IMG/VR virus record: IMGVR_UViG_3300042373_000145
Coordinates: 1 to 30,801 of that record
Origin: a virus
Reading direction: 5' to 3' (one strand)
Length of the DNA: 30,801 nucleotides
The notes beneath the pieces were generated by a model. It saw nothing but the letters and a program-made list of their open reading frames with translations, did no database searches and was not told the DNA's origin. This document shows, one piece after another, positions 1 to 30,801 of this stretch (the first letter of the stretch is position 1; each line of letters begins with the position of its first letter). A program made the translations under genes and the position numbers.

Positions 1-30
1 ACCTATCTTGACGTTCAATGCACTTATCAT
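1..30 (-). CDS. Partial duplicate of the DUF1566-like tail gene (first ten codons)
   Basis: The start codon at base 30 and the next nine codons are the left-end copy of the gene read whole at 30114-30704. It is not a separate gene. It overlaps the stop of the gene at 27-335 as ATGA, which shows the two genes are translationally coupled in the closed genome. Confidence 0.9.
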   Translation of the reverse strand, partial: MISALNVKIG

Positions 31-127
31 AGTACCAATATGACAGAACCAGATGTTAATTTAATTGATCTAAATAGTTTGCTTTGAATAGGTCTAATGA
101 TTGCACCTGCTTTCAATGCTGTGCCAG
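1..127. repeat. Terminal direct repeat, left copy (circular assembly overlap)
   Basis: Bases 1-127 are identical to 30675-30801. The tail gene starting at 30704 begins inside the right copy, and the gene at 27-335 is cut by the right end, so joining the ends restores both genes and their ATGA junction. A 127-base overlap equals a common maximum assembler k-mer. The simplest reading is therefore a circular or terminally redundant genome of 30,674 bp cut at an arbitrary point, not a biological terminal repeat. Confidence 0.95.
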
Positions 128-335
128 GAGCTGCAATGTAAGATGACTTAACATCCGCTGCATTACCAACATGAGCAAATGAATCAAATATTGTATCCTC
201 CAAAACAACTATTGCCTTAACAGGATTAGCCGCATAAGTAGATGTATTATTGACAATATAGGTTCCATTAGCAGCTGCAAGTACTGCATCACTACCATTC
301 TTTGAGCTTAATTCGTAAACTGATGGACTTGACAT
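27..335 (-). CDS. Small tail-region protein (102 aa), unknown
   Basis: I do not recognise a named domain. The protein has a short helical start, then an Ala/Gly/Ser/Thr-rich, probably beta-structured body (positions about 20-100) and a hydrophobic C-terminus ending SVILVL. It has no signal peptide or transmembrane helix. It sits between two tail proteins and overlaps the next gene by 4 nt (ATGA), so it is most likely a minor structural protein or a tail-tip or receptor-binding accessory. A TATCTTTG -7 element lies 17 bases upstream of the start, so it may also have its own weak promoter. Confidence 0.75.
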   Translation of the reverse strand: MSSPSVYELSSKNGSDAVLAAANGTYIVNNTSTYAANPVKAIVVLEDTIFDSFAHVGNAADVKSSYIAAPGTALKAGAIIRPIQSKLFRSIKLTSGSVILVL

Positions 336-351
336 AATCTTATTTTTTGGT

Positions 352-359
352 CAAAGATA
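352..359 (-). promoter_or_regulatory. Isolated TATCTTTG -7 element
   Basis: The minus strand reads TATCTTTG here, a perfect match to the Bacteroidetes -7 consensus TAnnTTTG, in the 44-nt gap between two tail genes. There is no TTTG at the usual distance upstream, only an A/T-rich run. It could be a weak internal late promoter or chance in AT-rich DNA. Confidence 0.35.
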
Positions 360-379
360 ATACTTAAATTTTTTAGTTT

Positions 380-1516
380 TTAGTAGTAGGTTCTTTTGTT
401 CTTAAATTTGTCTGCAACCGTACACTTTAATGAGGCCTTACGAGCAAAGTCATAGTATGTTAACTCTGGACTTTCACTCACAATTACTGGCAGGTCATTG
501 ATGCAATAGTCATGGTTGTGAGCATTGTAATCTGAGATGTATAAGTTATTCTCACTTAATAAATACAAGTCAACAAGCGGCTTAGTAACACACTTCAAAG
601 ATGGATCAACGAGAATCTCATACTCATTCAAGTTTTCTCGAATGACTCTCTTCATTTCTCTATTATTATAGATGATGTTATCTATCTCAGTGTTTGGTTG
701 CCTGTTGCCAATGAATCCATTGAATCTGTATGTACTTTCAATTCCTGAGCCTGTGAAATTAATTTGCTCAATCTCATGGTATCCATCAAAGTTAGCTCTC
801 AATCTGGCTGTTGCAATTGCATTCTGTATTGTGAATGGCAATAGTCTATATTTCCCCCATGAGATGGTTCCTGTAATACCAGAAATATCATATTGTACTT
901 CCAATTCATAACATCCAATTCCATCTGCATTCAATACATCAATCCATTCTATTGTAGTGTAGTAAGCATTTGGCTCATTAGGGAATGCAACCACTGATGG
1001 AGTGTAAGTTGTTAACACACCATCTTTATAAAGGTTGAATGTAACAGTATCTGCAGGATCACTGAGCTTCATCCATGCACTTGTCTTATCTGTCTCCCAG
1101 CTGTTTGATGTGGACTTAGCAAGGACCAACTCCTCACAGCAACACTCTTCAAAGCCTCTATCCTGTGGAGGACAAACACCTGGTATCTTAATTGACTTGT
1201 AATCAAAGAACATTCTATCCTCATTTTTAGCACATTCGCATGCTTTTGTCTCAGTTGTCACAGCAAATGAAAGCCATTGAGATGGATCACCTAATGGACA
1301 TGGATCACTTGTCTTTAAGCTATCAATGTAAGTTCCACCCCCAACAACATCTGTAATAAACCATGTTTCAATACCATCAAACCAGATGTAATAAGTATTA
1401 CCAAAGTAAGTAAACTCAAATGTATTGAATCCATTATAGGTACCGGATGCATCAACCTCAAAATAAAGTGTTGAATAAGTACCAGATTGAAACGTTATAT
1501 TAATGCAATCACACAT
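380..1516 (-). CDS. Tail tip / baseplate protein with cysteine cluster (378 aa)
   Basis: No named domain is recognised by eye. The N-terminal half is beta-rich. A cysteine cluster lies at about residues 72-130 (a CEC group, then a CCC triplet near 'GFEECCCEELVLA'), which could bind metal or form disulphides. The C-terminal half has mixed alpha/beta character with further cysteines (SLKC, HDYCIND, SLKC). It overlaps the stop of nothing downstream but begins 8 nt inside the end of the 728-aa tail gene. Its place after the tape measure and hub genes suggests a distal tail component that contacts the host. Confidence 0.75.
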   Translation of the reverse strand: MCDCINITFQSGTYSTLYFEVDASGTYNGFNTFEFTYFGNTYYIWFDGIETWFITDVVGGGTYIDSLKTSDPCPLGDPSQWLSFAVTTETKACECAKNEDRMFFDYKSIKIPGVCPPQDRGFEECCCEELVLAKSTSNSWETDKTSAWMKLSDPADTVTFNLYKDGVLTTYTPSVVAFPNEPNAYYTTIEWIDVLNADGIGCYELEVQYDISGITGTISWGKYRLLPFTIQNAIATARLRANFDGYHEIEQINFTGSGIESTYRFNGFIGNRQPNTEIDNIIYNNREMKRVIRENLNEYEILVDPSLKCVTKPLVDLYLLSENNLYISDYNAHNHDYCINDLPVIVSESPELTYYDFARKASLKCTVADKFKNKRTYY

Positions 1517-3695
1517 AGCAGCCTTTTATTTTTGAAGTAAATTTAACACCATTGGATAAGTTAACATTGTTTGGATTAAAGTAACACTCAATCAATGCAA
1601 CCTGTGGAGTAGGGAATGATAAGTCAGCATATAATCCAGTAATCGGAGTCAATGGATTTGCCAGGTTATTATCATAAGGCACTACAGTAGAACATATCCA
1701 TCGAGGTGCAGCCTCTGTTGGTTCTATTGTAATCATCCCCCATACATTAGCTTGATCCCAAACATCTGCTGTATTGATTGTATGATAGGCACTAACCTTA
1801 TGTAACTCACCTTCGACAACTACAGTTACAATTTGAGATGTGCTCACCACTTCCAAATCCATTGTCTGGTCAATTGCAGGATCTGAATCATAATCTTTGA
1901 TTACAATATTCTCGCTGTAAATATAGTCAAGTTCATTGATGTCAACAGTTATTCTAAGTTGTAACTTCCAATCTGTTTCTGTTCCATATGGCAACCAGTT
2001 GCGTGTTTGTTTGTTTGGAAAAAAGAATGCATTTGCATTAGGTTGTGCTATCCAATATTGCCAGCTGTAAAAGAATGGCAAGTAAACTCTAAGCCCATAA
2101 TCTGTAACAGTGTCAATGTACCCATCTCTCTCAAGTTGTGCAGTCAGTTTCTCAGATGTTGTTGGAAGAGTTGTTATAACACTTTGAGATAGATTGACAG
2201 GATAATATCCTCCGACCTTTGGAATGGCTGTAAAATCAAAATAAGAGCTATTCAATAAGAACTCCTCATTAGTCACTGCATTAACTGACCATATCTCTGC
2301 CTTAGTGTATTTGATATCCGCATTTATAGGAACTAAAAACTTGCCAATGAATGCAATGTCATCCTCAAGATTACCCTCAAATCCTAACTTAGTCACATTA
2401 TCATCTGCAAAGTTTTCTGAGTGATCAACAAATCTATGAACAACCATATCCAATACACCTGGAGCGGGTGGTTTCTCGCTTAGTTGGTCCTCAAATAGTA
2501 ACAAGTTTACTGTTCCATACTTAGCCCAGATATAGAATAAGCGATCACCAATACTACGTGCATCCATGAATGTTATAAATGCAGCGTTTGGAGTGAACTC
2601 CCAGTCCCATGTTGTCACTGTTCCAACAGTTACAGGATTACTAAACTCAAGAGTGTATCCTGCTCCACTTGGATTGAGTGGGGATGTCAATATGATAGGA
2701 GATGCACTTGTTTTGGTTTCAGCCAGCATGCTCAAATGACTCTGATCAACTGTTTGATTTTTATAATAAGTGGCATCCACTGGCATATATCCTGCTCCAA
2801 ATCCAAAGGATGCACTTGCAGAATCAATTGAGATGGTTCCTGTTTGAACTGTGTTGAAGTCAAGAGATGTAATTCCACTCACAAGAGTAGCATTGGCAAC
2901 ACCTAAATTGAATGGCTCATCAAACCATCCAGTATCTGCACTCTCACTTATTACAAAAGTTGTGTTATTGTTTGGATTGCCATAAGTACGCTGCCAAACT
3001 GTGCCAAAATAAGTCCGTAAGCAGTTGCCAAAATCAAAACTTGATTGCAACATTGGACCGTTTTGAATAAACACCACCTCTAAATCATAGGATCTTGTTT
3101 TGTTTGGGTAGGTTGTCTTATCAGTTATGGTTGCACTCACAGCATATTGACCTGACTTTATTCCAACCTGAGTACCTGTCACAACTTGATTTGTTGTTGT
3201 GCCTGTGAGGTTGAATAGTATCTTGTTTACTGAGCCATCTATTAAGCTATTTGCACTCAGTGATGCAGTCTGCTGTATAAAGTTTAGATTAAGTTCTAAT
3301 CCATTACGTTTTGAGCCGCCTTTTTGCTTTGCTATGATGTAAACATATTGAGTTCCACTCTTCCAGGTCATAGATGCATTGACTATCATTGTGTTGGCAG
3401 TCACACTTACTATCTCAACAGTGTTTGTATGATGGATATTACCATTGGCATTGTAAATTATTACCTCAATCTCATCCCCTGCCTCAAATCCCTCTGATAA
3501 AAAGCTCGCACCGGATAAACTTATCTGGTTTTGACCTGCAAAGTAACTCAATACTATGGCAGGCGTCTCAGTAATTGAAATGTTTTCTGTTAATCTACAT
3601 GTGTAAGTTTGTTTGTCACCTGCATTGGCTCGATAAAAGCCCAGATTGACATTAAACATGTCTTTATAATTCTGATTACTTACTATAATTGGCAT
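1509..3695 (-). CDS. Large tail tip protein (728 aa)
   Basis: This is a long beta-rich protein made of many short Thr/Ser/Asn/Val strands, with no coiled coil or membrane segment. The N-terminal third resembles strings of Ig-like or jelly-roll strands, for example repeated 'VTATITDK' and 'VEIVSVT' type strands. It lies downstream of the hub gene and overlaps its neighbours by 20 nt and 8 nt, as expected for a cotranslated tail-tip cassette. It is a candidate for the central tip or fibre protein of the tail. I cannot name a family; the structural role is inferred from size, composition and position. Confidence 0.75.
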   Translation of the reverse strand: MPIIVSNQNYKDMFNVNLGFYRANAGDKQTYTCRLTENISITETPAIVLSYFAGQNQISLSGASFLSEGFEAGDEIEVIIYNANGNIHHTNTVEIVSVTANTMIVNASMTWKSGTQYVYIIAKQKGGSKRNGLELNLNFIQQTASLSANSLIDGSVNKILFNLTGTTTNQVVTGTQVGIKSGQYAVSATITDKTTYPNKTRSYDLEVVFIQNGPMLQSSFDFGNCLRTYFGTVWQRTYGNPNNNTTFVISESADTGWFDEPFNLGVANATLVSGITSLDFNTVQTGTISIDSASASFGFGAGYMPVDATYYKNQTVDQSHLSMLAETKTSASPIILTSPLNPSGAGYTLEFSNPVTVGTVTTWDWEFTPNAAFITFMDARSIGDRLFYIWAKYGTVNLLLFEDQLSEKPPAPGVLDMVVHRFVDHSENFADDNVTKLGFEGNLEDDIAFIGKFLVPINADIKYTKAEIWSVNAVTNEEFLLNSSYFDFTAIPKVGGYYPVNLSQSVITTLPTTSEKLTAQLERDGYIDTVTDYGLRVYLPFFYSWQYWIAQPNANAFFFPNKQTRNWLPYGTETDWKLQLRITVDINELDYIYSENIVIKDYDSDPAIDQTMDLEVVSTSQIVTVVVEGELHKVSAYHTINTADVWDQANVWGMITIEPTEAAPRWICSTVVPYDNNLANPLTPITGLYADLSFPTPQVALIECYFNPNNVNLSNGVKFTSKIKGCYV

Positions 3696-3897
3696 ACTTG
3701 TTCATTAAGTTAGTGATTTGACTCATGTCTTTTGCCTGCTGTGCCTCTGATAAATCCCTTAACAGCTCATCTGCCTGCTCTGGATTGTCTTTTGCTACCT
3801 CTTTTATAGCCATGTGTGCCATAGATAACACACCTTGAAGTGAATTAGCAAGGTTTTCTGACATTGATTTGAGTTCGTTTAGTTGATCCTGTGTCAT
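3676..3897 (-). CDS. Small helical tail-region protein (73 aa)
   Basis: The protein is short, highly charged and helical throughout, with heptad-like hydrophobic spacing (L, M, L, V, L, M, I at about 3-4 residue steps) and no membrane segment. It starts at a TAATG junction, sharing one base with the stop of the hub gene, and overlaps the next gene by 20 nt. A small helical gene here could encode a chaperone or a minor hub component. Function is unknown. Confidence 0.7.
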   Translation of the reverse strand: MTQDQLNELKSMSENLANSLQGVLSMAHMAIKEVAKDNPEQADELLRDLSEAQQAKDMSQITNLMNKYANYSK

Positions 3898-5636
3898 TAG
3901 TTTATTTTTAACAATGTTACTTTACCATTTGCCCAGTCAAGTGGCTCTTTATAGGTGATTGTTGCTGCACTCTTCTCATCAATCCACTCTATTCTGAGAA
4001 CCTCACACCATTTATTATTGGTAAAAATATAATTATTGTTCTGCAAAGATACAAATTGAGATTGTCTTAATCTTATTCGAGCCTCTTCGTGTATAATATA
4101 ATCATTATTTGCTATAAAATTAATGTAATGAAACTCATCCCATAGGGCTGTTGCACTATATATGGTATCATAGAATTGAGTGTCAAGGCTTACTTTATTC
4201 CCACCAGCGGGTGCCTGCTTAACATATAAACTTTTTGTAATACCAAAGTATTCATTAGATACCTTTAATACGTTTATTCTATCCAATACCTGAGCTACAT
4301 AATTTGTTGCATTGCCAATGCCAATAGATGCAAATGTGGATGTAACAGAATCTGCCAGGGCAAAGAATGGAATTGCCAACAGCTCAATGAAACTCAACTT
4401 TCCTTTTGGAGCTCCCATTGCAAAGTTAATTCTAACCTCATTCAGTCCTTTAATTGTAACAAGATCCGCATTGGTTGTTGGAACGTTATTCTCAGTTGAG
4501 TACTCCGCTTGATGCCTTGCAAACATCTTACCATCCACAGTGTGAGCATCAGTGTAATCTAATGTGTAAGCAATGTAATATCTCTTCCATGTCTCTTCTG
4601 TATTGTAAGTAAACTGCTCATCCCTCTCAGGTTGAATGTTTAATGCAGGATCAATCTGTAAAGATGTCTGACTATCAAGCCAGTCTCTCCTCTCAATTCT
4701 CACAGTCTTATTTACAGGATCAATGAATAACTTAGCATTGAATTGCTTTAACACCTCATCAAGCCATGCCCCAAAGGTTGGAGTAGTGTCAGATGCAGAG
4801 CATGTTGGTTTATTCTTTGGATCTGCTAAGTCATTGGATATACCTTCAAAGAAACTATCATTATCCTCGTTCAATGGAACCGGCAAAGTAAACCAACCTG
4901 GTTGAACGTTGAATATAGTGTCAGATGGAAGTGGAGTATATCCTAAAAATTGACATCCTTTGTTGAATATCTCTGAGTAATACAGTCCTTTGAAGTACTT
5001 TATTCGAGGGAATAAGATAGGAAATAATTGACTAAGTAATGATATAATGGCAGCCAATACACTTATCCAGTAAATGATTTGAATTACCCACTTTAACGCA
5101 CCCTGCAATGGAGTGGTTGTGGTTTCTGCAAGTCTATCTGCAAAGTCTTTGATTGATTGTACTAATTGAATAGTCATCATAAATATTGAGACACTCAATT
5201 GAAATGCCATCATAGCAGCGTCATCCCTTACAACTATATATCCTAATCTTTTAGTATCAAAATAGGTTGGATTATCTTTGATCATCAAATCAAATGATGT
5301 TCCCCTGGCTTTCTCCCAAAATGTGTCTGAGCCATTACGCCTCTTTAACTTAACCTCAATCTCATGCTGTCTAACAATAGGCTTTGCACTTGAATCTGAT
5401 AAGTCAATGTAGTAATCAAGTGTAATGTTACCATCCATCTCAACACTGTAAGGAATGCCCAGGAACAAACCATTATTTTGAATCCATGTTTTGATATATT
5501 GATTAGCCTCACGAGGCAGGATAAGAGTATCCACATTCAAACTCAATACATCTGGATTGCCTGTGAAGTCACTCACTACCCCAATTGAATCCCTGTTTCG
5601 TGGACTTACCTCAATGCCATTTAATAAGTGTCTCAT
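3897..5636 (-). CDS. Distal tail / hub protein with internal hydrophobic helices (579 aa)
   Basis: The gene follows the tape measure with an ATGA overlap, the usual place of the distal tail or hub protein. Residues 1-135 look like a mixed beta domain. Residues about 141-160 and 181-210 are strongly hydrophobic and helical (for example 'WVIQIIYWISVLAAIISLL'), and the rest is beta-rich (about 215-579). Long hydrophobic helices are unusual in an external tail protein and may insert into the host membrane or pack inside the hub. No lysozyme or peptidase motif is seen. Confidence is high that it is a tail protein, moderate for hub. Confidence 0.75.
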   Translation of the reverse strand: MRHLLNGIEVSPRNRDSIGVVSDFTGNPDVLSLNVDTLILPREANQYIKTWIQNNGLFLGIPYSVEMDGNITLDYYIDLSDSSAKPIVRQHEIEVKLKRRNGSDTFWEKARGTSFDLMIKDNPTYFDTKRLGYIVVRDDAAMMAFQLSVSIFMMTIQLVQSIKDFADRLAETTTTPLQGALKWVIQIIYWISVLAAIISLLSQLFPILFPRIKYFKGLYYSEIFNKGCQFLGYTPLPSDTIFNVQPGWFTLPVPLNEDNDSFFEGISNDLADPKNKPTCSASDTTPTFGAWLDEVLKQFNAKLFIDPVNKTVRIERRDWLDSQTSLQIDPALNIQPERDEQFTYNTEETWKRYYIAYTLDYTDAHTVDGKMFARHQAEYSTENNVPTTNADLVTIKGLNEVRINFAMGAPKGKLSFIELLAIPFFALADSVTSTFASIGIGNATNYVAQVLDRINVLKVSNEYFGITKSLYVKQAPAGGNKVSLDTQFYDTIYSATALWDEFHYINFIANNDYIIHEEARIRLRQSQFVSLQNNNYIFTNNKWCEVLRIEWIDEKSAATITYKEPLDWANGKVTLLKIN

Positions 5637-8569
5637 GATCTTACTTTGAATCTGTTGTATATTGTCGTATTACCTTTGCGAGTGGACTGTACTATCTCCA
5701 TTGCTGACTGTGTTATCTCTCCCAGTTGGATGTTGGTTTCTGGTTTCTGTTTGATTACTTCTTTTAAGTCTCTTAACTCATTAACCATTATAGCCAAATC
5801 CAATGAGCTATGAGCCACATCCTGACCAACTAATCGACCGTTTTGATACTCCATTGCAAGCCTTGTTAACTGCTCATTAGATAAGTTACCTATCTGGTCA
5901 TTCAATGACTTAGGAATAACTCTCTCATGTGGATGTAATACAGCATGGAATCCTCCTTTACCATCTACTCCGCCACCTCTTCCAGTGTCTTCTGTTCCAT
6001 CGTAGAACATTGGCAGTGAACTAATGAAAGCCTGCAATAAACTTGCATCCTTAATGGTATTCATTAGGGCTGTTTTAGGATCCTTTGCAGCGTGACTTGC
6101 ATAGGTTTGGTAGATTGTATTAGCCAGCTCCATTCTTTGCTGTCTCTTTTGTTCTCTCTCCTTACGTCTATTGGACTCTGCAATGATACGCTCTTGTTCA
6201 GCCAGTGATTGCTGTGCATTGATGTTACCATTGGCTGCTAAATCTCGATAGAAATCTGCTTGCTTTTCAGCCGCTGCAATCTCTTTATCTATCAATGCAA
6301 TTCTCTCATCTGATTGTTTCTTTAAATAATCAGTGGCTTTTTGTGCAAAATCTTGAGTAGTTTGCCATTTTTCTTCATTGAGTTTTTTATTATCCTCAAT
6401 CTCTTTTTCTTTTTCCTCTTTACGTTTTGCTGCTTTCTCTGCCTCTCCCTGCATTAACAAATCATATTCCTCCTTTTGACCTTTTTTAAACATTGATGTA
6501 TCAGGTTGAAGAGTTTTCATTCTCTCATCTGCAGATGTTTCATAGAGTTTTTTTCTATCTGCCTCAAAGCTCTCATCAATTTGCATTATCAATCTGTCAT
6601 AATCCTTTTGACTTAATACACCCTCTTTTAATTGCTTTAATGCATCCTCCTTATCACGTTTTCTTTTTTCTTTTAATATTGCATACTCCTTATCAAATCC
6701 ATCCTCCATGATACGCAATTTCTCATCCATTAATTGTCTATCAATGTTTATTTGTTCCTTTGCATTATTCTGTTCAGATTTTACTAATTCTTTGCCTGAC
6801 TGAATATCCATTTCACGTAGTGCAAGTTTACTACCTGCCAATTCATTCTCAGATATTAATAATTTACTCTTTGCCTCATCAATTGATTTTGTTAATGCAT
6901 TCTGGTCTGCTATTAAACCAATGGATGTAAACACACTTTTAAACGTACCCTCAACAGCCTCAACAGCTCCTATTGCAGATTTCTTAATATCTGCAGTATT
7001 GAATGTTATTAACTTACCTATTCCAACAGAATCTGCAATTGAGTTAACTTTGTCAATGAATAAGTCAATAGGCTTAGTTGCAAAGTCAAGTGCAACACCT
7101 ATCAAGTATTTATACATTTTAAATTGGAAAAGCAAGGCATGCTCTCTCATTCTACTTGCTGCAATCTCTGCCTTTGTTGTTGCCTCAAGTCCTAAAAGAT
7201 TTGCTTTATTAGCTTTAACAACATTCTCTTGAAGTACTATTTTTCCCTTTAATATTTCTTTATCAGTCTTCCCCTGGAGCTTTAATATATTTTCTTGATT
7301 TTCATAATTCTCTAATGTTTTCTCAGCAACCTTTTGATTTTTAGTTGACAAATCATTGAGTTTCTTTTGCTCAGCTGATACTCCAAATACAGCCTCTTTG
7401 ATATCATCCCAATAGGCAACAACTAATCCTAAGGCAACAACCAATGCACCAATACCTGTAGATATTAATCCTGTTTTTATACCATTCAATGCTGTCTTAG
7501 CAGCTGCACCCATCTTAGTAAATGACCCACCACCGGCAGCGGCTGCAGCATTTTGAGCTTTGATTGCTGTTGTTGCTGTGTTTTGTGCAGATGTAAACAA
7601 TCCTAACTTAGATATTGTTGCCGCAAATCCTGCCCTTATCTCAGTCAATGTATCACCTAATCCTCCCAAAGTTTTTAATGCATCACCTAATCCTGCAAGA
7701 GCCTGCAATCTTCTCATGCCCTCAAGTACATTCTCATTCTCAACACCCAACAACTGCATGGATGCCTCAACACCTTGGAATGCAGCAACACCAATCTGTC
7801 CTGCCTTAGCTGTTGCACCAGCAAAATTTTCCATTGCACTACCTGCAGTGGCCTTAACAACTGCCTGAGTATCTGAAATTTGGTCTTTTAACTCTCCTGC
7901 TCTTTGAGTCATCTCTTGAAAACGTGGATCAGATGTCTCCATGTTCATTAACTCACGAGTCAAATCTTTTAATTCCTTTTTAAGGTTACGTGTTGCACCC
8001 TCATAATTACCAACATTTCGTTGATGTTGGCCCACTGTTGCATCAACTTTTTTTAATTGAGCATCTAATCTGGTCACTGTATCAAGTAATTCCTTACCCT
8101 CCGCGGTGTTTTCCTGGTTAGTTACAGCCAAATCCTTGTAGGCTTTACGTGCTTTGTTAAGTTCAGCACTCAGTTTACTGTATGCACTTGCCTCATTGGC
8201 TGCTAACTTAGCCGCTTTCTCCTGTTCCTTTGCCAATCTTGCAGTCTCTTGAGCTTGCATCTTTTGGAGCTTGACAATTTCCTGCTCAGCCTTAATCTTT
8301 TGTTGGTCTGCCTGAGCTTTCAACTTCTCAATCTGTACAGCCTGTTGCATTAACTTATTTGCCTGTTCACTTGCTGCACTGAATTGTTTTAATTGGGCAG
8401 TTGATGCCTGTGTATTAGCTGCTAACTCAGTCTTTAATCCTTGAGCTGTTGCCTTGAGTTCAGCCTGTAACTCATTGAACACAGCCAATGTCTTAGATGC
8501 TGAATCCCTAACTCCTTTGAACAAATCCTCCTGTTCAAATAGATCACTGCTACTTATCTTTTTTGCCAT
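5633..8569 (-). CDS. Tail tape measure protein (978 aa)
   Basis: This is the longest gene and lies directly after the chaperone-like frames, as in most siphoviruses. Residues about 1-240 are Ala/Gln/Lys/Glu-rich coiled coil. A hydrophobic segment at about 367-386 ('STGIGALVVALGLVVAY') is probably membrane-active during DNA ejection. Residues about 600-820 are again charged coiled coil, and a Gly-rich patch near 860 precedes a globular C-terminus. At about 1.5 angstrom per residue the length implies a tail of about 150 nm. It overlaps the preceding frame by 20 nt and the hub gene by 4 nt. Confidence 0.92.
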   Translation of the reverse strand: MAKKISSSDLFEQEDLFKGVRDSASKTLAVFNELQAELKATAQGLKTELAANTQASTAQLKQFSAASEQANKLMQQAVQIEKLKAQADQQKIKAEQEIVKLQKMQAQETARLAKEQEKAAKLAANEASAYSKLSAELNKARKAYKDLAVTNQENTAEGKELLDTVTRLDAQLKKVDATVGQHQRNVGNYEGATRNLKKELKDLTRELMNMETSDPRFQEMTQRAGELKDQISDTQAVVKATAGSAMENFAGATAKAGQIGVAAFQGVEASMQLLGVENENVLEGMRRLQALAGLGDALKTLGGLGDTLTEIRAGFAATISKLGLFTSAQNTATTAIKAQNAAAAAGGGSFTKMGAAAKTALNGIKTGLISTGIGALVVALGLVVAYWDDIKEAVFGVSAEQKKLNDLSTKNQKVAEKTLENYENQENILKLQGKTDKEILKGKIVLQENVVKANKANLLGLEATTKAEIAASRMREHALLFQFKMYKYLIGVALDFATKPIDLFIDKVNSIADSVGIGKLITFNTADIKKSAIGAVEAVEGTFKSVFTSIGLIADQNALTKSIDEAKSKLLISENELAGSKLALREMDIQSGKELVKSEQNNAKEQINIDRQLMDEKLRIMEDGFDKEYAILKEKRKRDKEDALKQLKEGVLSQKDYDRLIMQIDESFEADRKKLYETSADERMKTLQPDTSMFKKGQKEEYDLLMQGEAEKAAKRKEEKEKEIEDNKKLNEEKWQTTQDFAQKATDYLKKQSDERIALIDKEIAAAEKQADFYRDLAANGNINAQQSLAEQERIIAESNRRKEREQKRQQRMELANTIYQTYASHAAKDPKTALMNTIKDASLLQAFISSLPMFYDGTEDTGRGGGVDGKGGFHAVLHPHERVIPKSLNDQIGNLSNEQLTRLAMEYQNGRLVGQDVAHSSLDLAIMVNELRDLKEVIKQKPETNIQLGEITQSAMEIVQSTRKGNTTIYNRFKVRS

Positions 8570-9134
8570 TTTGAGCCTTTAAATAACGTTCATATTCCTT
8601 TTGTAAAGTAAAAAATTCCTTTACACTTATTTCCTTTGGCTTGATCCACTGACCTAACCACTTCGACATGTGGACCATCATTTGTTCAATGGTGACTCCA
8701 CTGCCTGTTGTGTTAACCATACTCTTTAATCTCTCCTCCTCCATCTGTATCAAGGTTAATTTAAACTTATCACCTGTAATCACATACTCAAGTTCAATCA
8801 AAGCCTTTTGTTTTATCACTTTGAGAATCTTAGCATGTACCTTTGACAGTCCAAACTCCTTAATGTACTCATCATGCAGTCGCTCCCACACTTCAATATC
8901 CTTTTGTTCTGAGCCATTCTCAGCCCTTCTAACGAACTTTAACTCACCTGACAAACATTTATACCAATTGTGGATTGGTAACTCATCAATACTCAGATAA
9001 TATCCTGCGTATCTCTTTGTCGTATCTTGTGAGGAGTTCCTCCTGGAGCTTAATCCTGCTCTCTTCAGTGAGCCCAATAATGCCCTCCCCGAATTTTGTA
9101 AATAAGTTATCATTGTCTTTAATTGGGTCTGCAT
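8550..9134 (-). CDS. Tail assembly chaperone-like second frame, start or frameshift unresolved
   Basis: This frame overlaps the end of the preceding gene by up to 149 nt in the +1 (equivalently -2) phase. The convincing protein sequence begins only near 'YYLSIDELPIHNW', close to the stop of the first frame (8986). No ATG exists between residue 8 (base 9113) and that point. Either translation starts at 9134 or 9113 deep inside the upstream gene, or at a non-ATG codon, or ribosomes shift frame from the upstream gene to make a fusion, as in the G/GT chaperones of lambda and the -2 shift of Mu. The last 140 residues are helical and charged. It ends 20 nt inside the tape measure gene. Confidence 0.7.
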   Translation of the reverse strand: MQTQLKTMITYLQNSGRALLGSLKRAGLSSRRNSSQDTTKRYAGYYLSIDELPIHNWYKCLSGELKFVRRAENGSEQKDIEVWERLHDEYIKEFGLSKVHAKILKVIKQKALIELEYVITGDKFKLTLIQMEEERLKSMVNTTGSGVTIEQMMVHMSKWLGQWIKPKEISVKEFFTLQKEYERYLKAQNGKKDK

Positions 9135-9456
9135 CTATTTCAAAAAAATCTTTTCCCAACAAAAATACCATACTTCTGTAGAAATCACCACTATCAAACA
9201 AATTATATGGATCACCTTCCAACTTTCTCCCATCACTTAGCATCTCTGTTGCAGCTGAATAAGTAGTTCGACCATTATCTTTGTTCCTTAATGGATTGCC
9301 TGTCTCATCAACACCCTCATTGAGTAACTGATCCTGCTGAATGTACTCTACTATGATAGTGTTTTGCAAGGTTTTATCCAAAAATACTCTCTTCCATACC
9401 TCATCTGGCTTTAAAAAAGCTGCAATGTTATCCAGTAAGTTGATAGCCTCCTCCAT
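8986..9456 (-). CDS. Tail assembly chaperone candidate / tail protein (156 aa)
   Basis: I choose the ATG at 9456 (MEEAINLL). The reading frame is open from 9489, but the first codons there lie inside the terminator hairpin and its T-run, so they are unlikely to be translated. The protein is helical and acidic (for example 'RIKLQEELLTRYDKEIRRILSEY' at the C-terminus). Its place between the tail tube and tape measure genes, followed by an overlapping frame, matches the position of gpG-type tail assembly chaperones. No sequence motif proves it, so the role is inferred from synteny. Confidence 0.65.
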   Translation of the reverse strand: MEEAINLLDNIAAFLKPDEVWKRVFLDKTLQNTIIVEYIQQDQLLNEGVDETGNPLRNKDNGRTTYSAATEMLSDGRKLEGDPYNLFDSGDFYRSMVFLLGKDFFEIDADPIKDNDNLFTKFGEGIIGLTEESRIKLQEELLTRYDKEIRRILSEY

Positions 9457-9470
9457 TTCAGAATCAAAGG

Positions 9471-9504
9471 TATAAAAAAAGACTCGCACATTTTTGCACG
9501 AGTC
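9471..9504 (-). terminator. Terminator after the tail tube gene
   Basis: On the minus strand a 10-bp stem (GACTCGTGCA / TGTGCGAGTC, two G-U pairs) with an AAAA loop at 9481-9504 is followed by seven T's. The G-U pairs fit the minus strand as the transcribed one. It lies 28 nt after the stop of the abundant tail tube gene, so it probably trims transcription of the lower-copy tail genes. A T-run on the other side makes it weakly bidirectional. Confidence 0.8.
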
Positions 9505-9531
9505 TCTTTTTTGAGTTTATAGTTTGAACTA

Positions 9532-10431
9532 TTATACTGTGAATGTCACAGATCCAGTGAATCCATCCTTAACAACTGATACTGTATAAGTATCACCAAC
9601 TGTAAGTGACTTTAACAATGTGTAAGTTCCTGCAGGTAATTCAGATACAGCTGTTGGAGATCCTAATGATAACTGGTTGGTTACATCAAATATCTCCCAG
9701 TCAGACGTAGATGTCACACCTTGAAGTAAGATAGGGTTCAATGCTGTACCATAATCAAATGTAGCCTCTAATACAACTTGTGTAGCAGATGATGATGTCT
9801 CAACTAAGTTAACATCAATCAATCCAGTCAATGTGTTGAAGTCAAGGTTTGCCTCTGTTGCTGTGATCATGTACATAGTTGAATCATCAAACAAGCGATC
9901 AAAATCAAATGTTAACATGATTTTCTGTACAGTTGAATCTGTTGCAAACATGAATGTAGGGTTCCATGATTGGTTATCTACAGGAATAGGATATAAATAT
10001 CCATTCACTTTTGAACCAATTAAGTTACCTGTTACATCAACAACGTACACTCCGAAGTTTACACAACGGCCTGCTTTCATTTTACCTAATAAGGTTGGAG
10101 TTGAATCCTCTCCCCACAACTCACCAGAGAATGATCTTTTACCCTCTCTAAGGAATGCCATACGTCCAGAGTTAGCCTCTTCAAATTGAGACTCTGCCTT
10201 TGGTAATTCTACATTCTCAAATGCCGGTAAAGGGAACCATCTCTTTGATGCATCTGGCTCATTTACTAAGCTGTTCCATGTTGGAAGTGGAGCAGATAAA
10301 TCTATCCCGTTCAATGTTCCATCATTGGCATTCAATGGAACCATTATCAATTTACTTGTTACGCTCTGAATAGGAACGCACCCTGGTCTCCCTGTGTTGC
10401 CAAGACCAGCATTACAATTACATCCTGCCAT
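9532..10431 (-). CDS. Major tail tube protein with C-terminal Ig-like domain (299 aa)
   Basis: The gene lies between the neck genes and the tape measure, and a terminator follows it, as expected for a highly expressed tube protein. The N-terminus carries clustered cysteines (C4, C6, C18). Residues about 20-200 form a beta-rich tube-like domain. The last ~80 residues ('LPAGTYTLLKSLTVGDTYTV' region) look like an Ig-like surface domain, common as an add-on to tube and capsid proteins. The assignment is from synteny and composition; no catalytic motif is expected. Confidence 0.78.
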   Translation of the reverse strand: MAGCNCNAGLGNTGRPGCVPIQSVTSKLIMVPLNANDGTLNGIDLSAPLPTWNSLVNEPDASKRWFPLPAFENVELPKAESQFEEANSGRMAFLREGKRSFSGELWGEDSTPTLLGKMKAGRCVNFGVYVVDVTGNLIGSKVNGYLYPIPVDNQSWNPTFMFATDSTVQKIMLTFDFDRLFDDSTMYMITATEANLDFNTLTGLIDVNLVETSSSATQVVLEATFDYGTALNPILLQGVTSTSDWEIFDVTNQLSLGSPTAVSELPAGTYTLLKSLTVGDTYTVSVVKDGFTGSVTFTV

Positions 10432-10443
10432 TTTTTCTATTTT

Positions 10444-11115
10444 TTAGCATTTACAATTCTGTTTATATTTCGTCAATTTTATTCGTAGCTCAACACCACT
10501 TAAATTTGCATCCAATATGTTTTGAAAATAACCATTAGCCTGCTCAGTTCCAAATCGAGTGAAGTTAATAACCTCATATCCTTCCAGAGTTTTATATGAT
10601 GGGCTGTTGTCAATCACCTCAATGAACTTACCAGCGAGCTTACTCATTGGCACAACAACATTATCAATGTGGTCCTTTGTGTAGTAATTCACGATGTCAG
10701 TCTCATCAAGGAAAAATATCCTCAAATCACTCTCCCATTCGTAAACACTTTCACGTCCAAACTTTTGATATCTCACATCATGCAACAACCATACTAATGG
10801 AGTCTTTTGTGTGAGGTCATTGCTGACTGCTGTCCATTCATTGTTGGCTGCTATCTTAGTGCCTGGCACAAAGTAAGGCTGTGGAAGTGTCAACACCCCT
10901 GTAGCATTACCTGCCTGAATCCACTCATCTGTCTCAATGGCTGTAATTAACAATTGACCATTAATAGGATCTGTGATATACTTTCCAACCCTCGCATAGG
11001 ACGTATCACAAGTAATTGTCTTTTGCTGAATTGGATCATACAACCCAAGTATCTCATTATCTATCTGAGCAACTAAATCCTCAACTGCCTGTGATACATC
11101 CTGTGTCATAACCAA
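10444..11115 (-). CDS. Neck / tail completion protein (223 aa)
   Basis: The gene sits between the head-tail adaptor and the tail tube gene, the usual site of head-closure and tail-terminator proteins. It has an acidic helical start, then a beta-rich body with many aromatic residues ('DVRYQKFGRESVYEWESDLRIFF') and a Lys/Cys C-terminus (KQNCKC). It overlaps the adaptor gene by 10 nt; a second ATG two codons later (11109) is also possible. I do not recognise a family, and the role is inferred from gene order. Confidence 0.7.
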   Translation of the reverse strand: MVMTQDVSQAVEDLVAQIDNEILGLYDPIQQKTITCDTSYARVGKYITDPINGQLLITAIETDEWIQAGNATGVLTLPQPYFVPGTKIAANNEWTAVSNDLTQKTPLVWLLHDVRYQKFGRESVYEWESDLRIFFLDETDIVNYYTKDHIDNVVVPMSKLAGKFIEVIDNSPSYKTLEGYEVINFTRFGTEQANGYFQNILDANLSGVELRIKLTKYKQNCKC

Positions 11116-11888
11116 TATGCTGTTAATTTAGGAACTCCTCTGAACTTTCTATAATCACCTATGCCAACATATGTAAGCTCTATTGTTGCATCATTATTCC
11201 CACCTGGTAAAGTGAACGTGTCACCTATTGTGTAGCCGGTTCCTGTTTGTGTTATGGTAACCTCATCAACTACTCCTGAGCCATCCTCTATGATGTCAAC
11301 TTTCAACCCTGTGCCTGTGCCTCCTGTTAAACTTACATTTGTTTGATTGACATATCCAGTGCCCCCACTTGTCAAATTCAGTGTAACTGCCTGACCTAAT
11401 GGGGGAGCTGTGGTATATCTTATGAAATCTCGAATTGAATTATAGGACCGTATTGCCTCATTATAACGAGTGTACATCATGCTGAATAAAGTATTAGCCA
11501 CTGTACTGTTCTCATTATCTGGCTTAACTAATCCTATTGGCGTGATTTGATTACTCAAGTCTTTGACATATTCAAAATAAATAAATCCTTTCAACATCTC
11601 TTTAATCCCCTCTGAGTCCAATTGATTTACACCCTCATATATTCCATTGAAATAATAAAAGTTGTATCCCATGTCCTCCGATAATGGATTGAATAAGACT
11701 AAGAAATTAGGGCTTTGAGGTACATTGTTTAATAGGTCACTTTTAAACTCATTGTAAAAAGTAATTCCAAACAACTCCTTTAAATATCTTGGCTCATACC
11801 GGTTAATGTAATCCTGCAACTTAGCTTGATCATACATACCTGTAGATACTTGATATTTGCCCGTAAAATCTTGAATTGAAAGTATCAT
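11106..11888 (-). CDS. Head-tail adaptor with inserted beta ornament (260 aa)
   Basis: Residues 1-165 are helical, as in phage head-tail connectors (DUF6712-like adaptors of Bacteroidetes phages, by recollection of the pattern). The short end 'DYRKFRGVPKLTAYWL' resembles the normal C-terminus of that group. Between them, at about residues 167-240, lies a Gly/Thr-rich block with two copies of a 'G-GTGY-x(n)-LxGG' pattern, the repeat style of phage fibre and decoration domains. This suggests a surface ornament inserted into the adaptor. It ends 10 nt inside the next gene. Confidence 0.72.
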   Translation of the reverse strand: MILSIQDFTGKYQVSTGMYDQAKLQDYINRYEPRYLKELFGITFYNEFKSDLLNNVPQSPNFLVLFNPLSEDMGYNFYYFNGIYEGVNQLDSEGIKEMLKGFIYFEYVKDLSNQITPIGLVKPDNENSTVANTLFSMMYTRYNEAIRSYNSIRDFIRYTTAPPLGQAVTLNLTSGGTGYVNQTNVSLTGGTGTGLKVDIIEDGSGVVDEVTITQTGTGYTIGDTFTLPGGNNDATIELTYVGIGDYRKFRGVPKLTAYWL

Positions 11889-11889
11889 T

Positions 11890-12123
11890 TTATTTTATTT
11901 TACCATATCCTTTTTTTACCAAAATCTCTGCCTTTGAGCCCAACATCTTCCATATTTGACCTTTTGCAAGGCCAGGGAAGGTGCCATTGCTAATGAATGT
12001 GTACTCTTTGTTTGGATCTAAGCTCACAGCCTCAACAGTTTCAACCGCCTCAACTTGTGGTGCCTCAATCTTATTCTCAAGTTCTACATTAGCAATCTTC
12101 TTTTTGCGTGGTTTCTTTTCCAT
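11890..12123 (-). CDS. Small head-region protein (77 aa)
   Basis: The N-terminus is very basic (EKKPRKKK), followed by an acidic, Val/Glu-rich linker (residues 15-35) and a compact C-terminal part with 'YTFISNGTFPGLAKGQIWKM'. It lies between the capsid and adaptor genes, with one base to the next start. This could be a minor head, decoration or connector protein. No domain is recognised. Confidence 0.7.
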   Translation of the reverse strand: MEKKPRKKKIANVELENKIEAPQVEAVETVEAVSLDPNKEYTFISNGTFPGLAKGQIWKMLGSKAEILVKKGYGKIK

Positions 12124-12136
12124 ATTGGATTAAATT

Positions 12137-13351
12137 TTAGTCGTTGATTAAAGCTATATCAGTTGCGATATCTGATTGAACAAACGCATCAACATCATTA
12201 CCTTTGATGTAAGCTACTAAACGAGCCTCACATAAGATAGTAACCATGTTACGAGTGAAATCATCATTCTCATATCCTACTGACATATTCATGTCCTCTC
12301 TGAACTTGATGTTGAATTTAGTGAAGTCACCAACAACCAAAGTACCTGCAGTGATGTTGTTTGAAGATACAACAGTCAAACCAGCCAACATCATGTTAGC
12401 ATCCCAAAACGCTGGATAAGTGTACTCTCCAGATGATGTTTTAGTCAACTCAATTTTAGCCACATCCTCTGGGTTCAATACTACGTGAGTAGGCTCAAAG
12501 TTAGCCGCTTGAATCTGAGCTTTTGCAATTCTAATTAAGTCAGAAATGTTTGCTCCTGGGATAGTACCTGCAAATGTACCTGCAGAAAATGCCGGTGCAA
12601 CAGCCAACAAACCATTTAAGTCAACACCACCAGCTCCATTTATTAATGAGTTATCAATAGTTTGCTCGATAGCTTCCATCAATTCAGTGTTGATTTCAGA
12701 TCTAACGAATGATAAGTCAGCCAACATCTCTTTTGAAACTTTGATGTAAGCAGCAACTTTTTTCACTTCCTCAGAAACCTCCTCATATTTAACCTCTCCA
12801 TTGAATTTAGCACCAGCCTCATTTACCCACAAAGTTCCCTCACCTGTTGGTTTAACTTGTTTTGTTTGTTGGATGTAAGTAACGAATTTTGAAGTAGTTG
12901 TTCCTACGTTAGATATCTCACGAATTCTACGAATAGGACGAGCAATTCTGTTTACTCCTGGCTCTAATACACTCAAGGCAACATTACCAGTGTAATCTCC
13001 ATCAATTGTAGTGTCAGTCTTAACATCTAATGTAATTCTGTTACCTTTCTCAATTGAGTCAGTGATAGCCTTAACATTGTCAGAATAAGTTTTTACTAAT
13101 GCCTCTTTTAAAGTCTTAGCTCCTTTTGCTTTTGGTGCATCAACTGCCTTCTCAGACATAGCCTCAATGCGACCTTCCATTTTAGCAATAGCTTTTTCCA
13201 TTTCAGAGTTCTTAACTTCGATAGATTTGAAGTTGTCAAGCTCGCTTTTTAATTGAGCAACCTCATCCTTAGTTGGGATAGTTGCAAATTTTTCAGAGAA
13301 CAAACCGTTGATTTTTTCAACAACTTGCTCAGGTGTTAAATTGTTTTCCAT
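12137..13351 (-). CDS. Major capsid protein, HK97 fold (404 aa)
   Basis: The gene follows the S78-type protease, and its product has the layout of HK97-type capsid proteins: an N-terminal helical, charged delta/scaffold domain (residues about 1-85, 'AQLKSELDNFKSIEVKNSEMEKAI') and a mature shell domain from about 100 to 404. The shell part includes the E-loop region near 'KQVKPTGEGTLWVNEAGAKF' and 'VLNPEDVAKIELTK', a usual capsid motif. The delta domain is likely removed by the upstream protease during maturation. It is encoded just after portal and protease, and the length is normal. Confidence 0.92.
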   Translation of the reverse strand: MENNLTPEQVVEKINGLFSEKFATIPTKDEVAQLKSELDNFKSIEVKNSEMEKAIAKMEGRIEAMSEKAVDAPKAKGAKTLKEALVKTYSDNVKAITDSIEKGNRITLDVKTDTTIDGDYTGNVALSVLEPGVNRIARPIRRIREISNVGTTTSKFVTYIQQTKQVKPTGEGTLWVNEAGAKFNGEVKYEEVSEEVKKVAAYIKVSKEMLADLSFVRSEINTELMEAIEQTIDNSLINGAGGVDLNGLLAVAPAFSAGTFAGTIPGANISDLIRIAKAQIQAANFEPTHVVLNPEDVAKIELTKTSSGEYTYPAFWDANMMLAGLTVVSSNNITAGTLVVGDFTKFNIKFREDMNMSVGYENDDFTRNMVTILCEARLVAYIKGNDVDAFVQSDIATDIALIND

Positions 13352-13371
13352 TTTGTTTTTAAATTAAAAAA

Positions 13372-14250
13372 TTAAAGTTTACTAATTACCTCACTCCAAT
13401 CAAATCCTTTTTGCTCCGGCTCATACAATTCAACAGAATGCTGTTGCGGTTCTGTTTGTGCGAGTAAAGTCAATTGACTTGACAGGAAGTTGGCTTTCAT
13501 TTCGAGTTCAAACAAACGCTCATCTGACCCCTTACCATTTGCCAGGGCTTTGATTACTGTTTGTAAATCATCTGAAATCTTATCTATGTATGTTTTTTTA
13601 GTTTCGCTTTTCATGATGTCAACTACATTGGTCAACTCATTTGCTCCAAAGGTAACAGCAGAACCCTCCCAAAGTTTAACCTCTTGAAGTAGTGTAAACC
13701 CACCCAATGGATTAGAACTGTCCTTTACAAATTTAGTCTTATCAGATACCCTTTGGAATCCAACTGAATGCTCCTTTATGATACCCTCTTGATAGTCTCT
13801 CCATGCATCCTCTCCCATTGTTGAGGTGCCTAATCTACCAACAGCAAAGAGTCCATTGTCATCCTCTTGTAACTTACTGAATACTCCGATCTGTTTCTCC
13901 CAGTCATGATGTCTTAGGAATGCAATCTTACGATTTGATGCAGCTTGTGGTCCTCTCTCTTGGATGGATTTTTTAAACGCACCCTTTTGGATCACATCAT
14001 TATCAGAGTCTACATTACCAAACTTTGCCAAATAAACAGCAACCTCCCTTTTGGAAGAGTCCATGTCTTTAATTTCAAAGCCGCTTTTTATCTCATATTT
14101 ACTCATACTCTTTGTGTTATCGGTCCATGCTGTTGAACATATTGCAAACCTCTGGTCACTGTCATACTCACTGTTCATGCTCTCATCACTCATGCAACGT
14201 CCAATGAACTGCTCCTCATTCTCTTCTCCTGTTGGTTTAGGTATTGGCAT
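13372..14250 (-). CDS. Prohead maturation protease, peptidase S78 family (292 aa)
   Basis: The protein cleaves the capsid scaffold during head maturation. The S78 pattern is visible: catalytic His at 115 in 'FLRHHDWEKQIG', Ser at 162 in 'IIKEHSVGFQ', and an acidic residue at 195 in 'LWEGSAVTFGAN'. Residues 1-50 form a separate extension ('GRCMSDESMNSEY...FAICSTAW') of a kind often found fused to phage proteases and portals. The C-terminus is helical and may act as a scaffold. The gene overlaps the portal gene by 14 nt and lies just before the capsid gene. Confidence 0.92.
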   Translation of the reverse strand: MPIPKPTGEENEEQFIGRCMSDESMNSEYDSDQRFAICSTAWTDNTKSMSKYEIKSGFEIKDMDSSKREVAVYLAKFGNVDSDNDVIQKGAFKKSIQERGPQAASNRKIAFLRHHDWEKQIGVFSKLQEDDNGLFAVGRLGTSTMGEDAWRDYQEGIIKEHSVGFQRVSDKTKFVKDSSNPLGGFTLLQEVKLWEGSAVTFGANELTNVVDIMKSETKKTYIDKISDDLQTVIKALANGKGSDERLFELEMKANFLSSQLTLLAQTEPQQHSVELYEPEQKGFDWSEVISKL

Positions 14251-15661
14251 TTTGTATTGGATTAGTTATCATTGAATTTGCTGTCACAGGATCATATCCA
14301 TAGTAGTTAACCAATGTATTTACAGCTGTTTGTCTATCCATCTGGCCACTACTTACAGCGGCATTGAGTCCTATTATACCATCCAACCCTTCGACTGTTC
14401 CCTTGAGATTAGTCTGAGCCTGTGCCAATGCAGCTGCCTGTGCCTCTGTCCTATCTTGTTTCTGTAACTCAATATCGAACTCCTCTGCATATTGCTGTTG
14501 AGTAATCACTCCATCTCTAAGCATAACTGACCATGTATCAACCTTTGTCTTTTCTGCCTGAGCTTTTACTTGCTCATCATCTTGAAGTATTGGCAGATGT
14601 TGAAAGTTAGCCTGTAGATAATACTCACCTTGCAATCCCCATTGAGCTATCATTGAATCATACATCTGTTGAGTCTCTGGAATGATTGTATCAGTGTAAG
14701 CCATACGGATTGAATCCCTCACATTGCTGAATGTCGCACCCTTTTCACTTGAGAATAGGTTGTAATTCAATCCAAATGCATCAATGATAGCCAACTTATC
14801 CTCTGTTAACTCCTCAAATAACATGAGATCTCTTGTTGGATAACTCATCGGTTGCCAGTTCACATTGGACTCAGTGATTATTAACTCATCTTTTTGACGT
14901 CTATACCAGTCTTTTTGTATCTTTTGTCTCTCCTCTGGTGTCATTGGAATAGCTCCTCCCATGTCATTACTCTGAGCAGATAAGATACCAATAGCCCCTA
15001 AGTTCTCAAGTAATACATTACGCTTGTTATAACTGGCCATGATGTTTGACAGTGGTAATCTGAGTGAGTCAATGCGAGATATTGGTCTGACTATGTTCAT
15101 ACCATCTGCAGTTGTCAAATAGATTGAATCCTCTAATTGAATTGTCTCTTTGGAACCATCATCATAAGTGAATACAAACGAATCAATGAGGTCATTGATC
15201 TCCATTTGCTTTAATTTCTTACCACTTAGATTGATTTTTATCTTATTGTTTGGTAGTGTTATAATCAAATTACGCTGTCCAAAGGACCTCACAGGGCAGT
15301 AAGCAACAACATTAGAGTATAAAGCATCCTGTACACTCATTGAATAGACTACATCTGACCATGATTGAACTCCATTAGGCTTAGTGATTAGGTCATTTAT
15401 CCAGTGATCAGTGACTAAGTTACCCTCTTTATCAAATAATGTTGGCACATTAGAGCTCATCATAGTGGCTCTCTTGTTAATAACTGACCTTAACTCTGGT
15501 ATATCAATGAATAACCTCCATGCATCCCCAGTATCAAGCCATACAGCCTCTTTTTTACCCCATATCTGCACTGCAGGGGGGAATATTTGACGCGTTAAGT
15601 TTCTATAACGGTCTGTATTAGCGTAATTATCAACGAACGCACTAAGAAAATTGAATGCCAT
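14237..15661 (-). CDS. Portal protein, HK97-type (474 aa)
   Basis: The product forms the dodecameric DNA channel at one vertex of the head. Length, position between terminase and protease, and features such as 'NKRATMMSSNVPTLFDKEGN', 'NIMASYNKRNVLLENLGAIG' and 'NLFSSEKGATFSNVRDS' fit the HK97-like portal group; the C-terminal 100 residues are Gln/Ala-rich helix. The start at 15661 follows a 56-nt gap that holds a TACATTTG promoter candidate, so the structural operon may begin here. It overlaps the protease gene by 14 nt. Confidence 0.9.
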   Translation of the reverse strand: MAFNFLSAFVDNYANTDRYRNLTRQIFPPAVQIWGKKEAVWLDTGDAWRLFIDIPELRSVINKRATMMSSNVPTLFDKEGNLVTDHWINDLITKPNGVQSWSDVVYSMSVQDALYSNVVAYCPVRSFGQRNLIITLPNNKIKINLSGKKLKQMEINDLIDSFVFTYDDGSKETIQLEDSIYLTTADGMNIVRPISRIDSLRLPLSNIMASYNKRNVLLENLGAIGILSAQSNDMGGAIPMTPEERQKIQKDWYRRQKDELIITESNVNWQPMSYPTRDLMLFEELTEDKLAIIDAFGLNYNLFSSEKGATFSNVRDSIRMAYTDTIIPETQQMYDSMIAQWGLQGEYYLQANFQHLPILQDDEQVKAQAEKTKVDTWSVMLRDGVITQQQYAEEFDIELQKQDRTEAQAAALAQAQTNLKGTVEGLDGIIGLNAAVSSGQMDRQTAVNTLVNYYGYDPVTANSMITNPIQNANT

Positions 15662-15676
15662 TCAATATTGTTTTGG

Positions 15677-15706
15677 CAAATGTAATCATTATTTTAATAC
15701 AAAAAA
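15677..15706 (-). promoter_or_regulatory. Candidate promoter for the structural operon
   Basis: The minus strand reads TTTTTTG, 15 bases, then TACATTTG, in the terminase-portal gap. The 15-nt spacer is shorter than the usual 19-21. However, 23 of 28 bases match the element at 24736-24763 upstream of the structured RNA, including TTTTGTATT, AAAT and ATTTG blocks, so it looks like one of two copies of a second promoter class. It leaves a very short 5' leader of about 10 nt before the portal start. Confidence 0.55.
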
Positions 15707-15717
15707 GGGGGTTTAAA

Positions 15718-17091
15718 TTATGCCAGCTGTCTAAACATGGATTGAGCGAAGATTGATAAACCAGCAAGGCAATCCGGTGCATCATCATTCTTATTCTTAC
15801 CTTCCTTACTGAAATGGAGTACATTCTGGATAAACAACTCACATTCAGGAGTGCCATTGTTAACAAATGTAATCCTTTGCTGTATCCATACTGACTGCAT
15901 GATGATGCGTGTTATCTTATTCACTGAGTTATGCACCGGCAATATCCTGCTTTTGGTTATCTTTTGCAATCCCCTTGCAAACATAGCTCCCATACTGTTG
16001 GACTCCACCCTGCAATAGGTTACGTTCCACTTGGCACACTTCTCTGCTATCAATGGCATGGTGATGTCAGTGTTTGACTTGTTGAATACATAATCAACCA
16101 GATAGAACTCATTGCCTGCCACTGCCAGTATTGCGAATGCAGTGAAGTCTGCCCCGGCATCTGCCACATCACAGTAAGCAATGCACCCTTGGACCTTATC
16201 TTTGATGCTGTTGAACTCAGTTAGTGGAATAGTTTTGAGGTCATTGAACAACCTACCTTGAATATCAACAGGTGATTGCATGTACTCTGCCTCCCAAATG
16301 GATGGCTCAGTTCGTTTTTTCTTATCCAGGTACTCATCTGTGGTCATCACTGACTCACAAAAAGAGCGGCCATCTATCAATGCAGGGATAACAATGGACT
16401 TATCATACATCCCGTCATTCATTTGCCTGCCTATCACATCATTCAAACTCCATCGAGTTCCAATGTCAATCCTCTTGCATCCACTCTCAAAGCGGCTGTC
16501 ATGTGTTGCCTCCTTCCATTGGATGATGCGTTCATTCTGAGTATCTGACAAGGCCTGTTCTAATCCTGTGTAAAGGTCATCTGTGACCGCAATGTTATCT
16601 GCTCCAAATCCAATGATAGTACCTCCCACCCCTGCACCAAAGTAACTCACTTGCTTAGCTGAGTTAGTATTCCATCCTTGAAGGTTTGCCTTATCCTCAC
16701 TCAGTTGAACGTTAGGGAATACCTGTTTGAACTTATCACTCTTCACTATGTTCCTGACATCATAAGAGAACTTGAGGTAAAGTGTTGCCGTGCATGCGTT
16801 TCTCATCACTGACCTTGCCGGGTTTCTGCCAATGGTCCATGCACAAAACAATGAACTGACATAGGACTTCCCTGCCCTTGGTGGCATGGATACACTTAAA
16901 GACTTAATCTTATTATCCTCTATCTCTTGGAATGCCTCTGCGACACTGTGTAGAAATAACCTACTTTCAAAGAATGGTTGGTCATAGTAGAGACAAAACT
17001 CCCAAAACTCCCTACGACAAAGTTCGAGGCGTAGTATCTGTAGTATGGCGTTTTGCTTATCATTCACCTTTGAGGAGTTGTCTGATATCAT
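15718..17091 (-). CDS. terL: Terminase large subunit (457 aa)
   Basis: This is the packaging motor ATPase and nuclease. Walker A is 'MPPRAGKS' (residues 69-76) and Walker B is 'NIAVTDDL' with D171-D172. The C-terminal RNase H-like nuclease carries D308 in 'IAYCDVADAG', E363 in 'CRVESNSMG' and the acidic cluster D436-D440 in 'KNDDAPDCL'. All expected acidic residues are present and the length is normal. It starts 32 nt inside the small terminase gene, implying coupled translation. Confidence 0.96.
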   Translation of the reverse strand: MISDNSSKVNDKQNAILQILRLELCRREFWEFCLYYDQPFFESRLFLHSVAEAFQEIEDNKIKSLSVSMPPRAGKSYVSSLFCAWTIGRNPARSVMRNACTATLYLKFSYDVRNIVKSDKFKQVFPNVQLSEDKANLQGWNTNSAKQVSYFGAGVGGTIIGFGADNIAVTDDLYTGLEQALSDTQNERIIQWKEATHDSRFESGCKRIDIGTRWSLNDVIGRQMNDGMYDKSIVIPALIDGRSFCESVMTTDEYLDKKKRTEPSIWEAEYMQSPVDIQGRLFNDLKTIPLTEFNSIKDKVQGCIAYCDVADAGADFTAFAILAVAGNEFYLVDYVFNKSNTDITMPLIAEKCAKWNVTYCRVESNSMGAMFARGLQKITKSRILPVHNSVNKITRIIMQSVWIQQRITFVNNGTPECELFIQNVLHFSKEGKNKNDDAPDCLAGLSIFAQSMFRQLA

Positions 17092-17371
17092 CGGAGCTTA
17101 ATCCAGTGAGATCCACATTGGTTTGGGTTTGTTCTATCTGTTGTGTTGGAGCTCCATAGGCACTATCTAAGACAGCCTTATAAGCATTGGTATCCTTTTG
17201 TTCAATAGCCTTATCAATCTGAGCTTGATGCATCTTTAACTCTTGGTCATTAACATCAAGTAACTCTCTCAAAATAGTACTTCTGTTGCGTGCTCCTTTG
17301 GGCTTTCCTCCAGGGTTGCCACTTTGACCTGGTTGCCATGCTGGTTTTAGGTTGTCTTCCCTTCTTGCCAT
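17060..17371 (-). CDS. terS: Terminase small subunit candidate (103 aa)
   Basis: I choose the ATG at 17371 (MARREDN); the frame is open to 17422, but those extra codons overlap the upstream gene end and have no family look. The N-terminus 'WQPGQSGNPGGKPKGARNR' is the DUF5681-type basic motif seen in many small proteins directly before terL. A helical domain follows (residues 30-80) and a short acidic C-terminus. The 32-nt overlap with terL supports a small terminase role in DNA recognition. Confidence 0.8.
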   Translation of the reverse strand: MARREDNLKPAWQPGQSGNPGGKPKGARNRSTILRELLDVNDQELKMHQAQIDKAIEQKDTNAYKAVLDSAYGAPTQQIEQTQTNVDLTGLSSDDIRQLLKGE

Positions 17372-17418
17372 AATCGGTGAAATTTCGGTGTATTTGCTCT
17401 GTAAAGATAATAAACAAA

Positions 17419-17640
17419 TCAAAACATGTTTGCCATGAGGTAATAAAGCCCTATCAATGCCAATGCAACTATCACTCTCATAAGACTTTCAGTTGCTTTT
17501 TTAGGATCATATATCCACTTTTGAATAGTATCACAGCTCTTCCATGGCATGAAGTAAAGAACAAACTTATCTGCAAAGTAAAGTATTGCAAAGATTGGTA
17601 GTATCATAAGCCCTAATACTACCTTGATTTTATGCCTCAT
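17419..17640 (-). CDS. Small two-helix membrane protein (73 aa)
   Basis: Two hydrophobic helices are clear, residues about 7-29 ('VVLGLMILPIFAILYFADKFVLYF') and 54-70 ('VIVALALIGLYYLM'), joined by a polar, positively charged segment. It overlaps the preceding gene by 11 nt. This topology could be a superinfection-exclusion or holin-like protein, but it is far from the lysis genes and no family is recognised. Confidence 0.7.
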   Translation of the reverse strand: MRHKIKVVLGLMILPIFAILYFADKFVLYFMPWKSCDTIQKWIYDPKKATESLMRVIVALALIGLYYLMANMF

Positions 17641-17818
17641 TGTGTATATTTTTTACTTGATTGTATAATCTAAACTCTTGTTTCATTCCATTATCCCAAA
17701 CTACATTGATAACAGTGTCAGTGTGGTCCACAATGGTGCCCAGTGGCTCATCATTGATGTAGGCTGTTTTGGTCTCAAAGTTGAATGAGTAAACATTCTT
17801 AGTCTCTTTTGAGTTCAT
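17630..17818 (-). CDS. Small hypothetical protein (62 aa)
   Basis: This is a short soluble, probably beta-rich protein with strands such as 'SFNFETKTAYIND' and 'VINVVWDNGMKQEFRLY'. It overlaps both neighbours (20 nt upstream, 11 nt downstream), which supports it as part of the cotranslated string that leads into terS and terL. No family is recognised. Confidence 0.6.
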   Translation of the reverse strand: MNSKETKNVYSFNFETKTAYINDEPLGTIVDHTDTVINVVWDNGMKQEFRLYNQVKNIHNEA

Positions 17819-17984
17819 AGTAATTGTTTATTTCGTTCTTTAGTACTCTTATTCTTTTAGCATAGTTCAATGCATCAATAGGATTACAAATATAATCAAA
17901 TCCAATATCTGTTATCACATCCACCAATTTGAGGGCTGTATCCTGGTCCTTGGCTATCTTAATTATCTCAGATGTATGAATCAT
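17799..17984 (-). CDS. Small hypothetical protein (61 aa)
   Basis: This is a short helical protein ('IIKIAKDQDTALKLVDVITDIGF', then 'ALNYAKRIRVLKNEINNYYELKRD') without membrane segments or motifs. Overlaps of 17 nt and 20 nt with its neighbours are typical of this genome. Function is unknown. Confidence 0.6.
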   Translation of the reverse strand: MIHTSEIIKIAKDQDTALKLVDVITDIGFDYICNPIDALNYAKRIRVLKNEINNYYELKRD

Positions 17985-18327
17985 TTATTATCTTATTTCT
18001 AACTAAAAAGTTATGTTTCATTGAGTTACTCATTGACCTTTTGAACATTCTATATTCGTACACTTTCCCATCCTTTGTCTCATGTGTTACCTTGAATAGG
18101 TTGATGTTGTCACAGAACCAACGTATCTCATATCTATTGAGCTCTTGACATCTCAGATACCTATCTTTGAAGAGTATAGAATACAGCCGCCCAAATGTTT
18201 CATTACTTACAGTAACAGCAAATGGTTTCTGTTTTCTATGCAGGTCAATGATTAACACTTGGCTAAGGTAAGGAAAGTTATCAACATGACAAAGGGGAGT
18301 TGTGTGCTCCCCCTCATCTGTTACCAT
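17968..18327 (-). CDS. Hypothetical protein (119 aa)
   Basis: This is a soluble, basic protein with an alternating strand/helix pattern and a Lys/Arg/Asn-rich C-terminus ('MKHNFLVRNKIINDSYI'). It is the first gene after the non-coding stretch that carries the tRNA-like element, so it may be translated from the same transcript. No domain is recognised. Confidence 0.65.
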   Translation of the reverse strand: MVTDEGEHTTPLCHVDNFPYLSQVLIIDLHRKQKPFAVTVSNETFGRLYSILFKDRYLRCQELNRYEIRWFCDNINLFKVTHETKDGKVYEYRMFKRSMSNSMKHNFLVRNKIINDSYI

Positions 18328-18374
18328 GTGACAACGCTCTCAGGTACGAGTGACATGGGGTTTACCAGAGCAGT

Positions 18375-18443
18375 AGTCAGGACAAGGACTCGAACCTGTA
18401 ACGGAAACTATCGCAACCGCTTTTCCAATTAAGCTACCTGACT
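18375..18443 (-). tRNA. tRNA-like element with degenerate anticodon arm
   Basis: The minus strand has a perfect 7-bp acceptor stem (AGTCAGG / CCTGACT, extendable by one pair), TA at positions 8-9, a 4-bp D stem GCTT/AAGC with an AATTGGAA loop carrying GG, and a T arm with the TTCGAGT loop and a 5-bp stem containing one bulged T. The total is only 69 nt. No regular 5-bp anticodon stem can be drawn, so I cannot name an anticodon. It may be a decayed tRNA, an unusual phage tRNA, or a tRNA mimic. Confidence 0.55.
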
Positions 18444-18448
18444 ATGAA

Positions 18449-18501
18449 CCCCCTTGCTGTGTGTTCATAAATTCCTAGGTTTCTGATTTGAACAAGGGGG
18501 G
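18449..18501 (-). ncRNA. Long hairpin next to the tRNA-like element
   Basis: Outer arms CCCCCTTG (18449-18456) and CAAGGGGG (18493-18500) pair, and inner arms TGTTCA (18462-18467) and TGAACA (18489-18494) can extend the stem, the two sharing a CA. The loop contains the palindrome CCTAGG. There is no T-run on the minus strand, so it is not an ordinary terminator. It may protect or process the transcript next to the tRNA-like element. Confidence 0.5.
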
Positions 18502-18516
18502 TGGTTTTGCCGAACC

Positions 18517-18600
18517 TCAGTTATTAATCTTATCAAGTATGGATTGAGGGGTGTAATACTGCCCTTCAATGTCAATCATTATCTGTACTAAGTAATTCAT
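18517..18600 (-). CDS. Micro-ORF (27 aa) coupled by ATGA
   Basis: The ATG at 18600 overlaps the stop of the preceding HTH-like gene as ATGA, the coupling used elsewhere in this genome. The 27-residue peptide (start 'MNYLVQIMIDIEGQYY') ends with a TGA at 18517-18519, just before the long hairpin. It is too short for a family call, and overlap geometry is the only evidence. Confidence 0.4.
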   Translation of the reverse strand: MNYLVQIMIDIEGQYYTPQSILDKINN

Positions 18601-18815
18601 TTCTTTATCAAATATTTAAACGCACTATCATAGAATGGAGTCCTCACTTCTTTACTATTCATGAACCTGTATAATACAGCAGGATTAACTCCCATATCCT
18701 CTGCCATGTGAATTATCTTATACCTGTTTGACAGTTGGTCTTTGAGTTCCTTTCTGAGCCACTCAGTGAATGACTCATCAAGGTTTAAGTAGACTGTCTT
18801 AGAACGGTAAGTCAT
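18597..18815 (-). CDS. Small HTH-like DNA-binding protein (72 aa)
   Basis: The frame is open to 18923 but most of that lies inside the DUF3127 gene. I choose MTYRSKTVYL at 18815 (18824 is an alternative), leaving a 17-nt overlap. Residues about 30-60 ('YKIIHMAEDMGVNPAVLYRFMNSKEVRTPFYDSAFKYL') read as a lambda/XRE-like helix-turn-helix of the kind found in small phage regulators. It could regulate the recombination or late promoters. This is a motif reading, not a confirmed family. Confidence 0.65.
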   Translation of the reverse strand: MTYRSKTVYLNLDESFTEWLRKELKDQLSNRYKIIHMAEDMGVNPAVLYRFMNSKEVRTPFYDSAFKYLIKK

Positions 18816-19134
18816 CTGGCTCATCTGCTGGTTGTACACTTGTAGATGCCGGATCAACAAACTCCTTATCATGTGTAACTTTCCACACGTCCAAAGTGTT
18901 GTAATAACGTCCATTGAACTCACGTCCTCTTAGGTTGAATGATACCTCAACAACTTGAGACTTCCTTAATGGAGCAACAGCATCCATCTTATCATTGACT
19001 GCCTGGAATAAGATATCCTGTGGATACTTTGGATCCAGTGTTGTGATTACAAACTCTCTCACTGAGAATCTATCTGAGATGACTTTCACCTCATTGATGA
19101 GCTTAACAGCTCCTTTGATTGTTAAATCTGACAT
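18799..19134 (-). CDS. DUF3127 OB-fold protein, SSB-like (111 aa)
   Basis: The core matches the DUF3127 family, which is common in Bacteroidetes and their phages: 'ISDRFSVREFVITT', 'YPQDILFQAVNDK', 'VEVSFNLRGREFNGRYYNTLDVWKV'. This is an OB-fold type barrel likely to bind single-stranded DNA. The last residues are acidic and end DDLPF, like the protein-interaction tip of bacterial SSB. It sits with ERF and an exonuclease, so it probably serves as the phage SSB in replication and recombination. Confidence 0.85.
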   Translation of the reverse strand: MSDLTIKGAVKLINEVKVISDRFSVREFVITTLDPKYPQDILFQAVNDKMDAVAPLRKSQVVEVSFNLRGREFNGRYYNTLDVWKVTHDKEFVDPASTSVQPADEPDDLPF

Positions 19135-19166
19135 TGTTTATATTTTGTTTGTGTTTGTTAATAACT

Positions 19167-19361
19167 TTATTTAAATTCTATTGGCTCAATGGTTCTATCA
19201 ATTATATAATCTGCAACCATGCAAGCATAATCAACAGCAACCTCATGATCTGATAATCTGGCCTGTGATTGAGAATCATAAGAGAATCTGATGTCTCTAA
19301 GTCTCTCACTGTTTGTGAGTAGTGCAGCCACTAATTGTGTGACTATTTGTGTTTTATCCAT
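19167..19361 (-). CDS. Small hypothetical protein (64 aa)
   Basis: I choose the ATG at 19361 (MDKTQIVTQL), four bases after the stop of the gene upstream; the earlier in-frame ATG at 19385 would overlap that gene. The protein is helical and acidic ('HEVAVDYACMVADYIIDRTIEP'), without motifs. It belongs to the recombination operon by position. Function is unknown. Confidence 0.65.
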   Translation of the reverse strand: MDKTQIVTQLVAALLTNSERLRDIRFSYDSQSQARLSDHEVAVDYACMVADYIIDRTIEPIEFK

Positions 19362-19365
19362 TGTA

Positions 19366-19545
19366 TTATATTTTAGTTTGTTCAATAAATGTTCTATCTG
19401 TCACTGCCTTGGCATATAGGTGAGCCATTGCAGCCACTGTTGCATGATTTTCCAAGTACTCCTCTTCCAATCTTTGAGCTCCATTTGATAGCAGGCCGTT
19501 CAATGCCATCAATACGGCCTGCTGGTAAAATTCCTTTTTTTCCAT
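19366..19545 (-). CDS. Small hypothetical protein (59 aa)
   Basis: ATG at 19545 and TAA at 19366-19368 give 59 codons that fill exactly the space between two accepted genes (2-nt and 4-nt gaps). The peptide is helical and Ala-rich ('FYQQAVLMALNGLLSNGAQRL', 'TVAAMAHLYAKAVTDRTF'), resembling the small gene that follows. Function is unknown, but the fit to the operon makes it a likely real gene. Confidence 0.65.
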   Translation of the reverse strand: MEKKEFYQQAVLMALNGLLSNGAQRLEEEYLENHATVAAMAHLYAKAVTDRTFIEQTKI

Positions 19546-19547
19546 GA

Positions 19548-20168
19548 TTATTTATTATTTAGTTCATTAATATACTTACTATAGTACTCATTACAGTAAA
19601 TGAGTTTCTCTCTTATTAAGTCCTCAATCTCCTCATCACGTTCATATCTTAGGACAGTTACCCTGTGATGCATTGGAATGTGATCTACTCGATGGATAGA
19701 TAGGTTATCCCACTCAGTGAGTAACTCATCTGGAGTTGTGTACATGGTGTAAGCCAACTCAAATGCTGGCCTATCATAAAGCCACATATAAGCTCTTCCC
19801 TGCCACTCATAATCAGAGTTATCTCCCTCTGACTGTGTTGCCGGGAAGGTATCCAATGACCATGATGATTTGATGTCAATGATGAGGTCATCTGTTATGA
19901 TGTCACAACAGCCGCTCATGTACTCATTTTCAACTCTGATTGTGTTCTTAGTGTAGTTTGTGAATCTCACATTATTGAGCAGGTTAATTCCTTCCTGCTC
20001 CCACTCAGTGCCTTTAATCATTGGCTTAGTCTTTATCTCTGTAGTATATCCGTAAAAGTCCTGTTTAGCAATCTTACGAATCTCAGACTTTGCAGTCTCA
20101 GACAATGGCTCAGACTTACTCCTTGAGTTGGTCATGAGCTTACCTAATTGTGATGGTCTCCATTTCAT
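19548..20168 (-). CDS. YqaJ/RecB-like PD-(D/E)XK exonuclease (206 aa)
   Basis: The nuclease core reads G53-x-E-W-E ('KGTEWEQEG'), D89 in 'GCCDIITDD', the catalytic D98-I-K100 in 'IIDIKSS', and the Q-motif at Q123 ('YEWQGRAYMWLY'). This is the pattern of YqaJ-type viral recombinases and Cas4/RecB nucleases, which resect duplex ends 5' to 3'. It overlaps the ERF gene by 4 nt, giving the exonuclease plus annealing-protein pair of a two-component recombination system. Confidence 0.85.
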   Translation of the reverse strand: MKWRPSQLGKLMTNSRSKSEPLSETAKSEIRKIAKQDFYGYTTEIKTKPMIKGTEWEQEGINLLNNVRFTNYTKNTIRVENEYMSGCCDIITDDLIIDIKSSWSLDTFPATQSEGDNSDYEWQGRAYMWLYDRPAFELAYTMYTTPDELLTEWDNLSIHRVDHIPMHHRVTVLRYERDEEIEDLIREKLIYCNEYYSKYINELNNK

Positions 20169-20722
20169 AGTTGTGCCTCCTGTTCTTTAGTTAGGTTGAA
20201 CTTAGACTTGAGCTGCTCAACAGTGTACTCACCGGCTGCAATCTTAGTCAATGCACCTGCAAATCTATCTGCAGATAATGTTTCTTTAACAGGTTGTTTA
20301 ACTGCCTGCTCTGCCATGTGTGCATCATCATCAACTGACTGTAAGCTCATACTACTTTGCAGGGTGTATCTACGAAAATAAGTTATGGCCGATCCCATCT
20401 GCTGGGGTGTTAAGTTAGTTGGTAACTCCATGCATGACTCTATCATGGTGCCTGAGTCAATGTCAATGATTTGAGTGCAGACATTATTGCCCTGGATAGG
20501 TTGTAATAATAGCAGACCATTCTCTAATAAGATTGGCTCAACAGCATCTATCAACGCATTGATGTCAGCATAGGCCTTCTTAAAGTGTGGATTTGTTGCA
20601 TTCTTAGTTACCTTCCCAATGGCCAACTTTGCCCTGTGTAACTTTTGATGTAGAGTTAGGACTCCCCCTAACTCATTCAGCTCTTTGATTTTCTCAGTGG
20701 CTGTTTTGATTTCTTTTGTCAT
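20165..20722 (-). CDS. ERF-family single-strand annealing protein (185 aa)
   Basis: The start is set to 20722 (MTKEIKT). The frame opens at 20767, but a promoter at 20746-20776 lies across that stretch and would start transcription after it. The core 'LHRAKLAIGKVTKNATNPHFKKAYADINALIDAVEPILLENGLLLLQPI' and 'MGSAITYFRRYTLQSSMSL' are classic ERF features. ERF proteins anneal complementary strands in phage recombination and genome circularisation. The C-terminal ~40 residues are a flexible interaction tail. Confidence 0.92.
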   Translation of the reverse strand: MTKEIKTATEKIKELNELGGVLTLHQKLHRAKLAIGKVTKNATNPHFKKAYADINALIDAVEPILLENGLLLLQPIQGNNVCTQIIDIDSGTMIESCMELPTNLTPQQMGSAITYFRRYTLQSSMSLQSVDDDAHMAEQAVKQPVKETLSADRFAGALTKIAAGEYTVEQLKSKFNLTKEQEAQL

Positions 20723-20745
20723 AAAGTGGTTATTATTATTTTCTA

Positions 20746-20776
20746 CAAAGATAAGTGATTTTTGCATATATACAAA
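20746..20776 (-). promoter_or_regulatory. Strong Bacteroidetes-type promoter before ERF
   Basis: The minus strand has TTTG (20776-20773), a 19-nt spacer and TATCTTTG (20753-20746), a full match to the TTTG/TAnnTTTG consensus. It predicts a start site near 20740 and a leader of about 18 nt to the ATG at 20722, which fixes the ERF start. It shares 26 of 33 bases with the promoter at 28616-28646, including ATTTG and ATATATG. Confidence 0.85.
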
Positions 20777-20785
20777 TTAAAGTTA

Positions 20786-21142
20786 TTAACATACGATTGT
20801 TAATTCCTCTCCAGTGAGTGCAAAGTACAGGTTTTGAAGTTGGTGAACATGCTCAATATTCTTATACCAGTCGCCATACTCATTCATGTAGAAATGACAA
20901 TACACATTATCTATTGTATCAATATCAAATATATCCTTTTGATATAGCTCTTCATAATTATTGTATTTAAAACCTAATTTCAACAACCAATTTGTGTTTA
21001 ATGGTATTGGCTCAAAGCTGGATAACAATCTCCATGCATTAGAGGAGTGAATGTAATCTGTTTCAATACCCTCAACAAGCCATGATATATTGTGCCCTAT
21101 TCCTTTGACATAATTACCAACTCTCAATTCATTTGCCTTCAT
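20786..21142 (-). CDS. Conserved Bacteroidetes phage protein (118 aa)
   Basis: The product belongs to a family common in Bacteroidetes phages and prophages, with a fixed opening 'MKANELRVGNYV', a middle 'NWLLKLGFKYN' and the ending 'VHQLQNLYFALTGEEL'. No function is known for the family. The beta-rich N-terminus and family abundance suggest a small regulatory or host-interaction protein. It lies last in its operon, with the ERF promoter just downstream. Confidence 0.8.
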   Translation of the reverse strand: MKANELRVGNYVKGIGHNISWLVEGIETDYIHSSNAWRLLSSFEPIPLNTNWLLKLGFKYNNYEELYQKDIFDIDTIDNVYCHFYMNEYGDWYKNIEHVHQLQNLYFALTGEELTIVC

Positions 21143-21242
21143 ATCTAATCTGTTTCATTATTAATACCCTTGACCGGGTGTTTATATTTCTTTTTTTTGT
21201 GCTTTAAATTCACAATGATGCGGGGAAATTTTAGCTTGATTC
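21143..21242. other. 100-nt gap with a small hairpin
   Basis: The gap contains ACCC-TTGACC-GGGT (about 21168-21182), a 4-bp stem that is not followed by a T-run on the minus strand. It may be part of the leader of the downstream gene. I see no promoter matching TTTG/TAnnTTTG. Confidence 0.4.
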
Positions 21243-21455
21243 TCATAGTAGTTCAATTTCGTGTTTGACTTCCTTCCAATAATCATTATTAATATAATCA
21301 TCCATGGTTGCTTCAATTATCTGATCCACTGCAATCAATGCTATTTGCTTAGCAGTATCATAATAAACAATTTCATTTGGTGGGATGCATCCATTACGAT
21401 CAAATGGATTCTTAAACTTTTTAAAAAGTTCTAATGCTGTATCTTTTGGATTCAT
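21243..21455 (-). CDS. Small conserved protein (70 aa), paralog of the gene at 26006-26203
   Basis: The protein starts 'MNPKDTALELFKKF', has 'AKQIALIAVDQIIEA' in the middle and ends 'YWKEVKHEIELL'. The same three blocks, with conservative changes, occur in the 65-aa gene at 26006-26203. This helical family is common in phages of Bacteroidetes; function is unknown. It overlaps the nuclease gene by 4 nt (ATGA). Confidence 0.75.
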   Translation of the reverse strand: MNPKDTALELFKKFKNPFDRNGCIPPNEIVYYDTAKQIALIAVDQIIEATMDDYINNDYWKEVKHEIELL

Positions 21456-21931
21456 ATACTCTGAATAAATTTATCATACCATACCACAAACTCATCAAAT
21501 GTTCTTACAATAATATACACACCGCCTGCCCTTTCAATGGATGCTTGATATTCTTTTTGTACATCTGATTGACGGTCTTTTCCGTATTTTATCTCAATTT
21601 TCACTGAACGCCCTCTAATTGTGCAAGATATATCTGCAGTTCCTTTGGTTGACTGTCCGGGTGTCCATTTGCCCGGCAACTGTTTTGTGTGTGCCATGAT
21701 GCCAGAACCAACCTGTATCTTTGCTCCTTCCCTGTACTGACCCTGTGAAGAGATACGTTCAGCTTGACCGCCATTGAACTGTATCCATGCAATGACACAT
21801 TTTGTCAAGGCATTGGCAGAGTTATCATTCCATTCTGTTTTAGGGATATAAGCCTCTGGCATGTTTGGGTATTTCAGTTTCAAGCTCTCCATCATGAGTG
21901 CATTGAGTTTGTCTTTGTTAAATCGTTTCAT
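21452..21931 (-). CDS. VRR-NUC-type nuclease (159 aa)
   Basis: I choose the ATG at 21931, one base after the TAA of the primase gene (TAATATG), rather than the overlapping 21949. The nuclease core shows D100 in 'TKGTADIS', E113-I-K115 in 'VKIEIKYG', and Q125-x-x-Y128 in 'VQKEYQASIERAGGVYIIVR', the PD-(D/E)XK arrangement of VRR-NUC proteins. Such nucleases in phage replication operons are thought to cut branched or flapped DNA. A basic, Gln/Gly-rich patch (residues 60-95) precedes the core. Confidence 0.82.
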   Translation of the reverse strand: MKRFNKDKLNALMMESLKLKYPNMPEAYIPKTEWNDNSANALTKCVIAWIQFNGGQAERISSQGQYREGAKIQVGSGIMAHTKQLPGKWTPGQSTKGTADISCTIRGRSVKIEIKYGKDRQSDVQKEYQASIERAGGVYIIVRTFDEFVVWYDKFIQSI

Positions 21932-21932
21932 A

Positions 21933-24365
21933 TTAAAAAGGTGTTTCATTTATAGGTGTTACATTATCCCAAACATCTGCAGGTTTGGTTGGCTTAGTAT
22001 CTGACTCAATCATAAACCATCGAGATCCATTGGTATTACCTTCACTGTATTTTTTACCATAGAACTCACAGTATCTTTTAATCCATTGAGTAAATCTCTT
22101 TTGTTTGAGCCACTGTTTATAGTCTTTATTATCATCAATAAACCTATCAAATACATAATTCTTACTCAATTGATATCCTTCATTGATGCAATCAGTTTCT
22201 TTAATCCATTCAAGAAAATCTAATGAAGTATCATTTATTAGTTTTCTATTTTCTAAATTATTGTGATTAAATTCTACAAGTCCATTCTCAAGATAATATT
22301 GTAAACAGTTTATCATGAAATGGTCAAATCGAGCCCATTCCTCTGTATCCCAATCATCAAATAACATGTGATCAAAGTAATCTAATGGTGAGTTATTAGC
22401 ATTAAAATAAGAGCTCATTTCTACCTCAAATTTTCTACGTTCAAATGATCCACCAACTCCCTGAATAGTGTAATTAGTTGTGATTATAATCTTAGGTGAT
22501 TTTTGTACCGGTAACTTAATGGCATCTTGACCTTTGTACTCCAATGTAATACCCTCTGTTATCAATGAGAATAGATTTTCAAAGTTAAAGTTCTTTTTAA
22601 CGTCATCAAATACCAACAATTGAGTGTCAACTGGAACTGATTGATAAGGGAATGACTTACTAAATTCAAATGTTTTACCATCTATTGATGATACTTTTTT
22701 AATATGACTCAATGCATTCCAAAATAATGACTTTCCAGAACCTCCATTTGGATTATCTGAGATAGTCTCATCATTGAAAATTATAGCTTTATTATTTGCA
22801 GATGTCTTAAATGAGTGCATTAAATAACCAATTACTGACTTTAATGAATTGTATCTATTAGTATTTTGTCCAGAACATAACCAAATGAAAGTCCTATATT
22901 CAGACTCATGATGATCAGCATTAATAAACTCTCTATCAATAACCTGTTTTTTCCATACAAATCCATTTAATTCATCATAATCAAATACTTCATATCTATT
23001 GTTGTAAACTTTAATTGCGTTATTTTTATAATAAATCCATGAAAAATCTTTACCATCATCTTCAACAGTGAATTGAGCAGTGTCAAGCATTGATAAATAA
23101 GCAGGTGTAAATGTCCTTGTTGATGCAGCCAGTAAATCATAAACATCAAAATTAAGATTATCCATTTGCTGTTTTAGAACGTAATCTTTAATGTTGTATT
23201 CAGATACCTCATCAACAAAATTATCATCTTTTTTTATGAATGTAAATGTCTTTGAGTTAGCTATTGGATAATGCTTATAAAAAGTATTGTGTTCTAAATA
23301 AAATTTTAACCTGTGAGGGGAAATTTTCAGTTTGCCTTTATCATCAAATGACCAAAATACTTTTAAATCAATTCCAGCCTTGGCAGTGTCAATCTCTTTT
23401 TTTATATCATCCTTTTCTCTATCTGGGAACTTTTCAAATATTTCAGTGTCAGACTTGCCAATTTTGACCATGCCAATAATAGCATCCTTTGACTCTTTAT
23501 CTTCAAATTTCTGCGTTCCAAAGTTTGATTTGTTTTTATAGGCACTTGCAATTATTTTTTTAATCTCATCTTCATCAAAATCTTTCTCTTGATTAGGCAG
23601 TAAATAATTTTCACATGTCAATTGAGACACTCCAAAATCATTGAATGCAGCTGCTAATTTAAAAAATGAGTTATTTCTTTGTGATGCGTTATAATGTTTT
23701 TTAAACCATATCATCAACCTATTAGCAATCTCATCTTGATCCTGTAATGGAATGTTTGTTGCTGTGCCAAGTTTTGAAAAGTCCAATTTCTTTTCATCCT
23801 CCACAAAATCTGTAAACTCATTTGAGTCATAGTTTATATAAATCTCTGGATCATAAGACTCAAAACATAATCTTGAAATATCTTGACCACTTGTATCAAT
23901 TACATTATCTCCAAACTCATCATTTACCCACAAAAAATGTTTGTAAATAGCTTTGTATCTCTTATTGTAATCATCATTATCAATAACAACAGGTATTTTT
24001 ACCAATGCTTTTAAACCATTACCACTTGGACTTATCCAAATAGAAAAAATATAGGTGTCTTTTGATAGTTTTTCTTTAAGCAATAGTAACTCATCATAAG
24101 TTTTTATCTTATCGAAGTCAATAATTGCTAATCCTGAGCCTTGTTTTAATCCATTCTTTGCTCTCCTGGTGAAAGTTCCACAAAAAGTAACTGCAGGTAA
24201 ATCACCTTTTAATTTTTTTCTTTTTTCCTCATCCAGTTCAGCTCTAAGTAATTGAATTTTGTCTTTAACTTGACCAAATTTTATGCGTTCTAAATAAAAT
24301 AAAACATCTTTTGATCTACCAACTGGAATAACTGACTGCTTATCTTTGAAATAATCTACTTTCAT
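21933..24365 (-). CDS. Primase-helicase: BT4734-like N-terminus plus SF3 helicase (810 aa)
   Basis: Residues about 50-180 match the BT4734/VirE-N domain ('FCGTFTRRAKNGLKQGSGLAIIDFD', 'IWISPSGNGLKALVKI'), a primase-related fold seen in Bacteroidetes. Residues about 200-300 look like a primase C-terminal helical domain. The helicase part has Walker A 'NGGSGKS' (540-546), Walker B 'LLVFDDVKK' (D587, D588), motif C 'SPKIIITTN' (N631) and an arginine finger 'RRKFEVEM', as in SF3/D5-like helicases. It likely loads at the origin, unwinds and primes DNA. It overlaps the preceding 87-aa gene by 4 nt. Confidence 0.9.
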   Translation of the reverse strand: MKVDYFKDKQSVIPVGRSKDVLFYLERIKFGQVKDKIQLLRAELDEEKRKKLKGDLPAVTFCGTFTRRAKNGLKQGSGLAIIDFDKIKTYDELLLLKEKLSKDTYIFSIWISPSGNGLKALVKIPVVIDNDDYNKRYKAIYKHFLWVNDEFGDNVIDTSGQDISRLCFESYDPEIYINYDSNEFTDFVEDEKKLDFSKLGTATNIPLQDQDEIANRLMIWFKKHYNASQRNNSFFKLAAAFNDFGVSQLTCENYLLPNQEKDFDEDEIKKIIASAYKNKSNFGTQKFEDKESKDAIIGMVKIGKSDTEIFEKFPDREKDDIKKEIDTAKAGIDLKVFWSFDDKGKLKISPHRLKFYLEHNTFYKHYPIANSKTFTFIKKDDNFVDEVSEYNIKDYVLKQQMDNLNFDVYDLLAASTRTFTPAYLSMLDTAQFTVEDDGKDFSWIYYKNNAIKVYNNRYEVFDYDELNGFVWKKQVIDREFINADHHESEYRTFIWLCSGQNTNRYNSLKSVIGYLMHSFKTSANNKAIIFNDETISDNPNGGSGKSLFWNALSHIKKVSSIDGKTFEFSKSFPYQSVPVDTQLLVFDDVKKNFNFENLFSLITEGITLEYKGQDAIKLPVQKSPKIIITTNYTIQGVGGSFERRKFEVEMSSYFNANNSPLDYFDHMLFDDWDTEEWARFDHFMINCLQYYLENGLVEFNHNNLENRKLINDTSLDFLEWIKETDCINEGYQLSKNYVFDRFIDDNKDYKQWLKQKRFTQWIKRYCEFYGKKYSEGNTNGSRWFMIESDTKPTKPADVWDNVTPINETPF

Positions 24366-24625
24366 ATTTCTTTTTCAGTTATGGTTATAACAAAATGCTC
24401 AATTTGATATTCATTTAGAAAATTCCATGCACTTTCTAATAAACTCTGTTCATTTTTAGGTGGAATTTCATACCAATAAACTGATAAACAACCTTTGTGA
24501 TCATGTAATTTGAATATCTTTTTATCTAATTGGTAATTAGAATAATACTCAATCATTTTTTTAAGGAGTTGCAACCTTTCATCATTGTAATCCGTTCCCG
24601 AACCACACGTTCTTACTGTTATCAT
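24362..24625 (-). CDS. Small protein before primase (87 aa), unknown
   Basis: This is the first gene after the structured leader RNA, with the ATG at 24625 about 13 nt after the last T of the T/A-rich tail of the RNA. The protein is soluble and mixed alpha/beta ('LLKKMIEYYSNYQLDKKIF', 'CLSVYWYEIPPKNE', 'HFVITITEKEI'). It ends in a 4-nt overlap with the primase gene, so it is cotranslated with it and may be a small partner of replication initiation. No family is recognised. Confidence 0.7.
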   Translation of the reverse strand: MITVRTCGSGTDYNDERLQLLKKMIEYYSNYQLDKKIFKLHDHKGCLSVYWYEIPPKNEQSLLESAWNFLNEYQIEHFVITITEKEI

Positions 24626-24637
24626 AAGCTTTTTTTA

Positions 24638-24730
24638 AATTAAAAACCTCTTAAATCCTTTGGGGCTTCACATCCAAATTCATTAAGAGGTCTTAATAAC
24701 TTCCTTAGTTCTATAACGTGAAGCCGAACT
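24638..24730 (-). ncRNA. Kissing-loop RNA / attenuator upstream of the primase operon
   Basis: The predicted transcript starts near 24730. P1 is AGTTC/GAACT (24730-24726 with 24711-24707) around a 14-nt loop beginning GGCTTCAC. P2 is ACCTCTTAA/TTAAGAGGT (24691-24683 with 24654-24646), extendable to 12 bp with the T-run. Inside it, P3 TTTGG/CCAAA closes a 10-nt loop, ATGTGAAGCC. The last 8 bases of that loop are complementary to GGCTTCAC in the P1 loop, so the two loops can kiss. P2 is followed by TTTTTAATTT, so the RNA can act as a terminator. Pairing is seen in the sequence; the function is inferred. Confidence 0.72.
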
Positions 24731-24735
24731 GTCCA

Positions 24736-24763
24736 CAAATATAAAAATAATTTCAATACAAAA
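24736..24763 (-). promoter_or_regulatory. Candidate promoter for the structured RNA and primase operon
   Basis: The minus strand has TTTTG, a 15-nt spacer and TATATTTG (24743-24736), matching TAnnTTTG. It is 23/28 identical to the element before the portal gene. A start 5-7 nt after TATATTTG falls at about 24730, exactly at the first base of P1 of the RNA, which supports both calls. The short spacer is unusual for the phylum's housekeeping sigma factor. Confidence 0.6.
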
Positions 24764-24782
24764 CATCAATCAATACATTTTT

Positions 24783-24984
24783 TTAAATGTGTACTCAAAA
24801 CGTACTTAAATGTGTACTGTATAATTTATTTAAAATCAATTAGTTAGAATCAATAGTACACTTAGTACACTTTTTTTGGCGTTTTTTATGGGGTGTGGTA
24901 TTTTAAAAATAAATTTCAAAACAATAAATAAAAATTATAAATTGAAAAATACATACTATATAGAGAGATTAAATGTGTACTGTA
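24783..24984. repeat. GTGTACT iteron-like repeats in AT-rich DNA (candidate origin)
   Basis: Direct copies of AAATGTGTACT start at 24785, 24808 and 24971; the last two share 16 bases beginning TTAAATG. Inverted AGTACAC copies lie at 24855-24861 and 24864-24870. The DNA between them is extremely A/T-rich. The array lies between the gene for a DnaA-domain-IV-like protein and the primase operon, so it may be a replication origin or an operator set for the promoter at 24736. Confidence 0.6.
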
Positions 24985-24986
24985 CT

Positions 24987-25024
24987 GAAAAAAAAATCCC
25001 CTGAGCTCGTTTGCAAAGGGGATC
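24987..25024 (-). terminator. Terminator after the DnaA-like gene
   Basis: The stem ATCCCCT/AGGGGAT (25023-25017 and 25002-24996) with a 14-nt loop is followed by nine T's on the minus strand. It sits about 25 nt after the stop at 25049 and closes the early operon before the iteron block. Confidence 0.88.
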
Positions 25025-25048
25025 TTTTCGTAAGTATAATAATAATAA

Positions 25049-25429
25049 TCAAATATGACTCTCCAAATTTAGTTCTTTATAAAGATTATTTCTCAATCTA
25101 AACTTAATTTTTTTCAACACTGGGATTGAGTAACATCCCATGATGTCATCAACCAGGTTGTAATTATGATCTAAATTTTCAAATAATAATCTCTCCTGTT
25201 CAGTGTGCTGAATGTAGATGCTGTCATTGATTGACATAAAATCTTTGTGAATCTTGATGCCATACATGATAGTTGCATGGTCTTTTTTGAATATCTTACC
25301 TATCTCCTGTAATGTTAATCCATTGTTGCGAAGTAAGTTTGATAAGTAAAATCTTTTGTAAACCAAATGCCGGTATCTATCCTTTGAGTTCAATTTATTG
25401 TCTTCAATATACTGTATTATCTCTTCCAT
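25049..25429 (-). CDS. DnaA domain IV-like DNA-binding protein (126 aa)
   Basis: Residues about 15-65 match the DnaA C-terminal DNA-binding domain: 'RYRHLVYKRFYLSNLLRNNGLTLQEIGKIFKKDHATIMYGIKIHKDF', with the DnaA signature seen as DHATIMYG at 50-57 (DHSTV in DnaA). The AAA+ domain is absent, so it cannot be an initiator by itself. It may recruit host DnaA, bind the adjacent repeats, or repress. The C-terminal half is helical and unassigned. It starts 13 nt before the end of a micropeptide gene. Confidence 0.82.
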   Translation of the reverse strand: MEEIIQYIEDNKLNSKDRYRHLVYKRFYLSNLLRNNGLTLQEIGKIFKKDHATIMYGIKIHKDFMSINDSIYIQHTEQERLLFENLDHNYNLVDDIMGCYSIPVLKKIKFRLRNNLYKELNLESHI

Positions 25430-25500
25430 ATTTTTCCTGTTATAATCATAATTAAACCAACTGCAACCAGTAGCAGTGCCATCTTTGCCTCCTCAGCCAT
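25417..25500 (-). CDS. One-helix membrane micropeptide (27 aa)
   Basis: ATG at 25500 and TAA at 25417-25419 encode a 27-residue peptide: a short charged start (MAEEAKM), a hydrophobic helix 'ALLLVAVGLIMIITG' and a basic end (KIWKR). It overlaps the preceding gene by 8 nt and the DnaA-like gene by 13 nt, filling what would otherwise be a gap. A similar micropeptide lies at 27870-27968. Positive-outside charge and size suggest a membrane-acting small protein. No family is assigned. Confidence 0.55.
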   Translation of the reverse strand: MAEEAKMALLLVAVGLIMIITGKIWKR

Positions 25501-25921
25501 TTGTCACCTCCTCTACTTTGTAACCATTTTGCAGATACCATTCAAGAGTACTCCATTCCTCTTGATCATATCCAGGATCATAAAGATATCCTTCATTGTT
25601 TAACTTGCAATGCCACCAATAACCGCCTTCCTCTTCCATGGTATCTGGGAACCAAACTCTGTAATGTTTGTGGCCATTTTTAATTGGTAAGTGAAAATTG
25701 TTTTTAAAATATTCTCTTGCATCTTTGATGGACCATGTTGGATCATCATCTGTTGCAAATTCAACTCCTTTCAAAAATCCGTTGATTGTTTGAACTTCCT
25801 CCATTTTAAGAAACTTCCAAAACTGATTGACAAACTGTCTACCCTTTTCAGTGTGGATATCAAATAATGATGGATGCAATATCTCTAATTCAGAGAATAC
25901 TTGTTGTAATACTGTTTTCAT
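25493..25921 (-). CDS. Hypothetical protein (142 aa)
   Basis: This is a soluble acidic protein with many Trp/Tyr residues ('YRVWFPDTMEEEGGYWWHC', 'EEWSTLEWYLQNGYKVEE'). It starts one base after the TAA of a micro-ORF (TAATATG) and ends 8 nt inside the micropeptide gene. No motif is recognised; its place among early genes suggests host takeover or a regulatory function. Confidence 0.68.
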   Translation of the reverse strand: MKTVLQQVFSELEILHPSLFDIHTEKGRQFVNQFWKFLKMEEVQTINGFLKGVEFATDDDPTWSIKDAREYFKNNFHLPIKNGHKHYRVWFPDTMEEEGGYWWHCKLNNEGYLYDPGYDQEEWSTLEWYLQNGYKVEEVTNG

Positions 25922-25922
25922 A

Positions 25923-25994
25923 TTAACTAAATTTAATTGTGTAATAAATAGCTTTCCATGCTAAGACTAAACGTGTTGGATTTGTTATTTGCAT
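25923..25994 (-). CDS. Micro-ORF (23 aa) filling a gene gap
   Basis: The ATG at 25994 lies within the duplicated 23-base junction sequence (AGAATAGAATG) and the TAA at 25923-25925 is one base before the next ATG. The peptide (start 'MQITNPTRLVLAWKAIYY') is basic and hydrophobic. It is supported only by its exact fit between two genes. Confidence 0.4.
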   Translation of the reverse strand: MQITNPTRLVLAWKAIYYTIKFS

Positions 25995-26014
25995 TCTATT
26001 CTGATTTAAAGGTT
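25992..26014. repeat. 23-base direct repeat, copy 1
   Basis: The 23 bases starting CATTCTATTC and ending TTTAAAGGTT are identical to 26596-26618. On the minus strand both copies read AACCTTTAAATCAG then AATAGAATG, so they carry the end of one gene and the start codon of the next. The copy suggests an old duplication of a gene-junction segment or a shared translation-start signal. Confidence 0.85.
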
Positions 26015-26203
26015 AATTATTTCTTGTTTTACTTGTTGCCAGTACTCTGTAAGATAAATATCAAATTGAGTAAATCCATCATTGTTCAATATTTCATCAA
26101 CTGCAATTAATGCACATTGTTTGGCTTCATTAATATTTGAATTACCTGTTGAATGTGGTAGAAAATTATCAATCAATTCTTTTGCTTTTTCTTTTGGTGT
26201 CAT
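26006..26203 (-). CDS. Small conserved protein (65 aa), paralog of the gene at 21243-21455
   Basis: The three shared blocks are 'MTPKEKAKELIDNF', 'AKQCALIAVDEIL' and 'YWQQVKQEIINL'. The protein is helical and family members are frequent in Bacteroidetes phages; the function is unknown. It overlaps the preceding gene as ATGA and its stop lies in the duplicated 23-base junction. Confidence 0.75.
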   Translation of the reverse strand: MTPKEKAKELIDNFLPHSTGNSNINEAKQCALIAVDEILNNDGFTQFDIYLTEYWQQVKQEIINL

Positions 26204-26598
26204 ATTCTATTCTCATTTTTTTGTTCTACAATTTCAATTAAATTAGCTAGACAGGCTGTTTGTGCTTCTTCATAGCTTTTAAATGATGAGCCTGTGTAGG
26301 TATCATTAAATCCATCTAAAACTTCAAGAATTTCATAATCGTAAAGATTTTCGGAAAGGTCTTGAATATCTACCCTGTGATGTATTTTATACTTCTCTCT
26401 AAACCATCTAAATGCTTGTTGCCAAGTTGGTGCTAAAATATAATCTTCCTCTCCTTCCAAAAAATCTATTGTTGCTAATTGAATATCAATTTTCTTATAT
26501 TCTTCTTGTTCTGTGTACCAATATCCAAAACAAGGCTCATCAAATCCAAGTTGCTTCATCTTTAAAGCTAACTCATAAGGTACAAATTCTTTTTCCAT
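26200..26598 (-). CDS. Hypothetical protein (132 aa)
   Basis: I choose ATG 26598 (MEKEFVPYEL), two bases from the TAG of the gene upstream; the frame is open to 26685, but that part is inside the neighbour. The pattern 'KMKQLGFDEPCFGYW' and 'TWQQAFRWFREKYKIHH' recalls a common Bacteroidetes phage family of unknown function. It ends in an ATGA overlap. Confidence 0.7.
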   Translation of the reverse strand: MEKEFVPYELALKMKQLGFDEPCFGYWYTEQEEYKKIDIQLATIDFLEGEEDYILAPTWQQAFRWFREKYKIHHRVDIQDLSENLYDYEILEVLDGFNDTYTGSSFKSYEEAQTACLANLIEIVEQKNENRI

Positions 26599-26618
26599 TC
26601 TATTCTGATTTAAAGGTT
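26596..26618. repeat. 23-base direct repeat, copy 2
   Basis: This is the exact copy of 25992-26014. It contains the start codon at 26598 and the TAG of the gene ending at 26600. A related AGAATAGAAT also lies at the start of the gene at 26203, giving three use sites in 600 bp. Confidence 0.85.
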
Positions 26619-26803
26619 TCGTTGTAGTATTGTTCTGGTTGATAACATTGAGAACCATAATCATTGCTCCCTTGATTATAAGCATCCATTATCTGCTCTT
26701 CAAACATTTTATTGGCTTGTTCAATTATTGGTTCATCCATTTGAATTGTTAATCCAGTTAGTTTATTTATTTCTTTAACCAACCATTCTACTGATGTTTT
26801 CAT
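26600..26803 (-). CDS. Small hypothetical protein (67 aa)
   Basis: This is a short helical protein ('SVEWLVKEINKLTGLTI', 'IIEQANKMFEEQIMDAYNQG') of a type seen in many phages of the phylum. It overlaps its upstream neighbour by 4 nt (ATGA). No function is known. Confidence 0.68.
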   Translation of the reverse strand: MKTSVEWLVKEINKLTGLTIQMDEPIIEQANKMFEEQIMDAYNQGSNDYGSQCYQPEQYYNETFKSE

Positions 26804-27045
26804 GATAATCTCTTTTGTTCGTTAATACCTTTGAATAGTTCAGAGCTTGACTCAATCATGCCGGTGGCCTTGATGTAATCAACCTCAATCTTTGCACTCT
26901 GGATGATAACAGATCCAATTGTTGCCACTGCCTGTGCCTTTTCAATTTCCTTATTAAGCTCCTCCATTGTGAGCTCATCATTATCTAATCTCTCTAATGC
27001 TGAGAATAAGTGATCTCTAAGATCATTGATTTTGTTTCGTGCCAT
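26800..27045 (-). CDS. Conserved phage protein (81 aa)
   Basis: The protein is a helical, acidic protein with the pattern 'INDLRDHLFSALERL' and 'ATIGSVIIQSAKIEVDYIKATG', a recurrent small family in Bacteroidetes phages. It overlaps the HNH gene by 23 nt and the next gene by 4 nt. Its function is unknown. Confidence 0.72.
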   Translation of the reverse strand: MARNKINDLRDHLFSALERLDNDELTMEELNKEIEKAQAVATIGSVIIQSAKIEVDYIKATGMIESSSELFKGINEQKRLS

Positions 27046-27640
27046 TGATTTTCTTTTTTAGTTTACTATTTAATTTCATTACTTCCTGGATCTCTGCCGG
27101 GAATCTTTGTATTGTGTTGAGCTCCATGTTGCCAGATTGATGTAACATCTCAAGGTTGTTAATATCCCAATTCATTGTATTACCATCTTTGAATCTAATG
27201 ATATGACATGGAGGGATTGGTCCATTGTGTTGCTCCCATACTACTCGATGCATCAACCTCCAATCTCTATCTTTGATTTTGATGTAAGCATAATTCCTGC
27301 CCTCTTTATCCATCCTCCAATTGATTGTGCCAACAGGCTGTGTGTTGTGAGGCTTGCCACCTTTTTTGAACATGGTATTTTTAACTCTCTCGTAAACATC
27401 TGAGCTCATTGGAACACCTTTGTTATGAGGAGTATCACCTTTTTTGAATCTGGTATTTTTACCACGCTCTTTAAGATCTGCCCATCCAGGTTGATGTGTT
27501 CTAATATACTCATCTGTTTTGTTTAATCCCATTGAATAGGCTCTATTGTAAACCTGCCTAATTGAGATATTCAGATCACGTGCAATCAAATCTGTTGGCT
27601 CATGTGGATAACGCTGTCTAATGTGGTCATTGATTATCAT
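27023..27640 (-). CDS. HNH endonuclease with HTH and NUMOD-like motifs (205 aa)
   Basis: The C-terminal half has the HNH core: 'LMHRVVWEQHNGPIP' (H131), 'CHIIRFKDGNTMNWDINNLEML' (H146, N154, N158-N162). The N-terminus 'DLIARDLNISIRQVYNRAYSMGL' is a helix-turn-helix, and two 'FKKG-PHN' repeats (residues 65-73 and 91-99) are NUMOD-like DNA-contact motifs. This is the make-up of free-standing homing endonucleases of phages, which cut related genomes and spread. It could instead serve in packaging or nicking. Residue order is intact. Confidence 0.85.
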   Translation of the reverse strand: MIINDHIRQRYPHEPTDLIARDLNISIRQVYNRAYSMGLNKTDEYIRTHQPGWADLKERGKNTRFKKGDTPHNKGVPMSSDVYERVKNTMFKKGGKPHNTQPVGTINWRMDKEGRNYAYIKIKDRDWRLMHRVVWEQHNGPIPPCHIIRFKDGNTMNWDINNLEMLHQSGNMELNTIQRFPAEIQEVMKLNSKLKKKINGTKQNQ

Positions 27641-27652
27641 ATCCTCTCTATT

Positions 27653-27868
27653 TTAATGATTAGTTTCTCCCAAACATTGCTCATCCTTCGAGCCTCCCAT
27701 TCTGCATCTGCTTTGACAGTCTTTTCTAATATCCTCCATGCTCCTCCGATGTAACCTCGATAACGTACTTTCCACATAATTCAATGCTTTTAAATAATTA
27801 ATGTATCTATCCATGTCAAAGTGATCCCATCCATTGACATATGCCAGTGTAATTTTAGGCTCTCTCAT
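27653..27868 (-). CDS. Small hypothetical protein (71 aa)
   Basis: I choose ATG 27868 (MREPKI), one base after the TAG of the micropeptide gene; a TTG nine bases upstream is also in frame. The protein has a helical middle ('DRYINYLKALNYVESTLSRLHRRSMEDIRKDCQSRC') and Cys pairs near the end. Function is unknown. Confidence 0.62.
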   Translation of the reverse strand: MREPKITLAYVNGWDHFDMDRYINYLKALNYVESTLSRLHRRSMEDIRKDCQSRCRMGGSKDEQCLGETNH

Positions 27869-27869
27869 G

Positions 27870-27968
27870 CTATCCAATTAAACCGATGTATATAAACACA
27901 CCTGTAAATAATAATAATGCACCAGAAACGATTAAAATATCTCTTATGGCTTTTTGATCTTGGCTCAT
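27870..27968 (-). CDS. One-helix membrane micropeptide (32 aa)
   Basis: ATG at 27968 overlaps the stop of the zinc-knuckle gene as ATGA, and the TAG at 27870-27872 is followed one base later by the next ATG. The peptide has a charged start (MSQDQKAIRD) and a hydrophobic helix 'ILIVSGALLLFTGVFIYIGLI'. Size and topology resemble the micropeptide at 25417-25500. It would be missed by a 60-codon cut-off. Confidence 0.6.
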   Translation of the reverse strand: MSQDQKAIRDILIVSGALLLFTGVFIYIGLIG

Positions 27969-28327
27969 GCTAATTGATTTTTAAGATTAACTAAATGACT
28001 TTCTAATCTTGCAAGGCCACGAGCTTGTGTATTAAGTTTGTTCTTATACTTAGGCAGTAACTCATAGAACATTCCTTTACTTAGGTCTTTTAATGTGTCA
28101 GATGTCAATCTAATGCGAGTCAACATTCCATCAATCATGTACTCAACATCCTCAATTCTGCAATAAAATTTAATGATTTCCTCCTCATCCTCAATCTGGC
28201 CCTCACCATGACACTCCTCACATGTTACTGAATAGTCATAAGATGGACACTCATCCCATGAGTCATTTGCTGCAATTGTTCCACTGCCACAGCAAGTGTT
28301 ACATTCTTTGATAAATTCTTTTTTCAT
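27965..28327 (-). CDS. Zinc-knuckle protein, DnaJ-like CxxCxGxG (120 aa)
   Basis: Two CXXCXGXG motifs are present: 'CNTCCGSGTI' (residues 9-18) and 'CEECHGEGQI' (about 35-44), the zinc-binding pattern of DnaJ and related small proteins. The J-domain is absent, so it is not a co-chaperone itself. The C-terminal 70 residues are helical ('KFYCRIEDVEYMIDGMLTRIRL', 'LARLESHLVNLKNQLA'). It may bind zinc and mediate protein or DNA contact in the early phase. Confidence 0.78.
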   Translation of the reverse strand: MKKEFIKECNTCCGSGTIAANDSWDECPSYDYSVTCEECHGEGQIEDEEEIIKFYCRIEDVEYMIDGMLTRIRLTSDTLKDLSKGMFYELLPKYKNKLNTQARGLARLESHLVNLKNQLA

Positions 28328-28389
28328 ACTTGATTTGTTATTGATTATTTATTAAATGTGCGTTGTCAAGCCGCACCCCTTGATATTTA

Positions 28390-28590
28390 TTATTTTGACA
28401 ATCTTAATTCTGTTACTTTAACATCTTCAATCAAACAAGTTGATAAAAACTCACTTGAATATTTTGCCAAAAATGGTAGTGTTAATGGAAGTACTTTGTA
28501 AAAATCTGATAAACTTTTACAATCATAAAGAGAAATTGATAAATCCATGTAATCATTTCTCATTTCTTTTCTGTTAATAGCTGTTTTCAT
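28390..28590 (-). CDS. First early gene, small hypothetical protein (66 aa)
   Basis: The gene starts about 20 nt after the predicted transcription start of the promoter at 28616-28646. The protein is 66 residues, helical with a hydrophobic middle ('FYKVLPLTLPFLAKYSSEFL'), not clearly membrane-spanning. An inhibitor or anti-host function is possible for a gene in this first position, but nothing in the sequence shows it. Confidence 0.68.
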   Translation of the reverse strand: MKTAINRKEMRNDYMDLSISLYDCKSLSDFYKVLPLTLPFLAKYSSEFLSTCLIEDVKVTELRLSK

Positions 28591-28615
28591 ATCTGATTTG
28601 TTAATTATTATAGGA

Positions 28616-28646
28616 CAAAGTTAATATCTTTTTTCATATATGCAAA
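28616..28646 (-). promoter_or_regulatory. Strong early promoter
   Basis: The minus strand carries TTTG (28646-28643), a 19-nt spacer and TAACTTTG (28623-28616). Its sequence matches the ERF promoter at 26 of 33 bases, so both are probably used by the same host sigma factor. It drives the early gene string from 28590 to the terminator at 25 kb. Confidence 0.87.
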
Positions 28647-28705
28647 TAATTGAACAAAATAAATATTAACATTTGATTGTTGATAAGTGTCGATTAGATA
28701 AACAT

Positions 28706-28745
28706 ATGTCTAAACTATGTCTAAATAATGTCTAAAATTAGACAT
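28706..28745. repeat. Three 11-bp-phased ATGTCTAAA repeats plus an inverted copy
   Basis: ATGTCTAAA begins at 28706, 28717 and 28728, exactly 11 bp apart, close to one helical turn, so bound proteins would sit on one face of the DNA. The inverted TTAGACAT follows at 28738-28745. The array lies 60-100 bp upstream of the early promoter -33 box. It is likely an operator or iteron array. Confidence 0.75.
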
Positions 28746-28770
28746 AAAAAAGCCCCCTTAATGGAGGCTT
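28745..28770 (-). terminator. Terminator D (8-bp stem, six T's)
   Basis: AAGCCTCC/GGGGGCTT on the minus strand (8 bp with one G-U pair), loop ATTAA, followed by TTTTTT. It is the last and clearest terminator before the early promoter region. Confidence 0.88.
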
Positions 28771-28773
28771 AGA

Positions 28774-28794
28774 CCTATGACCCCAGATCATAGG
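28774..28794 (-). ncRNA. Hairpin C between terminators
   Basis: CCTATGA/TCATAGG pairs with a 7-nt loop (TCTGGGG on the minus strand). No T-run follows, so it is a structural stem, possibly part of a processed RNA. Confidence 0.55.
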
Positions 28795-28803
28795 GGGGCG
28801 TAA

Positions 28804-28847
28804 AAGACTTACTCTGAGCGGGCAGTTCTAATGGGATGCCGAGTAAG
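28804..28847 (-). terminator. Hairpin B, nested stem with short T-run
   Basis: The outer stem CTTACTC/GAGTAAG (28847-28841 with 28814-28808) encloses GGCA/TGCC, and the minus strand continues TCTTTTACG. It may be a weak terminator. GTTCTAATGG in its loop recurs at 28930-28939. Confidence 0.55.
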
Positions 28848-28848
28848 T

Positions 28849-28907
28849 AAAAAAACCTGCTAAGTGTGGGCGACCAGGGACTCCCTAATCCTTTAACCAT
28901 AGCAGGT
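28849..28907 (-). terminator. Terminator A after the lysis operon
   Basis: ACCTGCTA/TAGCAGGT (28907-28900 with 28862-28855) forms an 8-bp stem enclosing AGGGA/TCCCT, followed by seven T's. It lies 46 nt after the stop of the last lysis gene. Confidence 0.82.
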
Positions 28908-28953
28908 ATATTACAATGATCCGGTAACTGTTCTAATGGTAAGTATCCAGATA

Positions 28954-29241
28954 CTATTTCCCTACCTTGAAACGTCTTAAAATGAACTTAACTACTCTTT
29001 TTGCGATGACTTTCCAAAGACCACCTTTGGAATCGACTTTCACCTCCACCCCTTCGGCAGTCTTGGAAATTTCAATATCTATATTTTTACCATCTAATTT
29101 AAACTCTTTGTTAATCTCATCTTTGATGTATGAGATGTCCACATTCTTAGTGTCAACATCCAGCTTGATGTTGGTTCCATCCTTTTCAAGGTTGATGTCT
29201 ACATTATCAGTGTCAATTTTGACTGTTTTTTTCTTTGCCAT
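28954..29241 (-). CDS. Small protein with cationic amphipathic C-terminal helix (95 aa), lysis accessory candidate
   Basis: Residues 1-70 are beta-rich, with a repeated alternating pattern ('VKIDTDNVDINL', 'IKLDVDTKNVDI', 'FKLDGKNIDIEI', 'VEVKVDSKG'). Residues about 73-95 ('GLWKVIAKRVVKFILRRFKV') form a helix with L/W/I/V/F on one face and K/R at positions 3, 7, 11, 15 and 18, net charge about +7, as in membrane-disrupting peptides. The gene is 7 nt after the endolysin and ends the lysis operon. Outer-membrane disruption (disruptin-like) is a hypothesis; no signal peptide is visible. Confidence 0.7.
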   Translation of the reverse strand: MAKKKTVKIDTDNVDINLEKDGTNIKLDVDTKNVDISYIKDEINKEFKLDGKNIDIEISKTAEGVEVKVDSKGGLWKVIAKRVVKFILRRFKVGK

Positions 29242-29248
29242 AACTATT

Positions 29249-29623
29249 TTATTTACTCCATCTTGCTTTTACGTTCCTGTGGTCATAATGCACCCAAGTG
29301 GAATAAGTACCTAATCCGCCCTCTTCCATCTTACCAGCTGCAATAAGTTTCTCAATTACAGCGGCAACCTCTTTTGGAGTCATGCCAGCAATCTTAAAGT
29401 CAGCTGCCTCACCTGTGATATGACGTGAACTTTTTACTCCACCAACTTTTGCATTGTGTTCTGGTGATCTGTATCCACTTGTAATCTTAATTGGTTTTTT
29501 TACCTCATCTCTAAGGATCTGCAGATTGTTTGCCAGTGCCTGGATGTTTCTCAATACAGTTTCACTCAAAGCAAATCCATGCTTGTTGAACTCTGATAAG
29601 TTAAAGTTAGTTGTCAGTTGCAT
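29249..29623 (-). CDS. Endolysin, M15 family D,D/L,D-peptidase (124 aa)
   Basis: The zinc site is complete: 'SSRHITGEAADF' gives H68 and D75, and 'WVHYDH' gives H112, the SxHxxGxAxD and WxHxD motifs of peptidase M15 (DD-carboxypeptidase fold). It cleaves peptide stems of peptidoglycan and acts as a lysin. The protein is compact, without signal peptide or wall-binding domain, so it needs a holin or membrane defect to escape. It lies between a holin candidate and the cationic protein. Confidence 0.93.
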   Translation of the reverse strand: MQLTTNFNLSEFNKHGFALSETVLRNIQALANNLQILRDEVKKPIKITSGYRSPEHNAKVGGVKSSRHITGEAADFKIAGMTPKEVAAVIEKLIAAGKMEEGGLGTYSTWVHYDHRNVKARWSK

Positions 29624-29625
29624 AA

Positions 29626-29877
29626 TTATTTTTTTGCTAATATACGCTTTTTAGTATCAATCACAGCAACAGTGTCATTCTTTATAATCGGAGCTTGTGG
29701 CTGTTTCTCTTCAATAGGTTTTCTGTTATAATACTCATTCTTATCTAAGCAGTTATACAAGCGAGCTTTAACATCCTGCACCTCGAAGTGAGTATAAGCC
29801 AACCACATGGCAAGGACTCCCACAGCTCCCTGCTTTTTAATTATTTCTATGAATTGAGTGATAGGTAACATTTTCAT
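29626..29877 (-). CDS. Holin candidate, BhlA/UviB-like (83 aa)
   Basis: One hydrophobic helix at about residues 17-33 ('GAVGVLAMWLAYTHFEV') follows a short polar start ('ITQFIEIIKKQ'), and a charged helical tail follows ('ARLYNCLDKNEYYNR', then a Lys/Pro-rich end). This matches BhlA/UviB-type holin-like proteins. It lies 2 nt before the endolysin gene and 4-nt overlaps the gene upstream (ATGA). Confidence 0.72.
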   Translation of the reverse strand: MKMLPITQFIEIIKKQGAVGVLAMWLAYTHFEVQDVKARLYNCLDKNEYYNRKPIEEKQPQAPIIKNDTVAVIDTKKRILAKK

Positions 29878-30110
29878 TTGACTTCATACTTTGGTAGTTC
29901 GACATTGTTAACCCAGTCAATGATGTCCTGATCATTCCAGTCAGATGCATATGTATATCCTGCAAAGTCAACACCAAATATTGCAGATGGAGTTGTCAGT
30001 AATACATTTGCTGTACATGTTTTATCAATGATATTATCAACAACTGTTGTCACAGTTACTGTTGGATTGATAATTTCTACGTTGAATTGAGGGAATTTAT
30101 AAGTTGCCAT
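29874..30110 (-). CDS. Small tail/lysis junction protein (78 aa)
   Basis: This is a beta-rich small protein ('NVEIINPTVTVTTVVDNIID', 'IDWVNNVELPKYEVK') common after the tail-tip genes of Bacteroidetes phages. There is no membrane helix. It overlaps the holin candidate by 4 nt. Function is unknown; it may be a minor virion protein. Confidence 0.7.
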   Translation of the reverse strand: MATYKFPQFNVEIINPTVTVTTVVDNIIDKTCTANVLLTTPSAIFGVDFAGYTYASDWNDQDIIDWVNNVELPKYEVK

Positions 30111-30113
30111 AAT

Positions 30114-30704
30114 TTATGATAATGTTGTTCCTGTTACGGTGAAAGTTCTACATGCTATCCATCGACCTCCTGTCGATGTTTTAGATGTTAAATTTACCCA
30201 TGATTGAGCCAATGTATAAGCCAATGTGGTTGTTGCTAAATAAGTAGTTGAAATCCAAAGTGTAAAATTTAAATTAAATGGGGAGTAGTTCAAAATAAAA
30301 GCAGTTCCATAATTGCAAATACTTTCCATTTCTAATTTATTTGGCATCCTCCATCCACTTGTAAATGTTCCAATAGACAAAGCCAGAGCCGCATCAATAG
30401 CAGCGTTCCAACTTGCTGCAACTGTAGCAATGCGATAATATCCCAACACAGTTGAACCATTATAAGTACTCCAATCAATCACTATATTATTTGCATATGT
30501 AAATCCACCAAGCTCATCAGTAAATCTATCAAAGGTATTGAATGGATTTTTACTACCTAATATAGTGAATGATGTTGCACGTCCAGCCTCAAGATCTCCA
30601 TCATCTCCTGTTCTATATGATACAGTTTGCCCTGTTTTAGTTAGGGTTGCACCAATGGGAGCAGTTCCTCCTCCACCTATCTTGACGTTCAATGCACTTA
30701 TCAT
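30114..30704 (-). CDS. Tail-tip protein with DUF1566-like C-terminal domain (196 aa)
   Basis: The gene spans the assembly join; its start codon also appears at base 30. Residues about 110-196 carry a DUF1566-like pattern ('GWRMPNKLEMESICNYG', 'LWISTTYL', 'GGRWIACRTF'), a C-type-lectin-related fold found in exposed binding proteins. The first 60 residues are Gly/Thr-rich ('KIGGGGTAPIGATLTKTGQTV') like a fibre neck. It is a candidate receptor-binding tip. No diversity-generating element is seen nearby. Confidence 0.75.
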   Translation of the reverse strand: MISALNVKIGGGGTAPIGATLTKTGQTVSYRTGDDGDLEAGRATSFTILGSKNPFNTFDRFTDELGGFTYANNIVIDWSTYNGSTVLGYYRIATVAASWNAAIDAALALSIGTFTSGWRMPNKLEMESICNYGTAFILNYSPFNLNFTLWISTTYLATTTLAYTLAQSWVNLTSKTSTGGRWIACRTFTVTGTTLS

Positions 30705-30801
30705 AGTACCAATATGACAGAACCAGATGTTAATTTAATTGATCTAAATAGTTTGCTTTGAATAGGTCTAATGATTGCACCTGCTTTCAATGCTGTGCCA
30801 G
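30675..30801. repeat. Terminal direct repeat, right copy (circular assembly overlap)
   Basis: This is the exact copy of bases 1-127. It holds the first codons of the DUF1566-like tail gene and the last third of the 102-aa gene found whole at 27-335. It should be counted once when the genome is closed. Confidence 0.95.
30701..30801 (-). CDS. Partial duplicate of the 102-aa tail gene, cut by the right end
   Basis: Bases 30701-30801 repeat the last third of the gene complete at 27-335, with the stop at 30701-30703. It is not a second gene; it is part of the assembly overlap. Confidence 0.9.
   Translation of the reverse strand, partial: GTALKAGAIIRPIQSKLFRSIKLTSGSVILVL

Follow-up and report, generated by a model that had tools for sequence, protein, structure and literature searches.

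Complementary loops of about 7 nt on two hairpins occur in the ColE1 (RNAI/RNAII) and pT181 systems, the latter of which attenuates transcription. The put leader of phage HK022 is a promoter-proximal, two-hairpin leader that governs transcription elongation, and in the cobalamin riboswitch a kissing loop (L5-L13) joins an upstream hairpin to the expression-platform hairpin. Phage Gifsy-1 makes the short RNA IsrK and a read-through mRNA from one promoter, with one terminator (PMC4825925). The CI RNA of phage P4 is a trans-acting antisense RNA that arises by processing of a longer transcript. The timing of genes in Bacteroidota phages, which are abundant in the gut and the sea, is little understood. 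Here, we report a short element that, on comparative sequence evidence, is a member of a real, undescribed and phage-specific family of leader RNAs of Bacteroidota phages, a family that may bear on this timing.

The 93-nt element (24638-24730, minus strand) lies in the window, by which we mean the whole 30,801-nt stretch of virus DNA analyzed, and combines a promoter with two hairpins, P1 and the terminator P2/P3, whose 8-nt loops, K and K', are fully complementary (Table 1). An initial annotation had listed P1, P2, P3, the loop blocks and the U-run, and a check of the sequence found all of them in place on the minus strand. It had also put a promoter start at the first base of P1; placing the G of the -7 element at -5, as in the Bacteroidota consensus (TTTG/TANNTTTG, G at -5 [PMC6847099]), predicts a start at about 24731, one base away. 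Most relatives of the element are likewise preceded by a Bacteroidota -7 element. The annotated terminator is supported by the P2/P3 stem and the U-tract that follows it, both of which lie between the promoter and the first gene, as in an attenuator. The internal loop has a conserved (A)ATGA...(G/T)GATT (alignments A6/A7) and is possibly a tandem G.A.

Table 1. Coordinates of the leader element and its downstream genes in the window, and sites of a second leader type in other phages
Feature	Coordinates	Strand	Basis or remark
TATATTTG, Bacteroidota -7 promoter element	24736..24743	-	perfect TANNTTTG, G at -5
TTTG, possible -33 element	24759..24762	-	sequence; 15 nt from -7 element, somewhat short
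P1 5' arm AGTTC	24726..24730	-	sequence
Kissing loop K GGCTTCAC (P1 loop)	24718..24725	-	sequence, relatives, covariation
P1 3' arm GAACT	24707..24711	-	sequence
A-rich linker AAGGAAGTTATTAAG; family consensus AAAGAAATT	24692..24706	-	conserved across family
P2 5' arm ACCTCTTAA (terminator stem)	24683..24691	-	sequence, folding
Internal-loop strand TGAA, partner GGAT 24655-24658	24679..24682	-	alignments A6/A7
P3 5' arm TTTGG	24674..24678	-	sequence
Kissing loop K' GTGAAGCC (P3 loop)	24664..24671	-	sequence, relatives, covariation
P3 3' arm CCAAA	24659..24663	-	sequence
P2 3' arm TTAAGAGGT	24646..24654	-	sequence
Terminator U-tract TTTTTAATTT (U-run TTTTT AATTT from 24646)	24637..24646	-	sequence; T-tract throughout family
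87-aa ORF	24362..24625	-	ATG 16 nt past U-run; without Pfam/PHROG match; 71% identity in L004
810-aa primase/helicase	21933..24365	-	domain matches: BT4734-like_N, PriCT_1, DUF5906; phrog_28855
Second leader sites	L014:3918, L015:395, L029:3864, L031:844, L032:1354, L037:1466, L041:1931, L046:3866	+	conserved pseudoknot

Nested folding of the window element was only moderately better than that of shuffles (z = -2.1), and RNAfold without the kissing pair favored another fold for P1 (P1 pair probability, ~0.27), so that a single sequence could not settle the structure and comparative data were needed. Covariation was tested on six registered sequences (500 shuffles, with slid structures as the control). 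In the kissing helix, 6 of 8 pairs were changed on both sides and 97.9% of cells were paired, a covariation score reached by 0 of 500 shuffles; the whole structure was 98.6% paired, versus 29 to 43% for slid structures. The kissing-loop RNA proposed in the annotation is thereby strongly supported, with covarying, complementary apical loops on two closed hairpins. Across the family the kissing helix spans 6 to 11 bp (estimated at -6 to -20 kcal/mol), and the contact should be strong, because estimated energies average -10 kcal/mol and K has a G+C content of 61% in genomes of 35% G+C.

Relatives were sought with a detector requiring P1, a terminator hairpin, complementary loops and an upstream TAnnTTTG-like element, which gave 25 unique matches in fetched phage DNA, a few of them in coding sequence and likely false, versus 2 in shuffled DNA (3.27 Mb, both strands). 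Strict matches inside coding sequence (e.g., L102-L104) were judged false and set aside; among the other matches were elements that precede distant primases and have entirely different loops. A pattern blind to complementarity (TAT[AC]TTTGC-N-AAGAAATT-N-GTTTTTT), chosen to avoid circularity, was run against IMG/VR and returned 39 unique matches, 32 with matching loops. When the terminator was judged without the loops, 26 matches had a stem of at least 10 bp, all of them with loops matching over at least 6 nt, and the 7 matches without matching loops all had weak stems. Self-matching was found in 23 of 30 non-redundant pattern matches (random re-pairing: mean, 3.3; maximum, 10) and in all 43 elements of a diverse set with 41 different loop pairs (permutation: mean, 5.0; maximum, 15), many of which were detector found and so partly selected for complementarity, a bias from which the pattern- and model-based tests are free.

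The covariance model was restricted to the linker and hairpin 2, without the window, P1 or K, because MAFFT alignment of the whole element misregistered P1 and the loops, and P1 and the kissing pair were kept as an independent test. It recovered the window (E value, 1.5e-5) and found Cellulophaga phage phi10:1 (E value, 4.5e-5), in which the upstream P1 loop then pairs (GTACGAC/GTCGTAC). The whole-family multiple alignment is weak outside the window-like subgroup. Loop sequences vary freely between viruses, yet each pair matches within the elements recognized.

The primase of two relatives, L004 and L005, is 95% identical to that of the window, and their P2 and P3 are unchanged. Their P1 is GGTTC/GAACT, a single A-to-G change giving a G-U pair, and their loops (GCTCTCAC/GTGAGAGC) carry three compensatory pairs of eight, the compensatory changes being confined to the kissing pair. 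Between the window and L004, 6 of 10 changes fall in the 16 K/K' bases (Fisher P value, 0.0014). General diversifying selection on K was considered and dropped, as the three changes in L004 form one contiguous block and K is unchanged in other close pairs; the same loops are kept within L144/L176/L182, L162/L171/L197 and L158/L183. All relatives with a recognized element, when checked for loss of complementarity, had remained complementary. A DNA similarity search in annotated phages returned no relatives, because the sequence diverges while the fold stays.

In some relatives, the whole leader is replaced by a different, pseudoknotted and terminator-like one in the same slot before the primase (L014-L016, L029-L032, L037, L041 and L046). 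This second leader is laid out as GGGGTTGTCGGAGGCATCCACTTAAAAGG-loop-CCTTTCCCC-T-run (variant reading, GGGG..AAAGG-loop-CCTTTCCCC plus T-run), and its loop is complementary to a segment 3' of the T-run, close to the ATG. The pairing covers 7 to 9 nt and covaries, with compensation between phages (TTACTCGTT/AACGAGTAA and TACACTGTT/AACAGTGTA); some phages have two copies, and no Rfam family matched at gathering scores. Two unrelated leaders that both tie up a terminator loop favor a regulated terminator as the function of this slot.

Single copies of the window-type element were detected in each of eight cultured phages, namely, Flavobacterium phages 11b, FCL-2 and elemoF, Cellulophaga phages phi10:1 and phi18:3, Polaribacter phage P12002S, Croceibacter phage P2559S and Bacteroides phage B40-8. 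The same architecture with unrelated loops recurs across IMG/VR phage contigs, most of which have one element; a few have two or three, and their loops then differ (L055, L042 and L214). U-tracts are weak in L062, B40-8 and phi10:1. Samples of 395 and 295 host-class genomes contained zero true members by strict pattern and model, which would miss divergent members. In keeping with the view of the annotation that no such RNA had been described, a covariance-model scan matched the element to none of the Rfam 15 families at gathering score, and the literature searched, outside subscription papers and preprints, held no description of the layout. No tRNA or other known RNA was found in the window, where a SAM-II match (E value, 1.2; inside an ORF) was rejected as chance.

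The primase operon named in the annotation is borne out in the window by a BT4734-like_N/PriCT_1 primase downstream, and the family also heads other genes, including those for a primosomal protein, a Rha regulator, helicase, HNH endonuclease and small ORFs. Some elements are followed by a small ORF and then a DnaD-like helicase loader, and some sit before HNH or lipoprotein genes. NUMOD4/HNH-type homing endonuclease genes (identified by eye from N-termini) lie directly behind the leader at L121:12462, L042:8679, L018:3676 and the L192 element; in L018 this gene stands between leader and primase, and the P1/K sequence (ATCACGACCA) appears a second time immediately upstream of the ATG, 3' of the terminator (L018:3676-3780). 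A gene with a DnaA C-terminal helix-turn-helix (HTH) lies upstream of the leader in the window (25049-25429, minus strand), and phi18:3 shares this order of DnaA-like gene, leader and replication genes. From the stem to the first start codon (ATG) of an ORF no shorter than 40 aa, the distance is 7 to 33 nt in 19 of the 20 elements and 9 to 52 nt in all 8 cultured phages; for random positions, an ATG of this kind lies within 50 nt in only 23% of cases. An ATG so near the terminator leaves too little room for another promoter, so the downstream genes would need read-through. The annotated start of P2559S gp48 lies inside the leader (NC_018276 33955; L280:1456), and the ATG just beyond the terminator is a more plausible start.

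We read the element as a conditional terminator (attenuator) with kissing loops in a phage leader, with a probability of roughly 0.55. A host-type promoter would direct transcription from the base of P1 onward, and the RNA would fold into the 5' hairpin P1, the A-rich linker and the intrinsic terminator hairpin P2/P3, whose apical loop would kiss the fully complementary P1 loop. The downstream operon, ~7 to 50 nt from the U-tract, would be transcribed solely by read-through. The kissing complex and conserved linker would form the regulated state, such that kissing formed or disrupted during transcription would set the fraction of polymerases entering the gene cluster (often replication genes), and a protein or other factor may bind the linker. 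The anatomy, conservation, covariation, promoter motif and position are observed; genuine but partial termination, its modulation by kissing and the signal at work are inferred. The element is probably a switch for the reading of the genes behind it; a partial terminator could also simply fix the ratio of short RNA to mRNA.

The annotation had further suggested that GTGAAGCC could be captured by GGCTTCAC before the terminator is complete, so that loop pairing could decide on entry into the operon. Read-through control gains indirect support from the ORF spacing, but capture is unsupported as stated. In many elements, each partner caps a closed hairpin as an apical loop of ~7 nt, as in L044 (GTATT-GGTCCAG-AATAC and TCATAA-CTGGACC-TTATGA; loops of exactly 7 nt), and kissing and a finished terminator hairpin can therefore coexist. 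Non-systematic inspection of the elements revealed no mutually exclusive antiterminator helix, and a switch between kissing and terminator is not evident from the sequence, as both are compatible; capture is one possible model among others. Since the loops pair while both stems are closed, we lean slightly toward kissing that acts in cis and favors the folded, terminating state. Self-sensing seems rather unlikely: terminated leaders, each with both kissing halves, would accumulate and pair with leaders of the same phage that are still being transcribed, thereby adjusting read-through. If so, the phage would gauge its own transcript or genome dosage before committing to the downstream genes, and the loop sequence would be a self/non-self code.

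Other explanations have to be weighed against a regulated terminator. A chance arrangement or ordinary terminator, for which the AT-rich genome and the nonzero detector background (2 shuffle matches) might speak, has a negligible probability, being contradicted by covariation and ruled out by shuffles, permutation, slid structures and the independent covariance model. The element might be a trans-acting small RNA (sRNA), as the annotation also considered, which is unlikely though credible: the terminated ~90-nt RNA would be the product and, by homotypic kissing with copies of its own leader in other transcripts, would signal immunity or gene dosage to the replication genes. Its own promoter and terminator, the presence of both halves of the loop pair on each RNA, the usual single element per genome, the 41 different loop pairs among 43 representatives, the differing loops of multicopy genomes (L055, L042 and L214) and the precedent of P4 CI RNA, which pairs with complementary leader sequences (PMC4825925), are all consistent with this. 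However, close relatives usually keep the same loops and so give no general sign of diversifying selection, neither the loop 8-mer nor its complement occurs again in the window, and tight ORF spacing points to cis action. Nor was an integrase or repressor seen among the window genes tested, in a record that may be incomplete.

It is quite improbable that the RNA acts on RNA polymerase in the manner of HK022 PUT, or recruits a phage antitermination protein via the linker, so that downstream terminators are ignored, with the terminator shape forming part of the acting RNA. The element is promoter-proximal, begins at +1, heads operons of unrelated genes, and conserves both its single-stranded linker and its internal loop, but a canonical terminator complete with U-tract is an unpromising basis for an antiterminator RNA, and a candidate protein is lacking beyond one weak Q-like match. 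That match (E value, 0.0036) is to a small protein (27965-28327, minus strand) with a weak DnaJ zinc-domain match (E value, 4e-5), conceivably an antitermination factor. A structural or stability leader, in which kissing would shield the 5' end of the mRNA or set its translation and the U-run would just happen to lie in an AU-rich initiation region, is very improbable. A 5' hairpin beginning at +1 and AU-rich sequence ahead of the ATG would suit Bacteroidota initiation without a Shine-Dalgarno sequence (PMC6847099), and the U-tracts of a few members are weak, but most members have a textbook stem and at least 5 to 6 U, located before rather than in the initiation region. We consider an origin-linked RNA (a transcript that primes replication, not a gene leader) hardly credible. 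There is usually one element per genome, often beside replication genes and in the window downstream of the DnaA-HTH gene, but genomes with two or three copies exist, HNH or lipoprotein genes follow some elements, and a terminator would shorten the primer.

As a putative attenuator with kissing loops, the element represents a phage-borne, undescribed RNA family in which the functional core, the kissing pair, varies yet stays matched; several of its cultured carriers have laboratory hosts, and its many natural loop pairs are potential orthogonal parts for RNA circuits. HK022 put prevents downstream termination and is itself no terminator, a comparison that for sequence consists of the Rfam scan only. 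Unlike the cobalamin riboswitch, the present element spans only ~90 nt and has neither an aptamer domain nor an Rfam match. The partners in ColE1 and pT181 are separate sense and antisense RNAs, whereas here both loops are on one RNA, one of them capping a terminator. As in Gifsy-1 IsrK, a short RNA and a read-through mRNA would share promoter and terminator; IsrK acts on translation of the downstream ORF, and an architecture of P1 kissing a terminator is not described there (PMC4825925). With the P4 immunity leader (CI RNA, seqA/seqC), the window element shares complementary segments within one replication-operon leader, along with premature termination (PMC4825925), and it differs in belonging to Bacteroidota phages, without an Rfam sequence match, and in consisting of two closed hairpins with matching loops, one of which is the terminator.
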